This document shows positions 1-64,000 of a DNA stretch of 64,000 bases, one piece after another (positions within the stretch are counted from its first letter, which is position 1; each line of letters begins with the position of its first letter). The notes beneath the pieces were generated by a model. That model was given only the letters and a program-made list of their open reading frames with translations. It was not told the DNA's origin and searched no databases. The DNA is taken from NCBI RefSeq assembly GCF_031585635.1, contig NZ_CP134196.1, positions 744,001 to 808,000 on the forward strand, written 5' to 3'. Source of the stretch: Paraburkholderia sp. FT54 (GTDB lineage Bacteria; Pseudomonadota; Gammaproteobacteria; Burkholderiales; Burkholderiaceae). The translations under genes and the position numbers were made by a program.

Positions 1-299
1 AGAAGTCCTATGTCCCTGCCCGGACGATCGCTCATTCGCCGACGCTGCTCGATGCGCGCGCGGATCGAATTGGCAGCGTGATCTGGGCGACTGGCTACAG
101 CTTCGACTTCGGTTGGATCGAGCTGCCCGAGGTGTTCGACTCGGCCGGCGCGCCAATCCACAGCCGCGGCATCACTGAAATACCGGGGTTGTACTTTCTT
201 GGCCTGCCGTGGCTGCACAAACGCAAATCGAGTTTCCTCTTCGGCGTCGGGGAGGATGCCGCACATATTGCCGCGGCCATCTCGGACGAGACGATCTAA
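1..299 (+). CDS. Flavin-containing monooxygenase-like oxidoreductase, C-terminal part
   Basis: Only the last ~99 codons are in the window; the frame is open from base 3, so the true start lies upstream. The visible protein contains WATGYSFDF, which matches the FATGY-type motif of class B flavin monooxygenases and CzcO-like NAD(P)/FAD oxidoreductases. It then has PGLYFLGLPWLHKRKSSFLF and GVGEDAAHIA, the usual C-terminal FAD-contacting stretch of that family. Such enzymes oxygenate small amines, sulfur compounds or ketones in the cytoplasm using NADPH and FAD. The gene ends 188 bp before an amino-acid ABC transporter on the same strand, so a shared catabolic role is possible but unproven. The family call is fairly safe; the substrate is unknown. 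Confidence 0.8.
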   Translation, partial: KSYVPARTIAHSPTLLDARADRIGSVIWATGYSFDFGWIELPEVFDSAGAPIHSRGITEIPGLYFLGLPWLHKRKSSFLFGVGEDAAHIAAAISDETI

Positions 300-407
300 C
301 GATGGCCGGGTGATGCGTCGCCGCCGGGTGGGCCGGCGACGACGGTGCGCGAACGACCATCTACGCGTAAACCCGATTAGGGAATTTGCATAAAATTAAA
401 ATATTGA

Positions 408-420
408 CGTTAAATTAACG
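408..420. promoter_or_regulatory. AT-rich promoter region with perfect CGTTAA-A-TTAACG palindrome
   Basis: A 13-bp perfect inverted repeat lies in the AT-rich stretch upstream of the ABC transporter operon, 67 bp before the start codon of the solute-binding protein gene. Its position fits an operator or part of a promoter. Which regulator binds it is not visible; the XRE-cupin protein encoded at 4965-5618 is one local candidate. Confidence 0.4.
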
Positions 421-487
421 ACGGACTACCTTTACCTCTAATGCGACGGAATACCCGGGGCGCAGCAATCGCGACGAGAGAGTTGCC

Positions 488-1285
488 ATGTCACACACCC
501 TGTTTCGACGTTTCCGAGGATTGGTCACTTGCGCCCTGACGGCGGCAGCACTAGTCATGTCAGCGCCCGTCTTTTCGGCTGGCGACACTCTGAGAGTGGC
601 AACCGAGGGCACGTATCCGCCGTGGAGCTTCAAGGATGCGTCCGGCCAGCTTCAGGGCTTCGACGTGGACATTGCGAATGCCCTTTGCGCACAGATGAAG
701 ATGAAATGCCAAATCGTTGCGCAGGCATGGGACGGCATCATTCCCGGACTTCAGGCGAATCGATATGACGCAATCGTTGCGTCGATGTCGACGACGCCCG
801 CACGACGCAAGCAGGTTCTGTTCACCAACAAGTACAAGGACACCACGTCCAGCTTTATCGCGGCAAAAGACAGTGGAATAAAGGACGTCTCGCCTGCGGG
901 CCTGAAAGGCAAACGCATCGGCGTTCAACGCGGCGCATCCCAGCACCAGTGGCTGGTGGCCAACGGTTACGACAAGACGGCGTCACTCGTGCTGTATGAC
1001 GACACCCGTCAGCCGGAACTGGACCTCGTCGCAGGTCGCGTGGACCTCATCATCGGTAACAAAGCGACGTTCTATTCCGACTTCTTCAAGCGACCTGACT
1101 CGAAGGACTTCGCCTTCATTGGACCTGAATTCAAAGGCGGCGTACTCGGAGATGGGAACGCAATCGCAGTTCGTCTCGACGACACTGAGCTCTGCAATCG
1201 TATTAACGCAGCGCTGGCCGCAATCATGGTGAACGGCACCTACGACCAGATCAGAAAGAAGTATTTCCCTTTCTCTCTGATGTAA
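488..1285 (+). CDS. Polar amino-acid ABC transporter, periplasmic solute-binding protein
   Basis: A 265-aa family 3 extracellular solute-binding protein (SBP_bac_3, HisJ/ArgT-like). Residues 1-31 form a Sec signal peptide (basic FRRFR, hydrophobic core, APVFSA cleavage site). The mature protein starts with the typical TLRVATEGTYPPWSF strand and continues with GFDVDIANALC, characteristic of amino-acid binders. It should capture a polar or basic amino acid or an opine-like compound in the periplasm and deliver it to the permeases encoded just downstream. A purine-rich GAGAGAG lies before the ATG. First gene of a compact operon with two permeases, two BacA-like proteins and an ATPase. The substrate cannot be read from sequence alone. 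Confidence 0.92.
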   Translation: MSHTLFRRFRGLVTCALTAAALVMSAPVFSAGDTLRVATEGTYPPWSFKDASGQLQGFDVDIANALCAQMKMKCQIVAQAWDGIIPGLQANRYDAIVASMSTTPARRKQVLFTNKYKDTTSSFIAAKDSGIKDVSPAGLKGKRIGVQRGASQHQWLVANGYDKTASLVLYDDTRQPELDLVAGRVDLIIGNKATFYSDFFKRPDSKDFAFIGPEFKGGVLGDGNAIAVRLDDTELCNRINAALAAIMVNGTYDQIRKKYFPFSLM

Positions 1286-1298
1286 TGCGGGGACCAGC

Positions 1299-1976
1299 AT
1301 GGCTAGCTTCACTCTGAATGGTTATGGCGGACTCATTCTGCTTGGGGCCCTGATGACTCTGCTGGTCGCACTCGCGGCCACAGCGATCGGCTCGGTAATC
1401 GGAATTCTGATGGCGGCCGCCAAACTGTCTCCTGTGCGGATTCTCAGGCAGTTCGCCGGCGTGTACACGACCACGATACGAGGCGTGCCGGACCTGCTGG
1501 TCATCTTCCTTGTGTACTACGGCGGCAGCGCCACCCTTTCTCATCTCCTGGCGCGGCCGATTGAAATCAATGCGTTCGGCGCGGGTGCCGTGTCGCTCGG
1601 GCTGGTGTTTGGCGCCTATGCAACGGAAATCTTCCGCGGCGCAATCCTGGAAGTTCCGCGCGGCCAATTTGAAGCCTCCGCGGCGCTGGGGTTGACGGGC
1701 GCCAGGAGCTTTGTCCACGTCATTGCACCTCAAGCGTGGCGCCTCGCGGTACCGGCTTTCGGGAACCAGTTGACTGTCCTGCTGAAAGAGACTGCGCTTG
1801 TCTCGCTGGTTGGCCTGGAAGACCTGATGCGACGAACAGGCTTCGCCGTCGAGGCGACAAATCGCCCCTTTTTCTTCTACCTTGTCGCCGGCGTGCTGTA
1901 CTTTGTCCTCAGCTTCGCCCTGACAAACGTTTTTAGCACGGTGCGTCGCAAGACGTCGACCGCATTGGCGAGGTGA
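1299..1976 (+). CDS. Amino-acid ABC transporter permease (HisQ/OccQ type)
   Basis: A 225-aa inner-membrane permease of the HisMQ family with about five hydrophobic segments. The EAA-type cytoplasmic loop (GQFEASAALGLTGARSF, roughly residues 125-141), which docks on the ATPase, is clear. It starts 13 bp after the solute-binding gene and ends 3 bp before the second permease, so the two permeases are translationally close and probably form a heterodimeric channel. Length and loop are normal for the family. Basic amino acids, histidine or opines are typical substrates of this branch. Confidence 0.92.
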   Translation: MASFTLNGYGGLILLGALMTLLVALAATAIGSVIGILMAAAKLSPVRILRQFAGVYTTTIRGVPDLLVIFLVYYGGSATLSHLLARPIEINAFGAGAVSLGLVFGAYATEIFRGAILEVPRGQFEASAALGLTGARSFVHVIAPQAWRLAVPAFGNQLTVLLKETALVSLVGLEDLMRRTGFAVEATNRPFFFYLVAGVLYFVLSFALTNVFSTVRRKTSTALAR

Positions 1977-1979
1977 GGC

Positions 1980-2747
1980 ATGTTTGACTTCTCTTTGCTC
2001 ATTTCGAGTGTTCCGCGTCTGCTAGCGGCCTTGCCCGTCACGCTTGAGTTGTTCGTCGCCATCGTGGCCGTTGGTCTTATTGTGGGTGTGCCCACAGCGC
2101 TGGTGGGCTTGAGCTCGTCCAAGGTTCTCAGCGCTAGCGTCAAGTTTTATATCGGCGCATTCCGCGGCACGCCGGCTCTCGTGCAATTGTTCTTTATCTA
2201 CTACGGATTCGGACAGTTCTCTTTTATTCGACACTCCGTAGTCTGGCCGCTCTTGCGCGACCCGTTTATCTGTGCGGTCATTGCCTTGGGGCTGAATTCG
2301 GGCGCGTACACGGCGCGCATTCTGATGGGGGCGCTGTCCGCCGTACCCAAGGGCATCGTGGAAGCTGCCGAGGCACTGGGATTGAGTCGGGTCTCCATAC
2401 TCAGCCGCGTCAAAGCGCCGATTGCCATTCGTATTGCAATCCCCGCGTACGCGAACGAAACGATTCTGAACCTGAAGGCGACGTCTCTCGCATCGACGGT
2501 GACCATCATGGAATTGACGGGAACGTCCAAGCTGCTGGTTAGCGAGACGTATGCGCCCTATGAGATTTTCGTCGGCGCGGGAATGATCTATCTCGCGATG
2601 ACGTTTTTCCTATCGCACGCGTTCCGGATTCTCGAGGTGAACATTGCACGCAGAACAGGCAAGGACGTCAACGCCGTCAACCCTCGACAGCCTGAACAAC
2701 CCGCGATGCCGAAGTCTTCGGATTCTGGAGACGCTCACGCAGCCTGA
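1980..2747 (+). CDS. Amino-acid ABC transporter permease (HisM/OccM type)
   Basis: A 255-aa second permease of the same importer. It has hydrophobic membrane segments across the first ~230 residues and an EAA loop (VEAAEALGLSRVSIL, around residues 127-141). The C-terminus carries a ~30-residue hydrophilic Pro/Asp/Ala-rich tail after the last membrane segment, which is longer than usual and of unknown role. It starts 3 bp after the HisQ-like gene. Pairing of two different permeases with one ATPase is the classical histidine/lysine/arginine transporter layout. Confidence 0.92.
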   Translation: MFDFSLLISSVPRLLAALPVTLELFVAIVAVGLIVGVPTALVGLSSSKVLSASVKFYIGAFRGTPALVQLFFIYYGFGQFSFIRHSVVWPLLRDPFICAVIALGLNSGAYTARILMGALSAVPKGIVEAAEALGLSRVSILSRVKAPIAIRIAIPAYANETILNLKATSLASTVTIMELTGTSKLLVSETYAPYEIFVGAGMIYLAMTFFLSHAFRILEVNIARRTGKDVNAVNPRQPEQPAMPKSSDSGDAHAA

Positions 2748-2807
2748 TCCTCTCACGACTCATTTTTATAGGTGCGCTCATGCGCCTGAGTCCCTCACGC
2801 CAAGTTA

Positions 2808-3428
2808 ATGGAGAAACGCAAATTGCTTCGGTTTCTGACACTCGGACCAAGCGGTAGCAATCACGAGTTTGTGACTGCCCGATACATTCAACATCACGGC
2901 CTGGAAGGGCGAGCGTCGATGGCGCTGGTTTTGAGCTTTGACGAAGCAGCACGAATGGTGATTGACGGCGAGGCCGACTATATCGTTCAGGTTGCAGTAC
3001 ATCCTTCGACGGCTGACATTGTCGCGAAGTACCGCAAACAGCTTTTCGTCATCGACGCATTCGTCTCTTCCAGCAAAGACATGGCGGTAGTGACGCGTGT
3101 CGACGTCGACACACCCCGAACGCTCGCACTCCAGCCCGCCACGCGCGACTATGTCAACACAGATGGACTCACCCTCATTCCGGAGACGTCGACGGCATCG
3201 GTTGCGAATGGACTCCTCTCGGGCAAATACGAGAGCGGTCTGACGTACTCGTCCCTTGCCACCGAAAACCCCACCCGGTTCAGGATCGACGAGCGGATCG
3301 GCACAGTCGACGACCCCTGGATCGTCTATGGCAGCGAACGGCTGTCCGACGGGCAGGTTGTGGCCTGGAAGGAAAGCCCGGCGGCTCTGACATTCCACGC
3401 CCAGACACTCACGCGGCTCGACACCTGA
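2808..3428 (+). CDS. BacA-like protein (prephenate decarboxylase/dehydratase fold), copy 1
   Basis: A 206-aa cytoplasmic protein without signal peptide. The N-terminal TLGPSGSNHEFVTARYI resembles the GPxGTxSEyA opening of prephenate dehydratases and, more closely, of BacA, the non-aromatizing prephenate decarboxylase of bacilysin synthesis (TLGPEGTSSEYA). Near the end, DDPWIVYG sits where BacA has MSWSLFG and dehydratases have the catalytic Thr-Arg-Phe motif, so dehydratase activity is unlikely. It is paralogous to the protein at 4310-4915 (shared LGPSG.NHE, PATxDY, DDxWIVYG). It lies inside an amino-acid importer operon, between permease and ATPase genes. Role unknown: a prephenate-like enzyme, or a ligand binder, since this fold is close to type II periplasmic binding proteins. 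The ATG lacks a strong Shine-Dalgarno. Confidence 0.7.
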   Translation: MEKRKLLRFLTLGPSGSNHEFVTARYIQHHGLEGRASMALVLSFDEAARMVIDGEADYIVQVAVHPSTADIVAKYRKQLFVIDAFVSSSKDMAVVTRVDVDTPRTLALQPATRDYVNTDGLTLIPETSTASVANGLLSGKYESGLTYSSLATENPTRFRIDERIGTVDDPWIVYGSERLSDGQVVAWKESPAALTFHAQTLTRLDT

Positions 3429-3456
3429 ACCGCACGAAACGCGCAGGATTTTCGCT

Positions 3457-4212
3457 ATGAATACGATACCGAACAACGAACTCGCGATATCTATCAAGGG
3501 ACTCTCAAAGAGTTTCGGCGAGTTCAATGCACTCAATTCTATTTCGCTAAATGTCCGGCGAGGTGAAAAGATTGTTCTGTGCGGTCCGTCCGGCTCCGGA
3601 AAATCGACACTGATTCGCTGCGTGAACCGACTTGAGAGGCATGATTCGGGAGACGTTCAGGTCGACGGAATCGAGCTCACCGACAATGTGAGACACGTAC
3701 GCAGGGTACGCGCCGATGTCGGCATGGTGTTTCAGCATTTCAATCTGTTCCCGCACATGACCGTGCTGGAAAACTGCACATTGGCTCCCATGCATGTTCG
3801 TGGTCTGAAGCGGAAGGAGGCCGAAGTACGAGCGCTTGAAATGCTTGAACGCGTGCGCGTGGCGAGCCATTCCGGGAAATACCCCTCTCAGCTTTCTGGT
3901 GGCCAGCAGCAGCGGGTTGCTATCGCAAGAGCGCTTTGCATGTCGCCCACCATCATGCTTCTCGATGAACCGACGTCGGCGCTTGACCCGGAAATGGTGA
4001 GGGAGGTTCTCGACACGCTTACGCTACTCGCGCAAGACGGCATGACCATGCTTTGCGTCACCCACGAAATGGGATTTGCAAGAGCGGTGGCCGACCGCAT
4101 TCTGTTCATGGACCAGGGAGAAATCGTGGAAGACAACGAGCCTGCTCGTTTCTTTGACGCGCCGAGGACTGAGCGAGCGAGACGATTCCTCAGCCAGATG
4201 ATTCAGAAATGA
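3457..4212 (+). CDS. Polar amino-acid ABC transporter ATP-binding protein
   Basis: A 251-aa ATPase of the HisP/GlnQ family. Walker A is GPSGSGKST at residues 43-51, followed by the Q-loop VFQHFNLFPHMT, the signature [15 protein letters not shown], Walker [13 protein letters not shown] and the H-loop CVTHEMGFA. It powers the importer formed with the proteins encoded at 488-2747, acting at the cytoplasmic face of the inner membrane. It is separated from the permeases by a BacA-like gene, which ties that protein to the same transcription unit. Length and motifs are complete. Confidence 0.94.
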   Translation: MNTIPNNELAISIKGLSKSFGEFNALNSISLNVRRGEKIVLCGPSGSGKSTLIRCVNRLERHDSGDVQVDGIELTDNVRHVRRVRADVGMVFQHFNLFPHMTVLENCTLAPMHVRGLKRKEAEVRALEMLERVRVASHSGKYPSQLSGGQQQRVAIARALCMSPTIMLLDEPTSALDPEMVREVLDTLTLLAQDGMTMLCVTHEMGFARAVADRILFMDQGEIVEDNEPARFFDAPRTERARRFLSQMIQK

Positions 4213-4309
4213 ATACGTCATGTTGACGAGGCGTCAACTCGAACTCCTCGATGGGGTAGAGGCGCTTCGCCCACAGTCAACATGTTCCACGGGTTTTCAG
4301 GAGTAAAGC

Positions 4310-4915
4310 ATGGCCACAATCAGATTTGGCACCCTCGGTCCGTCCGGGACGAACCACGAGTATGTGACGCGTCGTTACATTGATTTCCACGGGCTTGAAG
4401 CTGAGATCAGGCTCTTCGATAATTTCGACGATGCGCTAGCTGCGTTCGACGCGGACGAAATTGACTATCTGATTCAGTGCGCGGTTCATCCGGATACCCC
4501 GCGAGTGATGGGCAGTAACTTCCGCGAGCGGTTCGTGGTCGACACTTTCATCTCGCCGAGTCAGACATTGGCGATTCTCACGCGCAGGGACGTGGGCAAG
4601 CCGGAAACTATCTCGCTCGTTTCCCCCGCAACCGATGACTACGCAGACCTCGGCTCGTATTCGCGGCTGATTCCGGCGGTTTCGATTCCGGTGGCTTTTG
4701 AACGACTGTTGAAGGGAGAATGCGATTCCGCGCTGGTCTATCGATACTATTTCGATTCGCAACCGGAAACGCTGAGAGTGGATGCCACTATCGGTTCACC
4801 CGATGACGCCTGGATTGTATACGGCCGGGAGCGCGTTGGAGCGGGAGAGATTGTCGCCAATCGGGAAAGCGCGGTGGCAAGGCAATTTGCAGAACTTCAG
4901 CAGTCGCGACGATAA
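4310..4915 (+). CDS. BacA-like protein (prephenate decarboxylase/dehydratase fold), copy 2
   Basis: A 201-aa cytoplasmic protein, paralogous to the product of 2808-3428 over its whole length. It opens with RFGTLGPSGTNHEYVTRRYI and has PATDDY and DDAWIVYGRERVG near the C-terminus. This copy keeps the Thr of the GPSGT motif that copy 1 has changed to Ser. The Thr-Arg-Phe catalytic motif of prephenate dehydratase is absent. A GGAGTAAAGC Shine-Dalgarno region precedes the ATG, which lies 97 bp after the ATPase stop codon. It is the last plus-strand gene of the cluster and converges with an XRE-cupin regulator. The assignment is by motif and layout; no substrate is visible. Confidence 0.7.
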   Translation: MATIRFGTLGPSGTNHEYVTRRYIDFHGLEAEIRLFDNFDDALAAFDADEIDYLIQCAVHPDTPRVMGSNFRERFVVDTFISPSQTLAILTRRDVGKPETISLVSPATDDYADLGSYSRLIPAVSIPVAFERLLKGECDSALVYRYYFDSQPETLRVDATIGSPDDAWIVYGRERVGAGEIVANRESAVARQFAELQQSRR

Positions 4916-4964
4916 GCCGTTACGTGCAATAAGCGCCGGTGCGTGAGGGTATGGTCTCTATTTG

Positions 4965-5618
4965 TTAGCTGTATTCGCGGATGTTGAAGAATACTGCGAG
5001 AAACTTGACAGGCACGCTTTCGATTTCTTCCGGACCATGCGCCGCATTCGGGTCGAACAGCAAGCTATCGCCGGGTTTCAGATCGTAGAGTCGATTGGCG
5101 TATCGGTATTTCATCTTGCCTTCCAGTACGTGAAGGAACTGAATACCCGTTGTCTGGTGGGTCGACCACGGCTGGGACTTTTCGTCGAGCGTAACGACAT
5201 ACGGCTCCACGGAAAGATTTCCTGACAATACGTGGCCAACGAGCCGATAAATGTGGCCGTACGACGAACCCTCCCTGTCGACAGTCACGCCTTGTCCAGC
5301 GGGTACGAACGAGCAGTCGTGGCGTTCACTCTGGTCGACGAAAAAGCGCGACACGGGTTTGCCTAGGGCATTGGCAAGCCGTGTGAGAGTTTCTATCGAC
5401 GGTGTAGCCGTTCCTTTTTCGATTCTGGAGAGCATCGAATGGGAAATGCCGGCCATTTTCGCGAGGGTGCCCGAAGCAATTCCTGCTGACGTTCGGAAGG
5501 CATGAATCTGTGCAGCCAGAGCACGGGACACTTTTTCTACTGCGGGGTCCGGCTGCTTCTCTGCTACCTCGATGCCCGGAGAATCTTCAGCGGGCGGCTG
5601 ACTCTGAGTTTTTGGCAT
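4965..5618 (-). CDS. XRE-family transcriptional regulator with C-terminal cupin domain
   Basis: A 217-aa regulator. The helix-turn-helix covers about residues 30-92 (AGISHSMLSRIEKGTATPSI), and a small cupin sensor domain about 130-210 (HVLEGKMKYRY, LKPGDSLLFDPNAAHG). Such proteins usually repress transport or catabolic genes and bind a small metabolite in the cupin. The start at 5618 is chosen because GAAGG lies a few bases upstream; an upstream extension would overlap the divergent acetyltransferase promoter. It converges with the BacA-like gene and diverges from the GNAT gene, so it probably controls this block. Confidence 0.88.
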   Translation of the reverse strand: MPKTQSQPPAEDSPGIEVAEKQPDPAVEKVSRALAAQIHAFRTSAGIASGTLAKMAGISHSMLSRIEKGTATPSIETLTRLANALGKPVSRFFVDQSERHDCSFVPAGQGVTVDREGSSYGHIYRLVGHVLSGNLSVEPYVVTLDEKSQPWSTHQTTGIQFLHVLEGKMKYRYANRLYDLKPGDSLLFDPNAAHGPEEIESVPVKFLAVFFNIREYS

Positions 5619-5746
5619 GGTGCCTTCAGTGAAGGAGCAGTTCAAAGATGACGACTTGCTGTCATTATATGAGGCATTGTTGAGGATGAGTGTCAGGGCA
5701 ACGGTTTTTTGGCTGCGCCACGCGCGATAGTAAGGAGATTGCCTCG

Positions 5747-6193
5747 ATGCTGATTCGCCCTGTTGCACCGGCCGATGCACATTGCGTTGCGCACCTTGTG
5801 GAAGATCTTCTGGCGGAGCTTCACCATGGCGAACCTGAACCCGCGGACCGGGTGTCTATCGCTGAAGCCGTTCTGAGCCATACGAGTCGCAGCTTCGGAT
5901 ATCTGGCGCTAGAAGGTGAGAGTCCGGTGGGCGTCCTTCTCATGACAGAAGGAGTGGCAATATACGCGGGAGGGGCCTTCGGGCAGATTACTGAGTTATA
6001 TGTCCGACCGGAATGCCGGTGTGGTGGATTAGCCGCGACGCTGGTCCGGGAAGCCGCGAGGTTCGGCAAGGAACGCGGATGGAAGCGACTCGACGTTGGC
6101 GCTCCTCGTCAGCCCCGTTGGGCCCGCACGCTTGCGTTCTACCTGTCCGTGGGTTTTGTCGAGGTTGGACCACGATTGCGCCTTGACTTGTGA
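5747..6193 (+). CDS. GNAT-family N-acetyltransferase
   Basis: A 148-aa acetyltransferase. It begins LIRPVAPADAHCVAHLVEDL, the usual GNAT start, and carries the acetyl-CoA-binding motif A in ITELYVRPECRCGGLAATLV (about residues 80-99), followed by FYLSVGFVEVGPRLRLDL. These enzymes transfer an acetyl group from acetyl-CoA to an amine; here the substrate may be the compound imported or degraded by the neighbouring genes. The start at 5747 is preceded by TAAGGAG 9 bases upstream. It is divergent from the XRE-cupin regulator with a 128-bp gap and is followed 57 bp later by the RidA-like gene. Confidence 0.85.
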   Translation: MLIRPVAPADAHCVAHLVEDLLAELHHGEPEPADRVSIAEAVLSHTSRSFGYLALEGESPVGVLLMTEGVAIYAGGAFGQITELYVRPECRCGGLAATLVREAARFGKERGWKRLDVGAPRQPRWARTLAFYLSVGFVEVGPRLRLDL

Positions 6194-6250
6194 TGTTGTC
6201 CGTCAAGCAGATTGACCGCACCGAAACACGAACTTCGCCGAGGTAAAAAA

Positions 6251-6664
6251 ATGAGCAAGATTGAGCGCCTGCGATTGCCCGAAAACGATGAAACGTTCGG
6301 CGGCAACAAGATTTTCGATCTTTTTCAGTATTCGCCTGCTGTGTCGGCGAACGGTCTGGTCTTCATTGCAGGGCAGGTCGGGTTGCGAGCGGACGGGAGC
6401 ATTCCCGTGTCGGCTGAAGAGCAAATTGATTGGGCGTTCAGGCGTGCCGAAGTCATTCTTCGGCACCTCGGTCTCGACTTCACCGACCTCGTTGAACTGG
6501 TTTCGTATCACGTGGACGTGGCGTCACAACTCAATGATTTCCGGGCCGTCAAGGAGCGTTACATCCGTTCCGACTTCCCCGCATGGACGATTCTCGGGGT
6601 GGCGTCGCTGGCGCGTCCCGAGTTGCTAATCGAAATCAAGATGGTCGCGGCGCTGCGGAAATAA
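6251..6664 (+). CDS. RidA/YjgF-family enamine/imine deaminase-like protein
   Basis: A 137-aa single-domain RidA-superfamily protein. It has FDLFQYSPAVSANGLVFIAG near residue 20 and ends with SLARPELLIEIKMVAALRK, containing the conserved Arg before the Pro-x5-E motif that binds carboxylates in active deaminases. Family members hydrolyse reactive enamine or imine intermediates made by PLP enzymes or amine oxidases, or act in specific catabolic pathways. The start at 6251 follows GAGGTAAAAAA. It is probably co-transcribed with the upstream acetyltransferase and converges with the alpha/beta hydrolase. A role in the same amino-acid or amine pathway is inferred. Confidence 0.85.
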   Translation: MSKIERLRLPENDETFGGNKIFDLFQYSPAVSANGLVFIAGQVGLRADGSIPVSAEEQIDWAFRRAEVILRHLGLDFTDLVELVSYHVDVASQLNDFRAVKERYIRSDFPAWTILGVASLARPELLIEIKMVAALRK

Positions 6665-6757
6665 CTCAATATCCGTTCGAATGCCGACGAGCAATACCGT
6701 GGCCCCTTTGAGGTTCTCGATAGGCCGCTCGCCGAACGCCGAACCGAACCGCCGCAA

Positions 6758-7609
6758 TCAGAAACTGACGAACGCCTGCACGAGCCGGTTGAACGCGCCG
6801 GCGTTCGACACATTCATGCCGTGCGACGCGCTGGCGATGGTTTGCCGCTCCGCATAGTCGATCCATTCCGCGAGTTTTTCGACGTTGTTGCGGAACATGC
6901 GAGGGCTGCGCTGCCCGTCGATCAGCAACGTCCTGCATTTCACGTCGCGTGCCGTTTCACGGGAATAGGCGGGCAACGGATCGCGGAGCTGCTTGGGCAG
7001 CGTGCCCGCGTTGTCGATCGCCATGGTGCGGAACGCAAGCGGGCTCTTGCGCCATGAGCCGGGCACGCTCACCGAATCGACGAAAAGCTCCAGACCCGCG
7101 TCGATCTGCTGGCTCTCGATGAGTTCAGCGACGCGCGCACGCAGCACATTAGTCGTGGCCGGCAGTGTCGCGTCCGGCATCCCGTCGATCTGCAACGGAC
7201 CGCCGGGGTCCGCGAGCGTCAGCGTTTTCACGAGCCGCGGATTTTCGCGCGCGACATGAAACGCCACGCAGCCGCCGCGCGAATGCCCAACGAGATGGAC
7301 AGGCCCAAGGTCGATCGCCTCGATGAACTCGGCCAGCTCGGCGACATGCGTCTGCCAGCCGAACTCGCCCTGGATGCAGGCCTCGCTCGCCGGCCAGTAG
7401 TGGCTCAGGCTCACTGAGATGCAGCGGAAATGCTGGGAGAGCGCCGCGGTTTGCGCATTCCAGTAGCGATAGTCGCAAAGCGACCCGTGCACGAACACGA
7501 GCGGCTCGCCTTCTCCGCACTCGACGTACGGCACGCAGATGCCCGATGCGATGGTCGCAAACGACAGTTCGGGTACGGCAAGCACTGAGAGGTCGGTACG
7601 GGCGTTCAT
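6758..7609 (-). CDS. Alpha/beta-fold hydrolase
   Basis: A 283-aa serine hydrolase of the alpha/beta superfamily. The oxyanion-hole HG lies in VFVHGSLCDYRYW (about residue 41), the nucleophile elbow GHSRGG places Ser110, and the catalytic His is probably in ASHGMN near the end. No signal peptide, so cytoplasmic. The start codon at 7609 follows GGAG on the minus strand. It is divergently arranged with a LysR regulator that begins within 100 bp, the classical layout for a LysR-controlled enzyme. The exact substrate (ester, lactone, peptide or C-C bond) is unknown. Confidence 0.87.
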   Translation of the reverse strand: MNARTDLSVLAVPELSFATIASGICVPYVECGEGEPLVFVHGSLCDYRYWNAQTAALSQHFRCISVSLSHYWPASEACIQGEFGWQTHVAELAEFIEAIDLGPVHLVGHSRGGCVAFHVARENPRLVKTLTLADPGGPLQIDGMPDATLPATTNVLRARVAELIESQQIDAGLELFVDSVSVPGSWRKSPLAFRTMAIDNAGTLPKQLRDPLPAYSRETARDVKCRTLLIDGQRSPRMFRNNVEKLAEWIDYAERQTIASASHGMNVSNAGAFNRLVQAFVSF

Positions 7610-7704
7610 GGACTGGCTCCTTTGCGGCCACTATGCCCGATGTCGCTATTTTAGAAAAACGCGTAATATTGATCGAATCTATCTACTTTTCTGATACCAG
7701 CCAA

Positions 7705-8556
7705 TTGAAAGCTCTCGACCTGGACGTGATGACCATGATCGTCGCCGTCGCGGACACCGGCAATATCAGCCGGGCGGCGGAAGTCGTGCATCGTTCGCAA
7801 TCGGCGGTGAGCATGCAGATCAAGACGCTCGAGACCGCGCTCGGCAAGCCGCTTTTCGTGCGCAAGCCGAGAAGCGTGGTGCCGACGCAGGACGGCGAAG
7901 TCCTGCTGACCTACGCTCGCCGCATGCTCGCATTGCGCGACGAGGCGTGGGCGGCGGTGGTTCGGCCAGACGTCACCGGGCGCGTGAGCATCGGCGTGCC
8001 GGACGATTACGCGTCGTCGCTGCTGCCGCCGATCCTCAAGAAGTTTTCGGCGACCTACCCGAAGGTGGAGATTCAGGTTGTCGGTTTGCCGAGCGTCGCA
8101 CTCGCGCCGATGGTGAAAGATGGTTCGGTCGACCTGGTGTGTGCGACGCGAGTCAAGGGCCTGTCGGGCGAGTTCATTCGTCTCGAGCCGATGGAATGGG
8201 CGGCGGCGCCGAGTGCCGATGAGATATGGCGCGAACGGCCGTTGCCGATTGCCGTGTTTTTGCCGGGCAGCGTGGCGCGCGAGAACGCGATTCGCAGCCT
8301 CGAGCGGGCCAGGATTGCCTACCGCACCTCGTATGAAAGTCCGAGTCTGCTGGGCCTGCTGTCGATGGCCGAAGCGGGCCTGGCAATCGTGCCGCTCGCG
8401 CGATGCGCGGTGCCGGCACACTTCACGCTCCTTGGGCGTGCGCACGGATTGCCCGAGATTCCCGCGCTCGAAATGGTGCTGGCGCGCAGCACGGCATCGA
8501 ATCGTCCGCCGTGCGATTTTCTGGCGGAGAAGATCGTCTCCGAGTTGCGGCGCTAG
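7705..8556 (+). CDS. LysR-family transcriptional regulator
   Basis: A 283-aa regulator when started at the TTG at 7705 (LKALDLDVMTMIVAVADTGN), which places the winged helix at residues 4-62 (ISRAAEVVHRSQSAVSMQIK) as in most LysR proteins. An ATG at 7633 would add 24 residues but leave only 23 bp to the divergent hydrolase gene, too little for a promoter, so 7705 is preferred. The effector-binding domain follows from about residue 88 (GRVSIGVPDDYASSLLPPIL). It probably activates the divergent alpha/beta hydrolase gene. Confidence 0.88.
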   Translation: MKALDLDVMTMIVAVADTGNISRAAEVVHRSQSAVSMQIKTLETALGKPLFVRKPRSVVPTQDGEVLLTYARRMLALRDEAWAAVVRPDVTGRVSIGVPDDYASSLLPPILKKFSATYPKVEIQVVGLPSVALAPMVKDGSVDLVCATRVKGLSGEFIRLEPMEWAAAPSADEIWRERPLPIAVFLPGSVARENAIRSLERARIAYRTSYESPSLLGLLSMAEAGLAIVPLARCAVPAHFTLLGRAHGLPEIPALEMVLARSTASNRPPCDFLAEKIVSELRR

Positions 8557-8667
8557 TCTTTTCTTGCGATCGCTGTGCCGAATGCGGTCGGACGTCATCG
8601 CCGCGTTTTATGGATTGCTCGCGGCGCAACCCCGGTTGCAGATCGCGCGTGAAAGCGCAGTAAATGG

Positions 8668-8691
8668 GCCGGCCCTCGCAAGAGGGCCGGC
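8668..8691 (-). terminator. Strong hairpin terminator of the lipoprotein gene
   Basis: A perfect 10-bp GC-rich stem (GCCGGCCCTC / GAGGGCCGGC) closed by a GCAA-type four-base loop, 12 bp beyond the minus-strand stop codon at 8704. On the minus strand it is followed only by a weak T-rich stretch. It also lies downstream of the plus-strand LysR gene and could end both transcripts. Confidence 0.7.
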
Positions 8692-8703
8692 ACGTGCCCG
8701 CGA

Positions 8704-10872
8704 TCAGCTCGGATCAGCGTACTTCAGCGTCCAGCTCAACGTGCGATTGCTGCCTGCCGTCAAGGCGAAAGGATGCGTCGTACAAGTGAAGTTCGAATGC
8801 AACTGCCCAATCGGCGTGGTGGACAGCGGATTGGTGACGCCGGCCGCCATCTCGAAGTTAGACAGCGCGCAACCGTCGAAACCCGTGGTGCCATAGCTGG
8901 TCGCATTGCTGTTCGCGTACTTGACCGAAAACCCATCGCTATTCGCCGTCGTGTTCTGGAAGTCCGCAAACGACGTGAAATCCGTCTCGACCGCAATGTT
9001 GCCGGTCAGCGTTGCGGAGCTCAGCGTATCGGACCGGGTCATCGTGCCATGAGCGAACGTCAACACCGTATGGACCTGCAAGTCGATGTCCGTGGCGTAC
9101 GTTGCGTTCTTGACGGCTTGCCGGAATTTGGCCGTGTCGAACGACACCACAACCTGGCCGTTGTTTTCCTGGACACTCAGATTCTTGTAGTACGTGACCG
9201 GAATGTAGGTTTTGCCGTTATAGGTCACCTGCGGAATCAATAACGCGTAGCCCAGATCCGTTGTTCCGTAGATCAGCTTGTCGGAGAACGGGGTCGGGTA
9301 ATACGGCGTGTACGAGTTGTAGTCGGGCGCCTGGCTCAAGTTGAGATTGATGACGCGCTTGCCGTCTCGCACTGTGACGAGCGCCGCGCTGTACGGATGA
9401 GCCGTATCGCCGGGCAAGTTGTACCAGGTCAACGTGTAATGCGCTCTTGCATCCAGCCACGCTTGCAGGTCAGTGTCGGACATGGGCGCCTTGCTGCCGA
9501 ACCCCAGTTTGTCCCACCACGCATTCACGTACATGTACTGGTGCAGCAGGCTGAAATTCTCACCCATGACACGAGGTTTGCCGCGATACGTATCGGTGCC
9601 GCGGCCTTTCACCCACATATTCACTGACGGCGTGGGCAGTGTCGGGTCGTACCAGAACGTGTCGAAGCGGTAAGCCGCCTTGTAGATGAACGAGTAGGCG
9701 ACCTGCATCTCCTGCGCGGAGAGTACGCCTGCGTTGGCCGCTGCCGTGAGGACTTCCATGAAGGCCGAATCGCCGTATGGGCCGATGGATCGGCCGTAGT
9801 TGAAACCCTGGCCGTCGGCATTGAGTTGCGGAAGAATCAGATCGACCGATTTGCGCAGATACGATTTCAGCTCCGGCGTCAGATTGGCCTCATTGCCCAT
9901 TTCGAACGTTCGCTCGACCACTTCACCGATCAGGAGCGTGCTGTACCGGTCGAAGCGCGCCTGATCATGGTAAGTGGTGTGGGTATTCGAAGCTTCGTCG
10001 GAAAAGCCGCCGGAGGAATCGTTTCGAATGTGGTTGGTGAGCGTGTACAGAAGCGCATCGCGCGCGCCCATCGATGCCACGGTCGGATCGGTTTTCGACG
10101 AGAAGCCCGGATTGCTCCACCCGAGTTTTTGTCGCAAGCCCGCAATGCCGTAGGAAACCGCATAGTAGTTTTGAGCGGTATTGAGCGATGCGACGTCGAT
10201 CGGCACGCCGGCGGCCGGGCATGTATTGGTCTTGCCGCTTGCATCCGCGCCGAACATGTCGCAGAAGGTCAGGCGATTTTGCAGCGTGGTCAGCATGGCG
10301 TCGCTGAAGACTTCATTGAGCATGCCGTGCGCTTTGAAATTGTTTAACGCAACCAGGTAGTAGTACTCGCCCCAGGATGTATTCGCATATGTGTAGTCGG
10401 TGCCGTGCATCTGCGTCATCATCGCGGTCGTAATTTTCTGGTACGTCGCGAGATAGTCCGCGTATTTCGGATCGCCTTTGGCTTTCATGTCGATCAGTAT
10501 GTACGACAGGCCAAGTGCCAGCTTACCCGGCAGGAATTTATCCCCCGTGTTGGTATCCAGCACATGAACGGGGCTGCCGTCGCCAAGATCCATCACCACT
10601 TGCGTGAAATCAGGCGCTTTCTTGATCAGGTCGAAGAGCGCTCTCATCTGTCCCATCATGGTGATGGGAACGCCGGCACCCGACGGGACGCTCGTATCCG
10701 GCGCGCCGTAGACAATTCCGTGAAGAGAGACGGCTGCGCTTTGCGACGGATTGTTCGGGGGGGTGGCCGGATTGCCCGGGCTGTCGTTCATGCTGCCACC
10801 GCAAGCGGTGACGAGAAGAGCGGTGAGCGTGCTGAGCGCAAACGCAAACGAGGGTTTTCCTGGTGAAAGCAT
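8704..10872 (-). CDS. Large secreted lipoprotein of unknown function, possibly polysaccharide-lyase-like
   Basis: A 722-aa protein with a lipoprotein signal peptide (LLVTACGG places the lipidated Cys at about residue 24) and a Pro/Asn/Ser linker to residue ~48. Residues about 60-400 are helix-rich with a His/Tyr-rich stretch (SNTHTTYHDQARFDRYS and FNYGRSIGPYGDSAFMEV). Residues about 450-720 look like beta-sandwich. A helical toroid followed by a beta-sandwich, with conserved His and Tyr, is the plan of PL8- and heparinase-type lyases, so a polysaccharide-degrading role is plausible but inferred from architecture only. No carbohydrate transporter or sugar-metabolism genes lie beside it. A strong terminator follows. 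Confidence 0.6.
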   Translation of the reverse strand: MLSPGKPSFAFALSTLTALLVTACGGSMNDSPGNPATPPNNPSQSAAVSLHGIVYGAPDTSVPSGAGVPITMMGQMRALFDLIKKAPDFTQVVMDLGDGSPVHVLDTNTGDKFLPGKLALGLSYILIDMKAKGDPKYADYLATYQKITTAMMTQMHGTDYTYANTSWGEYYYLVALNNFKAHGMLNEVFSDAMLTTLQNRLTFCDMFGADASGKTNTCPAAGVPIDVASLNTAQNYYAVSYGIAGLRQKLGWSNPGFSSKTDPTVASMGARDALLYTLTNHIRNDSSGGFSDEASNTHTTYHDQARFDRYSTLLIGEVVERTFEMGNEANLTPELKSYLRKSVDLILPQLNADGQGFNYGRSIGPYGDSAFMEVLTAAANAGVLSAQEMQVAYSFIYKAAYRFDTFWYDPTLPTPSVNMWVKGRGTDTYRGKPRVMGENFSLLHQYMYVNAWWDKLGFGSKAPMSDTDLQAWLDARAHYTLTWYNLPGDTAHPYSAALVTVRDGKRVINLNLSQAPDYNSYTPYYPTPFSDKLIYGTTDLGYALLIPQVTYNGKTYIPVTYYKNLSVQENNGQVVVSFDTAKFRQAVKNATYATDIDLQVHTVLTFAHGTMTRSDTLSSATLTGNIAVETDFTSFADFQNTTANSDGFSVKYANSNATSYGTTGFDGCALSNFEMAAGVTNPLSTTPIGQLHSNFTCTTHPFALTAGSNRTLSWTLKYADPS

Positions 10873-11592
10873 GTTGTCTCCAGTTTTATTTGATCGATGC
10901 CTGATTCACATTTTTAGTCATGTATTACTTGTCTTTTCTTCTCCTTCGATAAGTAAAAGCAAATGCATTTTCATGGGTCGCATTCCACGCCGTTCAAAGC
11001 GGGCGGAATCAGGGCGAGTTGTCCCGGCAGCCTCGCCGGCACTGGCAACTGATGTGGGTCTTGATAACGGCGTCAGGCTATAGTCATAAGTCGTCAGACA
11101 ACAATAAACGAGCACGCCATCTATCAGACACCCGTACCCGTGCGGTCTCCGTTGCGCCGGAATTCGGCACTCATACGTCGACGTAAACGGCATATGTGCA
11201 GAATCAGGCAACAGTGAGGCACGCCGCGCAGAGCGTGGCAACGAACCAACCTAGCCGTGAAATATTTTGTAAGTGGTAGGAGATCATATCTCTGGCGAGA
11301 TGGCAAGTGTCATTTGAAAAGTCTGAAAAGCGCGGCGTGGAGCTTGTCGCTGAAGCCAGCGCTGATAGTTGCCCGCAAAAGTTTTTTCGCGGCTTAACGC
11401 AATGGCGAAAATCGTCGGTTGAAGGCGAGGACCAATAGCGAGTCGAATTGGAATGTGCGTTGTTTCGGCAAACCGCGGGTTCGCTTCGAGATGTGGCGGA
11501 CCGCCCGCAGTTCATTCACATTCGAGAACAATCCTCTCCACGGACGGCCCTTATTCTCAAACGCGCACCTTTCTAGACTGTCGTCACTGAAT
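10873..11592. other. Long intergenic region without recognisable gene
   Basis: About 720 bp between the minus-strand lipoprotein gene and the DUF4148 gene. The first ~100 bp are AT-rich with several T-runs and probably hold the promoter of the lipoprotein gene. The rest has moderate GC, stop codons in all frames and no family I recognise. I found no tRNA-like cloverleaf or insertion-sequence ends in it. Confidence 0.5.
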
Positions 11593-11612
11593 TACGAACA
11601 GGGCTGTTCGTA
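11593..11612. promoter_or_regulatory. Perfect 9-bp inverted repeat upstream of DUF4148 gene
   Basis: The arms TACGAACAG and CTGTTCGTA are exact reverse complements separated by GG. The element ends 32 bp before the start codon at 11645. It is either an operator for a dimeric regulator or a hairpin in the 5' untranslated region. No neighbouring regulator is an obvious partner. Confidence 0.5.
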
Positions 11613-11644
11613 GCAGACCAAGCGAAGTGTGGAGAGTCATCATC

Positions 11645-11953
11645 ATGAAGTCCCTTATTCAAGCCGTTGTGGTTGCCGTTGCCCTTGCAGCGCCGGTTGC
11701 CGTGTTCGCTCAATCGAACTCGCCTGTCACCCGTGCGCAAGTGCGTGCCGAGTTGCTCGAACTCGAACAGGCCGGCTATAACCCCGCCCACGGTGAAGAC
11801 CCGAACTATCCGGCCGATATTCAGGCTGCTGAAGCGCGGGTGGCGGCGCGGCACGCGGCGACGGGTTTTGGCGGCACTGCGAGCGGCTCGTCGGACGCGG
11901 GACGTGTGCCGGTCTCCAGTTCGGATTGGAATGCGATGTACAACCATCCGTGA
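11645..11953 (+). CDS. DUF4148 domain-containing periplasmic protein
   Basis: A 102-aa exported protein. Residues 1-22 are a signal peptide (VVVAVALAAPVAVFA then QSNSPV). The mature part has the DUF4148 signature: TRAQVRAELLELEQAGYNPA followed by DPNYPADIQAAEARVAA, and a flexible Gly/Ser-rich C-terminus. DUF4148 proteins are abundant in Burkholderia and relatives; their function is unknown. The ATG at 11645 is preferred over an upstream GTG because it starts exactly at a normal signal peptide. It stands alone, with a palindrome upstream. Confidence 0.88.
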   Translation: MKSLIQAVVVAVALAAPVAVFAQSNSPVTRAQVRAELLELEQAGYNPAHGEDPNYPADIQAAEARVAARHAATGFGGTASGSSDAGRVPVSSSDWNAMYNHP

Positions 11954-12189
11954 TGAGTGGTGCGGGAATGCGCGAGTTCGCGCGGCATACAGCCGGATCA
12001 CCGTCATGCTGAACGGGCCGCCGCTTTCACCGGCGTGCATAACGGCGCTACGAATATGCCAGGTTTCAGGCGAATGACGATCCGGCTTTGAGCCTTGCGA
12101 GCTATACGCCGGTGTGAGCGGTGTTAAGGCGGCGAGGCACCGCGTGCAGTGAGCCGGTGCCCATGCTCCGCCTTCAAGGCGAGCAGCGG

Positions 12190-13635
12190 CTAGCCATCAC
12201 GCGGAAGCGTCAACACTGCATCGAGGCCGCCGCCTGTCCGGTTCCGCAGGATCAGCGTGCCGCCATGCGCGGCCGCGATGCTGCGTGCGATTGTCAGTCC
12301 AAGGCCGGTGCCGTTCTTTTTTCCACCGGCGGACGCGTCGAGCCGGAAATACGCTTCGAAGACGCGTTCGAGCATACGTTCATCGGCGATGCCTGGGCCG
12401 CGGTCGCTGATCACTACTTGCACGTTGTTTGCGGAATCGTCGACCCGTATCGCGGTTTCGCCGCCGTAACGAATGGCGTTCTCGACAAGGTTCTGCAGGC
12501 AGCGTTTCAGATTTCGCGGATATCCAGGCAACGGGCGCAGCGTCCGCCCGTCGACCGTCACTTCATGCCCGGCCTCGCGCGCGTCTTCGGCAATGCTGTC
12601 GAGCATCGAGTCGAGATCGATCTCGCGGCGCGCTTCGGTGATTTCGACGCCCTGCACGGCATTGAGTGTCGCGCGGACCATCGCTTCCATTTCATCCAGT
12701 TCGCCGCGCAGCCGCTCGCGCCAGACCGGATCGGGCAGCATCTCGCTACGCAGGCGCAGCCGTGTCAGCGGCGAGCGCAGATCGTGCGAGACGGCCGTCA
12801 GAAAGCGTGTGCGAGCGGCAATGCCCGCGGTGAGCTGCTCCTGCATCGTGTTGAAGGATTGCGCCGCGGTGCGCACTTCGCGCGGTCCAGTTACCGGAAG
12901 CGGCGGGCGATAGATGTTGCGCCCCAGCGCCTCGGCGGCTTTCGCCAGTTCCCGCAACGGCCGCACGGCGAAGCGCACCGCGACGAGCGCAAGCAGAAAC
13001 ACAGCCATCAGGCGAACGAAGTAAATCCGCACCAGATAGTCCAGCACCAGCGACCACGGCTGGGTTTGCATGCCGGCTTGCCCTTCGTTCGCCTGCACGT
13101 CGAGCCACGGGCCGCTCGGCACCTTCAGTTGCACATGAAAATCGCCGCTCGGCATGCGTGAATCGAACAGGCTGAGGATGCCTTCGTGATGGCCGGACTC
13201 GTCGCGCAAGTGGGCGTCGAGCAGGCGCACCTCGACGGGTTCGCCGAGGCGCCGCGCAATCACGCCGGACAGCAGGTTGCTGACTGTGTGCTGCGCGAGT
13301 GATCCGGCCGACGGCTTTGGCGGCGAAACGGCAGCGGGAGCGTCGATCGTCTGCAGCCGGTAACGGGCGTCGCCGAGTTGTTCGACGATCGCACGGCGCG
13401 CGCTTTCGTCGGGCGCGTGCTGCAACAGCCTGACCGTGTCGGCAAGGCGGCTCGCGAACAGACGCGCGGGAATTTCGAGCGTGCGATTGTCGTGCGCCTC
13501 GAACCAGATCGTGCTGGTGAGCAACTGTCCGCCGAACATGCCGACGACCAGAATCAGCACGAGCCGCCCATACAGCGTATCGGGCCACAGCCGCAGCTTC
13601 AGCGGGCGGCGCGGTTCACGCTTCGTGGGTGACAT
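12190..13635 (-). CDS. Two-component sensor histidine kinase
   Basis: A 481-aa membrane kinase. Two membrane segments (about 21-43 and 200-222) flank a ~155-residue periplasmic sensor domain. A HAMP linker (about 220-272) leads to HisKA with phospho-acceptor His284 in FLTAVSHDLRSPLTRLRLR. The HATPase domain has the N-box NLVENAIRYGG, DRGPGI and GTGLGLTIARSIAAAHGG. It overlaps the response-regulator gene upstream by 20 bp, so the two are translationally coupled. The layout resembles EnvZ-type sensors. The signal is unknown; divergence from an iron-siderophore ABC operon hints at metal or envelope sensing. Confidence 0.92.
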   Translation of the reverse strand: MSPTKREPRRPLKLRLWPDTLYGRLVLILVVGMFGGQLLTSTIWFEAHDNRTLEIPARLFASRLADTVRLLQHAPDESARRAIVEQLGDARYRLQTIDAPAAVSPPKPSAGSLAQHTVSNLLSGVIARRLGEPVEVRLLDAHLRDESGHHEGILSLFDSRMPSGDFHVQLKVPSGPWLDVQANEGQAGMQTQPWSLVLDYLVRIYFVRLMAVFLLALVAVRFAVRPLRELAKAAEALGRNIYRPPLPVTGPREVRTAAQSFNTMQEQLTAGIAARTRFLTAVSHDLRSPLTRLRLRSEMLPDPVWRERLRGELDEMEAMVRATLNAVQGVEITEARREIDLDSMLDSIAEDAREAGHEVTVDGRTLRPLPGYPRNLKRCLQNLVENAIRYGGETAIRVDDSANNVQVVISDRGPGIADERMLERVFEAYFRLDASAGGKKNGTGLGLTIARSIAAAHGGTLILRNRTGGGLDAVLTLPRDG

Positions 13636-14329
13636 CGGCGACCAGCATATAGCCCTCGTTGCGCACGGTGCGAATCAGCGCCGCGCGCCGCGCCGCGTCT
13701 TTCAGATGCTGCCGCAGCCGGCTGATGCACACATCGATCGAGCGGTCGAGCGGCGTGCGTTCCTTGCCGAACACCTGATCGAGCAGAAATTCGCGCGACA
13801 GCGGCCGGTTCGGATGGTCGAGCAGTGTGCGGAGCGTGCGATAGTCCGAGCCGCCGAGCGAGACGATCACGCCCTCGGGCGAGAGCATCTGCTTCATGCG
13901 CGTGTCGAGCCGCCAGCCGGCGAAACTCACGAACGCACTGGCGTCGGCGCGCGGCGCGGCCGGCATGGCGCGCGTGCGCCGCAGCACCACCTTGATTTTC
14001 GCCACCAGTTCACGCGGGTCGAAGGGCTTGGGCAGGTAATCGTCCGCGCCCATTTCGAGGCCGAGAATGCGGTCGAGCAATCCGCCGCGCGCGCTCAGAA
14101 TGATGATCGGCACGCTGTGCTCGCGCCGCAGTTCGCGCGTGAGGTCGAGGCCGTCTTCGCCGTCCAGCATCAGATCCAGTACCACGAGATCCACCTGCGA
14201 GGTCCTGATGATCCGCTCCATCTGCGTGCCGCTGCCGGCCGTGCTCGCCTCGTAGCCCATGTCGCGCAGATAGTCGCGCAGCAACTGGCGGATGTTGGGA
14301 TCGTCATCGACGATCAGTATGTGGTCCAT
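13616..14329 (-). CDS. OmpR-family two-component response regulator
   Basis: A 237-aa regulator. The receiver domain covers residues 1-115, with acidic pocket DDD (8-10), phospho-acceptor Asp52 in VVLDLMLDGEDG and the conserved Lys in YLPKPFDP. The winged-helix DNA-binding domain covers about 135-232 (SREFLLDQVFGKERTPLDRS, then RTVRNEGYMLV). The start at 14329 gives the standard MDHILIVDDD opening; longer upstream extensions are not conserved in type. It is first in a two-gene operon with the histidine kinase. Its promoter region is shared with the divergent FecB-like gene. Confidence 0.93.
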   Translation of the reverse strand: MDHILIVDDDPNIRQLLRDYLRDMGYEASTAGSGTQMERIIRTSQVDLVVLDLMLDGEDGLDLTRELRREHSVPIIILSARGGLLDRILGLEMGADDYLPKPFDPRELVAKIKVVLRRTRAMPAAPRADASAFVSFAGWRLDTRMKQMLSPEGVIVSLGGSDYRTLRTLLDHPNRPLSREFLLDQVFGKERTPLDRSIDVCISRLRQHLKDAARRAALIRTVRNEGYMLVADVTHEA

Positions 14330-14501
14330 CGTCAAGCTCTTGGTCTTTGCCTGGGTTCGCCGGAGCGCGCCGGTACGGATAGTGGCCGCGCTGCGGGTCG
14401 GCGGGGGGGCGTCCGGCGCGGCTAAAACCGCGCCAACACATTCCATTACAAAACAGCGTGTTTTCAACACATCGCCATTACATTGCGCCGCTAAAGTGGC
14501 G

Positions 14502-14520
14502 CCAAATGGCAATCATTCTC
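14502..14520 (+). promoter_or_regulatory. Candidate Fur box upstream of the iron ABC operon
   Basis: The right half AATCATTCTC matches 9 of 10 positions of the Fur consensus half AATCATTATC; the left half matches less well, about 13 of 19 overall. It lies 17-35 bp upstream of the FecB-like start codon, where Fur with iron would block transcription. This predicts induction of the importer under iron limitation. Confidence 0.6.
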
Positions 14521-14536
14521 ATTCAGTAACTATATC

Positions 14537-15775
14537 ATGTCGATTTTCCGGATCTCTTCGAGCCGCCGTCCTGTTGCGCGGCTCGCCAGCGCCCTGGCGG
14601 CTGGCGTGATGTTCGCGCTGGGCCTCGCCGGCGCGAGCGCGAGTGCCAGTGTATTCGCGGCGACGCCCACGGGCACGCCGGCCACGCTGACTTCGCCGGC
14701 CGCGGGCACGGTCACCGATCTGGCGGGTCGCACGGTCCGGATTCCCGCCGACCCGCATCGCATCCTGCTCGGCGAAAGCCGTCTGCTGATGGCGGTCGCG
14801 CTGCTGGAAGGCAAGGCGCCGCTCGCGCGCATCGTCGGCTGGCAGGGCGATCTGCCGGCCATGGACCCGCAGACCTTCGACGCGTACGCGCAAAGCTTCC
14901 CCGGCATCCGGCAGATTCCGCTGATCGGCAAGGCGACCGAAGACAGCATCAGCGACGAAAAAGCGCTGGCGCTGAAGCCCGATCTGGCGATCTTCAGCCT
15001 CGGCGGCCACGGTCCGAGCCGCTACAACGCGCTCGTCAAGCAACTGGAAGCGACCGGCACGACGGTGGTGTTCGTCGATTTCCGGCTGCATCCAATGCAG
15101 AACACGCTGCCGAGTATCAAGCTCCTTGGCGCCGTGATGCATCGCGAGAAGGAAGCTGATGCTTACGCGCAGTTCTACCAGCAGCATCTCGCGCGCGTGC
15201 AAAGCGTGATCGGCGCCATTCCCGAGGCGCAACGGCCGAAGGTCTTTCTCGATCTGCTCGCGGGCGTGTGGGACGCGGGCTGCTGCCACACGGCCGGCAA
15301 CGGCAACTTCGGCGAGTTCGTGACCGCCGCGGGCGGCCGTAATATTGCCGCCGGACTCGTGCCCGGCGTACTCGGCGACATGAGCATGGAACAGGTGATC
15401 GCGGCACGCCCGGATGTCTACATCGCGACGGGCAGCCGCTCCAAGCCGGGGCTCGCGTCGCTGCGCGTGGGCGCGCGCACCAGCGACGGGGATGCGCGCG
15501 CCAGTCTCGGCACGCTGGTCGCGCGGCCGGGCTTCGACACCATCAAGGCGATCCACGACGGCCGCGTGCATGGCATTTCGCACAACTACTACGACTCGCC
15601 GTACAACATCGTCGCGATCGAGGCGTTCGCGAAGTGGTTCTATCCGCAGCAGTTCAAGGACCTCGACGTGCACGCGACCCAGACGGAGTTGTATCGCCGC
15701 TTCCTGGCCGTGCCGCCTGACGGCGCGTACTGGGTCGATGGCACTGGCAGCGCCGCGCCGCTCGCCGCGAAATAG
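14537..15775 (+). CDS. Iron-siderophore/heme-type ABC transporter substrate-binding protein
   Basis: A 412-aa FecB/BtuF-type binding protein (peripla_BP_2). A signal peptide with a long Ala-rich region ends near residue 43 (ASVFAA). The mature part has TVTDLAGRTVRIPADPHRIL, the hallmark opening strand of the family, and a two-lobe arrangement joined by a helix. It is longer than typical FecB (~300 aa), with extra sequence in the C-terminal third including a Cys-Cys pair in DAGCCHTAGNGNFGEFV. It delivers a ferric chelate or heme to the FecCD permease downstream. No TonB-dependent receptor gene is in the window. A Fur box lies just upstream. Confidence 0.87.
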   Translation: MSIFRISSSRRPVARLASALAAGVMFALGLAGASASASVFAATPTGTPATLTSPAAGTVTDLAGRTVRIPADPHRILLGESRLLMAVALLEGKAPLARIVGWQGDLPAMDPQTFDAYAQSFPGIRQIPLIGKATEDSISDEKALALKPDLAIFSLGGHGPSRYNALVKQLEATGTTVVFVDFRLHPMQNTLPSIKLLGAVMHREKEADAYAQFYQQHLARVQSVIGAIPEAQRPKVFLDLLAGVWDAGCCHTAGNGNFGEFVTAAGGRNIAAGLVPGVLGDMSMEQVIAARPDVYIATGSRSKPGLASLRVGARTSDGDARASLGTLVARPGFDTIKAIHDGRVHGISHNYYDSPYNIVAIEAFAKWFYPQQFKDLDVHATQTELYRRFLAVPPDGAYWVDGTGSAAPLAAK

Positions 15776-15778
15776 GCG

Positions 15779-16858
15779 ATGGGTTCAATGTCCACACTTC
15801 AGAATCCCGCGGCATTGCACGGCGCGAGCGTGCGCCAGTACCGGCGTCTGACGCAGCGGCGCGTGGCGTGGCTGGCGGTGGTCGGCTTCATGATCGTCGG
15901 CTCGCTGCTGTTCGACTTGCGCTCGGGCCCGTCGGGACTGCCCATCGCGACGTTGTTGCGCACGGTGTTCGACCACGCGTCGGCCGATCCGGCGACGAGC
16001 GTGATCGTCTGGCAGATCCGCCTGCCGTATGCGGTGATGGCGCTGATCGTGGGCGCTTCGCTCGGACTGTCGGGCGCGGAGATGCAGACGATCCTCAACA
16101 ATCCGCTCGCGAGCCCGTACACGCTCGGCGTGTCGGCGGCCGCGGCGTTCGGCGCCTCGCTTGCGATCGTGCTCGACATCGCGATTCCCGGCGTCTCGCA
16201 GACCTGGATCGTCTCGGCCAATGCCTTCGTGTTCGCGCTGTTGTGCGCGCTGGTGCTCGACGGCGTGGCGCGCTGGCGCGGCATGAGCACGGCGGGCGTG
16301 GTGCTGATGGGCATCGCGCTCGTGTTCGCTTTTCATGCGCTGGTTTCGCTGATGCAGTTCATTGCCTCGGCCGACGCCTTGCAAGGTCTCGTGTTCTGGA
16401 CGCTCGGTTCGCTCGCGCGCGCCGACTGGCCCAAGATCGGCGTGCTGAGCGCGGCGCTCGCGCTCGCCTTGCCGCTGTCGATGCGCAATGCGTGGACGCT
16501 CACCGCGCTGCGTCTCGGCGAGGACCGCGCGGCCAGCTTCGGCATCGACGTGCGGCGCCTGCGTCTCGGCACGTTGCTGCGCGTGTCGGTGCTATCGGCG
16601 CTGGCCGTGTCGTTCGTGGGGACGATCGGCTTCGTCGGGCTGATCGCGCCGCATATCGCGCGCACGCTGTTCGGCGAGGATCACCGTTTCTATCTGCCGG
16701 GCAGCACGCTGATCGGCGCGCTGATGCTCTCGCTCGCGTCGATTGCGTCGAAGCTGATCATTCCGGGCGTGCTGATTCCGGTGGGCATCGTCACGGCGCT
16801 GGTGGGCATTCCGCTGTTTCTCGGCATCGTGGTGCGCTCGCAGGGAGAGCTCGGATGA
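15779..16858 (+). CDS. FecCD-family iron ABC transporter permease
   Basis: A 359-aa permease with 9-10 membrane segments. It has the typical LSGAEMQTILNNPLASPYTLG (shortened here) around residue 100 and GTIGFVGLIAPHIARTLFG, with FVGLIAPHIAR contacting the ATPase. FecCD permeases homodimerise to import iron chelates, heme or cobalamin. It starts 3 bp after the binding-protein stop; an ATG at 15788 is an alternative start. Its stop overlaps the ATPase start in an ATGA junction. Confidence 0.92.
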   Translation: MGSMSTLQNPAALHGASVRQYRRLTQRRVAWLAVVGFMIVGSLLFDLRSGPSGLPIATLLRTVFDHASADPATSVIVWQIRLPYAVMALIVGASLGLSGAEMQTILNNPLASPYTLGVSAAAAFGASLAIVLDIAIPGVSQTWIVSANAFVFALLCALVLDGVARWRGMSTAGVVLMGIALVFAFHALVSLMQFIASADALQGLVFWTLGSLARADWPKIGVLSAALALALPLSMRNAWTLTALRLGEDRAASFGIDVRRLRLGTLLRVSVLSALAVSFVGTIGFVGLIAPHIARTLFGEDHRFYLPGSTLIGALMLSLASIASKLIIPGVLIPVGIVTALVGIPLFLGIVVRSQGELG

Positions 16859-17673
16859 GCGGCCTGCACATTCACGATCTGAGCGTCAGCTACGCACGCC
16901 GCCAGGTGCTGATCTCACTCGACGCCGGGCCACTGCCGCGCGGACACATCACCGCCTTGCTCGGCCCGAACGGCAGCGGCAAGTCGACCTTGCTGCGCAC
17001 GCTGGCCGGTCTCACGCCGGCGACGAGCGGCTCGCTGTCGCTGGATGGCGAGACGCTCGCGCTCTCGGCGGCCAGTGCGCGTTCGCATAGCGTGGTCTAT
17101 CTGCCGCAGGCGTTGCCGGCGGGTGTGCGTTTGCAGGTGCTCGAGTCGGTGCTGGTGGCGTGCCGCGCGACGCGTGGCGCTTCGCTGCACGCGCGCGGCC
17201 AGAGTCACGCGGACGACATCGGGCACGCCCATGCGGTGCTGCAACGCCTCGGTATCGACGCGCTCGCCGCCCGTTCGCTCGATGAACTGTCCGGCGGCCA
17301 GCGGCAACTCGTCGGCATCGCGCAGGCGCTGGTGCGCGACCCGCAGGTGCTGCTACTCGACGAGCCGCTGTCGGCGCTCGATCTGAATCACCAGTTTCAC
17401 GTGATGCAGGTATTGCGCGACGTGACGCGCGAGCGCGGCATCGTGACGGTGGTCGTGCTGCACGACATCAATGTCGCCATGCGCGCCTGCGACCGCGCGA
17501 TGTTGCTGCATGACGGCCGTATCGTGCAATTCGGCGCGCCGCCAGCCGTCGTCACGGCGGCGAGTCTTGCACAGGTTTTCGGTGTTCTCGCGCGAATCGA
17601 GCCGTGCTCGCGCGGACACCATCAAGTGCTGATCGACGGTCTCGCCGATCGCACGGGCATCGCCAGCCGATAA
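16855..17673 (+). CDS. Iron-chelate ABC transporter ATP-binding protein
   Basis: A 272-aa FecE/FhuC/BtuD-type ATPase. Walker A is LLGPNGSGKSTLLRTLAG (around residues 34-51), the signature is LSGGQRQLVGIAQALVRDP, Walker B is VLLLDEPLSALDLNHQ and the H-loop is VVVLHDINVAMRACD. It completes the binding protein-permease-ATPase operon started at 14537 and overlaps the permease stop by 4 bp. The order B-C/D-E and the Fur box argue for an iron source rather than cobalamin. Confidence 0.93.
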   Translation: MSGLHIHDLSVSYARRQVLISLDAGPLPRGHITALLGPNGSGKSTLLRTLAGLTPATSGSLSLDGETLALSAASARSHSVVYLPQALPAGVRLQVLESVLVACRATRGASLHARGQSHADDIGHAHAVLQRLGIDALAARSLDELSGGQRQLVGIAQALVRDPQVLLLDEPLSALDLNHQFHVMQVLRDVTRERGIVTVVVLHDINVAMRACDRAMLLHDGRIVQFGAPPAVVTAASLAQVFGVLARIEPCSRGHHQVLIDGLADRTGIASR

Positions 17674-17754
17674 CCACGCGGCCCAGCCAGCCCACTTCAA
17701 ACGTCGTCGCACGCGCTCGCGGCTGTCTCGATCTATCAACAGACCAGTAAAACA

Positions 17755-18906
17755 ATGAAAAGGGTTTTTGTGCTTGCCGCGTGCGCGGCGGGGCACGCCG
17801 TGGGTCATGCGCCCGTGGCGCACGCGCAGTCGAGCGTGGCGCTGTACGGGGTGATCGACGTGGGCTTGTCCTACGCGGACAACCAGGGCGGCCACGGCAA
17901 CGTGCAGGCCGGCAGCGGCAACGTGACGGGCAGCCACTGGGGCGTCCGTGGCCGTGAAGATCTCGGCGGCGGCACCGCGGCGATATTCCAGCTCGAAAAC
18001 GGCTTCAGCGTGATGAACGGCACGCTGCGCCAGGGCGGCCGCCTGTTCGGCTACCAGGCGTATGCGGGCCTCGCGAACGACCGCTTCGGCAGCGTGACGC
18101 TCGGCCGACAGTACGATTCCGTGGTGGATTATCTGGCGCCGCTCAGCTTCACCGGACGTCATCCCGGCGGCAACAATCTGTCGGCGCATCCGTACGACAA
18201 CGACAATCTGAACAACACGTTTCGCGTGAACAATGCGCTAAAGTTCGCCAGCAACGACTATTCCGGACTGCGATTCGGCGCGCTGTACGGCTTCTCGAAC
18301 GAAGCGGGCAGCTTCGACGATAACCGTCTGTATAGCTTCGGCGCTTCGTATAACGCTGGCCCGTTGAGTCTCGGCGCCGGTTACCTGCAGGCGAACAACG
18401 GTGGCGGCACGAACACGAATGGCGCGCTCACGCTTACCGACCGCACGTTCATTGCGGCGCGTCAGCGCACCTGCGGCGCGGGCGTCAACTACACGCTTGG
18501 CGCCGCAACGCTCGGCTTTGTGTGGACGCGCACGCAACTCGGCGGCCTCGACACGATCGACGGTGCGAACAGTCTGGGTCTCATGGAGAACGGGCAGGGT
18601 GCGGCCTTCAGCAACTACGAGGCAAACGCGAGCTATGCATTGACGTCGGCGTTGACCCTCAATGGCGAATACACGTACACGTCCGGCGCGCTGTCGACGT
18701 CGAGCGGATCGCATCATCCGAAGTGGCACGAGGTTTCGCTGCAGGCCGACTACCTGTTGTCGAAGCGCACCGATGTCTATCTGCAGGGCAGCTACGAACA
18801 CATCAGCGCCGACGGCTCGGGTCTGGCCGCCGACATCAGCGGGCAAAGCGCTTCGTCGAGCAATCAGCAGGTGGTGGTTGCCGCGGGCATGCGGCACCGG
18901 TTCTAA
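17755..18906 (+). CDS. OmpC-like trimeric porin (Gram-negative porin, Burkholderia type)
   Basis: A 383-aa outer-membrane beta-barrel porin. After the signal peptide (ending AHAQ at residue ~24) the mature protein opens SSVALYGVIDVGLSYAD, standard for beta-proteobacterial porins. It carries GSHWGVRGREDLGGGTAAIFQLENGF and ends VVVAAGMRHRF with the terminal Phe needed for barrel assembly. The signal peptide is odd: it is interrupted by His residues (CAAGHAVGHAPVAHA). It lies 81 bp after the iron ABC operon and may be transcribed separately. Substrate range is not predictable. Confidence 0.93.
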   Translation: MKRVFVLAACAAGHAVGHAPVAHAQSSVALYGVIDVGLSYADNQGGHGNVQAGSGNVTGSHWGVRGREDLGGGTAAIFQLENGFSVMNGTLRQGGRLFGYQAYAGLANDRFGSVTLGRQYDSVVDYLAPLSFTGRHPGGNNLSAHPYDNDNLNNTFRVNNALKFASNDYSGLRFGALYGFSNEAGSFDDNRLYSFGASYNAGPLSLGAGYLQANNGGGTNTNGALTLTDRTFIAARQRTCGAGVNYTLGAATLGFVWTRTQLGGLDTIDGANSLGLMENGQGAAFSNYEANASYALTSALTLNGEYTYTSGALSTSSGSHHPKWHEVSLQADYLLSKRTDVYLQGSYEHISADGSGLAADISGQSASSSNQQVVVAAGMRHRF

Positions 18907-18919
18907 GGCATCGGCCGTG

Positions 18920-18942
18920 ACGCGCGGGGGCGCGCCCCGCGT
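18920..18942 (+). terminator. Possible terminator hairpin after the porin gene
   Basis: ACGC..GGGG pairs with CCCCGCGT around a 5-base loop, with a 2-base bulge in the left arm, 13 bp after the porin stop codon. There are only two T residues after it, so it is a weak intrinsic terminator at best. Confidence 0.35.
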
Positions 18943-19145
18943 TGAGGACATTGCACGCGGCGCGAAAAGCCGGCCATCTCCGCGTCGCGCGCCGATGGCA
19001 TGCGCGTTGCGTCAGGCTGAGCGCCATCCCGGCGCTCTTCGCCAGTGAGGTCGTCCGCATGCCCGGTGTCGTGACGCCCCTTTCCACGGCTGGTTGGTAT
19101 GCCGCTTGCTGCCCGCTGATGTTTTTATCGCAAGCTGTCACATAC

Positions 19146-19577
19146 ATGCCTCGAACCCCCGCTACTTGCCAAAGGTGGAGCGCCCGTGAGATCCGGGTAC
19201 TGCATGAAGTACCGCGCGTGCTGGTCGTCGACGACAACGCCGGCGCCGCCGAAGCTCTCGCCACCTACCTCTCCTACGAAGGCGTGGAAGCCCGTGCCGC
19301 CAATGGCTGCGATGAGGCGCTGCGCTGTGTGCGGGACTGGGTGCCGGACGTCGTGGTGCTCGACATCATGATGCCGGAGCGCGACGGCTATGAAACCGCG
19401 AGCGCGCTACGCAGCTATCTGCCGACGCAGAGTCTGGGCATCGTCGCGTTCACGTCGCTCGATGAGGATCACGTCAGGGAAACCGGCAAAGCACGTCACA
19501 ATTTCGACGGTTATTGTCAAAAAGGCACGCCGCCGACGGCGCTGCTTGCGCTGATGCGCAAGCTGTGGCGGGAATAG
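19146..19577 (+). CDS. Single-domain response regulator (receiver only)
   Basis: A 143-aa protein consisting of one receiver domain (about residues 22-140). It has the acidic pair in VLVVDDNAG, the phospho-acceptor Asp in VVVLDIMMPERDGYE, Ser/Thr in IVAFTSLDED and the conserved Lys in GYCQKGTPP. No output domain follows, so it likely works as a CheY/Spo0F-like phospho-relay or binds a partner. The start at 19146 leaves a 21-residue basic leader; the true start may be later, near the VLVVDD strand. It has no kinase neighbour. Confidence 0.8.
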   Translation: MPRTPATCQRWSAREIRVLHEVPRVLVVDDNAGAAEALATYLSYEGVEARAANGCDEALRCVRDWVPDVVVLDIMMPERDGYETASALRSYLPTQSLGIVAFTSLDEDHVRETGKARHNFDGYCQKGTPPTALLALMRKLWRE

Positions 19578-19704
19578 CAGCGCCGGATCGCGGCGCGTTT
19601 GAGTGCTGGAATTTTTGCCGGGCGGTGGCTAGGCTCGCTGGCCGGTCCGCGTTGCGCGCGCGCCGCCTGCGCGGTCGTCGCGCCGCGACGTCAGGACGCC
19701 GCCG

Positions 19705-20034
19705 TCAAGCTGGCTCGCTCACCGCCGGTTCTTCGACGATCTGCTTGAGAATCGCCTCCATCAAGCCCGGGAACCGGGTGTCCAGTTCCGCGCGCCGCAG
19801 CGAATTCTGATGCACGGTGCCGGCCACGCGCGTGCGCACGAGGCCCGCCTCACGCAGGATCCGGAAGTGATGGGACACGCTCGATTTCGGACGGCCGCCG
19901 TCGAGTTCGCCGCAGGTCGCCTCGTCGACCGACGCGAGGCGCCGCACGATCTCCAGGCGGACCGGGTCGCTCAGGGCATGAAAGAGCCGGCCGAGCGCGA
20001 AGTCCTCAGCGGGAGGGTGGTTATAAGTGCGCAT
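19705..20034 (-). CDS. ArsR-family winged-helix repressor
   Basis: A 109-aa ArsR/SmtB-type regulator. The winged helix covers about residues 12-90: FHALSDPVRLEIVRRLA, then the recognition helix in SSVSHHFRILREAGLVRTR. There is one Cys (ATCGELDGG), so a classical metal-binding Cys pair is not obvious. It is divergent from the old-yellow-enzyme gene with an 87-bp gap containing a perfect palindrome, so it probably represses that gene and itself, perhaps responding to an electrophile or quinone. Confidence 0.9.
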   Translation of the reverse strand: MRTYNHPPAEDFALGRLFHALSDPVRLEIVRRLASVDEATCGELDGGRPKSSVSHHFRILREAGLVRTRVAGTVHQNSLRRAELDTRFPGLMEAILKQIVEEPAVSEPA

Positions 20035-20070
20035 CCTGCAAATGATAAAGGTTTCTGCGATACTTCGTTA

Positions 20071-20086
20071 TTCGATTTTCATCGAA
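20071..20086. promoter_or_regulatory. Candidate ArsR operator between arsR-like and OYE genes
   Basis: TTCGAT and ATCGAA form perfect 6-bp inverted repeat arms with a TTTC spacer. It lies 36 bp upstream of both divergent start codons, where one bound dimer could block both promoters. Confidence 0.55.
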
Positions 20087-20121
20087 CTACCGTACAAGCA
20101 AGTCCAGAGGAGTTTAGCCTG

Positions 20122-21219
20122 ATGTCCGCATTGTTCCAGCCGTACAAGCTCAAAGACGTTTCCCTGCGCAACCGGATCGCCATTCCGCCGATGTGCCAGT
20201 ACACCGCTGAAGACGGTCTGATCAACGACTGGCACCGCGTTCACCTCGCCGGTCTGGCGCGCGGCGGCGCGGGGCTGGTGATCGTCGAGGCGACGGCCGT
20301 GTCGCCCGAAGGCCGCATCACGCCGGGCTGCGCCGGCATCTGGACCGACGAGCAGGCGCAGGCTTTCGCGCCGGTCGTCGCGGCAATCAAGGCCGCCGGC
20401 TCGGTGCCCGGCATCCAGATCGGCCATGCGGGCCGCAAAGCCAGCGCCAACCGTCCGTGGGAAGGCGACGACCACATCGCCGCCGACGACAGCCGCGGCT
20501 GGCAAACCATCGCGCCGTCCGCGATCGCGTTCGGCGGCGGTCTGCCCAAGGTGCCGAAAGCCATGACGCTCGACGACATTGCGCGCGTTCGCGAAGATTT
20601 CGTCGCCGCCGCCAGGCGTGCGCGCGACGCGGGCTTCGAATGGCTCGAACTGCATTTCGCGCACGGCTATCTCGGCCAGAGCTTCTTCTCGACGCACTCC
20701 AACCAACGCGACGACGCGTACGGCGGCAGCCTCGACAACCGCAGCCGCTTCCTGCTCGAAACGCTGGCGGCGGTGCGCAAGGTGTGGCCGGAACATCTGC
20801 CGTTGACAGCGCGTTTCGGCGTGATCGAGTACGACGGACGTGACGAGGAAACCCTCGCCGAATCGATCGAACTGGCGAAGAATTTCAAGCGCGAAGGCCT
20901 GGACATGCTGAGCGTGAGCGTCGGCTTCTCCACGCCGACGGCGGCGATTCCGTGGGCGCCGGCGTTCCTTGCGCCGATCGCCGAGCGCGTGCGCCGCGAG
21001 GCCGGCATTCCGGTTTCGTCGGCGTGGGGTATCGATACGCCGGAACTGGCGGACCTTTCGGTGAAGAACGGTCAACTGGATCTGGTGATGGTCGGCCGCG
21101 CGCATCTGGCCGATCCGCACTGGCCGTACCATGCGGCGAAGAAGCTCGGCATCGAGCGTCCCTCGTGGACGTTGCCGGCGCCTTACGCGCATTGGCTGGA
21201 ACGCTACAAGGTCGCCTAA
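20122..21219 (+). CDS. NADH:flavin oxidoreductase / NADPH dehydrogenase (old yellow enzyme, YqjM type)
   Basis: A 365-aa FMN-dependent TIM-barrel ene-reductase. Features include PPMCQYTAEDG with Cys25 of the thermophilic-like YqjM class, QIGHAGRKAS, the active-site His pair in LHFAHGYLGQSFFS, and the FMN phosphate region VMVGRAHLADPHWP. It reduces activated C=C bonds of electrophiles such as quinones, enones, nitro compounds or maleimides with NAD(P)H. The start at 20122 follows AGAGGAG. It is divergent from an ArsR repressor. Downstream lies a RibD-like remnant. Confidence 0.93.
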   Translation: MSALFQPYKLKDVSLRNRIAIPPMCQYTAEDGLINDWHRVHLAGLARGGAGLVIVEATAVSPEGRITPGCAGIWTDEQAQAFAPVVAAIKAAGSVPGIQIGHAGRKASANRPWEGDDHIAADDSRGWQTIAPSAIAFGGGLPKVPKAMTLDDIARVREDFVAAARRARDAGFEWLELHFAHGYLGQSFFSTHSNQRDDAYGGSLDNRSRFLLETLAAVRKVWPEHLPLTARFGVIEYDGRDEETLAESIELAKNFKREGLDMLSVSVGFSTPTAAIPWAPAFLAPIAERVRREAGIPVSSAWGIDTPELADLSVKNGQLDLVMVGRAHLADPHWPYHAAKKLGIERPSWTLPAPYAHWLERYKVA

Positions 21220-21235
21220 GCGGCTGAAGCCGCGC

Positions 21236-21565
21236 GTCAAGTTGTTGCTGGCAATCGGCGTCTCATACGTGTTTGGCGGCAAGACCGAGCTCGATCTCGG
21301 CAAGGTCGTGCAAACGCTCGCGCGCGAACTTGGCGTGAAGAAGCTGATCGTGGAAGGCGGTTCGCATGTGAGCGGCGCGTTCGTGAACGCCGGTCTCGTC
21401 GATGAAGTGAGTGTGCTGATTTTGCCGTTGGTGGATGGCCGCAGTGAACATCCTTCTTCGTTCGAAGTGGCGATGGAAAAGTGGCGGGCGCCGGCGTATC
21501 TGAAGCTCACGTCCGTTGAGAAAAAGGAACACGATTCGGTGTGGCTGCGCTACACGAAGGCTTAA
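21236..21565 (+). pseudogene. RibD C-terminal (dihydrofolate-reductase-like) domain remnant
   Basis: About 110 codons starting immediately after the OYE gene encode the C-terminal half of a RibD_C-family reductase: GVSYVFGGKTELDLGKVVQ, LGVKKLIVEGGSHVSGAFVN and AGLVDEVSVLILPLVDGR are characteristic. A full protein of this family is about 200-220 aa; the N-terminal nucleotide-binding half is missing and no good start codon or ribosome site is present (TTG triplets near 21242). It looks like a 5'-truncated gene, perhaps once cotranscribed with the OYE gene, or cut by a deletion that brought OYE next to it. Confidence 0.65.
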
Positions 21566-21573
21566 AAGACCAA

Positions 21574-21604
21574 CGGCAGAGTGGGATCGGATTCCACTCT
21601 GCCG
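21574..21604. terminator. Bidirectional hairpin terminator between convergent genes
   Basis: CGGCAGAGTGG pairs perfectly with CCACTCTGCCG (11 bp), and three further weak pairs can close the loop. It lies between the plus-strand RibD remnant and the minus-strand DUF4410 gene. On the minus strand it is followed closely by TCTTTT, fitting a rho-independent terminator. Confidence 0.75.
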
Positions 21605-21650
21605 CGTGCTGTTCATGACTCGCCCGGTTCAGCAAACCGGTCGCGAACTA

Positions 21651-22418
21651 TCAACCTTTGGTGTGCTCCGTCGAGAGCCAGCCGCCGCTTACGCCGATCT
21701 CTCCGATCTGTTTGGCCACCGAGTCGCCGAGGCGTTTCGCATCCGCTGAAACGCCGGCGCGTTTGGTTTCGGATACGGCATGCAAGCCGCCACCCACCGC
21801 CGCCGAGGTTGCGATACTGCCGGCCGCCGCGCCCACGCCCGCGGTCTCGACCATGCCGGGCGCCTTGCCGCTGTCGGCATTGGCGGTGAAGGTTTGCACG
21901 AGACGCGGTGCGCCGCCCGCGGGCTTATACAGAATCTGCACCGAGCTGCTGACCTGGCTCTTGCCCGCACCGAGGCCGATCAGCAGACGGCGGCGGCGAT
22001 TGCCCGAGTCGATCGTATCGAAGCTGCCTTGCACGAGCAGCACGTTCTGGTCGGCGGGCGCGGGGATGTCCGAGCGGATGGCGCGCAGACCCATCGATTG
22101 CAATTGATGCACGATTTCGTCGGCGACCTGTTCGCGGACTTCGGCGGCATCGGCGATCTGTTTTTGTGCAGCGGACGAACCTCCGAGTTGCGTCTTCATT
22201 TTCTGCATCATGCCGCTGTCCAGTTTGACCTGGTCCGGATTGGCGTCGAAGGTGTAGACGTAAATGTTGTCCGGGCGCACCTGGACCGGCGCGCTCGCCG
22301 CGCTTGCGTCCTTGATGCCGCTGCCGGCACAACCGGTCAGCAGCGCGCTGCAGCAGAACATCGCCACGCAGCCCAAACGGGCGGCTTTGTTTTTGAGGAA
22401 TTTCACTGAAGTCAACAT
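21651..22418 (-). CDS. DUF4410 domain-containing lipoprotein
   Basis: A 255-aa protein with a lipoprotein signal peptide; SALLTGCAG puts the lipidated Cys near residue 30. The mature part has IYVYTFDANPDQVKLD and VADEIVHQLQSMGLRAIRS, then VLLVQGSFDTIDSGNRRRRL and GLGAGKSQVSSSVQI, typical of DUF4410. The end holds a Gly/Ala-rich hydrophobic stretch (TAGVGAAAGSIATSAAVGGG) that may associate with membrane. The start at 22418 is preferred because AGGA lies 7 bases upstream. Function unknown; likely a periplasmic envelope component. Confidence 0.87.
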   Translation of the reverse strand: MLTSVKFLKNKAARLGCVAMFCCSALLTGCAGSGIKDASAASAPVQVRPDNIYVYTFDANPDQVKLDSGMMQKMKTQLGGSSAAQKQIADAAEVREQVADEIVHQLQSMGLRAIRSDIPAPADQNVLLVQGSFDTIDSGNRRRRLLIGLGAGKSQVSSSVQILYKPAGGAPRLVQTFTANADSGKAPGMVETAGVGAAAGSIATSAAVGGGLHAVSETKRAGVSADAKRLGDSVAKQIGEIGVSGGWLSTEHTKG

Positions 22419-22779
22419 GTTGATCCTGTCGTCGGCACGCGGTGCCGGAATGTTCGAACGGTTCTCTCGATGATCGGGCAACCGTAGGATCGTTGATCAT
22501 CGGCGAAGCGTCTCGCACGTGAAGCACCCTTGATCTCATGCGTTCTGTTTCGTACGCACCGGCAGCGAAACGAAGTATGGGCGAGCCGCTTTCCGAACTC
22601 CATTCAACAATTATTTCGTCCAATGTCACGGCGTGAAGGGGCGTCGCGCGGAGCTTTCGCGTGCCGCGAAAATTAGCGGACGTGGCTGGAAAAGAGAGGA
22701 TGCGTGGATGTGGATCGACTGCGCCGGCAAGCGGCGTGAGGTCGTGCAAAGGCGCGTGCGGCGTCGTGCGTGCCGGCCA

Positions 22780-22863
22780 TCAGTTCAAGGCAAGCTTGAT
22801 GATGCAGCCAAGGACAAAAAGCAGCAGGACGGCGGCAACGGCCATGTTCAGCGGGTAGCGCAT
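22780..22863 (-). CDS. Possible 27-aa single-pass membrane small protein
   Basis: An open frame from ATG at 22863 encodes MRYPLNMAVAAVLLLFVLGC followed by IIKLALN: a short polar start and one long hydrophobic helix, the form of many bacterial membrane microproteins. The ribosome site is weak (GGTGAAG). It stands alone in a ~670-bp gap between 22418 and 23089 that otherwise shows no gene. It could be real or a chance hydrophobic frame. Confidence 0.4.
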   Translation of the reverse strand: MRYPLNMAVAAVLLLFVLGCIIKLALN

Positions 22864-23046
22864 TCTTCACCACGGCACCAGTATTGCAGTGCTCATATCC
22901 TAATCACCTGACGGAAGATGAAAAGTGGTCAGTGAAGCGGCAATGTGGGAAAGCTAACGAAGCATGCTGAATGGTTGGGCAGCCTGTGCGCGGGAGCGCT
23001 TTCAATCGGAGACGTCTGCGCGGAAATTGCCACGTGGTTCAGATGC

Positions 23047-23077
23047 GGCGTCACGGCGAAGCTTGCGCCGCGACGCC
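23047..23077 (-). terminator. Hairpin after the small periplasmic protein gene
   Basis: GGCGTCACGGCG and CGCCGCGACGCC form a 12-bp stem with a 7-base loop; the single mismatch becomes a G-U pair in the minus-strand transcript. It starts 12 bp past the stop codon at 23089. No clear T-tract follows. Confidence 0.45.
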
Positions 23078-23088
23078 ATGGCGAGAAT

Positions 23089-23541
23089 TTACTGCGCCTG
23101 ATGAGCCGGCGGCGGCATCTCGCCCGGCTCGCCATGCGCCGCCTGGTTCGCGGCGGCGAGGTCTTCCGACAGACTGGCGCGCAACGTCGCGATCGCCTGC
23201 TCGGGATTGGCGGGCTTCAACTGCTCGCGAGCCAGTGAGTCATGCACGTAATGGCGCAGCATCGGATCTTGCGTCTTGTTCAGCACGTCGTGATATACGG
23301 CGATGATTTCGCCTTGATGTCCGCTCATGGCATACAGACGGCGCAACTGTTCCAGATCGTTGATGACCGCGAACCCCGGACCCATCCGGCCCATCCGGCC
23401 ATGTGGCGGCGGCTCGTCGCCACGTTGTGGATCGCCGTGCGTGTAAGCGGCCGCGGACGGCGGCGTCTGCTGGGCAGAAGCGGCCGTCGCGGCCAAGGTC
23501 AGGGCGGCGCTCAGTGCCGCGCTCAGCATTGTCTTTTTCAT
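23089..23541 (-). CDS. Small periplasmic protein of unknown function
   Basis: A 150-aa exported protein. The signal peptide is MKKTMLSAALSAALTLAATA with cleavage near ASAQQ (residue ~23). The mature part has a Pro/His/Gly/Met-rich segment (EPPPHGRMGRMGPG, about 42-55), a helical region (INDLEQLRRLYAMSGHQGEI and HYVHDSLAREQLKPANPEQA), and a Pro/Ala/Gln-rich tail. The helical, His/Met-rich plan recalls small periplasmic chaperones or metal-stress proteins such as the CpxP/Spy group, but no signature motif is present, so this is only a suggestion. The start at 23541 follows GGGAGCGACATC. Monocistronic. Confidence 0.75.
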   Translation of the reverse strand: MKKTMLSAALSAALTLAATAASAQQTPPSAAAYTHGDPQRGDEPPPHGRMGRMGPGFAVINDLEQLRRLYAMSGHQGEIIAVYHDVLNKTQDPMLRHYVHDSLAREQLKPANPEQAIATLRASLSEDLAAANQAAHGEPGEMPPPAHQAQ

Positions 23542-23897
23542 GATGTCGCTCCCATCGAAACAGCGCCGGCGCGACAGTGCGCCGGCGCATGGCAACGATA
23601 ATCGACATGCCGTTTCGTCGGGTTACCGAAGCCGCCTTGTAACTTACCGGGCCTTCCATGCCGCCCAAACCTCCCGGCCGATGTCCGGCAACGCCCGTCG
23701 ACGGCGCGGCGCGAGCCAGGGTGTGCCCGCTGGCGCATTGTGTCCGGATGGCGCATGATTGAGCGATGTGCCGTCCGACCCCAGAACCAGTGTCTGCGGG
23801 ACGCGCGGCGCACGCGACGCCACCAGTGCATGCGTCACGGAAACATCACGCGGCGATGCACCGCCGGCGAGTATTCAACCGTTAAGGAGGATTTCGC
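23542..23897. other. Intergenic promoter region before the phasin gene
   Basis: About 355 bp between divergent genes. It should hold the promoters of the minus-strand periplasmic protein and the plus-strand phasin. I see no convincing coding sequence, repeat or RNA structure in it; an open minus-strand frame at 23644-23838 lacks family features. Confidence 0.4.
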
Positions 23898-24323
23898 ATG
23901 GACCGACCTGACGCCGCCAATCCGTTTGGCGATTTCACCAAAATGCTGGAGCAGTTCAAGCTCCCCGGCTTCGACGTACCCGCCATCATGGAAGCGCGAC
24001 GCAAGGACATGGAAGCACTGGTTCAGGCGAATCAGACGGCCTTCCAGGGGATGCAGTCGCTTGCGCAGAAGCAGGCCGACATGTTGCGCTCGACCCTGAG
24101 CGAATTGCAGTCGCTGACGGGCCAGTTGTCGGCCGGCGGTGCCGCGCCTTCAGGCAAGGCCGCCGAGTTGATCCAGCAGAGTCTGCACAAGTCACTTGCC
24201 GATATGCAGCAACTGGCGCAAGCGGCTTATCAGACGCAAGCCGAGTCGTACGCGGTGATCGCAAAACGCGTAGAAGAGAACGTGCAGGAGCTTAAATCGC
24301 TTTTGCAGCAGCAGAAAAAATAG
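23898..24323 (+). CDS. Phasin family protein
   Basis: A 141-aa amphipathic helical protein of the phasin family, which coats polyhydroxyalkanoate granules in the cytoplasm. It has FKLPGFDVPAIMEARRKDME and ALVQANQTAFQGMQSLAQKQ, typical of phasin-like proteins, then long Ala/Gln/Leu-rich helices likely to form coiled coils, ending in Gln/Lys. A near-perfect ribosome site (TAAGGAGG) lies 8-9 bases before the ATG, suggesting high expression. It is shorter than the main PhaP (~185-190 aa). No PHA synthase is nearby; the thiolase at 47.3 kb is distant. Confidence 0.88.
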   Translation: MDRPDAANPFGDFTKMLEQFKLPGFDVPAIMEARRKDMEALVQANQTAFQGMQSLAQKQADMLRSTLSELQSLTGQLSAGGAAPSGKAAELIQQSLHKSLADMQQLAQAAYQTQAESYAVIAKRVEENVQELKSLLQQQKK

Positions 24324-24462
24324 CGGGCGCCGACGCGTCGAATCGCTCGAATAGAGGAGACGCGTGACGTTCGAATGGCCGATGCCGTCGGTGACTCTCG
24401 AGTCATCCGCGGCATTTTTCATTCTGCCAGTCGCGATCACCTCATTGTTTTCTCTTCACACG

Positions 24463-24484
24463 AAAAGGGCCTTCAGCCCTTTTA
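24463..24484 (+). terminator. Rho-independent terminator downstream of the phasin gene
   Basis: AAAAGGGC and GCCCTTTT form a perfect 8-bp stem around CTTCA, followed by TTTATTAT. This is a textbook intrinsic terminator, active in both directions by symmetry. It lies 140 bp after the phasin stop. The remaining bases to 24903 hold a short palindrome (CGCGTAC-TC-GTACGCG at 24539-24554) but no recognisable gene. Confidence 0.85.
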
Positions 24485-24903
24485 TTATCAGAAGAAAACC
24501 TCCTTGCACGCAATTTTTTAGCGTCCGCTTACATTTACCGCGTACTCGTACGCGCATGAATTTTTTTCTGCGCGGACCTCGGGGCAGTTTGCTTCGCTGT
24601 TCGCATCAAACGAGCCGTGACGCAAAAACGTTCGCTCACGCGCCGCCCCTTGGCGATCCGGTCCTGAAATATCAAACAGGCTCGAACGGTGTCGCGCGGA
24701 CAAAAGGTTCAAATCGTTCTGCAAACCATTGCCGCGCCTCGCTGCGATGCCTAAAGTTTCGCGCCACCACTCCGTAGACGCATTTACGCAGCTCAACCAG
24801 TGTGGGTGCAGCCTCGGCCCCACCGACGAAGCGTGCGCCCTTGGTTCCCGTTCGTGATCGGCTCGACGCCCGGTCACGGGCGTTCCACCTCGAGGGAATT
24901 CTC

Positions 24904-25362
24904 TTGAAACCGATGCTTTATTCCCGCATTGCTCGCGAGATGCTCGGGGCAAGCTGCGCGCTGTCGTTTGCCGCGCACGCGACGCTCGGCCAGAACGTCA
25001 GCACCGTCGATGGCGATCAGTCCCGCTTGCGCGCGGTGGCTCACACCGCCACTACGCAAAGCGCGTATTCGGTACACCTGATGACGCTGCCGTCCGGCAC
25101 GCTGGTGCGCGAGTACGTCGCGGCCAATGGCATCGTGTTCGGTGTCGCATGGGAAGGGCCGACGCTGCCGGATCTGAAATCCGTGCTGGGAGCTTCATTC
25201 GACGTGTATGTCGCCGCCACCGCGACGCGCCGTGGTACGCCGCTCGCGGTTTCCAGCAGCGACCTGGTCGTGTACTCCGGAGGACATTTGCGCGCGTTCT
25301 CGGGGCATGCCTATCTGCCTCAAGTGGTGCCAGCGGGCGTCGATGTCGGTGTCATCCAATGA
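24904..25362 (+). CDS. DUF2844 domain-containing exported protein
   Basis: A ~152-aa protein with a likely signal peptide (IAREMLGASCALSFAAHATL) and a compact domain: YSVHLMTLPSGTLVREYVAA, GIVFGVAWEGPTLPDLKSVLG and SSDLVVYSGGHLRAFSGHAY. These match DUF2844, common in Burkholderiaceae and of unknown function. TTG at 24904 is chosen because GAGGG lies 7-8 bases upstream; ATG at 24913 is the alternative. It overlaps or abuts the DUF3443 gene, and the two are regularly paired in this group, so their products probably act together in the envelope. Confidence 0.82.
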   Translation: MKPMLYSRIAREMLGASCALSFAAHATLGQNVSTVDGDQSRLRAVAHTATTQSAYSVHLMTLPSGTLVREYVAANGIVFGVAWEGPTLPDLKSVLGASFDVYVAATATRRGTPLAVSSSDLVVYSGGHLRAFSGHAYLPQVVPAGVDVGVIQ

Positions 25363-25373
25363 CGGAGCGGCTC

Positions 25374-26651
25374 ATGCGTCATATGTCTTCGTGCAAGACC
25401 TTGCTATGCGCGGCCCTGCTCGCGTTGCTCGTCGGTGCCTGCGGCGGCGGGGGCGGCGGATCCGGCGGTTCGAACAGCGCGGCCGGCGCCAGCAGTTCGA
25501 CCAGTCCCTCGTCCGGTCCCTCCGTGGGCAATACGTCGCCGTCGTCGCAAGCGCTCGCCACGAACGCGGTGCGCGTGACGGTCGACGCCGGCGTGAGCGA
25601 TGTGCCGAACATGCCGTTCGTCAGTCTCACGATCTGCACGCCGGGCACGACGCAGTGTCAAACCATCGACCACGTGCTGGTCGATACCGGGTCGTGGGGC
25701 GTGCGCCTGTTCGCATCCCAGTTGCCCGCTTCGATGACGCTGCCGCAACAGAAAGACGCCTCGGGCAATCTGGTCGCCGAATGCATGCAGTTCTTCGACG
25801 GCTACACGTGGGGCGCGGTCAAGCTCGCCGATTTGCAGATTGCCGGCGAAAAAGCCGCTTCGCTGCCGATCCAGTTAATCGACCCGAATTATGCAACGCT
25901 ACCCGCCGATTGCGCGGCCCTCGGCGCATCGCGCAACACGCCGGCCACGCTGCAGGCGAACGGCATTCTCGGCATCGGTGTGTTCAAGCACGATTGCGGC
26001 GCGAATTGCGCGCAGCAGACGCTGGCCGGCACCTACTACGGCTGTAACGGCACGACATGCGCATCGATTCCGCTCGCCGAAGAACTGCAGGTGGCGAATC
26101 CGATTCCGTACTTCGCCACCGACAACAACGGCTCGATATTGAGTTTGCCGCAAGTGTCGGGAGCCGCGCAGTCAGTCACCGGGCAACTGGTGTTCGGCAT
26201 CGGCACGCAGACCAACAATACGTTGGGCGGTGCGCAGGTGATCGGCGTGAGTCCGTCGAACGGCACGTTCACGACCGTGCAGAACGGCACCACGTATTCG
26301 CGCAGTATCCTGGACAGCGGTTCGACCGGCCTGTTCTTCCAGACCAATGCGTTGCCGGTATGCGCGAGTCCGAATAATTCGTACTACTGTCCGGTATCGA
26401 CCGAGCAACTGAGCGCGATGATTCAGGGCGTGGACGGCACTACGAGCGCGGTGAATTTCAGCGTCGGCAATGCCGCGACGATTGCGCAGACGTATAGCGG
26501 CGATTCGGCGCTGCCGCTGCTGGCGGGACCGGCTTTCGTCAAATCCGAGATCTTCGACTGGGGGCTGCCGTTCTTCTACGGCCGCAATGTGTACGCCGCC
26601 GTCGAGCAGCAGCCGACACCCGGCGGCACGGGACCTTACGTCGCGTATTGA
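25374..26651 (+). CDS. DUF3443 lipoprotein with two aspartic-protease-like motifs
   Basis: A 425-aa exported lipoprotein: signal peptide with LLVGACGG (lipid Cys about residue 22), a ~40-residue Gly/Ser/Thr linker, then the DUF3443 domain. It contains VLVDTGSWGVRLF and, ~210 residues later, SILDSGSTGLFFQ. Two D-[TS]-G-S motifs followed by hydrophobic strands are what bilobed pepsin-like proteases carry, one per lobe; protease function is inferred, not established for DUF3443. Several Cys may form disulfides (CMQFF, DCAAL, DCGANC, YGCNGTTC). The ATG at 25374 has GGAG at 7 bases; an ATG at 25359 overlaps the DUF2844 stop. Forms an operon with DUF2844. Confidence 0.82.
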   Translation: MRHMSSCKTLLCAALLALLVGACGGGGGGSGGSNSAAGASSSTSPSSGPSVGNTSPSSQALATNAVRVTVDAGVSDVPNMPFVSLTICTPGTTQCQTIDHVLVDTGSWGVRLFASQLPASMTLPQQKDASGNLVAECMQFFDGYTWGAVKLADLQIAGEKAASLPIQLIDPNYATLPADCAALGASRNTPATLQANGILGIGVFKHDCGANCAQQTLAGTYYGCNGTTCASIPLAEELQVANPIPYFATDNNGSILSLPQVSGAAQSVTGQLVFGIGTQTNNTLGGAQVIGVSPSNGTFTTVQNGTTYSRSILDSGSTGLFFQTNALPVCASPNNSYYCPVSTEQLSAMIQGVDGTTSAVNFSVGNAATIAQTYSGDSALPLLAGPAFVKSEIFDWGLPFFYGRNVYAAVEQQPTPGGTGPYVAY

Positions 26652-26694
26652 GTCGAGCGACAGCCGACGATCGCCGGATTTGCCGGATGTGAAA

Positions 26695-26730
26695 ACGGGC
26701 CGCGACGGAACATCTTCCGTCGCGGCCCGT
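26695..26730. terminator. Strong 16-bp hairpin terminator, shared by convergent genes
   Basis: ACGGGCCGCGACGGAA pairs perfectly with TTCCGTCGCGGCCCGT around a CATC loop. On the minus strand it is followed by TTTTC, making a good intrinsic terminator 21 bp after the glycosyltransferase stop. It also lies 43 bp after the DUF3443 stop on the plus strand. Confidence 0.85.
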
Positions 26731-26751
26731 CAGTTGACTCGGTCGGGTTGC

Positions 26752-28599
26752 TTACTTTTTGTCGAGGCTGTTCAGCAACTTCAATACACCTTCGCCGAAC
26801 GCCTCGGGACGTCCCACGAAGATGCGCTCGACCGCTTTCTCGTCGATCAGGCGCCGGCGCAGTGCCTCGCGTTCGTCGTGCTGTTCGGCGAGCCGGGCGG
26901 CGGCACGCACGTATTCATCGACCGAGTGAGTGGTCAGCCATGACGGCAAACCCGCGCGCTCGAAGAGGCCGCTGTCGATATGCTCGAATACTTCACGCCC
27001 GCACAGGTTGACGCCGGGCAGGCCCATCGTGAACGAATCGACGATGCCGTTGGTATTGCCGAACGGAAACGGGCTCACGAACATGTCCATCTTGTTGAGG
27101 ACTTTCAGATACGTCGGATAGCTGAGCGAACCGTACACGTCCACGCACGATTCCGGCAACGTCGCATAAATCGACTTTCTGACGTACGCCAGATCGATGC
27201 TTTCGCTCCATGCGGTCATGAAATGGAACTTGACCGGCACGCGAGCGGCGTCAACGATCGCCTTGCACGTTTCAAGGAAGTGCGGATTGATCTTCATCGC
27301 GCTGGCGGTCACCGCGACGTTGACGACTGCGCCGCATGCCGGCACGGACGGCACGATCTCAGTGAGCAGCCTGGACGGCACATACGGTTGGCCATCCTTG
27401 GGTAGACGCAGCATTTTTTCGCTGAAGCATGTCGGGTCGCCGATGAAATCTTCCTCGACGCTCACATAGTCGATCTGCGCCGCGTGCATCGTGGCGGGAT
27501 GGCCGAGACCCGCGATCTGCAGCGGCGCCACGCGCAGGTTAGACAGAAAGATCGTGTGCGAGAACATGCCGACGCTCGGCATATAGAGGACGTCCGGTTT
27601 CTCGCGTGTCGCGAATTCCTGAATCTGGCGAATGCAGTCGCCGATATATTCCGGATGCTCGAATTCGACGAAGCGGTCGAAAATCGCGCGGCCCGCTTCG
27701 TCCACATGCTGCGCCTCGCCGAACGCGACGACCTCGAAATGTTTGCGCGCGGCAAGCATTGTGCGCGAATGGGTGCGATAGATCGTGTGGCCGCCCGTGA
27801 ACCATTCGAGCACTACGAGCATCACCGGCTTGCGTCCTTTGATCCGCGTACGGCCGACGCCGGCCTCATGGTCGAGCAGCCCGAGCGTGCCGAGCTTGTT
27901 GCGGACCAGCTTGTTGATGCTGCGCTTGATTGCGTGTCGCTCGGGCGAGGTCGAGTAACTGCAATGCATGTAGGCGCCGCACACGGCGGAGGTCGGCAAG
28001 TCGTCGAGGTCTTCGATGGCGTCGAGCGCGCTCGGCAACCATTTGAGCAGCCGTTCGCGTTTTTCATGTGAGGCGGGCGAAATGTGCACGGCCCCGGCGA
28101 CGATCGACACGCCGAGGCTCGTGGCGAGTACCGGGTCGCATCGGTGGAGGTCGGCGAAATCAAGGTCGTATTGCGAGCTCGGCGTGTAAAGCACGAGTTG
28201 CTTGCGGGTCAATGCGTCGCGCGCGGCTGCGTCGTCGCTGCCGGTTGTGGTTTCGAGGAGCTTGCGTACGATGTGATCGGTCGAGCCGTACGACGTCACG
28301 GCGAAAATCATGTTGATCCACGGCCGGCCCCAGAACATGAGGTTCATTTTTTCCGGCGGCAGCGTGTACCCGGATGCGGAAAACAGCGCCGTAAAGCCGT
28401 CGGCGATACGTTGCAGGGTGCGTCGCGATTCTTCATGGCTGGGCGAGTCCGGATCGCTGCGGGCAAAGCGTTCGCTGCCGAGCGTGCCGCGTTTTTCGGA
28501 AAGCGTTTTGAGCAGCGCGGAGAATTCCTCGTGCGCGGCGTCGTAGTCACGGGACTGGATCTGGGATTCGAAACGATCGAGGGAAAATTCGGTGCTCAT
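26752..28599 (-). CDS. HMW1C-like cytoplasmic N-glycosyltransferase (GT41-type)
   Basis: A 615-aa protein matching the size of Haemophilus HMW1C and Actinobacillus NGT (~620 aa). An all-helical N-terminal domain (about 1-230) is followed by two Rossmann domains: MLVVLEWFTGGHTIYRTHSR, IAGLGHPATMHAAQIDYVSV and FPFGNTNGIVDSFTMGLPGV. The N-x3-D spacing in NGIVD matches the nucleotide-sugar contacts of NGT. This family transfers a hexose from UDP- or GDP-sugar onto Asn in N-x-S/T sequons of adhesins in the cytoplasm. No adhesin gene lies beside it, so its protein substrate is elsewhere or different. The start at 28599 (MSTEFSLDRF) gives the normal length. It ends at a strong shared terminator. Confidence 0.8.
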   Translation of the reverse strand: MSTEFSLDRFESQIQSRDYDAAHEEFSALLKTLSEKRGTLGSERFARSDPDSPSHEESRRTLQRIADGFTALFSASGYTLPPEKMNLMFWGRPWINMIFAVTSYGSTDHIVRKLLETTTGSDDAAARDALTRKQLVLYTPSSQYDLDFADLHRCDPVLATSLGVSIVAGAVHISPASHEKRERLLKWLPSALDAIEDLDDLPTSAVCGAYMHCSYSTSPERHAIKRSINKLVRNKLGTLGLLDHEAGVGRTRIKGRKPVMLVVLEWFTGGHTIYRTHSRTMLAARKHFEVVAFGEAQHVDEAGRAIFDRFVEFEHPEYIGDCIRQIQEFATREKPDVLYMPSVGMFSHTIFLSNLRVAPLQIAGLGHPATMHAAQIDYVSVEEDFIGDPTCFSEKMLRLPKDGQPYVPSRLLTEIVPSVPACGAVVNVAVTASAMKINPHFLETCKAIVDAARVPVKFHFMTAWSESIDLAYVRKSIYATLPESCVDVYGSLSYPTYLKVLNKMDMFVSPFPFGNTNGIVDSFTMGLPGVNLCGREVFEHIDSGLFERAGLPSWLTTHSVDEYVRAAARLAEQHDEREALRRRLIDEKAVERIFVGRPEAFGEGVLKLLNSLDKK

Positions 28600-29067
28600 G
28601 GCTTGGGTCGATGGTGAACGGCATACGTTGTTCCGCATGCGCGTTGTGTTCAATGACAAGGAGGCGGGCGGCGGGGCGTTTGCAACCGTGGCGGGTTGTG
28701 ACGCTTGTTCGAAGCTCGTCGGGCTGACTGAGGGCGATTTGCGCGTGCTGCGGGTGTCGCCGGCTGGATCCGATTGTCAAAGAATTCGACCGGGCTGCAT
28801 CTAGGAAGAGTCTTATTTTGAGAAAGGTTTTTGAGATCGATCGTGGCGCGAGACAGTGTGGCGTCTCGACATGACCGTTGGGTGGTCTCCGGCGGACAGA
28901 CAGGTTTCAGGAAGCGGTTGCCCGGCATGGCGCGGACGGACCGAGGCGGTTGTCGCCGTCGCCGTTGCCGTGCATGGATCCGGAGATCGGGTTTCGCCCG
29001 CGCAACTGTTCAGGATGCGCGTGTGCGGGTCTGTCGAGTCATGTCGGTTTTGCGCCGGAGAACCCGG
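28600..29067. other. Intergenic region upstream of the N-glycosyltransferase
   Basis: About 468 bp between two minus-strand genes. It must contain the glycosyltransferase promoter. A TTGACA hexamer on the minus strand near 28776-28781 lacks a matching -10 box. A short GCCGG/CCGGC hairpin at about 29054-29068 is a weak terminator candidate for the metallopeptidase gene. No coding sequence is recognisable. Confidence 0.4.
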
Positions 29068-30357
29068 CTAGCGCCGCCGAGCAGCCCGCTTCGCCGGGGC
29101 GGCCTGGACGGTGGCGGGTTCCTGCTGCAACGGTGGTTCGGATGCCACGGGTTGCAGCGGTAGGGCGGTCGCGTCGATCGGTGCCCCAACCGCCGCCGCA
29201 TCCACCGTTTGCCCCATTTCGGGCTGCGCCGCTGGTTCAAGCGGCTGCGCCGGCGCAGCCTGGCCCGGCGGCGTCGCCGCTTCGCGCGGCTGCGACTTGT
29301 CGCCGGCCCCTTCGATCACGCGATGCACGAAGCGCAGCTTCTCCACGACCGGCGCAGCCAGCGTGAACGGGTAGCCGTCCGGCATGCCGAGACTGCGGTT
29401 CAGGCTGTTCAACGCATAAGTGAGCGGAAACCACCGCTTCATCAGATTCTCGAAGCTCGCGTCTTCCACCGGCGTACGGTCGGTCAGCGTCGGCTCGCTA
29501 GGGTCGTCGGGCAGCAGCGCTACGCCGTATGAGGTCGACGTATCCAGCACGTCGACGATTAGCATGTAATGCGCCCAGGTTTCGGCCCAATCCTCCCAGG
29601 GATGCATGGTGGCATACGCGCTGATGAACGACGCCTGCCATTCAGCCGGCGCGCCGTCGCGATAGTAGGTCTTCAGCGCCTCGCCGTAGTCGGTGCTTTC
29701 GTCGCCGAAGAGTTTGCGGAACGGCTCGAGCCAGCGCGGATTGTCCTCCACCAGTTGGCTAAAGTAGTAGTGGCCCGTCTCGTGCCGGAAATGTCCGAGC
29801 AGGGTCCGGTAGGGCTCGCCCATCGCGGTGCGCACTTTCTCGCGATAGGCGTCGTCGGCCTCGGCGATGTTCAGCGTGATGAGCCCGTTATCATGGCCAG
29901 TCATGACGCGCGAACCGTCGCCGCCGTCCTCGAGGAATTGGAACGCGAGCCCGTGCTCGGGATCGGCCTGGCGCGACTTCACGTCGAGGCCGAGTTCGGC
30001 CAGCGTGTACAGCAGACGGCGTTTGGCCATCTCCAGCCGATACCAGTAGAGCCGGTTGTCCGGCGCGCTCAGATTCGGAATCATGAGGGTCAGCTGGCAG
30101 GCGCGGCACAGCACGTCCGGCGAGTCGGCGGGGATCATCCAGTTGCAGACGTTTTCGACGGCATAGTTGTGGCATTGGCGGAACAGTGCGCCCTCGGCGC
30201 CCGGATGCAGGCTGCGCCAGCGTTCTTCGCCGGCATCTTCGAACGCGCTGATTTCCGCCAGTTCAGGCACATAGCCGAGCAATGACTCGCAACGTTCGCA
30301 GCGAACGTTTTCGTAGAACACAAGGTGCGAGCAATGATTGCAGTGGAAGGTTTTCAT
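29068..30357 (-). CDS. Putative zinc-binding metallopeptidase with N-terminal zinc ribbon
   Basis: A 429-aa cytoplasmic protein. The N-terminal zinc ribbon has Cys6, Cys9, Cys20 and Cys23 (FHCNHCSHLVFYENVRCERC), with more Cys pairs at about 62-87. The HExxH motif is HETGH at residues 192-196 in GHFRHETGHYYFSQLVED, and EDWAETWAHY further on may supply the third ligand. Residues ~340-429 are a Pro/Ala/Gln-rich low-complexity tail ending in RRR. The family (Peptidase_Mx-like, DUF4157-unrelated) commonly sits with transglutaminase, alpha-E and ATP-grasp genes, as here divergently. A role in processing the modified peptide of that cluster is inferred. Confidence 0.8.
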   Translation of the reverse strand: MKTFHCNHCSHLVFYENVRCERCESLLGYVPELAEISAFEDAGEERWRSLHPGAEGALFRQCHNYAVENVCNWMIPADSPDVLCRACQLTLMIPNLSAPDNRLYWYRLEMAKRRLLYTLAELGLDVKSRQADPEHGLAFQFLEDGGDGSRVMTGHDNGLITLNIAEADDAYREKVRTAMGEPYRTLLGHFRHETGHYYFSQLVEDNPRWLEPFRKLFGDESTDYGEALKTYYRDGAPAEWQASFISAYATMHPWEDWAETWAHYMLIVDVLDTSTSYGVALLPDDPSEPTLTDRTPVEDASFENLMKRWFPLTYALNSLNRSLGMPDGYPFTLAAPVVEKLRFVHRVIEGAGDKSQPREAATPPGQAAPAQPLEPAAQPEMGQTVDAAAVGAPIDATALPLQPVASEPPLQQEPATVQAAPAKRAARRR

Positions 30358-30691
30358 CGGTCGAGCCTGGGAGATGGGAGGACAGTCATAGGAGAACACC
30401 CGCCGCAATCTTCATGCCGCATTTGCCAGACGTCACTGGTTTAACGCACAGTACGTGCATGATCGTGCACGGGCGTTGCGCCGCTTTGGTGCGCGGACCT
30501 GGAAATGGCGTGGAAGGGTGCTGTGTTCGGTCGACCGGACGGTCGGTCACGCGTGGCAAACTTCGAAGCAGGCGGTGATCCGGGCAGTACGGGCAGTTCA
30601 CTCGGTTTTTTGCACCTGTTCAACTTGCGTTCAACAAACGGCATGAAGCTTGCTTTTTGGCGGGCTGCCATCCTTCGTCCAGGAGTCCGGT
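30358..30691. promoter_or_regulatory. Divergent promoter region between metallopeptidase and transglutaminase operon
   Basis: About 334 bp serving both transcription directions. It includes a symmetric element GTGCA-N6-TGCAC at 30455-30470 that could be an operator. No coding sequence is convincing in it. Confidence 0.4.
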
Positions 30692-33600
30692 GTGTCTATA
30701 CGCGTCGCGTTGCATCATGTCACACATTACCGTTACGACAGGCTGGTTTCACTGTCGGCCCAGGTCGTGCGTCTCCGGCCTGCGCCGCATTGCCGGACGC
30801 CGATTCTCTCGTATTCGATGCGAGTCGAGCCGGCCGGACACTTCATCAACTGGCAGCAGGACGCGTTTGCCAACTATCAGGCCCGGCTCGTTTTCCCCGA
30901 GAAGACGCGCGAATTCAAGGTGACCGTCGATCTGGTCGCCGAGATGGCCGTCTATAACCCGTTCGACTTCTTTCTCGAACCCTCGGCCGAGCAATTTCCG
31001 TTCGACTATTCGCCCGGCCTCGCGTTGGAACTCGCCCCGTACCGCGTCAAGCGGGCGATGACACCGCGCTTCGCCGAGTTTGTCGGGAGTATCGACCGCA
31101 CGGCCACCAGTACCGCCGACTTTCTCGTCGCCCTGAATCAACGTTTGCAACGCGAGATCCGTTACCTGATCCGCATGGAGCCGGGCGTGCAGACGCCCGA
31201 GGAAACACTCGCGAGCGCCGCGGGCTCGTGCCGCGATTCGGGCTGGCTGCTGGTCGAGACCTTACGGCAGCTGGGGCTGGCGGCGCGCTTCGTGTCCGGT
31301 TACTTGCTGCAACTCGCGCCCGACGTCAAATCCATCGACGGCCCCAGCGGCACCGAGGTCGACTTCACCGACCTGCACGCGTGGTGCGAAGTCTACCTGC
31401 CGGGCGCCGGCTGGATCGGCCTCGATCCGACCTCCGGGCTGCTGGCGGGCGAAGGGCATATCCCCGTCGCCTGCACGCCCGAGCCGGGCAGCGCGGCGCC
31501 GATCTCGGGCGCTGTCGACGAGTCCGAGGTCGAGTTCGAACACACGATGTCGATCGAGCGTGTTCTGGAGACGCCGCGCGTCACCAAGCCGTTCAGCGAA
31601 GCGGTGTGGGCCGACGTGCTGAACATGGGCGCGCAGGTCGACCGGCAGCTGCAAGACATGGACGTGCGTTTGACGATGGGCGGCGAGCCGACCTTCGTCT
31701 CGGTGCGCGATCGCGATGCGGCCGAATGGAACACCGACGCGCTCGGCCCGACCAAACGCGGCTACGCGGTCGCGCTGATGGACAAGCTGCGCTCGCGCTA
31801 CGGCGCGAACGGCTTCCTGCATATCGGCCAGGGCAAGTGGTATCCGGGCGAGCAATTGCCGCGCTGGGCGATGTCGCTGTACTGGCGCGCCGACGGCGAG
31901 CCCTGCTGGCATGACCCATCGCTGTTCGCGGACGAACGCGAGCCCGGCACCTACACCGCCGCCGACGCGCAACGCTTCCTCGCGCATCTCGCGACCAAAC
32001 TCTCGCTCGACACGGACTGCATCCAGCCCGGTTTCGAGGACGTCTGGTACTACCTGTGGCGCGAGCGCCGTCTGCCGGTCAACGTCGATCCACTCGACGC
32101 ACGGCTGGACGATGAACTGGAGCGCGTGCGCCTGCGCCGCGTATTCGACGCGGGCCTGGGCGGCGCGACCGGTTTCGTGCTGCCGCTCGCGCGCGAGCGC
32201 GAGGTGCCTGACGAGGCGCCGCAATGGGTCAGCGGCCGCTGGTTTTTCCGCGACGAGCGCATGTTCCTGATTCCGGGCGATTCACCGATGGGTTATCGCT
32301 TGCCGCTCGATTCGCTGCCGTGGGTGTCGAAGACCGACTATCCGTACCAGCACGCGCACGATCCGTTTGCGCCACCTGTGCCGTTGCGTTCGGCCGCGCA
32401 GTTACGCATGCAATACGACGGCGAGCAGCGCACCATGAGCCCCGCCGATGCGCGGCGCGCGGCGGCGTTGTCGTCTTCGGCGGCGGAGTTGCTGAGCGGC
32501 ATGCCCGGCGGCGGCGCGCTGGCCTATGCGCGGCAACCCGGCGACCAGGCGGCGCCGGCGCGCGGGCAGTCGTCGAAGGAAACGATCCGCACGGCGATTT
32601 GCGTCGAAGCACGCGACCCGAAACGGGCGGCCGGCCCGAAGGCAGAAACGGAGGCATTCGGCAGCGGCCGCAGGCTGCTGCATGTGTTCATGCCGCCGCT
32701 CACCGAACTCGACGACTATCTCGATCTGCTCGCGGCGGTCGAGGCGACGGCAACCGAGCTACGCATGCAGGTGGTGCTAGAAGGTTACCCGCCGCCGCGC
32801 GACGCGCGCCTGAAAGTGCTGCAAGTCACGCCCGACCCTGGCGTGATCGAGGTGAACATTCATCCTGCGGCGAACTGGGAGCAACTGGTCGATCACACGG
32901 AGTATCTGTACCAGTCCGCGGCTGAAAGCTATCTCAGCAGCGAGAAGTTCATGACCGACGGCCGGCACACCGGAACCGGCGGCGGCAATCACTTCGTGCT
33001 CGGCGGCGCGACGCCCGCCGACAGCCCGTTCCTGCGCCGTCCCGATCTGCTGGCGAGCCTGATCGCGTACTGGCACAACCATCCGTCGCTGTCGTATCTG
33101 TTTTCCGGCCTGTTCATCGGGCCGACCAGCCAGGCGCCGCGTATCGACGAAGCACGCAACGACCAGGTCTACGAGCTCGAAGTGGCGTTCCGTGAATTGC
33201 AGCGGCAGATCGACATGCTCGGCGGCCGCGACAGCGCGAGCCTGCCGGCGTGGATGATCGACCGCTCGCTGCGCAATATCCTGATCGACGTGACGGGCAA
33301 CACGCACCGCGCCGAGTTCTGCATCGACAAACTCTATTCGCCCGATGGTCCAACCGGCCGCCTCGGCCTGCTCGAGTTGCGCGGCTTCGAAATGCCGCCG
33401 CACGCGCGCATGAGTCTGGTGCAGCAACTGCTGCTGCGCGCGCTGGTGGCGCGCTTCTGGCAGACGCCGTACACGCAGCGGCTCACGCGCTGGGGCACGG
33501 AGCTGCACGACCGCTTTCTGCTCGGCACGTTCGTGAAGATGGATTTCGACGACGTGCTCGGCGAACTGAACCGCGCGGGCTTCGCGTTCGACAGCAGCTG

Positions 33601-34165
33601 GTTCGCGCCGCACTTCGAATTCCGCTTCCCGCTGGTCGGCGAGACGACGGTGAACGGCGTCTCGCTCACCATCCGCAACGCGCTCGAACCGTGGCACGTG
33701 ATGGGCGAAGAGGGCTCGCCGGGCGGCACGGTGCGTTATGTGGATTCGTCGGTGGAGCGGCTCGAAGTGCGCGTGCTCGGCCTGAACGACAACCGCCATG
33801 TGCTGACCGTCAACGGCGTACCCGTGCCGTTGCAGCCGACCGGCCGCGCCAGCGAATATGTGGCCGGCGTGCGCTTTCGCGCGTGGTCGCAGCCGTCGGC
33901 GCTGCATCCGACCATCGGCGTGGATGCGCCGCTCACTTTCGACCTGGTCGACACATGGGCCGGCCGCTCCGTGGGCGGATGCCAGTATCATGTCGCTCAT
34001 CCGGGCGGGCGCAATTACCAGACCTTCCCGGTCAACGCCTACGAGGCGGAAAGCCGGCGGCGCGCGCGCTTCTTCGCGTCGGGACATACGCCGGGGCCGC
34101 TCACGGTCGATGCGCCGCACCGCAGTCTGGAATTTCCGTTCACACTGGACCTGCGCTACTGGTGA
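30692..34165 (+). CDS. Transglutaminase-like protein fused to DUF2126 (glutamine-synthetase-like amidoligase)
   Basis: A 1157-aa cytoplasmic protein. Residues 1-~290 are a bacterial transglutaminase N-terminal plus core domain with an intact triad: Cys180 in GSCRDSGWLL, His229 in TDLHAWCEVYLP and Asp245 in GLDPTSG. From ~310 to the end is DUF2126 (MGGEPTFVSVRDRDAAEWN, GTGGGNHFVLGGATPADSPF, RGFEMPPHARMSLVQQLLLR), proposed to be a glutamine-synthetase-fold amide ligase. The GTG start at 30692 follows AGGAG. It is the first gene of a three-gene operon with an ATP-grasp/alpha-E protein and a second transglutaminase, predicted to make, modify or cleave peptide or isopeptide bonds; the biological product is not known. 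Confidence 0.88.
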   Translation: MSIRVALHHVTHYRYDRLVSLSAQVVRLRPAPHCRTPILSYSMRVEPAGHFINWQQDAFANYQARLVFPEKTREFKVTVDLVAEMAVYNPFDFFLEPSAEQFPFDYSPGLALELAPYRVKRAMTPRFAEFVGSIDRTATSTADFLVALNQRLQREIRYLIRMEPGVQTPEETLASAAGSCRDSGWLLVETLRQLGLAARFVSGYLLQLAPDVKSIDGPSGTEVDFTDLHAWCEVYLPGAGWIGLDPTSGLLAGEGHIPVACTPEPGSAAPISGAVDESEVEFEHTMSIERVLETPRVTKPFSEAVWADVLNMGAQVDRQLQDMDVRLTMGGEPTFVSVRDRDAAEWNTDALGPTKRGYAVALMDKLRSRYGANGFLHIGQGKWYPGEQLPRWAMSLYWRADGEPCWHDPSLFADEREPGTYTAADAQRFLAHLATKLSLDTDCIQPGFEDVWYYLWRERRLPVNVDPLDARLDDELERVRLRRVFDAGLGGATGFVLPLAREREVPDEAPQWVSGRWFFRDERMFLIPGDSPMGYRLPLDSLPWVSKTDYPYQHAHDPFAPPVPLRSAAQLRMQYDGEQRTMSPADARRAAALSSSAAELLSGMPGGGALAYARQPGDQAAPARGQSSKETIRTAICVEARDPKRAAGPKAETEAFGSGRRLLHVFMPPLTELDDYLDLLAAVEATATELRMQVVLEGYPPPRDARLKVLQVTPDPGVIEVNIHPAANWEQLVDHTEYLYQSAAESYLSSEKFMTDGRHTGTGGGNHFVLGGATPADSPFLRRPDLLASLIAYWHNHPSLSYLFSGLFIGPTSQAPRIDEARNDQVYELEVAFRELQRQIDMLGGRDSASLPAWMIDRSLRNILIDVTGNTHRAEFCIDKLYSPDGPTGRLGLLELRGFEMPPHARMSLVQQLLLRALVARFWQTPYTQRLTRWGTELHDRFLLGTFVKMDFDDVLGELNRAGFAFDSSWFAPHFEFRFPLVGETTVNGVSLTIRNALEPWHVMGEEGSPGGTVRYVDSSVERLEVRVLGLNDNRHVLTVNGVPVPLQPTGRASEYVAGVRFRAWSQPSALHPTIGVDAPLTFDLVDTWAGRSVGGCQYHVAHPGGRNYQTFPVNAYEAESRRRARFFASGHTPGPLTVDAPHRSLEFPFTLDLRYW

Positions 34166-34194
34166 AACCAGCACACTCTTAAAACGACACGACC

Positions 34195-36849
34195 TTGGCC
34201 TTTCAATCGACTTTTCCTTTCGAAACGTCCGCGGCGCGCGCGGACGCTTCGTCCCTGTTGCGCCTGCTGCCGGCCCACGAGGGACATTGGGACGAGTTGC
34301 GCGACGCCGCGGGCGCGCTGCGCGAACCGTGGCGGCAATTCTTCGAGCGGCTCGGCGAAGACGGCATCGCGCGCCTGGACGATCACCTCGCCTCGGTCGC
34401 GCAGCAGATCCGCGACAACGACATCAGCTACAACGTCTACGCGGATAACGGCGAGCCGAGGCCATGGGCACTCGACCTGCTGCCGTTCCTGATCAGCGAG
34501 GACGAGTGGGCGCATATCGAGCACGGCGTGACGCAGCGCGCGCATCTGCTCAACGCGATCGTCGCCGATATTTATGGGCCGCAGACCTTATTGCAGCGCG
34601 GGCAATTGCCGCCCGCGCTGGTCTACGGCCATCCCGGCTATCTGCGCTCGGTGAAGGGATACACGCCGCCAGGCGGCCAGTTCCTGCAAGTGGTCGCGGT
34701 CGATCTGGCGCGCACGCCCAACGGCGACTGGACCGTGATGGCGCATCGCACCGAGGCGCCGTCCGGCCTCGGTTACGCGCTGGAAAACCGCCTGATCGTG
34801 TCGACGCTGTTCGCCGATCCGTTCCGTGCCATGCGCGTGAGCCGGCTCGCTCCGACCTACTCGCAACTGATCGCAACGCTCGCCCAGTCGGCGCAGGCCA
34901 CGATGCAGCACGACAGCGAAGGCGCCGAACATTCGCCGCATATTGCCTTGCTCACGCCAGGGCCGTTCAGCGAAACTTATTTCGAGCACGTGTTTCTGGC
35001 GCGCTACCTCGGCGTGACGCTGGTCGAGGGCAAAGACCTGACCGTGCGCGACGACAAGCTCTATCTGAAGACCCTCGCCGGTCTCGAACGCGTGCACGTG
35101 GTGCTGCGGCGTCTGGACGATGCGTTCTGCGATCCGGTCGAACTGCGCGCCGATTCGAGCATCGGCGTGCCCGGCTTGTTGCAGGTGATGCGCGCCGGCA
35201 ATGTGATCGTCTCGAACGTGCCGGGTTCGGGCTTCGTCGAATCGCCGGCGTTGCACGGTTTTCTGCCCGGCATCGCCGAAGTGCTGCTCGACGAAGACCT
35301 CGTGTTGCCGAGCGTGGCGACGTGGTGGTGCGGCGAAGAGGCGGCGCGCGATCATGCGTTCGCGCGGCTGGACGAAGCGTTCATCGTGCCGACGTGGCCG
35401 GTCACCGGACGCGATGCGCCGCCCGGCGTGGAGCAGGGCCGGCAGCGGTTGTCGACGTGGCGCGAGCGGATCGAAACCATGCCCGACACCTACACGATCC
35501 AGCAGGCGCAGCGCTTTTCCTGCACGCCGCGTTACGAGGACGGCACCGTCGGCCGCCGTCCGTCGGTGCTGCGCGTCTACGCGATTGCGGACGTCAACGG
35601 CGGCTGGCATGTGATGCCGGGCGGCTTCACGCGCATGGCCGCCGCGCGTCAGGCCACGGTGTCCATGCAGTACGGCGGCAGCAGCGTCGACACGTGGGTG
35701 CTGTCGAGCCAGCCGACTTCGACCTTCACGCTGCTGCCTTCGCCGATGCAGCCCGCCGACCTCGCGCGCAAGCACCGCACCGTGTCGAGCCGCGCGGCGG
35801 AAAACCTGTTCTGGGCCGGGCGTTACGGCGAACGCGCCGAGAACAACGTGCGGCTGTTGCGCCTGATCCTCGGCTCGCTGGAAGGCAACGACGCCGACGC
35901 GATGTTCCCGACCCTGGTCGAACTCGCCATGTATTGCGGGCTCGTGCAGTCCCGCGACATGTTCGCGCCGCATTCGCCGCAAGCTTTCGAGCGTGCGCTG
36001 GTCGCCAATCTGAGCGAGAGCGCCGGCGCCGCGAGCATCGGCCAGAACCTGACCTCCCAGGCGCGTTCGAACGGCGAAGTGCGCGGACGTTTGTCGAACG
36101 ATCATTGGCGCACGATTCTCGCGTCGCGCAACGATTTCCGCGACGCATTGCAGACGTTGATGCCGGCTCCGGGTTACGGCGGCGGTTCATCTTCATCACA
36201 AGGCAACGGCAATGGCAATGGCGGCGCGAACGGCCGCGGCGAACGCTACGACCGTTACGATCGCGTCACGTTGATGAATGCGCTCGAACATCTGTCAGTG
36301 CAGTTGTCCGCGATCAGCGGCGCGCAAGGCGACCGTATGACACGTGACGAAGCATGGCGTCTGCTGTTCGTGGGCCGTCACATTGAACGCGTGTCGGCGA
36401 TGACCTCGTTCCTGCGCGTGGTTGCCGACAAAGGTCAGCTTTCGACCCCCGCCGGTTTCGATCTGCTGCTGCAATTGTTCGACAGCACGCTGACGTACCG
36501 CTCGCTCTATCCGGGCCGCTTCGAAGTGCCGGCCTTGCTCGACCTGCTGGTCATCGAGCCGACCAATCCGCGCGGCATCTACGGCGTGTATGAGCGCCTG
36601 CGTAAAAAGCTCGACGAGATCGCCGTGGCGGCGGGCAGCACGCGGCATCGTCCGTTCGCTGAACTGATGCCGCCTGCCGCGTCGTTGCCGACGCTCGAAT
36701 CGCTGTGCGCCGTCGACGAGGACGGCGCCTACGCCAATCTGATCGCGGTGTGCGATCAGATTGGCGGATTTGTCGGCGCGGCCGCGCATGAAATCAGCGC
36801 GCGCTATTTCAGTCACGCCAGCACGGTCGCCTCGCAGGTGTGGTCATGA
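34195..36849 (+). CDS. Circularly permuted ATP-grasp type 2 fused to alpha-E domain
   Basis: An 884-aa protein. Residues ~70-520 form the circularly permuted ATP-grasp domain (DUF404/DUF407: HGVTQRAHLLNAIVADIYGP, PGPFSETYFEHVFLARYLGV, YTIQQAQRFSCTPRYEDG). Residues ~530-880 form the alpha-E (DUF403) domain (RAAENLFWAGRYGERAENNV, LLFVGRHIERVSAMTSFLRV). In many bacteria these are two genes; here they are fused. A Gly/Asn/Ser-rich insert (GNGNGNGGANGRG, ~residues 669-681) interrupts the alpha-E region. The start is TTG at 34195 with no strong ribosome site; it begins 29 bp after the DUF2126 gene. Predicted to form peptide-like bonds with ATP, with unknown substrate. Confidence 0.88.
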   Translation: MAFQSTFPFETSAARADASSLLRLLPAHEGHWDELRDAAGALREPWRQFFERLGEDGIARLDDHLASVAQQIRDNDISYNVYADNGEPRPWALDLLPFLISEDEWAHIEHGVTQRAHLLNAIVADIYGPQTLLQRGQLPPALVYGHPGYLRSVKGYTPPGGQFLQVVAVDLARTPNGDWTVMAHRTEAPSGLGYALENRLIVSTLFADPFRAMRVSRLAPTYSQLIATLAQSAQATMQHDSEGAEHSPHIALLTPGPFSETYFEHVFLARYLGVTLVEGKDLTVRDDKLYLKTLAGLERVHVVLRRLDDAFCDPVELRADSSIGVPGLLQVMRAGNVIVSNVPGSGFVESPALHGFLPGIAEVLLDEDLVLPSVATWWCGEEAARDHAFARLDEAFIVPTWPVTGRDAPPGVEQGRQRLSTWRERIETMPDTYTIQQAQRFSCTPRYEDGTVGRRPSVLRVYAIADVNGGWHVMPGGFTRMAAARQATVSMQYGGSSVDTWVLSSQPTSTFTLLPSPMQPADLARKHRTVSSRAAENLFWAGRYGERAENNVRLLRLILGSLEGNDADAMFPTLVELAMYCGLVQSRDMFAPHSPQAFERALVANLSESAGAASIGQNLTSQARSNGEVRGRLSNDHWRTILASRNDFRDALQTLMPAPGYGGGSSSSQGNGNGNGGANGRGERYDRYDRVTLMNALEHLSVQLSAISGAQGDRMTRDEAWRLLFVGRHIERVSAMTSFLRVVADKGQLSTPAGFDLLLQLFDSTLTYRSLYPGRFEVPALLDLLVIEPTNPRGIYGVYERLRKKLDEIAVAAGSTRHRPFAELMPPAASLPTLESLCAVDEDGAYANLIAVCDQIGGFVGAAAHEISARYFSHASTVASQVWS

Positions 36850-37736
36850 AGCACGCGCCGACCGTGCTGTCCGTCTCGCATCGCACGACCTATCGCTACT
36901 CCACGTATGTGGAGACCGCGCAGCATCTGGCGACGATCCGGCCGATCGCCTGTTCGTGGCAACGCGTGGTCTCGCATAGCGAAAAGATCGAGCCCGAGCC
37001 GTCGTATCTGAATAGCCGTATCGACGCATTCGGCAACGACGTGCTGTATTTCGCGCTGGACGCGCCGCACGAGCGCTTGCAACTCGTCAGCGAAACGACC
37101 GTGGCGCTCATGCCGCGCTGGACCGACCTCGATCCGGAGGTGACGCCCGCATGGGACGACGTGGCCGATGCGCTGCGTTTTTGCGTCGGCGGCCAGTTCC
37201 GGCCCGAGGCGGAGTTCTGTTTCGCGTCGCCGAATATCGTGCCGCGGCCGTCGCTGCGCGACTATGCCTTGCCAAGTTTTCCGCCCGGCATGCCCGTGGC
37301 CGCGGGCGCGATCGATCTGATGCACCGCATTCACGAAGACTTCGCCTACAAGCCTTCCGCGACGATGTTCGATACACCCGCCGAACGCGCCTTCGAATTG
37401 AAGAGCGGCGTGTGTCAGGACTTCGCGCAGGTGATGATCGGCTGCTTGCGCTCGCTGGGTTTGCCCGCGCGTTACGTGAGCGGCTATCTGCGCAACGATC
37501 CGCCGCCGGGGCAGCCGCGGCTGATCGGCGCGGATGCATCCCACGCGTGGGTCTCGGTGTATTGCCCCGGCAGTGGCTGGATCGATCTCGACCCGACCAA
37601 TGACGTGCTCGCCGATATGGATCATGTAACGCTCGCCATCGGCCGCGATTACAGCGACGTGTCCTTGCTGCGCGGGATGATTCTCGGCGGCGGCGCGCAT
37701 CGGGTGGAGGTGGGGGTGACGGTGCTTGCGCTTTAG
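36846..37736 (+). CDS. Transglutaminase family protein
   Basis: A 296-aa cytoplasmic transglutaminase-like cysteine protein. The N-terminal beta domain opens VSHRTTYRYSTYVETAQHL, and the catalytic triad is intact: Cys in KSGVCQDFAQVMIGCLRSLG, His in ADASHAWVSVYCPG and Asp in IDLDPTND. The ATG at 36846 overlaps the stop of the ATP-grasp/alpha-E gene (ATGA), giving tight coupling. It is last in the operon. Bacterial members are thought to act as peptidases or amidases rather than protein crosslinkers; here probably acting on the product of the ATP-grasp and DUF2126 ligases. Confidence 0.9.
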   Translation: MKHAPTVLSVSHRTTYRYSTYVETAQHLATIRPIACSWQRVVSHSEKIEPEPSYLNSRIDAFGNDVLYFALDAPHERLQLVSETTVALMPRWTDLDPEVTPAWDDVADALRFCVGGQFRPEAEFCFASPNIVPRPSLRDYALPSFPPGMPVAAGAIDLMHRIHEDFAYKPSATMFDTPAERAFELKSGVCQDFAQVMIGCLRSLGLPARYVSGYLRNDPPPGQPRLIGADASHAWVSVYCPGSGWIDLDPTNDVLADMDHVTLAIGRDYSDVSLLRGMILGGGAHRVEVGVTVLAL

Positions 37737-37922
37737 CCTTGCGGCAAGCCCTTCTGACCGGATGAATGCGCTCGACGTGTCGCGCATTCGTCGCGTCACC
37801 TTCTTTTCGCCGCGCTCGGGGAAAACCCTTGTCCTCCATTCCCATTCACCGGGAATCTGATTTTTGAAATCCGGGAACGTTCTGGCATTCTGAGTCCGTG
37901 ATGGATTGCGGGCGGTGTCATC

Positions 37923-38672
37923 GTGAATGTGGAACAAGGTGTGACCGGGGCTGAACGGGTGTTGCTCGTGCTGGCGGCGCTCGCCAGTCATGGCAAGGCC
38001 ATGTCGGTGAAGGATTTGCTCGCCGTCACCGGGCTCGCGCAAAGCACCTTGTACCGGCAGATCGCCTTGCTCAAGCGCTGGGGTTTCGTGGCGGAAAACG
38101 CGGGGCATTACGCGCCGGGTCCGATCAGCTTGCAGCTTGCGCTCGGCTTCGACGTGAACTCACTGCTGGTCGAAGCGAGCCGCAGCGAGATGCAGCAACT
38201 CGCGCGGGCGTCGCAGGAAAGCATTGGACTGGTGGTCGCCGTCAAGCATCAGGTGATGTGTCTCGAGATGGTCGACAGCCAGCACTCGTTGCGCTGCTCG
38301 TTCGAGAAAGGCCGTGCCGTACCGCTCAAGGCGGGCGCGTCGGCGAAATCGTTGCTCGCGTTCATGGCCGACAAGGCGCGCAGCGAAGTACTCGACAGCG
38401 TATTCGACAACGACCCCGCCGGCCGCGCCGCGATCGAAGCCGAACTCGAACAGATTCGCGCTCGGGGTTATGCAGTCAGCGACAGCGAAGTCGATCCGGG
38501 TGTGTGGGGCGTGAGCGCGCCGATATTTCATCGCAGCGGACGCGGCGCCGGCAGCAGCGCGTCGATCACCCTGATGGCGCCGTCCACGCGCGCCATCGGC
38601 CGCGAAAGCCAATTCATCGACGGGACGCTACGTACGGCCCGCGCCATTTCCGAGTATATGCAAACCGATTGA
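37923..38672 (+). CDS. IclR-family transcriptional regulator
   Basis: A 249-aa regulator. The N-terminal winged helix covers residues 8-70 (AERVLLVLAALASHGKAMSV and AQSTLYRQIALLKRWGFV), followed by the IclR effector-binding domain (VAVKHQVMCLEMVDSQHSLR, AVPLKAGASAKSLLAFM and GVWGVSAPIFHRSGRGAGS). The GTG start at 37923 has no strong ribosome site. It lies 76 bp before an amino-acid ABC transporter-hutG operon on the same strand and probably controls it in response to the substrate or a breakdown product. Confidence 0.88.
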   Translation: MNVEQGVTGAERVLLVLAALASHGKAMSVKDLLAVTGLAQSTLYRQIALLKRWGFVAENAGHYAPGPISLQLALGFDVNSLLVEASRSEMQQLARASQESIGLVVAVKHQVMCLEMVDSQHSLRCSFEKGRAVPLKAGASAKSLLAFMADKARSEVLDSVFDNDPAGRAAIEAELEQIRARGYAVSDSEVDPGVWGVSAPIFHRSGRGAGSSASITLMAPSTRAIGRESQFIDGTLRTARAISEYMQTD

Positions 38673-38748
38673 CCGAGGCATGCCGTTCGCGGCTTGCCTT
38701 CAATCTGGATTCCGAACGAACTGAACAAAACCACAAGGAGCCTACCCC

Positions 38749-39504
38749 ATGAAGCTGCAACGACTGTTGTCCCTTGCCTGCGTCACGTTTGCAGTGACCT
38801 GTGCAGGATTCTCCGGCGCCGCGTCGGCCCAAACGCCGGACGTGCTGAACGTGGCCACCGACGCCACTTTCCCGCCGATGGAGTACACCGAGAACGGCGC
38901 GCGCACCGGCTTCGACGTCGACGTGATGAATGCGCTCGCCAAGGCGATGGGCAAGCGGGTCCAATGGACGGACATCGACTTCAAAGGCCTGATTCCTGGT
39001 TTGATCGCCCATCGTTTCGACGCGGCGATTTCCGGCATCTATATCACCGACGAACGCGCGAAAGTGGTCGACTTCACCGACTCGTATTACGCGGGCGGCC
39101 TGGTCGTGCTGGTAAAGAGCAATTCACCGATCAAGTCGGCGGAAGAGCTGAACGGCAAGAAAGTCTCGGTTCAGGTGGGCACGAAGTCAGTGAACTTCTT
39201 GCGCGACAATTTCCCGCAGATCAATCGCGTCGAAGTCGAAAAGAATCAGGAAATGTTCGATCTCGTGGGCATTGGCCGCGCCGACGCCGCCGTGACCGGC
39301 AAGCCGGCCGCGTATCAACTCGTGAAGACACGCGGCGGTTTCCGCGTCCTCGACAAGCCGCTGACGACCGAAGCCTACGGTATAGCCGTGCGCAAGGACG
39401 AGCCGCAACTGAAGGCGGCGTTCAATACCGCGCTCGCCAAGATCAAGGCCGACGGTACCTATGCGGCGATCGTCAAGAAGTGGTTCGGCGCGGCCGCGCA
39501 ATAA
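38749..39504 (+). CDS. Polar amino-acid ABC transporter, solute-binding protein
   Basis: A 251-aa family 3 solute-binding protein. The signal peptide ends at SGAASA-Q (residue ~27). The mature part has VLNVATDATFPPMEYTENGA, GFDVDVMNALAKAMGKRV and DAAISGIYITDERAKVVDF, as in ArtJ/GlnH/HisJ proteins. An AAGGAG ribosome site precedes the ATG. First gene of a four-gene operon ending in hutG, so histidine, urocanate or a related compound is a reasonable guess for the ligand. Confidence 0.92.
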   Translation: MKLQRLLSLACVTFAVTCAGFSGAASAQTPDVLNVATDATFPPMEYTENGARTGFDVDVMNALAKAMGKRVQWTDIDFKGLIPGLIAHRFDAAISGIYITDERAKVVDFTDSYYAGGLVVLVKSNSPIKSAEELNGKKVSVQVGTKSVNFLRDNFPQINRVEVEKNQEMFDLVGIGRADAAVTGKPAAYQLVKTRGGFRVLDKPLTTEAYGIAVRKDEPQLKAAFNTALAKIKADGTYAAIVKKWFGAAAQ

Positions 39505-39521
39505 TCGGCTGAGCAAACGAA

Positions 39522-40190
39522 ATGGAACTCGATTTTTCGCCGGTCATCGCCGGCTGGCCGGACATCATGCACGGCGCGCTGGTGACGGTCGAAGTGACCG
39601 CCGCCTCGCTCGCGTTGAGCTGTGTGCTGGGCCTTCTGATCGGCATTGGCCGGCTCACGCCGCAGCGGCGCGTGGTGTACTACCTGTGCACGGCGTACCT
39701 GACGTTCTTCCGTGGCACGCCGTTGCTCGTGCAGCTCTTTCTGCTGTTTTTCGGCTTGCCGCAATTCGGCATTCTGTTGCCGGCTTTTGTGTGCGGTATG
39801 CTCGGGCTCGGTTTGTATTCGGCGGCTTATGTCTCGGAGATCGTGCGTGGCGCGATTCAGTCGGTGGATCGCGGGCAGATGGAGGCGGCGCGTTCGATCG
39901 GCATGTCGTCGGGACAGGCCATGCGCGCGATCATTTTGCCGCAAGCCATCGTGCGGATGATTCCGCCGCTCGGCAACGAGTTCATCGCGTTGATCAAGAA
40001 CTCGGCGCTGGTGTCGCTGCTCACCATCGACGATCTGATGCATGAAGGGCAGAAGATTATCAGCGTGTCGTACCGTTCGCTCGAGGTGTATCTGGCCATC
40101 GCGCTGGTCTATCTGGTGTTGACGCAGGTGACCAACTACGCGCTGCATCGTGTCGAAAGCCGTTTGCGCGCAGGAGGGATGGTGCAATGA
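39522..40190 (+). CDS. Polar amino-acid ABC transporter permease
   Basis: A 222-aa HisMQ-family permease with about five membrane segments. It contains [20 protein letters not shown], the standard amino-acid permease opening helix, and the EAA-type loop [18 protein letters not shown] (~residues 123-140). It is the only permease of this operon, so it likely forms a homodimer, unlike the two-permease system at 1.3-2.7 kb. Its stop overlaps the ATPase start in an ATGA junction at 40187-40190. Confidence 0.93.
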
Positions 40191-40963
40191 ATACCGTGAC
40201 CAACCTTAATGAACCTATCGTCAGCATTCGCGGGCTCACCAAGTCGTTCGGCTCGCATACGGTGCTCAACGGCATCGATTTCGACATTCAGCCGCAGCAG
40301 GTCGTGGTGGTGATCGGGCCGAGCGGCTCAGGCAAGAGTACGTTTCTGCGCTGCTGCAACGGGCTCGAGAAGGCGGAAGGCGGCACGATCGATATTTGCG
40401 GCCATCGGCTGGTCGATCAGGGCGAGATGCTCAAGGAGCGGTCGCTGAATGCGCTGCGCACCGAAGTCGGAATGGTGTTTCAGTCGTTCAATCTGTTTCC
40501 GCATCTGTCGGTGCTGCATAACATCACCGTTGGCCCGCGCATGTTGCGCGGCGCCAGCAAGGCCGAGGCCGAAGCGGCCGCGCTTGCGTTGCTGGAAAAA
40601 GTGGGACTCGCGCACAAGGCGCACGTGATGCCGGCGAGTCTGTCGGGTGGTCAGAAGCAGCGGGTCGCGATTGCACGCGCATTGGCTATGCAGCCACGCG
40701 TGATGTTGTTCGACGAGCCGACTTCCGCACTCGATCCCGAACTGGTCGGCGAAGTGCTGCAGGTAATGAAACTGCTCGCGAGCGAAGGCATGACGATGGT
40801 GGTCGTCACGCACGAAATGGGTTTCGCGAAAGAAGTCGCCGACGTGGTGGTGGTGATGGACGGCGGCGTGATCGTCGAAGCGGGTCCGCCGGCGGAGATT
40901 TTCTCGGCGCCTTCGCAGCCGCGCACGCGCGCTTTCCTGCAGGCGGTGTTGTCGCGCGCATGA
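40187..40963 (+). CDS. Polar amino-acid ABC transporter ATP-binding protein
   Basis: A 258-aa GlnQ/HisP-type ATPase. Walker [10 protein letters not shown] (about residues 44-52), Q-loop [17 protein letters not shown], signature [17 protein letters not shown], Walker [20 protein letters not shown] and H-loop [14 protein letters not shown] are all present. It energises import through the permease encoded just upstream. Its stop codon overlaps the hutG start (ATGA), so transport and catabolic enzyme are translationally coupled. Confidence 0.94.
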
Positions 40964-41922
40964 GAGTTCCATTCGATGACAAGGTGTGGGCGGGCCGCTC
41001 GGACGACGGCGAGCCCGGCGACACGCGGCGTGTTTTCAATCAGGTCGTGTCGTTTGACGGTGCTTCCGGCATTCGCAGCGGGGTGCCTGTGATCGTCGGT
41101 TTCGGGTCCGATGAAGGGGTGCGCCGCAATCAAGGCCGCGTCGGCGCGGCGCACGCGCCGAAGGAATTGCGGCGGGCGCTGGCGGGCCTGCCGGCCAAAA
41201 GCTCGATGGTGTCGCTCGCCGACGCGGGCGACGTGGTGTGCGACGACGGCGACCTCGAAGGCGCGCAAGCCGAACTGGCAAGCGTGGTCAGCGAGGTTCT
41301 CGGCAGCGGTGGCCGGCCATTGGTATTCGGAGGTGGTCATGAGGTTGCGTGGGGGACGTATTGCGGTTTGCGTTCGCATCAGGAGCGGCGTGATGCCTCT
41401 GAACCCGCCACGCCTCGCAAACTACTGATCATCAACTTCGACGCGCATTTCGATCTGCGCCAGAAACGTCCCGGAAATTCAGGCACACCGTTCGATCAGA
41501 TCGCGAACGACTGCGCTGAACGTGGCGTGCCGTTCAACTATGTCTGCTTCGGCATCAACGATCTGGGCAACACGGCTTCGCTGTTCGAGCATGCGCAGCG
41601 GCTCGCCGTGCGCTATCTGCTCGACGTCGACATGCAGGAAACGCAACTGGCCCCGCGGTTGCGCGAACTCGATCAGATGCTGGACGAAGTGGACGACGTC
41701 TATCTGACCATCGATCTCGACGTGCTTCCTGCTGCCGTCGCGCCGGGTGTCTCGGCGCCCGCGGCGCTGGGCGTGCCGCTGTCCGTGGTCGAGGCGATGG
41801 TGCAGCACGTACGTGGCTCGGGCAAGCTGCGCGCGGCGGACATCGCCGAATACAACCCGTCGCTCGATCAGGACAAGCGCACCGCGAGAGCGGCTGCGCG
41901 ACTGGCTTACCGCTTGCTCTGA
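40960..41922 (+). CDS. hutG: Formimidoylglutamase (arginase superfamily)
   Basis: A 320-aa manganese hydrolase. The arginase-fold metal motifs are [18 protein letters not shown] and [20 protein letters not shown]; the last matches HutG rather than agmatinase or arginase. HutG cleaves N-formimino-L-glutamate to glutamate and formamide in histidine degradation. It is not accompanied here by hutH, hutU or hutI, but is coupled to an ABC importer under a likely IclR regulator, so the operon may import histidine or a formimino compound. An arginase-like activity on another guanidino or formimino amino acid remains possible. Confidence 0.85.
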
Positions 41923-42109
41923 GCGCACTTGCCGTGCTTATCGCGCTGAGTTGACGATGGAGCACAACGGCTCGCCGCGTCACGCTGCGAGCCGGTTTCA
42001 ATTTTCTGCCCTCGTTGCGAGCGGACATGTGTCTTATAGATGTCCGATTTCGCACTGGCCGCTGACCGGTTTTTGCAACACACTGTTCAACGCAGCCAAA
42101 CTTGACTCT

Positions 42110-42121
42110 GTGTGTATGCAC
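42110..42121. promoter_or_regulatory. Candidate MarR operator, site A
   Basis: GTGTGTATGCAC differs at one position from the reverse complement of the 12-mer found at sites B and C (GTGCATACGCAC). It lies 16 bp upstream of the first MarR gene start codon. Confidence 0.55.
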
Positions 42122-42137
42122 ATATAGACTCCACTCC

Positions 42138-42560
42138 ATGAACCGTCCCATCTCTTACGACGAATGCAACTGCTTCGCGCTGCGCCAGGCGGCGCGGCAC
42201 GTTACGCAAATCTACGAACGCCACCTCGGTGAAGTAGGCCTGACGGCTGCGCAGTTCACGATTCTCGCCAAGCTCGCGCGCATGCCGAACCTGCCCATGG
42301 TGGATCTGGCGGACGCCATGGTGATGGAGCGCACCACGCTGGTCCGCGCGATGAAACCCTTGCAGCGCGACGGACTGGTGGTGGCCGAATCGGCGGAGCA
42401 TGACGGCCGCACGCTCCTGTTCAGCCTGACGGAGAAGGGAGAAGCCACGTTCGATCAGGCCGCCATCGCCTGGCGCGCCGCGCAAGACGAGTTTGAAAAG
42501 AAGTTCGGCCATGCGCGCGCCAAAACGCTGCGCGCCGAACTGTTCAGTATCACCGGCTAG
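42138..42560 (+). CDS. MarR-family regulator, first of a paralogous pair
   Basis: A 140-aa MarR-type dimeric winged-helix protein. It has CNCFALRQAARHVTQIYERH at residues 10-29, then the HTH MVDLADAMVMERTTLVRAMK and wing AESAEHDGRTLLFSLTEKG. The Cys before the first helix (C-F-A-L) resembles the peroxide-sensing Cys of OhrR, so thiol-based sensing is conceivable. It is clearly paralogous to the next gene. A candidate operator overlaps its promoter, suggesting autoregulation, and an EmrAB-type efflux operon follows downstream. Confidence 0.9.
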   Translation: MNRPISYDECNCFALRQAARHVTQIYERHLGEVGLTAAQFTILAKLARMPNLPMVDLADAMVMERTTLVRAMKPLQRDGLVVAESAEHDGRTLLFSLTEKGEATFDQAAIAWRAAQDEFEKKFGHARAKTLRAELFSITG

Positions 42561-42607
42561 TTGAGGCGCACATGCTCGTTCTGACGAGCATCGGTTCGCC
42601 TGTTTGT

Positions 42608-42619
42608 GTGCATACGCAC
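42608..42619. promoter_or_regulatory. Candidate MarR operator, site B
   Basis: GTGCATACGCAC, with palindromic arms GTGC and GCAC. It lies 22 bp upstream of the second MarR gene and is identical to site C. Confidence 0.6.
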
Positions 42620-42641
42620 TCACTAACGAGGAAGTGCAGCA

Positions 42642-43064
42642 ATGGAAGGGCTATTCGACGACGACTGCTTTGCCATCCGTCAGGCCGCGCGTTATGTCTC
42701 GCAGATATACGACCGGCACCTGGCGAATGTCGGGCTGACCATTACGCAGTTTTCGCTGCTGGGACGGCTCAAACGCACCGGCCCCATGACGATGAAGCAA
42801 ATGGCTGAAACCATGCGCATGGAACGCACCACACTGGTCCGCACGATTCAGCCGCTGCGCCGCAACGGCCTGGTGTCGAGCGAGGCGCTCGGCGCGGACG
42901 CGCGGGCGCTGACGATCGCGCTCACTGACGCAGGTGAACAGCGTCTCAAGGCAGGGGGTGAACACTGGCGTGCCGCGCAAGCGGAATTCGAGCACCGTTT
43001 CGGTGAACGACGCGCGGCCGCATTGCGCGGCGAATTGTTCGCCATCACACGGGATTCAATCTGA
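42642..43064 (+). CDS. MarR-family regulator, second of a paralogous pair
   Basis: A 140-aa MarR protein aligned end to end with its upstream neighbour: DDCFAIRQAARYVSQIYDRH at 7-26, MKQMAETMRMERTTLVRTIQ for the HTH, and LTDAGEQRLKAGGEHWRAAQ for the dimer helix. The N-terminal Cys in the CFA motif is retained. GAGGAAG serves as ribosome site. Operators lie before it and before the efflux genes. Two such regulators in series suggest response to two ligands or heterodimer formation. Confidence 0.9.
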   Translation: MEGLFDDDCFAIRQAARYVSQIYDRHLANVGLTITQFSLLGRLKRTGPMTMKQMAETMRMERTTLVRTIQPLRRNGLVSSEALGADARALTIALTDAGEQRLKAGGEHWRAAQAEFEHRFGERRAAALRGELFAITRDSI

Positions 43065-43126
43065 AGCCGCGAATACGGCGACGCACGGCCGGCGCAGTCC
43101 ACGCGCCGTTTTTTTCAACGTAACGA

Positions 43127-43138
43127 GTGCATACGCAC
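43127..43138. promoter_or_regulatory. Candidate MarR operator, site C
   Basis: GTGCATACGCAC, identical to site B, 11 bp upstream of the membrane-fusion protein start codon. A repressor bound here would shut off the efflux operon. Confidence 0.6.
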
Positions 43139-43149
43139 ATATCGACACC

Positions 43150-44250
43150 ATGTCCACTACTCCATCGACTATCGCCCCGCCGAGCGCGGCCCAGACCGCC
43201 AAACCGGCACGGCGCATTCCCTGGATGCTGCTCGCGGTCATTACAGTGCTCGTCGTGCTGGCGCTCGCGGCGTCGTACTGGTTCTTCATTGGCCGCTTCG
43301 TCGAAACGACTGACGATGCGTACGTGGGCGGCGATGTCACCGTGATGGCGCCGAAGGTGAACGGCTTCGTCACGGACGTGCTGGTGCACGACAACCAGTT
43401 CGTCCACGCAAACGACGTGCTGATCCGGCTCGATGCGCGCGACTATGACGCGCGGCTTGCGCAGGCCACGGCGGAAGTGCAGAGCGCGCAAGCCGCGGTG
43501 ACCGAATTGCAGGCGAAGAAATCCTTGCAGCTCGCCACCATCAACGAGCAGGCCGCGGAAGTGCGCGCCTCCGGCGCGGAGTTGACGCGCAGCGCCGCGG
43601 ACCAGACGCGCTACCGCGAGCTGGTGAAGGACGACGCGGTGTCGAACCAGGTCGTCGAGCGAGCGGATGCCGATCTGACGAAAGCGCACGCGGCGGTCGA
43701 TCGCAGCAGCGCGGCGTTGATCGCGGCGCAACGTCAGATCGCCGTGCTCGACGCGCAGATCGGCGACGCCGAGGCGCGCATCGCGACGGCGCAAGCCGCC
43801 CAGCGCGTCGCGGCACTTAACGTGGAGTACACGACGATTCGCTCGCCGATCGACGGCTATGTCGGCAATCGCACGGCGCGTGTCGGCCTGCTGGCGAACA
43901 CCGGTGTGTCGCTGCTGACCGTGGTGCCGTCGAGCGGACTCTGGATCGACGCCAACTTCAAGGAAGACCAGTTGAAGAAGATGCGCGTCGGCGACACCGT
44001 CGACGTCGATCTCGACGCCTCGAGCACGGGCATTCACGGCGTGGTGGAAAGTCTGGCGCCGGCCACTGGCGCGACCTTCAGTGTGCTACCCGCGGAGAAC
44101 GCCACCGGCAACTTCACCAAGATCGTGCAGCGAGTGCCGGTGCGCGTGCGGCTGGATGTGCCCAAGGCCATGCAAGGCGTGCTGCGCCCCGGCCTCTCGG
44201 CCACGGTGAAAGTGCATGTCGATAGCGGCAATACGCCGGCGCGCGGGTGA
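43150..44250 (+). CDS. emrA: EmrA-type HlyD-family membrane-fusion protein
   Basis: A 366-aa periplasmic adaptor. A short cytoplasmic tail is followed by one membrane anchor (PWMLLAVITVLVVLALAASY, ~26-45), then the lipoyl-like motif TTDDAYVGGDVTVMAPKVNG, a long Ala/Gln-rich coiled-coil hairpin (~105-215), and the beta-barrel region (SPIDGYVGNRTARVG, LWIDANFKEDQLKKMRVGD). It links an inner-membrane pump to an outer-membrane channel. Start at 43150 directly follows operator site C. It lies 7 bp before the MFS pump gene. Confidence 0.92.
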   Translation: MSTTPSTIAPPSAAQTAKPARRIPWMLLAVITVLVVLALAASYWFFIGRFVETTDDAYVGGDVTVMAPKVNGFVTDVLVHDNQFVHANDVLIRLDARDYDARLAQATAEVQSAQAAVTELQAKKSLQLATINEQAAEVRASGAELTRSAADQTRYRELVKDDAVSNQVVERADADLTKAHAAVDRSSAALIAAQRQIAVLDAQIGDAEARIATAQAAQRVAALNVEYTTIRSPIDGYVGNRTARVGLLANTGVSLLTVVPSSGLWIDANFKEDQLKKMRVGDTVDVDLDASSTGIHGVVESLAPATGATFSVLPAENATGNFTKIVQRVPVRVRLDVPKAMQGVLRPGLSATVKVHVDSGNTPARG

Positions 44251-44257
44251 ACCCATC

Positions 44258-45829
44258 ATGACCCAAGTTCTCGCCAACCCCGCCGAACTGCCGACGCGAA
44301 TCAAAGTCCTTGCGTTCACATTGATGTGCGTCGGGTTTTTCATGGCGACGCTCGATATTCAGATCGTTGCGTCGTCGCTCAAGGATATCGGCGGCGGCTT
44401 GTCCGCGAGCCAGGACGAACTTTCGTGGGTGCAGACGTCGTATCTGATCGCTGAAATTCTGGTGATTCCGATGTCCGGCTGGCTCACTCGCGTGTTCTCG
44501 ACGCGCTGGGTATTCGCGTTCTCCGCGCTCGGCTTCACGATCACCAGCATGTTGTGCGGCCTCGCGTGGGACATCAACTCGATGATCCTGTTCCGCGGTT
44601 TGCAGGGCGCGCTCGGCGCCGCGATGATCCCGACTGTGTTTACCACGGCGTTCGTGCTGTTTCCCGGCAAGGAACGCCTGATAGCGTCCACCACCATCAG
44701 CGCGCTTGCCACGCTCGCGCCGACTGTCGGTCCGGTGATCGGCGGCTGGATCACGTCGCAATGGTCGTGGCACTGGCTGTTCTATCTGAACCTGGTGCCG
44801 GGTCTGGTCGTCACGCTGATGGTGCCGAAATACGTGCACTTCGACAACGTCGACCTGTCGCTGCTGAAGAAAGGCGATTACCTGGGCATCCTTCTGATGT
44901 CCGGCTTTCTCGGTTGCCTCGAATACGTGCTGGAGGAAGGGCCGCGCAAAAACTGGTTCGGCGACGACGTCATCGTGACGTGCGCGTGGATCACGGCGAT
45001 CTGCGGATTCCTGTTCATCGTGCATGCGTTCACCGCGAAAGAGCCGATCGTCGATTTGCGTGCCTTGGCGATCCGCAACTTCGGCATCGGCAGTCTGCTG
45101 TCGTTCATCACCGGGATCGGGATTTTCTGCGCAGTGTTCCTGACGCCGGTGTTTTTATCGCGTGTGCGTGGTTTCGATTCGTTGCAGATCGGCGTGGCGT
45201 TGCTGTCAGTCGGCTGTTTTCAATTGGTCGCGATGGTGGCGTATTCGATGGTCGCGCGCTTTATCGACATGCGGATACTGCTGGTGTTCGGCCTCGTGCT
45301 GTTCGGCGTCGGCTGTTATCTGTATGTGCCCCTGACCAATCAATGGGGCTGGCAGGAGTTGTTGATCCCGCAGGCGTTGCGCGGCATCGGCCAGCAGTTC
45401 TGCATTCCCCCGATTGTCACGATGGCGCTGGGTTCATTGCCGATGTCGAGGCTGCGGTCCGCAAGCGGCCTGTTCAACCTGATGCGTAACCTCGGCGGCG
45501 CGATCGGCATTGCCGTGAGCAGCACGATGCTCAACGACCGCTTGAACCTGCACTACGAGCGGCTCGATGAACATCTGAACGTGGGCCGTCCGGTGGTCGA
45601 ATCGATCTTGCAGCAGCAAGGCGCGCATTTCGCGGCAGTGGGCGGCAACGTGCTGAACGCGGCCAACGCCGGGCTCGGCCAACTGCACGCGCTGCTGATG
45701 CGCGAAGCGCTCGTGCTCACGTTCGCCGACACGTTTTACGCACTGTCGCTCTGTTTCGTGGTTGGCCTGCTGAGCGTGCTGTTCTCGCGCCCGTTCGGCA
45801 ACACCGCACCACCGCCCGATGCCCATTGA
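44258..45829 (+). CDS. emrB: EmrB-type DHA2-family MFS drug efflux pump
   Basis: A 523-aa inner-membrane transporter with about 14 membrane segments. It has CVGFFMATLDIQIVASSLKD with the family D-x-Q/T-I motif in the first helix, DELSWVQTSYLIAEILVIPM, motif A-like GWLTRVFSTRWVFAF and motif C-like LATLAPTVGPVIGGWI. It exports toxic compounds with protons through the EmrA adaptor and the OMF channel encoded next. Starts 7 bp after emrA and ends 10 bp before the OMF gene. Confidence 0.92.
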   Translation: MTQVLANPAELPTRIKVLAFTLMCVGFFMATLDIQIVASSLKDIGGGLSASQDELSWVQTSYLIAEILVIPMSGWLTRVFSTRWVFAFSALGFTITSMLCGLAWDINSMILFRGLQGALGAAMIPTVFTTAFVLFPGKERLIASTTISALATLAPTVGPVIGGWITSQWSWHWLFYLNLVPGLVVTLMVPKYVHFDNVDLSLLKKGDYLGILLMSGFLGCLEYVLEEGPRKNWFGDDVIVTCAWITAICGFLFIVHAFTAKEPIVDLRALAIRNFGIGSLLSFITGIGIFCAVFLTPVFLSRVRGFDSLQIGVALLSVGCFQLVAMVAYSMVARFIDMRILLVFGLVLFGVGCYLYVPLTNQWGWQELLIPQALRGIGQQFCIPPIVTMALGSLPMSRLRSASGLFNLMRNLGGAIGIAVSSTMLNDRLNLHYERLDEHLNVGRPVVESILQQQGAHFAAVGGNVLNAANAGLGQLHALLMREALVLTFADTFYALSLCFVVGLLSVLFSRPFGNTAPPPDAH

Positions 45830-45839
45830 GGAATTCAAC

Positions 45840-47273
45840 ATGAAACCGATCCTTGTCAAAGTACTGGCGAGCGCCGCCTTGCTGACGCTCGCGGCGTGCG
45901 CGGTGCAACCGGAAACGCACGCGGATTTGCCGCAGACCGTGAAGACCGTGGCGCCGGCTGCATGGAATGTCGACGCGCCGCAAGACAGCGTGAGCGCCAA
46001 CGCGTGGTGGGCGCAATTCGGCGACCCGGTCATGCATCAACTGGTCGAGTCGGTGCTGACCGGCAATCTCGATGTGCAGGCAGCGGTAGAGCGCGTCAGG
46101 CAGGCGCAGGATCTGGCGAAGCAAAATCGCGCGGCCCTGCTGCCCGAGCTGAACGCGAGTGCGACCGCCTCGAACTCGCGTCAGAACACGCCGCCGCCGC
46201 TCGGCTATGTGCGCCAGGCCGGTATCGGCCTGAGCGCGAGCTGGACGCCCGACGTATTCGGTGGCGAACGTCTCGCCGTGCTGGCGGCGCAGGCCCAGGT
46301 GTCGGGACGTCAGTCGGCATTGAATGAGGTGCGCCTCGCGCTCGCGGCGAATACCGCGGCAGCGTATATCGACCTTCGTTGGGCGCAATCGCAGTTGCAG
46401 ATTCTGAGCGACAACGAGCAGATCCGCGCACGTGCCCTGAAGCTCACGCAGCAGCGTCTGCGCTACGGGCTGTCGACGCAACTCGATGTGGCGCGCGCGC
46501 AGAACCAGCTCGAGGATTTGCAGGCGCAGATTCCGCGCGTGCAATCGGCGGTGCAGCATCAGTTGAGTCTGATCGCCGTGTATTCGGGGCGCACACCGGA
46601 GAGCGTCGACAGTTTGCTGCTTGCCAATGCACGCGATATTCCGGTGCCCGCGCAAAGCGTGCCGCAGATGCTGCCCTCCGAAGCGCTTTTGCAGCGTCCC
46701 GACGTGCGCATCGCATACGCGAGCGTCGAACAGCGCGCGGCGGAAGTGGGCGTGTCGAAAGCGCAGCGCTATCCGCAGTTCCGGCTCAATCTCGCCGACG
46801 GCCTGCTGGCCTCGTCCTATCTCGGCTTGCCGACGCTGACCGACAACCTCTTCAGCGCCGCCTTGAACGCGACGAGTCCGATCTTCAACGCGGGCCGCAT
46901 CACCGCGAATATCGACGAGAGCGAAAGCCGCATGCGCGAATCGCAACTCGGTTTGCAGCAAACCATGCTGCAAGCCCTCAAGGAAATCGAAGACAACCGC
47001 AGCGATCTGGTGAGCGGCGCAGTGCAGGTGCAACGTCTTGGCGGCGCGCTCGATGCATCGAATCAGGCGCTGCGTCTGTCGAGCGAGCTGTATAAGGGCG
47101 GCGCGTCGAGTTTCCTCGATGTGCTCGCGGCGCAGGAGGCGTATCTGCACGACGCGGAGTCGTTGAACCAGGCCAAACGCGAGCATGCGCTCTCGGCGGT
47201 CGCGCTATACCGGTCGCTCGGTGGCGGCTGGGATGTGCCTGACGCGGTCACGGCAGTATCGGCGAACAACTGA
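45840..47273 (+). CDS. Outer-membrane efflux lipoprotein (TolC/NodT-type OMF)
   Basis: A 477-aa outer-membrane channel. The lipoprotein signal ends LLTLAAC with Cys20 as acyl site. Two repeats of the OEP domain follow, each with a long coiled-coil hairpin (VEAVERVRQAQDLAK-like and QRLRYGLSTQLDVARAQNQL), and LPSEALLQRPDVRIAYASVE is typical of NodT-family members. GAGGAATT precedes the ATG. It completes the EmrAB-OMF tripartite pump; RND-associated channels look alike, but the operon context fixes this one to the MFS pump. Confidence 0.92.
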   Translation: MKPILVKVLASAALLTLAACAVQPETHADLPQTVKTVAPAAWNVDAPQDSVSANAWWAQFGDPVMHQLVESVLTGNLDVQAAVERVRQAQDLAKQNRAALLPELNASATASNSRQNTPPPLGYVRQAGIGLSASWTPDVFGGERLAVLAAQAQVSGRQSALNEVRLALAANTAAAYIDLRWAQSQLQILSDNEQIRARALKLTQQRLRYGLSTQLDVARAQNQLEDLQAQIPRVQSAVQHQLSLIAVYSGRTPESVDSLLLANARDIPVPAQSVPQMLPSEALLQRPDVRIAYASVEQRAAEVGVSKAQRYPQFRLNLADGLLASSYLGLPTLTDNLFSAALNATSPIFNAGRITANIDESESRMRESQLGLQQTMLQALKEIEDNRSDLVSGAVQVQRLGGALDASNQALRLSSELYKGGASSFLDVLAAQEAYLHDAESLNQAKREHALSAVALYRSLGGGWDVPDAVTAVSANN

Positions 47274-47319
47274 TGCATGAGCGTGGCCAATGAGGTGTTG
47301 AACCAACTGGAGAGAAATG

Positions 47320-48507
47320 ATGGCGAATCAGCGAGAAGTAGTGATCTGCAATCCGGTGAGAACGCCGATCGGCGCATTCGGCGGATCGTTGAAAGAGGTG
47401 CCCGCAAGCGAACTCGGCGCGCTCGCGGTGCGTGAGACGTTGCAGCGTAGCGGGCTCGACCCGGCCGCATTGGCGTCGGTCGTGATGGGCAACGTGATTC
47501 AGGCCGGCAACAAGATGAATCCGGCGCGCCAGGCGTCGATCGGCGGCGGCGTGCCGGTGGCTGTGCCGGCGTTGACGGTCAATCGCGTGTGCGGTTCGGG
47601 CGCGCAGGCGATCGCATCGGCGGCCCAGGAGATCCTGCTGGGTCTCGGCGATGCCGCGGTGGCCGGCGGCATGGAGAACATGGACCGCGCGCCGTATCTG
47701 CTCGACGGCGGCCGCTGGGGCTACCGCATGGGCAACGCGCAAATCCACGACAGCCTGTTGCGCGACGGCCTGAACGACGCGTTTTCCGGCGAGCATTCCG
47801 GCTGGCACACCGAAGACCTCGTCGCGCAATTCGACATCACGCGCGAAACGCAGGACCGTTGGGCCGCGCGTTCGCAACAGCGATTCAGCGAAGCGCAGGC
47901 GCGTGGCGATTTCGACGCCGAACTGGTCGCCGTGGAAATCGCAGGGCGCAAGGGCCCGCAGCATTTCACGCGTGATGAACAGCCGCGTCCCGATACCACG
48001 GTGGAAACGCTGGCCAAACTGCGTCCGGCATTTCGCCCCGACGGCACGATCACCGCAGGCAACGCCCCGGGATTGAACAGCGGCGCGGCCGCCATGCTGG
48101 TGGCCGAACGTGGCTTCGCGGAAGCACGCGGCATCGCGCAGTTCGCGCGGCTTGCGGCATACGGCGTCGCCGCGGTCGAACCCGGCATGTTCGGCCTCGG
48201 TCCCGTGCCGGCCGTGGAGATGGCGTTGGCGCGAGCCGGATGGCAATTGCACGATGTCGAGCGCTTCGAAATCAACGAGGCGTTTGCCGCCGTGCCGATC
48301 GCGGTCGCGCGCAGACTCGGCATCGCGGACGAGCTGATCAACGTGCAAGGCGGCGCGATCGCGCATGGCCATCCCATCGGCGCGACGGGCGCCGTGTTGA
48401 CCACGCGCCTGCTCCATTCAATGCGGCGCGACGGGCTCAAACGCGGCATTGTTACGCTATGCATCGGCGGTGGTCAGGGGATCGCATTGGCATTGGAAAT
48501 GCTGTGA
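47320..48507 (+). CDS. Acetyl-CoA acetyltransferase / thiolase
   Basis: A 395-aa thiolase. The nucleophile Cys is in NRVCGSGAQAIASAAQEIL (about residue 91), the His is in GGAIAHGHPIGATGAVLTTR, and the second Cys is in LCIGGGQGIALAL; NEAFAAVP is also present. It condenses or cleaves acetyl-CoA/acetoacetyl-CoA or longer 3-ketoacyl-CoA in the cytoplasm. The second ATG at 47320 has GGAG at 7 bases. Not accompanied by beta-oxidation or PHB genes, so biosynthetic and degradative roles cannot be separated. Confidence 0.92.
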   Translation: MANQREVVICNPVRTPIGAFGGSLKEVPASELGALAVRETLQRSGLDPAALASVVMGNVIQAGNKMNPARQASIGGGVPVAVPALTVNRVCGSGAQAIASAAQEILLGLGDAAVAGGMENMDRAPYLLDGGRWGYRMGNAQIHDSLLRDGLNDAFSGEHSGWHTEDLVAQFDITRETQDRWAARSQQRFSEAQARGDFDAELVAVEIAGRKGPQHFTRDEQPRPDTTVETLAKLRPAFRPDGTITAGNAPGLNSGAAAMLVAERGFAEARGIAQFARLAAYGVAAVEPGMFGLGPVPAVEMALARAGWQLHDVERFEINEAFAAVPIAVARRLGIADELINVQGGAIAHGHPIGATGAVLTTRLLHSMRRDGLKRGIVTLCIGGGQGIALALEML

Positions 48508-48825
48508 CTTTGAGTCGATAGCAGCAGGGTGCGTCGGCGTGCGAAATACGTCGATGCACCCGCCGCTGCGACTTCGTAAATGCGTGGCGCATCAACCGTG
48601 ATGCAATCTTCGGCAATAGAACCCCAGCCCATATTTAAAGTTTTTCCTCCCGCATCAGTTTCGTTTAGCATCATTGCCACTTCGGGATCGTGAGCGGCAT
48701 CGGCGGCTGGTTCGGCCATCCGCAATTGTCGATGCAATCGGTGCTCGGCGCGACGCTCTCGAACCTGATGAGCGTCACGATTGCGTGGCATGTTCATTAC
48801 GCTGAATTGAATCGGGGATCGCTGC
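48508..48825. other. Intergenic region between thiolase and cytidine deaminase genes
   Basis: About 318 bp. The first part is ordinary non-coding sequence with an open minus-strand frame that ends at 48474 inside the thiolase gene and shows no family. The second part (48681-48788) holds the nucleoside-transporter-like remnant annotated separately. The cdd promoter must lie here. Confidence 0.4.
48681..48788 (+). pseudogene. Possible remnant of a concentrative nucleoside transporter C-terminus
   Basis: A plus-strand frame bounded upstream by a stop encodes VSGIGGWFG then ~10 residues and VLGATLSNLMSVTIAW. This recalls the C-terminal end of NupC-type transporters, where GIGG is followed by ~18 residues and a membrane helix like GTLxNLMxATIAG. 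Nothing of the other membrane segments remains. It lies directly upstream of cytidine deaminase and nucleoside hydrolase genes, where a nucleoside permease is expected. The match is short and judged by eye. Confidence 0.45.
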
Positions 48826-49215
48826 ATGAATATGGAACAACTGCTGGAGCGCGCGGGCGTCGCGCGAGAAAAGGCCTATGCGCCTTATTCGAAGTTCAAG
48901 GTCGGCGCGGCGCTGCTGACCAAAGATGGACAGGTGTTCGACGGCTGCAACGTCGAGAACGCCTCGTATGGTTTGTGCAATTGCGCAGAACGTACCGCGT
49001 TTTTCAGCGCCATTGCAGCGGGCTATCAGCGCGACCAGTTCGCCGCGCTTGCCGTGATCGGCGATACGGACGGCCCGGTCGCGCCGTGCGGCGCGTGCCG
49101 CCAGGTGATCATCGAACTGGGCGGCCCTGAATTGCCGATTCGCCTCGGCAATCTGCATGGCGTCACGCGCGACACCACCGCGCGTGAACAATTGCCGGAC
49201 GCGTTCTATCGATGA
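48826..49215 (+). CDS. cdd: Cytidine deaminase
   Basis: A 129-aa homotetrameric-type cytidine deaminase. It has FKVGAALLTKDG, the catalytic CAE (Cys53, Glu55) in LCNCAERTAFFSAI, and zinc ligands Cys88 and Cys91 in APCGACRQVIIELGG. It converts cytidine and deoxycytidine to uridine forms in pyrimidine salvage. Its stop overlaps the nucleoside hydrolase start (ATGA), so deamination and base release are coupled. Confidence 0.94.
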   Translation: MNMEQLLERAGVAREKAYAPYSKFKVGAALLTKDGQVFDGCNVENASYGLCNCAERTAFFSAIAAGYQRDQFAALAVIGDTDGPVAPCGACRQVIIELGGPELPIRLGNLHGVTRDTTAREQLPDAFYR

Positions 49216-50177
49216 GCAGGCACAAGGTCATCTATGACACCGACCCAGGTGTGGACGATGCGATGGCGCTCGTGTTTCAGGCGCTGCATCCGGATATCGA
49301 ACTGCTTGGCCTGACAAGCGTATTCGGCAACGCGACGATTGAAACGACCACGCGCAATGCGCGCTTTCTCGCCGGACGGTTTGCCGCGGGCGTGCCGGTC
49401 GCGCAGGGCGCGGCGGCGCCGCTCAAGTGCGCCGCGCCCGAGCCGCTCGCAGAGATCCACGGCGGCAACGGGCTCGGCAATATCGCGTTGAATACAACGG
49501 ACGGGGCCGCACTCGACGCGCGCCCCGCGCACCGCTTCATCATCGACACGGTGCGCGCGCATCCGGGCGAAGTGACGCTGCTTGCCGTGGGCCCGCTCAC
49601 GAATCTCGCCTTGGCGCTCGCCGACGATCCGCAGATCGCCTCGCTCGTCAAGCAGGTGGTCATCATGGGCGGCGCGTTCGGCACGGACGGCGTGCTCGGC
49701 AATGTCACGCCCGCGGCGGAAGCCAATATCCTGGGCGACCCGGATGCCGCCGACATCGTGCTCGGCGCGGCGTGGCCGGTTGCGATCGTCGGTCTGGACG
49801 TCACGCAGCGCACCATCATGAGCCACGATTATCTGGCGTCGCTGCGCGAGCGCGGCGGCGCGGCCGGTCAGTTCGTGTGGGAAGTGTCGCGGCACTACGA
49901 GGCGTTTCACGGGCAGAGCGCGCAGCTTGCGGGCATCTTCGTGCACGATTCGTCGGCGGTGGCCTATGTGCTGGCGCCGCATCTCTATACGACGCGCAGC
50001 GGTCCCGTGCGCGTGCTGACCGAGGGCATCGCGGTCGGTCAAACCATCCAGAAGCCTTCGACGATGCCCGTTCCCGCGCCGGCCTGGGACGGCCGGCCCG
50101 ACTGCAAGGTGTGCATGGAAGTGGATGTGCCGGGCATGCTGGCGCTTTACGAGCGCACCATTTGCGGCACGCTGTGA
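49212..50177 (+). CDS. Nucleoside hydrolase (IunH/RihA-like)
   Basis: A 321-aa calcium-dependent N-ribohydrolase. The hallmark DxDxxxDD calcium site is VIYDTDPGVDDAMAL (Asp9, 11, 15, 16), with GNGLGNI and TLLAVGPLTNLALALADDP also present. It splits nucleosides into base and ribose. Overlap with cdd suggests that cytidine is deaminated and uridine then cleaved; inosine-uridine specificity is likely but not certain. Confidence 0.93.
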   Translation: MSRHKVIYDTDPGVDDAMALVFQALHPDIELLGLTSVFGNATIETTTRNARFLAGRFAAGVPVAQGAAAPLKCAAPEPLAEIHGGNGLGNIALNTTDGAALDARPAHRFIIDTVRAHPGEVTLLAVGPLTNLALALADDPQIASLVKQVVIMGGAFGTDGVLGNVTPAAEANILGDPDAADIVLGAAWPVAIVGLDVTQRTIMSHDYLASLRERGGAAGQFVWEVSRHYEAFHGQSAQLAGIFVHDSSAVAYVLAPHLYTTRSGPVRVLTEGIAVGQTIQKPSTMPVPAPAWDGRPDCKVCMEVDVPGMLALYERTICGTL

Positions 50178-50391
50178 GAATGACGGTGTCGTATAACTGA
50201 CGTACAGGCGGCACGGCGCGGATTGATCTGACGTGAGTCGCTGTGCAATGCAACACGCCGGCACGCGGCAATTGTGGCCGGTGCCGATCTTCAATCTTTG
50301 CTACATTTCTGCACACGCACCGCATAAGCTGCCCTGAAGCTCTTTCTCATGGGCGCGGCGCGCGTGACCGAAACCTATCAAGAGGCCAAAG

Positions 50392-51327
50392 ATGCGAATT
50401 CTAGTAGTAGGGGCGGGCGCCGTAGGCGGCTATTTCGGCGGGCGTCTCGCGGCGGCGGGCCAGGACGTGACCTTTCTCGTGCGGCCCGGCCGCGCGGAAA
50501 AGCTCAAGCGCGAAGGACTCGTCATCAGCAGCGTGCGCGGCGATCTCACGCTGCGCGACCCCCAAACGATTCTCGCCGGCGTCAGCGCCGAGCCGTTCGA
50601 TCTGGTGCTGCTGAGCTGCAAAGCCTACAGTCTCGACGACGCCATCGATTCCTTCGCGCCGCTCGTCGGCGAGTCGACGCTGATTCTGCCGATGCTCAAC
50701 GGCATGCGCCATATGGACGTGCTCAACGAAAAGTTCGGCGCCGCGCGCGTGCTGGGCGGTCAGTGCGTGATTGCCGCCACGCTCAACGCCGAGCAGCACA
50801 TCGTGCATCTGAACGACACCCATGCGATCACCTTCGGCGAACAGGCCGGCGGCGCGTCGGAACGCACCCAGGCCATCGCCGAGGCCATGGCGGGCGCGAC
50901 TTTCGATGCGGTGGTCAGCGACAACATCTTGCTGCGCATGTGGGAGAAGTGGGTATTCCTGGCCACATTGGCGGCAAGCACGTGCTTGATGCGCGGTTCG
51001 GTCGGCGATATTCTGGCTGCGCCGGACGGCAAGCGCGTGATCGAGAATCTGCTGGGCGAATGCCGGGCCGTGGCCGAGCACAACGGTTTCACAATGGGCC
51101 CGGACTTCGACGCACGCGCCACGCAAACGCTCTTAACGCCTTCGCCGCTCACCGCTTCCATGTTGCGGGATGTGGAAAACCACTCGCATACGGAGGCGGA
51201 TCACATTCTCGGCGATCTGATTTCGCGCGGCGGCGATGCGCAAAAGGGCGAGCACGGCTTGTCGTTGCTGCGTATTGCCTATAGTCATCTGAAGACGTAT
51301 GAAGCGAGGCAGGCCCGCACGTCCTGA
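50392..51327 (+). CDS. panE: 2-dehydropantoate 2-reductase (ketopantoate reductase)
   Basis: A 311-aa NADPH-dependent reductase. The nucleotide-binding GxGxxG is at residues 7-12 in ILVVGAGAVGGYFGGRL, and the catalytic Lys lies in LRMWEKWVFLATLAASTCL, with a C-terminal all-helical dimer domain. It makes pantoate from ketopantoate in the pantothenate/CoA pathway. Burkholderiaceae usually have several paralogs, so this one may act on other 2-keto acids. No panB/panC nearby. Confidence 0.87.
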   Translation: MRILVVGAGAVGGYFGGRLAAAGQDVTFLVRPGRAEKLKREGLVISSVRGDLTLRDPQTILAGVSAEPFDLVLLSCKAYSLDDAIDSFAPLVGESTLILPMLNGMRHMDVLNEKFGAARVLGGQCVIAATLNAEQHIVHLNDTHAITFGEQAGGASERTQAIAEAMAGATFDAVVSDNILLRMWEKWVFLATLAASTCLMRGSVGDILAAPDGKRVIENLLGECRAVAEHNGFTMGPDFDARATQTLLTPSPLTASMLRDVENHSHTEADHILGDLISRGGDAQKGEHGLSLLRIAYSHLKTYEARQARTS

Positions 51328-51394
51328 ACGATGCCACGGCACGAGCGTGGACTCAGCGGGCAAGCCATGACAGCCTAACGATCGGAGGTGAAGC

Positions 51395-51694
51395 ATGCCG
51401 AGTCCAATTGGATCAGTGCCCGCGCTCAGTGCCGCTTCGGCCACGATCTTCTCGATCGGCATTGTCTTTCTCGGCTACTGGGGCTTGTATGAGCCGACAC
51501 AGTGGCGAGTCGCCGACGTCTTCGTCTTTGTGTCCGCGATGATCGGTTTCGGTTGCCTCGGGCTCGTGCCGTGGGTCGCGACGAGTCCTGTCGAGCCCGA
51601 ATCCAGCGACGCCCGGATTCGCATCGCGCGGCATCTGTTTCTCGTCGGCGTGGCGGGAATCTGGCTTGCGGTAGCGATGTCGGTGATTTTCTGA
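51395..51694 (+). CDS. Small hydrophobic membrane protein, unknown function
   Basis: A 99-aa protein with three hydrophobic segments (about 13-31, 40-58 and 80-98: SAASATIFSIGIVFLGYWGL, VADVFVFVSAMIGFGCLGLV, LFLVGVAGIWLAVAMSVIF) and a short charged loop between the last two. No signature motif. A strong GGAGGTG ribosome site lies 6-7 bases before the ATG, supporting that it is translated. It lies 67 bp after panE and converges with the peptide ABC operon. Confidence 0.8.
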   Translation: MPSPIGSVPALSAASATIFSIGIVFLGYWGLYEPTQWRVADVFVFVSAMIGFGCLGLVPWVATSPVEPESSDARIRIARHLFLVGVAGIWLAVAMSVIF

Positions 51695-51749
51695 AGCGCC
51701 GCCCACGCGCGTTTTTCGTTGAAGCGCAACCCGTCAGCGCCAAGGGCAT

Positions 51750-53776
<2,027 letters not shown>

Positions 53777-53777
53777 G

Positions 53778-54692
53778 TCAGCGGTCCTTCGGATCGAATG
53801 CGTCGCGCAAACCATCGCCGACGAAATTCACGCAATACAGCGTCACGCACAGCATCACGGCCGGGCACAGCAGCAGCCAGGGCATCGATTCGAGCTTCTG
53901 CGCGCCGTCCTGAATCAGCACGCCCCAACTCGTCATCGGTTCCTGCACGCCGAGGCCGAGAAACGACAACACCGATTCCGTCAGCACGATGTTCGGCACC
54001 GTCACGCTCGCATACACGACGACCACGCCGAACAGATTCGGCACGATATGACGCGCGATGATCGAACGCGAACTCACGCCGATCGCCTTCGCCGCGTCGA
54101 TGAATTCGCGCGAGCGCAGCGACAGCGTCTGGCCGCGCACCACGCGCGCCATGTCGAGCCATGAAAACGCGCTGATGGTGAGCACGACCAGATAGAAGGC
54201 GCGGCCGAACATCGTCATCATGAGGATGGCGATCAGCATGTAGGGAATCGCGTACATCATGTCGACGATACGCATCATCACCGCGTCCACGCGTCCGCCG
54301 AGATAGCCCGCGGTCGCGCCATACGCGACGCCGATCAGCCCCGACACCAGCGTGCCGAGCAGACCGACTTCGAGCGACACGCGCCCGCCTTGCAGCGTGC
54401 GCGCGAGCAGATCGCGGCCGAGTTCGTCGGTACCGAACCAGTGCATGTTTTGCAGCGTGGGCGGCAGGCTGATCGCGCTCCAGTCGCTATCGATCGGATT
54501 GTTCGGCAGGAACCACGGACCGGCCACGCAGGCGATCACGATCAGCATCAGCACGACGAAGCCGGTAAAAGCGGCGCGGTTGCGCACGAAGCGCCACGCG
54601 GCGGTGGCGAGCGGGCCGCGCGAGCGCGGCGCCTTCGCGATGGCCGCGAGCGGGTCGAGCGCCGCGGCAGTCGATTGAATTGAGCGGGGCAT
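53778..54692 (-). CDS. Oligopeptide/dipeptide ABC transporter permease (OppC/DppC type)
   Basis: A 304-aa permease with six membrane segments. It has the OppC N-terminal helix (FTGFVVLMLIVIACVAGPWF), GTDELGRDLLARTLQGGRVS, typical of OppC, and the EAA loop REFIDAAKAIGVSSRSIIAR. Starts 3 bp after the OppB-like gene in the transcription direction. Confidence 0.93.
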   Translation of the reverse strand: MPRSIQSTAAALDPLAAIAKAPRSRGPLATAAWRFVRNRAAFTGFVVLMLIVIACVAGPWFLPNNPIDSDWSAISLPPTLQNMHWFGTDELGRDLLARTLQGGRVSLEVGLLGTLVSGLIGVAYGATAGYLGGRVDAVMMRIVDMMYAIPYMLIAILMMTMFGRAFYLVVLTISAFSWLDMARVVRGQTLSLRSREFIDAAKAIGVSSRSIIARHIVPNLFGVVVVYASVTVPNIVLTESVLSFLGLGVQEPMTSWGVLIQDGAQKLESMPWLLLCPAVMLCVTLYCVNFVGDGLRDAFDPKDR

Positions 54693-54695
54693 GGA

Positions 54696-55634
54696 TCAGT
54701 ACCGGATGCGCGGATCGAGCCACGCGTACGCGAGGTCGACCAGCAGATTGAACAGCACGGCGACGGCGGTCGTCAGCACGACGAGGCCGAGCACGAGGGT
54801 GTAGTCGCGATTGATCGCGCCGTTCACGACCAGTTGGCCGAGGCCCGGCAGCGCGAACACCGATTCGGTGACCACGGCGGCGGTGATCGACGAAATGCAG
54901 ATCGAGCCAAGCAGCGAGACGACCGGCATCAGCGCGGGTTTCATCGCGTGGCGCAAGACGATCGTGCGGCCCGGCAAACCCTTGGCGCGCGCGGTGCGGA
55001 TGAAGTTGCCCGACAGCACTTCGATCATGCTGCCGCGCATCACGCGGGCAATCGCGGCGACGTTGATGATGGTGAGCAGCACGATCGGCAGCACGCGATA
55101 GCGCCACTCGCCGTCGCCCCAGCCGCCGGCCGGCAGCCAGCCGCGTCCTTCGGAGGTCTTCAGCAGGATCGCGAAGATCCACACGAGTACCGGACCGAGC
55201 ACGAAGGGCGGCACCACGTTGCCGAGATTGCCGAGCACCATCACGAAGTGATCGACGAAGCGGTCGCGCCGCACCGCGGCCACCGTGCCGAGCGCGACGC
55301 CGATCACGAGCGCGATCGGCACCGACACGCCGCCCACGCCGAGGCTGACCGGCAGCGCCTTCCACACGAGATCGTTGACCGACCAGTCGGCGTAGCGGAA
55401 CGACGGCCCGAGGTCGCCGTGCAGCAGCGAGCCGAGGTAGTGGAGGTACTGCAGCCACAACGGCTCGTCGAGGTGATACTTGGCGTTCAGGTTCGCCAGC
55501 ACGGCCGCCGAGAGTTGCTTCTCGGTGTCGAACGGGCCGCCCGGGGTGAGATGCAGCAGCAGATAGCACGCGGTGATCACGGCGAGAATCGTCGGGATCG
55601 CCCAGAGCGTGCGGCGCAGCGTATAGGCCAGCAT
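54696..55634 (-). CDS. Oligopeptide/dipeptide ABC transporter permease (OppB/DppB type)
   Basis: A 312-aa permease with six membrane segments. It opens MLAYTLRRTLWAIPTILAVI, the OppB hallmark, with LTPGGPF, DLGPSFRYADWSVNDLV, an EAA-type region near NFIRTARAKGLPGRTIVLRH, and a final helix before AWLDPRIRY. It follows the binding-protein gene by 16 bp and forms the channel with the OppC-like protein. Confidence 0.93.
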   Translation of the reverse strand: MLAYTLRRTLWAIPTILAVITACYLLLHLTPGGPFDTEKQLSAAVLANLNAKYHLDEPLWLQYLHYLGSLLHGDLGPSFRYADWSVNDLVWKALPVSLGVGGVSVPIALVIGVALGTVAAVRRDRFVDHFVMVLGNLGNVVPPFVLGPVLVWIFAILLKTSEGRGWLPAGGWGDGEWRYRVLPIVLLTIINVAAIARVMRGSMIEVLSGNFIRTARAKGLPGRTIVLRHAMKPALMPVVSLLGSICISSITAAVVTESVFALPGLGQLVVNGAINRDYTLVLGLVVLTTAVAVLFNLLVDLAYAWLDPRIRY

Positions 55635-55650
55635 GACAGTGCTCCCGCGC

Positions 55651-57267
55651 TTAGTGCTTGATCAGATACATGTCTTGCGTGGCGCGCTGGTCGAGGTAGT
55701 TGGTCGGCTTATAGCCGCCTACGTACGATTTGACCAGCCGGTCGGCCGAATACTGGAAGAGCGATACCACGGGGTAGTCGTTCATGGCCAGATCGTGCGC
55801 CTGCGTGAACAGGGCGGTGCGCTTCGCGTCGTCGAGTTGCTGGTTGCCTTCGTCGATCAGCTTGTCGACTTGCGGGTTGCAGTAGTGCTGGTCGTTCTGC
55901 ACGCTGTTGCAGCGGATCAGATCGAAGAACGAGTTGGCGTCGTTGTAGTCGACGAACCAGCCGTCGCGCGAGGCCTGCACCTTGCCGTCATGGCGTTGCT
56001 TGAGCAGCACCTTGTATTCGACGTTTTCGAGCTTGGCGGTCACGCCCAGCTTGGTGCGCCATTCGGACGTGGCGAACAGCGCGACCTTCTTGTGCAGGTC
56101 GTTGGTGTTGTAGGTGAGCGTGAACGTCAGCGGCTTGGCGTCCGAATAGCCCGCGGTCTTCAGCAGGTTGCGCGCGTAGTCGATGCGCTTGGGCATCGGC
56201 CAGCTCGCCCACTCCGGCGTGAACACGCCCGAGCCTTCGGTGCCCTTGGCGATCAGGCCGTACATGGGCACTTCGCCGTCGGCCGTCAGCCGCTTGGTCA
56301 GCAGGTCGCGGTCCAGCACCATCGCCAGCGCCTCGCGTACGCGCTTGTCCTTGAACGCCGGGTCGTCGTTGTTCAGGCTGTAGTAATACGTGGCGATCTG
56401 CAGGCCGGTTTTCAGCTCGGAACCGAACTGCTTGCTCACCTGCGCATAGACGCCTGACGGAATTGAGTACGTGTAGTCGAACTGGCCGGCCTGATACATG
56501 CGCATTGCCGTTTCGTCGTTTTCTATCGGCAGATAGGTCACTTTCGAAATCACGACCTTGCCGGTATTCCAGTACGTCGGGCTTTTGGTCGCCACGAGGC
56601 GGTTGCTCGGCTGCCAGTCGGTCAGCGCATACGGGCCATTGCCCACGAAGTTACCCGGACGGGTCCAGTCGCCGCCGAACTTCGTCACGACCGCGCGATT
56701 GACCGGGGTCATCGTCGCCATGGCCGTCAACTGCGGGAAAAACGTGGCAGGCACTTCGGTCGTGACTTCGAGCGTGTACGGGTCGACGGCGCGCACGCCG
56801 AGGCTAGTCAGCGGTGCCTTGCCGGCGAGAATCGCCTTGGCGTTCTTCACGAATTCGACCAGCACCGTGTATTTCGAACCCGTCTTCGGATCGAGCACGC
56901 GTTGCCACGAGTAGACGAAGTCGGCCGCCGTGACCGGCTGCCCGTTGCTCCAGCGCGCATCGTGGCGCAGCTTGAAAATCCACGTATTCGGCCCGGTGCG
57001 CGACCACGACTCGGCGACGCCCGGCACGATCGCGCCGCTCGCATCCATGCGCGTCAGGCCTTCGAACAGGTCGAGCCCGATCGTGTTGCCGGTCCATGAT
57101 TCGATGTGCGCGGGATCGAGCGATTCGGTTTCGCCCGGCACCTGGCGGGTCATCTCCTGGCTGGCGGCGAGCGTGACGCCCGCGGGCACCATGACGGCGA
57201 AAGCGGAAGGGGCGGACGCGAGGACGAGCGCGGTCAGCGCCGTCGTGTAGACGAACGGGTTTTTCAT
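55651..57267 (-). CDS. Oligopeptide ABC transporter substrate-binding protein (OppA type)
   Basis: A 538-aa family 5 solute-binding protein. Signal peptide MKNPFVYTTALTALVLASAP ends near AFA-V. The mature protein has VPGETESLDPAHIESWTGNT, DLFEGLTRMD, WIFKLRHDARWSNGQPVTAADFV (shortened) and a lobe II with YSADRLVKSYVGGYKPTNYL, as in OppA/MppA. It binds short peptides in the periplasm. First of the five Opp genes and preceded by an XRE-cupin regulator on the same strand (182 bp). Confidence 0.92.
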   Translation of the reverse strand: MKNPFVYTTALTALVLASAPSAFAVMVPAGVTLAASQEMTRQVPGETESLDPAHIESWTGNTIGLDLFEGLTRMDASGAIVPGVAESWSRTGPNTWIFKLRHDARWSNGQPVTAADFVYSWQRVLDPKTGSKYTVLVEFVKNAKAILAGKAPLTSLGVRAVDPYTLEVTTEVPATFFPQLTAMATMTPVNRAVVTKFGGDWTRPGNFVGNGPYALTDWQPSNRLVATKSPTYWNTGKVVISKVTYLPIENDETAMRMYQAGQFDYTYSIPSGVYAQVSKQFGSELKTGLQIATYYYSLNNDDPAFKDKRVREALAMVLDRDLLTKRLTADGEVPMYGLIAKGTEGSGVFTPEWASWPMPKRIDYARNLLKTAGYSDAKPLTFTLTYNTNDLHKKVALFATSEWRTKLGVTAKLENVEYKVLLKQRHDGKVQASRDGWFVDYNDANSFFDLIRCNSVQNDQHYCNPQVDKLIDEGNQQLDDAKRTALFTQAHDLAMNDYPVVSLFQYSADRLVKSYVGGYKPTNYLDQRATQDMYLIKH

Positions 57268-57448
57268 CGGTTGAGATCGCAGGAAAGGTCGAGAGAGAAA
57301 CGCGCTGGCGCCAGGGCGCCCGTTTAGCTGCGTTGCCCGGGCCAGGGCGGCCCTTGTTGCTCGTGGTGGTGACGCGACATGCAGGATTCCTTACGTTGCG
57401 TAATGCAGGCAATCCCTGGCCGGTTCAACCGGATAAGGTGCCCGCTTT

Positions 57449-58021
57449 TTAGAACAGTCTTGGTGTGCCCACCCAGACGACCACCGACTCGATCCGCGCG
57501 GTGTTCACCCAGCTGTGCGGCACCGTCGATTCGTAATGCGCGCTGTCTCCCGCGTGCAACACGAACGTCTTGCCTTCCAGCGTCAACGACACTTCGCCGT
57601 CAATCACATAAACAAACTCTTCCCCGGCATGCGTGGTGACTTCGGAGCGCTTTTGCCCGGGCGGCATCCTCACGAGGATCGCTTCGAGCTGACGGCCGCC
57701 CGTCAAGTTGGTCAACCGCGCAAACAGATTGGCCGAGTCCGCAAAACCGAAAAACTTCAACTGATCGCCACGACTCACGCAGCGTTCTTCGCTGGGTGTG
57801 TCGACGAAATATTGCACTGTGACCCCAAGTGCGTGGGCGATCCCGGCCAACGAAGTGATGGACGGTGACGCGAGACCACGCTCTACCTGCGACAGAAACG
57901 GCTTGGAAATCCCCGCCGCCGTTGCTGTGTCATCCAGCGTGCGCTTGAGCCGTTGCCGCAGCGCGCGGATCTTGCTGCCGATTTCTAGTGCCGGATTGCT
58001 TTTTTGAATTGTCGTGACCAT
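57449..58021 (-). CDS. XRE-family regulator with cupin sensor domain
   Basis: A 190-aa regulator of the PuuR type. Helix-turn-helix at about 14-70 (IRALRQRLKRTLDDTATAAG and KPFLSQVERGLASPSITSLA), cupin at 105-188 (HAGEEFVYVIDGEVSLTLEG and LHAGDSAHYESTVPHSWVNT). It lies upstream of the Opp operon on the same strand, so it may repress that operon and respond to a peptide, polyamine or amino acid. GGAGGAAATT-type purines surround its promoter, and a TCAAA-N5-TTTGA element lies upstream. Confidence 0.9.
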   Translation of the reverse strand: MVTTIQKSNPALEIGSKIRALRQRLKRTLDDTATAAGISKPFLSQVERGLASPSITSLAGIAHALGVTVQYFVDTPSEERCVSRGDQLKFFGFADSANLFARLTNLTGGRQLEAILVRMPPGQKRSEVTTHAGEEFVYVIDGEVSLTLEGKTFVLHAGDSAHYESTVPHSWVNTARIESVVVWVGTPRLF

Positions 58022-58041
58022 AGCAGGAGGAAATTAGCCCG

Positions 58042-58056
58042 TCAAAATTTGTTTGA
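58042..58056. promoter_or_regulatory. Candidate operator of the XRE-cupin gene
   Basis: TCAAA and TTTGA form an inverted repeat with a 5-base spacer, 20 bp upstream of the XRE start, and a further TTTGA follows at 58072. Position and symmetry suit autoregulation. Confidence 0.45.
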
Positions 58057-58933
58057 TGTGAGTAAATATGGTTTGATTGCGGCTCCAGGCCGGGCTTCGG
58101 GTCTTTTTTACCCCGGTGATGCAGAGACCGCATGTCGAGACAACACTCTATGTTGCCAGAATCGGAACTAATCCCAGCCAATATGACCGTTTATTTCCAG
58201 AAACGGTGAACAAACGCGGTAAGCAGCAGTATGCCCAGCGATTGCCGGAGTTATGCAATATGAGTATTAGGAGGATAAAGGTATGACGCAAAACACTATT
58301 TTCAGCGTCGGGCGTTGGTGCGGCCAAGAGGTATGGCGTGTAAGAACAGGTAATTGACGCGGGATCAGTGAATTCCCTGAGTGACTCGGGATGCTTCCAT
58401 TTGCAGAATCAGCCCCGCTTGCGGAAGGGCGCACGCGTGCACACCACACGCGCATCCGGCCGCTGTTTATCATTCCGCCCGCAGCGATCCTGCGCGACGG
58501 AACACTGTCCGGCACGTTCCAATCGAACGGCAGCCGGCATAAGGACATGACCATTACTGCCGAATTTTCCCGTCGCGGGTTTTCCGCCCGCCGCCGCGTG
58601 GCACGGCCGCTCTCCGCCGGCTTTGGAATCCCCGTTTGTCGCGATGCTTTATCATTGCGTCCGCTCTGCATGCCGGCGTCCAGGCCCGATGTGGCGCAGT
58701 GTCTCCCAAGAGGACTTCCCGCGGGGCGTTTTCGCGAGGCTGGCCTCTATCCCGTCCCCCGGTTTATCTGCTGATTTGGCGCGCTGGCGTGCGGATGAGC
58801 GCGCTAGCGCCCGCGCTGACGCATCTGCGTTCGCGTCACGGCGCACGCTTCGCCGACTGTCTTTCCAATTTCGTTTCACGCGCCGCGCGGCCAGTTCGCG
58901 CGACGCCGCAACCGTTTGAACAAGAGGTACACG
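58057..58933. other. Long intergenic region before the POT transporter gene
   Basis: About 880 bp. The first ~330 bp are less GC-rich and hold a short open frame with a strong ribosome site (58283-58357, listed separately). The rest is GC-rich and has no recognisable gene. It must contain the divergent promoters of the XRE-cupin and POT genes. No tRNA or insertion-sequence end was seen. Confidence 0.4.
58283..58357 (+). CDS. Possible 24-aa small open reading frame with strong ribosome site
   Basis: AGGAGG lies 8-9 bases before an ATG that opens MTQNTIFSVGRWCGQEVWRV and ends four residues later at TGA. The ribosome site is one of the best in the window. The peptide has no motif. It may be a leader peptide, a microprotein or the remnant of a longer gene. 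Confidence 0.35.
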   Translation: MTQNTIFSVGRWCGQEVWRVRTGN

Positions 58934-60475
58934 ATGCATTCATCCAATCCACCCGGTGCGCGCGTCTCGCAGACCCGTTCGTTTTCGACGGTCTTTCTGA
59001 TCGAGATGTGGGAGCGCTTCGGCTACTACGGCATGGCCGCGCTGCTGGTGCTGTTCATGATCGACAAGCTGCAGTTCACCGACAGCCACGCCACGCTCAC
59101 GTGGGGCGCATTCACGGCGCTGGTGTACGCGTCGCCGTCGATCGGCGGCTGGATCGGCGACAAGATTCTCGGCGCGCGCCGCACGATGATCTTCGGCGCC
59201 GGCGTGCTGTCGGTCGGCTATTTCATGCTGGCGCTGCCCAATGACCAGCTTGCCTATATGTACGCGTCGCTTGGCGTGATCGTGGTGGGCAATGGTCTCT
59301 TCAAGGCGAACGCCGCGAATCTCGTGCGCCGCATCTACGAAGGCGACGACGCGCGCATCGACAGCGCGTTCACCATCTACTACATGGCGGTCAACATCGG
59401 CTCGACGGCGTCGATGCTCGCCACGCCGTGGATCAAGGACCATTGGGGCTGGCATACGGCCTTCGCCGTCTGCTGCGCGGGGATGCTGCTGTCGGTGCTG
59501 AACTACTTCATCATGTTTCGCACGCTCGCGCATATCGGCTCCGCGCCGGACGCCGAACCGGTGCGCTGGAAGCGCGTCGGCGCGGTCGCGCTGGGCGGCC
59601 TCGCGCTCGGCGCGGCGACCATGTTCGTGCTGCAGCACAAGGCCATCGCGGTGGCCTGCGTTTATACGGCGGGCGTGGCGATTCTGGCCATCTTCGGCTA
59701 CATGCTGATGAAGTGCGAACGCTCGGAGCGCTCGGGCCTGGTCGCCGCGCTGATCCTGACCGCGCAGGTGATCCTGTTCTTCGTGTTCTACGTGCAGATG
59801 TCGACCTCGCTCACGCTGTTCGCGCTGCGCAACGTCGATCCGCGTTTTATTCTGTTCGGCCAGACGTGGTTCACGTGGAGCGCCGCGCAGTTTCAGGCGC
59901 TCAACCCGATCTGGATCATGTTGCTGAGCCCGCTGCTCGCGCTGCTGTACACGAAGCTCGCGAAGAGCGGCAAGGACGTGCCCGTCGCGGTGAAGTACGC
60001 ATTCGGTTTCGCGGTCGTCGCGGCCGGCTTCTTCGTCTATGCGGCGAGCGGCAATTACGCGGTGAACGGGCGCGTGTCGTCGTGGTTCATGGTGAGTGGC
60101 TACGGGCTGTATTCGCTCGGCGAATTGCTGGTGAGCGGGTTGGGTCTCGCGATGATCGCGCGCTACGTGCCGGCGCGCATGAGCGGTTTCATGATGGGCG
60201 CGTATTTCGTGGCGACTGGCGTGTCGCAATATCTGGGCAGCGTGGTGGCGAATTTCGCGCAGATGCCGGCTGGCGATATGGATCCGCTCGAATCGTTGCC
60301 GCTTTACACCAAGCTGTTTACCGGCCTCGGTTGGCTCGCGGCGGTGGGCGCACTGGTGGCGGTTCTGTTGCTGCCGTTGATGCGCAAGCTGTCGCGCGAA
60401 CATCAGCGTTGCAGCGATGAGGCGCGTGAGAGCGCGCGGCAAACGGCGGCGTTGAATGGGGTGGTGGCGGAGTAA
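58934..60475 (+). CDS. POT-family proton-dependent peptide transporter (PTR2/DtpA type)
   Basis: A 513-aa inner-membrane MFS transporter with 14 segments. The family motif ExxERFxYY is present as EMWERFGYYGMAALLVLFMI (residues 21-40), and GGWIGDKILGARRTMIFGAG follows. It imports di- and tripeptides with protons. The start at 58934 follows AAGAGGT. It lies near, but is divergent in direction from, an ATP-driven peptide importer, so peptide uptake is a theme here. A hairpin terminator follows. Confidence 0.92.
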   Translation: MHSSNPPGARVSQTRSFSTVFLIEMWERFGYYGMAALLVLFMIDKLQFTDSHATLTWGAFTALVYASPSIGGWIGDKILGARRTMIFGAGVLSVGYFMLALPNDQLAYMYASLGVIVVGNGLFKANAANLVRRIYEGDDARIDSAFTIYYMAVNIGSTASMLATPWIKDHWGWHTAFAVCCAGMLLSVLNYFIMFRTLAHIGSAPDAEPVRWKRVGAVALGGLALGAATMFVLQHKAIAVACVYTAGVAILAIFGYMLMKCERSERSGLVAALILTAQVILFFVFYVQMSTSLTLFALRNVDPRFILFGQTWFTWSAAQFQALNPIWIMLLSPLLALLYTKLAKSGKDVPVAVKYAFGFAVVAAGFFVYAASGNYAVNGRVSSWFMVSGYGLYSLGELLVSGLGLAMIARYVPARMSGFMMGAYFVATGVSQYLGSVVANFAQMPAGDMDPLESLPLYTKLFTGLGWLAAVGALVAVLLLPLMRKLSREHQRCSDEARESARQTAALNGVVAE

Positions 60476-60494
60476 TCTGCTTGATTGGTAAACG

Positions 60495-60520
60495 CAGCGC
60501 GCGCCATGGAGCGCGCGCTG
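60495..60520. terminator. Hairpin terminator between convergent POT and immunity-like genes
   Basis: CAGCGCGCGC pairs perfectly with GCGCGCGCTG around CATGGA, 19 bp after the POT stop and 12 bp beyond the convergent stop. There is no T-tract. Confidence 0.55.
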
Positions 60521-60532
60521 GCAAAACTGGGC

Positions 60533-61000
60533 CTAAGCATTGTCTCGATTGTAGGGACGAACCTCACTCACGACGACCTCTTTACAAGTCAAACGGATAT
60601 CGAGACCGACGTTCGGCACAAGATCCAACGCGATCAATCCGCCCGGCGTCTCGGATAACGACATGTCCATAATCGTTGCCTCTTCGAGCATGGCGTTTGC
60701 GTCAATCTCCGACGTACGAACGTCCAGGCAATCGAGCACGACGACGTGATCGGGGCGACCCGCAACGGGGGGCGCGCCGTAGCGGTTGTGAAGCACTTCC
60801 AGCTGGATATCCACAAGCTCACGCGTGCTGCCGCCCGCCAACGACTGCCCGTCGAGACCTTCGCTTGTTTGCCGGCATCTGCGCATGCAGAAGCTCCGCA
60901 CGGCAGAATCGTGAAAAGATGGATATGCGCCCAAAATCACGGCAAGCCATGCGCCGTTTTTTGCCAGCTCCCAGCCCCAAGTCTTGTTTGACGTGTCCAT
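60533..61000 (-). CDS. Hypothetical protein, candidate immunity protein
   Basis: A 155-aa protein without signal peptide or recognisable domain. It begins DTSNKTWGWELAKNGAWLAV, is acidic overall (many Asp and Glu, few Lys), and ends in a beta-rich region (LDIRLTCKEVVVSEVRPYNR). It lies 24 bp downstream of the toxin-like gene on the same strand, the position of an immunity gene in effector-immunity pairs. Both genes are visibly less GC-rich than the flanking POT and MocR genes, suggesting acquisition. Assignment rests on context only. Confidence 0.55.
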   Translation of the reverse strand: MDTSNKTWGWELAKNGAWLAVILGAYPSFHDSAVRSFCMRRCRQTSEGLDGQSLAGGSTRELVDIQLEVLHNRYGAPPVAGRPDHVVVLDCLDVRTSEIDANAMLEEATIMDMSLSETPGGLIALDLVPNVGLDIRLTCKEVVVSEVRPYNRDNA

Positions 61001-61024
61001 CGCTATCCTTTCGCGGGTTGGGCG

Positions 61025-61978
61025 TTATCTGCAGTTAATCGGTGACATCCGGACATGAGCGTTATCCCGCTTGCCGTCAGCAAAATTATGACCGTGTGCT
61101 TCCCCATGACTCTCGTGATATTGGGCGCAAAGGTTGCCCTTTGAATCGAAGTAATCTACGTCGAGACCGTTCGGGTTGATGCGGTATCCGCCCGGTTCGT
61201 TGCCCGTTAGCCCAACCCCACGCGCGGCGACCTCTTCTCTGTCGCCATCCGGCGTGTGCGGCGCGTATTCGAAGGGCTGCGCGTCGCTGAACAGCATGCG
61301 CGCGCCAGCGCTATGACCGGCCACGTCCTGGTCGCCACCTTCGGCGCCGTCGGTCATTCCAGATACTGCACCCACCACGCCCCGAAGCCCGCTGAGCAGA
61401 TTACTGTCTTCACGATTTGCAGCCATCGCCCTGCGTGCGGCAGTAAGTGCGGCTTCCTGCGCCCCCGGGTCAAACGGGCCGGACAAGATCGGCTCGCCGT
61501 TGAAGGACAGCGGCCGTGAACCGGCCGCCGCGAAGGCCGCCCACTTCTGACCTGCGCCATCGAGTCCGCCACCATTTGCGGGCCATCTCAGTGGCGCCGG
61601 TGTTGGACGTGACACCGGGCTTTGCCAGTATCGTTCGCGATTGATGACGGGCACCAGCCGACCGTCCGCCGCGGCCTCACGGAGCATGCGTTGGACCCCG
61701 GCGTTATCGGCTGGCAGGTTCCAGTGGGCCACATTCAGGATTTCGCTGAGGAACGTTTGAATCGTGCGTAGGGCCGCGTTTCCGGACAAGGTTCGCAGGT
61801 CGCTGTCTGGCCGGAAGTGCCAGTCGAAATCGCGCCGGTCCAACTCAAGCTGTTTAAGTTCCTCGCTCGGCATGAAAGCCTTTCGTTCTCCCGTCGGGCT
61901 GCGGTAGTCGTTCACCGGAACAAGTGTGCATTGCCAACCGTTCTTCAGCGGGACCGAGAGCGTATTCCAGTGCGGCAT
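61025..61978 (-). CDS. Candidate polymorphic toxin with C-terminal His-rich domain
   Basis: A ~317-aa protein without signal peptide. Residues ~1-130 form an N-terminal domain (KNGWQCTLVPVNDYRSPTGE; RRDFDWHFRPDSDLRTL). A Gly/Ala-rich middle (130-260) follows. The last ~60 residues are GYRINPNGLDVDYFDSKGNL, QYHESHGEAHGHNF and DNAHVRMSP; this compact His-rich end recalls toxin domains at the C-termini of secreted effectors, and the three-part plan is typical. The start is uncertain (61978 here, alternatives 62020 or GTG 62083); another minus frame is open from 62111, so a frameshift at the 5' end cannot be excluded. An immunity-like gene follows; no VgrG, PAAR or CDI gene is adjacent. Confidence 0.5.
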   Translation of the reverse strand: MPHWNTLSVPLKNGWQCTLVPVNDYRSPTGERKAFMPSEELKQLELDRRDFDWHFRPDSDLRTLSGNAALRTIQTFLSEILNVAHWNLPADNAGVQRMLREAAADGRLVPVINRERYWQSPVSRPTPAPLRWPANGGGLDGAGQKWAAFAAAGSRPLSFNGEPILSGPFDPGAQEAALTAARRAMAANREDSNLLSGLRGVVGAVSGMTDGAEGGDQDVAGHSAGARMLFSDAQPFEYAPHTPDGDREEVAARGVGLTGNEPGGYRINPNGLDVDYFDSKGNLCAQYHESHGEAHGHNFADGKRDNAHVRMSPINCR

Positions 61979-62261
61979 AGGCAAAGGCGGTTCTCTTGAT
62001 AAAAAAATCAGGAACGGCATGCGGGCGATAGCTTGTACGGTCGCTTCCTTTTTGCGACTGGGCGAAGCGGTACCCGTCCACAATGAGTCGTGGGCTGACG
62101 TCCATCGTCACGGAGAGCGTTTCTGCGCGTCAACCGAAGAAGTCGCAATTTCGATTGCGAAACGTCTGCTTATGCCAGCCGGCGGCGGCAGAGGTAAGCT
62201 AACGCCTGCAATTGGTCATCCCCAAGCAACCATTTCCCAGCCACCCAAGGTAGCCACCCGG

Positions 62262-63731
62262 ATGGAAATCCATATCGCGGTCGAAGGTCATCACGATCTG
62301 TCCGGCCAGATCTATCGTCAGTTGCGCGCGGGCATTCTCGAAGGACGCCTCGCGGGCGGCACGCGTCTGCCGTCCACGCGCGATCTCGCCACGCAGCTAG
62401 GCGTGTCGCGCAAGACCACGCTCGACGTGTTCGAACGGCTGCTCTCCGAAGGCTATCTGAGCGCGCGCGGCGGCTCGGGCACCTTCGTCGCCGATGGCCT
62501 GGAGCGTCTGCCGGTGGAGCGTTCCGCGCATGAGCGGGCCGCGGAGTCGTCGCGCGAACGGGCCAAGGCGAAGGCCGCCGCGCGCGCCCAGCCGCTGTGG
62601 GACGAGATGCCCGAGAGCTTGCCCCTGCCGAAGCCTTCGGTGGCGTCGCCGCAAGACTTCGTCGGCGGCGCGACGGACAAGACGCTATTTCCCTTCGATG
62701 TCTGGCGCCGCTGCGTGAATCACGCGTTGCGTGCGCAGGCACGCGGCCCCGGCACCTATCGCGACACGGCCGGCGAACAGGAACTGCGCCTTGCGATCTC
62801 GCGCTACCTCGCCTTCAACCGCGCCGTCGCCAGCAACTGGGAAGACGTGATCGTCACGCAAGGCGCGCAGCACGCGCTCGATCTGCTGGCGCGGATCACC
62901 TTGCGCGCCGGCGAAGTCGCGGCGATCGAGGATCCCGGCTATACCCCGGCGCATGCGTGCCTGAAGGCCACCGGCGCGCGCGTGGTGCCCGTGCCGGTGG
63001 ATGCGGAAGGCCTGATCGTCAGCAAGCTGCCGGACAAGGCGCGGCTCGTCTACGTGACGCCCTCGCACCAGTTTCCGCTCGGCATGCCGATGAGTCTCGA
63101 GCGCCGCGTCGAATTGCTCGAATGGGCGCAGAAACGCGGCGCGGTGATCATCGAGGACGACTACGACTGCGAATACCGTTTCGAAGGCCGGCCGATGGAG
63201 CCGCTGAAAAGTCTCGATCGCGCCGGCCTCGTCGCCTATGTCGGCACGTTTTCCAAAACGATCTTTCCGGAACTGCGAGTCGGCTACGTGGTGCCGCCGG
63301 CTTCGCTCTACGGTCCGCTCATCAAGGCGCGGCAGATCGCCGACTGGCACGGCTGCACGCTCACGCAAACGGCGCTCGCGTCGTTCATGCTCAATGGCGA
63401 ATTCGCCAAGCATCTGCGGCGCATGCACAAGACCTACGCGGCGCGCCGCGCGATGCTGCTCGATCATCTGCATGGCGGTCTCGCGCCCTGGTTCGAACCG
63501 ATCGTGCCAACGGCCGGCATCCATATGGCGGCGCGTCTGAAAGCGCCGCTGACGGAAGAAGCGGTGGTGAGCGCGGCGCGTGCGGCATCGATCGGCTTGT
63601 ATGGACTCGCGCCGTTTCATGTGCGTGCGAAGGCGCAGCCGGGCCTGATGTTCGGCTACGGCAATATCGCGGTCGAGCATATCGATGCCGCGCTCACCAA
63701 GCTCGCCGGCGTCCTGGCGCGGCTCGCGTAA
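62262..63731 (+). CDS. MocR-family regulator (GntR helix-turn-helix fused to aminotransferase domain)
   Basis: A 489-aa PdxR/GabR-like regulator. The GntR winged helix covers about 12-80 (IYRQLRAGILEGRLAGGTRL and RDLATQLGVSRKTTLDVFER), then a ~60-residue charged linker and a class-I aminotransferase-fold domain with EDDYDCEYRF and the PLP-binding Lys in VGTFSKTIFPELRVGY. It should bind PLP, or PLP with an amino compound. The start at 62262 gives the canonical short N-terminus. No obvious target gene is next to it; its targets may be the genes beyond the window edge. Confidence 0.9.
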   Translation: MEIHIAVEGHHDLSGQIYRQLRAGILEGRLAGGTRLPSTRDLATQLGVSRKTTLDVFERLLSEGYLSARGGSGTFVADGLERLPVERSAHERAAESSRERAKAKAAARAQPLWDEMPESLPLPKPSVASPQDFVGGATDKTLFPFDVWRRCVNHALRAQARGPGTYRDTAGEQELRLAISRYLAFNRAVASNWEDVIVTQGAQHALDLLARITLRAGEVAAIEDPGYTPAHACLKATGARVVPVPVDAEGLIVSKLPDKARLVYVTPSHQFPLGMPMSLERRVELLEWAQKRGAVIIEDDYDCEYRFEGRPMEPLKSLDRAGLVAYVGTFSKTIFPELRVGYVVPPASLYGPLIKARQIADWHGCTLTQTALASFMLNGEFAKHLRRMHKTYAARRAMLLDHLHGGLAPWFEPIVPTAGIHMAARLKAPLTEEAVVSAARAASIGLYGLAPFHVRAKAQPGLMFGYGNIAVEHIDAALTKLAGVLARLA

Positions 63732-63840
63732 TAGGCCCGCGATTCGCGCGTAAAGATTACTTATAGCTATCGAATACCATACAAATAAGTGTCATAAACG
63801 CACCGTATTCTTGCGCCTCTGTAATTGTTTGTAGTGCAAA

Positions 63841-63859
63841 GCCGGTCCGACGGACCGGC
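63841..63859. terminator. Short perfect hairpin between MocR and the next gene
   Basis: GCCGGTCC and GGACCGGC form an 8-bp stem with a 3-base loop, about 110 bp after the MocR stop and 32 bp before the next ATG. There is no T-tract; it may be a terminator or a 5' UTR structure. Confidence 0.35.
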
Positions 63860-63890
63860 GCGACAACACAACGACCCGGAGGCGGTAAGA

Positions 63891-64000
63891 ATGCGAGTGA
63901 CCTTGATGGCAGGCAAGCGGCTGCGCGCGCGTGGCGCGATCGGCGCGTTGGGAACCTTGGGTGCGCTGAGCGTAATCGGTATCACCGTTGGCATCACCGC
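63891..64000 (+). CDS. Start of an exported or membrane protein gene, cut by the window end
   Basis: Only the first 36 codons are visible. GGAGG precedes the ATG by a few bases and the frame stays open. The N-terminus is basic (MRVTLMAGKRLRARG) followed by a hydrophobic stretch (AIGALGTLGALSVIGITVGI), as in a signal peptide or signal anchor. The family cannot be told from so little sequence. Confidence 0.6.
   Translation, partial: MRVTLMAGKRLRARGAIGALGTLGALSVIGITVGIT

Follow-up and report, generated by a model that had tools for sequence, protein, structure and literature searches.

BacL, a protein family of the prephenate dehydratase/BacA fold linked to importer genes, and its possible connection with chorismate-type acids

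The two BacA-like proteins encoded in the window (the whole stretch of 64,000 nucleotides of Paraburkholderia sp. FT54 DNA analysed here), which we call BacL1 and BacL2, are members of an as yet unnamed family from a known fold superfamily, and it is the family's own residue signature together with its consistent genetic setting that is new. A gene of an importer dependent on a solute-binding protein (SBP) lies within 5.2 kb of BacL in all 67 loci surveyed and within 1.6 kb in 65 of them. Tentatively, and with a chance that we put just short of even, we propose that BacL1 and BacL2 are enzymes for an imported acid of the chorismate/prephenate type and not for an ordinary amino acid; catalysis, cytosolic location, substrate class and transfer to the window are what we infer in this proposal. 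BacL would then define a further active site of the prephenate dehydratase (PDT)/BacA type and give a function to a family whose members are nearly all called 'hypothetical protein'.

The window locus and the BacL family

The genes for the SBP, both permeases, BacL1, the ATPase and BacL2 lie on one strand with short gaps (Table 1), and this order confirms an earlier note on this DNA, which had described a complete polar amino-acid ABC importer with a BacA-like protein encoded on either side of its ATPase gene. BacL1 and BacL2 are 44% identical. The absence of a dipeptide ligase was also correctly observed there: Pfam and NCBIfam scans of ten window genes (488-7609) recognised no ligase gene of a bacilysin-type neighbourhood, nor any opine-degradation gene. 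Neither a chorismate mutase nor an aminodeoxychorismate (ADC) synthase was found in the 16 kb around the window BacL genes (locus L034); the two chorismate mutases of this genome lie away from the BacL locus, and no ADC-synthase-like gene was found in the genome at E 1e-80. The XRE-cupin gene may start near 5645, its versions in two relatives (L002 and L003) being called as 226 aa. On the minus strand of the window, positions 8704-10872 hold an ORF of 722 aa with a lipoprotein-like start.

Table 1. Genes at the BacL locus of the window
Feature	Position	Strand	Basis or remark
Flavin monooxygenase-like gene, tail only	start of window, upstream of SBP gene		
SBP (SBP_bac_3, LAO-like)	488..1285	+	Pfam SBP_bac_3, 145.8 bits; pocket residues, N replacing LAO D161
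ABC permease A (HisQ/ArtQ-like)	1299..1976	+	Pfam/NCBIfam scan
ABC permease B (ArtM/HisM-like)	1980..2747	+	Pfam/NCBIfam scan
BacL1	2808..3428	+	Importer-linked PDT/BacA-type family
ABC ATPase (GlnQ/EhuA-like)	3457..4212	+	Pfam/NCBIfam scan
BacL2	4310..4915	+	PDT/BacA fold; clade-mate of Bosea and Prosthecomicrobium proteins
XRE-cupin regulator, convergent	4965..5780	-	Pfam HTH_3 and Cupin_2
GNAT acetyltransferase	5690..6193	+	Start probably downstream of 5690; present in L002-L005 too
RidA-family protein	6212..6664	+	Caballeronia locus L005 has one; none found in L002-L004

BacA is the prephenate decarboxylase of bacilysin synthesis, and several database names agree with it as a prephenate enzyme. 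Judged by sequence comparison, the label BacA-like correctly names the superfamily of the window proteins but misidentifies the proteins themselves, because the BacL residue set differs from that of BacA. Placement in the PDT/BacA superfamily, as the earlier note had it, is borne out by profile comparison (hhalign): BacL aligned with a 37-sequence BacA alignment over 183 columns (E 3.6e-17, 19% identity), a full-length but remote homology, and with an alignment made from four CM-PDT sequences plus a PDT-like one over 63 columns only (E 3e-5). The AlphaFold model of BacL2, built from a 75-sequence alignment (mean pLDDT 96.4), has prephenate dehydratases as its top structural relatives, which points to a predicted PDT fold. 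Like BacA (204 aa), BacL proteins are of similar length and carry a Trp at the same aligned place; unlike BacA, they have lost its motif residues and stand in an importer operon in place of bacilysin genes.

BacL1 and BacL2 score 14.5 and 17.0 bits against Pfam PDT (PF00800), below the cut-off of 25.2, and have no NCBIfam match, no Pfam match to an ACT domain and no convincing sequence relative in the PDB; across the family, 43 of 75 members match Pfam PDT at E <= 1 (best E 4.8e-5). The Thr-Arg-Phe (TRF) motif of dehydratases, which the earlier note had described as lacking, is absent from both proteins at the aligned place, which reads D-x-W in BacL when aligned through BacA, the direct BacL-PDT alignment ending before that place. 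GqqA (7am0), an AHL acylase with the PDT fold, differs from BacL by keeping its ACT domain; BacL is importer-linked.

In a tree of 85 proteins (54 BacL from the ABC/TTT side, 20 from the TRAP side and 11 BacA), BacA and BacL are separated with 100/100 support on long branches. Residues N15, H16, Y23, Q56, H60, D78, F80, S84, Y111, D166 and W168 are kept in at least 95% of BacL proteins on both sides; T108 also reaches 95% in this joint alignment, yet falls below 90% in the 75-sequence one. In the BacL2 model, N15 and H16 are predicted to open the first helix, H60 and S84 to lie in loops, and D78, D166 and W168 in long strands. Where BacL has N15, H16, H60, S84 and D166, the residues of BacA are S, S, Y, T and M; W168 is common to both. 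Conversely, the BacA invariants S32 S33, Y81, T103 P104, H129, T169 N170 and M190 are replaced in BacL, so that BacL has mainly the TLGPxG loop and the Trp in common with the BacA invariants (SS after the glycine loop, AY, TP, SHP, TN, IPMSW), and identification of the window proteins as prephenate decarboxylases is not supported. No export signal was seen on reading the starts of BacL1 and BacL2 by eye. Source databases name family members 'hypothetical' or 'uncharacterized', except P0061 (substrate-binding protein), and a search by title or abstract start, with subscription journals mostly outside its coverage, found no publication describing the family.

Importer neighbourhoods, copy number and distribution

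The surveyed loci came from a scan of a genome collection (27 loci) and from whole-genome searches, and were picked by protein similarity and not by context. Stretches were taken for 22 of 40 matches in the genus of Variovorax sp. OK212 (hereafter the Variovorax genus) and for 18 of 20 matches in g195, a genus of the same class. Duplicates (L027, L122 and L139), loci shorter than 5.5 kb and non-BacL loci (L001, L035-L037, L046 and L047) were left out before the total of 67 was reached. Genes in the relatives were called with our own script, and some contigs are short, so absences within 8 kb are partly incomplete.

Importers of different classes accompany BacL: 31 loci have a polar amino-acid ABC system, 15 a TTT system (TctC receptor), 20 a TAXI-TRAP system, in which NMT1_3 and DctM were found in the loci tested, and one (L134) a looser ABC arrangement, its ABC genes lying 3.2 kb from BacL. 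The importer neighbourhood is conserved outside the window too. In 28 of the 31 ABC loci, permease and ATPase genes directly enclose BacL; the exceptions are the Bosea and Prosthecomicrobium loci (L006 and L007), where BacL stands between the SBP and permease genes and no ATPase gene of the same type was found nearby, and L008, which is near a contig end. This gene order is a stronger fact than proximity to an importer, because the base rate of importer genes nearby in such genomes is probably sizeable.

Several window neighbours named in the earlier note as parts of a possible pathway recurred rarely or not at all. The flavin monooxygenase gene is beside BacL in no other locus screened (those up to L037), GNAT is limited to five Burkholderiaceae loci, and RidA occurs in two of those five and in L130; on this survey all three were rejected as core parts. 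The XRE-cupin regulator is frequent: its gene is found in 30 of the 67 loci at 8 kb or less from BacL, and in none of the 20 TRAP loci. IlvD and GFO/IDH were considered as pathway partners in TRAP loci and set aside. Ten of the 20 TRAP loci have an IlvD gene at 200 bases or less, but the one tested (L144) passes the cut-off for a housekeeping dihydroxy-acid dehydratase and has lon and hslO genes near it, so the association of IlvD may be a matter of position only.

The pairing of two BacL proteins, which the earlier note had seen as a potential heterodimer, is not the rule. A single BacL is present in 61 of the 67 loci, which excludes an obligate heterodimer as a general feature, and the window copies belong to different clades. 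BacL2 groups with the Bosea and Prosthecomicrobium proteins (support 100/99) and BacL1 falls outside that clade, which led us to reject a recent tandem duplication; the tree carries a long-branch warning for the joining of L136 with the BacL2 group, and how its main clades are ordered among themselves is uncertain.

At the order level, at least 1 of 399 genomes is positive for BacL (the window's own genome only), and at the phylum level at least 5 of 398, counting this genome and two weak matches; these surveys scored no more than 8 candidates per genome. The family sample gave 4 of 200, namely the same genome and three weak matches, one of which (L035) fits BacA better. BacL is present in 32 of 100 genomes of the Variovorax genus and in 20 of 37 genomes of g195.

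Chorismate mutase and ADC-synthase-like genes

Of the 67 loci, 30 have a chorismate mutase gene at 8 kb or less from BacL (16/31 ABC, 13/15 TTT and 0/20 TRAP loci, plus L134), and none was found within the stretch examined in the other 15 ABC loci or in any TRAP locus; the Paraburkholderia, Caballeronia, Bosea and Prosthecomicrobium loci are among those lacking one. Because the link was seen in one part of the set only, the Variovorax genus and its neighbours, these counts are not independent. Two kinds of mutase are involved. Proteins like the AroQ-gamma mutase of L018 occur in 15 ABC loci and L134, and short CM-like proteins without a signal are the kind found in 13 TTT loci and in a single ABC locus. 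One representative of each kind exceeded its NCBIfam cut-off (L018, TIGR01806, AroQ-gamma; L021, TIGR01803), and all five AroQ-gamma-type sequences read have signal-peptide-like starts. In L133, TctC, mutase and BacL follow one another with gaps of 17 and 6 bases. On the minus strand at L133:8021-15199, facing these genes, is a run encoding an EamA carrier, an ADC-synthase-like protein, an MFS exporter and an HpaB-like oxygenase, which looks like a biosynthetic cluster.

A fused GATase-PabB-like protein is encoded in nine loci, eight of which also have an EamA carrier gene. Both proteins of this type that were tested exceed the pabB cut-off TIGR00553, and the one from L018 has 4-amino-4-deoxychorismate synthase (8hx6, 681 bits) as its best PDB match. 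At L136:6371-7225, between a TctC gene and BacL and 59 bases from the latter, a PDT-like protein is encoded. Its start resembles a signal peptide, it has a TRW motif, and it scores 139 bits against NF008865 (below the cut-off of 219).

Within the Variovorax genus, an extra mutase was found in 27 of 29 BacL-positive and 2 of 20 BacL-negative genomes (Fisher P 3e-9, kinship ignored), and 25 of the 29 have it no farther than 8 kb from BacL. An ADC-synthase-like gene was present in 20 of 23 BacL-positive and 1 of 12 BacL-negative genomes (P 9e-6, kinship ignored); with eight genomes removed in which the synthase had been seen at the locus beforehand, the contrast was 12/15 versus 1/12 (P 3e-4, kinship again ignored). 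The mutase scan covered 29 of the 32 BacL-positive genomes, the other three each having a nearby mutase (L017, L019 and L159), and 20 of the 68 BacL-negative ones, and the synthase scan 23 of 32 and 12 of 68. The scanned genomes were hand-picked, some of the BacL-positive ones after their locus was known, and 'extra' was defined post hoc as any mutase match except the PheA type and one of about 74 bits and 124 aa. BacL-negative status was rechecked with a family profile in 13 of the 20 genomes, including all 12 of the synthase contrast. One genome of the genus (G974; C13:129806 and C18:100227) has a short mutase of the BacL-locus type and an ADC-synthase-like gene, and no BacL by the family profile.

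Binding-protein pocket and candidate functions

Asn takes the place of LAO Asp161, the residue that binds the alpha-amine, in every one of the 27 SBPs that ABC loci provided, so these proteins lack the Asp161 of an LAO-type amino-acid SBP. They further differ from LAO by D11 to E, F17 to W, F52 to W, S69 to A and L117 to Q, and the carboxylate-binding R77 is kept. Asn161 occurred in none of 23 readable paralogues from four genomes, 12 of which have Asp; this check covered 26 of 36 non-BacL matches, three with a gap at 161, and the distant ones align poorly. Because D161 is lost and R77 kept, the ligand is probably a carboxylate without a free alpha-amine, as far as pocket residues can indicate.

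In the reading that we prefer, the SBP-dependent importer would bring in a carboxylic acid of the chorismate/prephenate kind, on which the apparently cytosolic BacL would act, with cyclohexadienyl keto acids, for instance prephenate or 4-amino-4-deoxyprephenate, as candidate substrates. In Variovorax, the imported acid is most likely chorismate-derived; assigning the same substrate to the window, with neither mutase nor synthase genes nearby, is an extrapolation. This reading is favoured by the PDT fold, the remote homology to BacA, the conserved residue set, the linkage to importer, mutase and ADC-synthase-like genes and the altered SBP pocket. Weighing against it are the ABC and TRAP loci that lack a mutase, the likeness of the pocket to that of OccJ, and genome G974 with its mutase and synthase genes but no BacL. 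A broader scheme, in our judgement distinctly unlikely, makes BacL a new enzyme class that ends a shikimate-pathway branch running outside the cytoplasm. An ADC-synthase-like enzyme of Variovorax would make aminodeoxychorismate (or chorismate) and the EamA carrier would export it, an exported or cytosolic chorismate mutase would rearrange the product, an ABC or TTT importer would retrieve it, and BacL would finish the route. Paraburkholderia, Caballeronia, Bosea and Prosthecomicrobium, with importer and BacL and without the synthesis genes, would scavenge their neighbours' compound, as happens with siderophores or opines.

Shikimate-pathway enzymes outside the cytoplasm have a parallel in exported fusions of chorismate mutase and cyclohexadienyl dehydratase, some of which stand beside solute-binding and transport genes and for which only signalling or uptake-related roles were suggested (PMC10520331). 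Unlike those fusions, the exported-type mutase of BacL loci is a separate protein, and its PDT-fold neighbour belongs to an importer operon. BacL loci may help to explain why some bacteria have shikimate-pathway enzymes outside the cell membrane, and they offer a defined set of genes for finding the imported compound and its reaction: a mutase of the exported type or a cytosolic one, an importer whose pocket is modified, and a PDT-fold partner.

The pocket also bears on a less likely but serious alternative, in which BacL is an enzyme but the window substrate is opine-like or another N-substituted basic amino acid, the chorismate link being an adaptation specific to Variovorax. The opine importers OccJ and NocT likewise have an LAO-type SBP without the alpha-amine Asp, and OccJ carries the same D161 replacement (PMC5740067 Table 3, PMC4192606); all 27 SBPs share E11, Y14, W17, W52, A69, R77, Q117 and N161 with OccJ, and those of Paraburkholderia share S72 in addition (PMC5740067 Table 3). 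Nopaline- and octopine-binding proteins appear among the PDB sequence matches, ranked below LAO, and the four genera without a nearby mutase, like the TRAP loci, agree with such a substrate. However, the window SBP has only seven of the ten OccJ signature residues, differing at N111, T163 and A164, and it keeps Q122, the residue that had to be mutated to Ala for LAO to bind octopine (PMC5740067), and Asn202 of OccJ is itself reported as not critical for octopine (PMC5740067/PMC4192606). A PDT-fold partner is absent from the descriptions of OccJ and NocT in the accessible parts of these papers, the window scan gave no opine-degradation gene, and amino-deoxyprephenate would equally fit a distal cation combined with a carboxylate and a keto acid.

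That BacL is a non-catalytic cytosolic receptor, sensing the imported solute and signalling, for example, to the XRE-cupin regulator, seems to us unlikely, given that this regulator is missing from all 20 TRAP loci. His, Asp, Asn, Ser and Trp residues kept so strictly in divergent proteins would be more typical of catalysis, and no attached output domain was seen among proteins up to 1.75 times the query length, a bound that longer fusions could escape. A divergent BacA, that is, a prephenate decarboxylase serving antibiotic-type biosynthesis, is highly improbable: full-length homology, W168 at the BacA Trp and the biosynthetic look of L133 speak for it, and the replaced BacA invariants, the long and fully supported branches between the two groups and the lack of a ligase among the ten window genes scanned against it.

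A separate observation concerns the non-BacL locus L035, of the family Burkholderiaceae, where positions 7415-12165 hold a cluster of RraA-like, BacA-like, class IV aminotransferase, 2OG-Fe dioxygenase and AMP-binding genes. Its BacA-like protein aligns with the BacA alignment at E 3.8e-23, and the cluster, which gene calls in L036 and L037 resemble, is possibly an undescribed amino-acid-type pathway.
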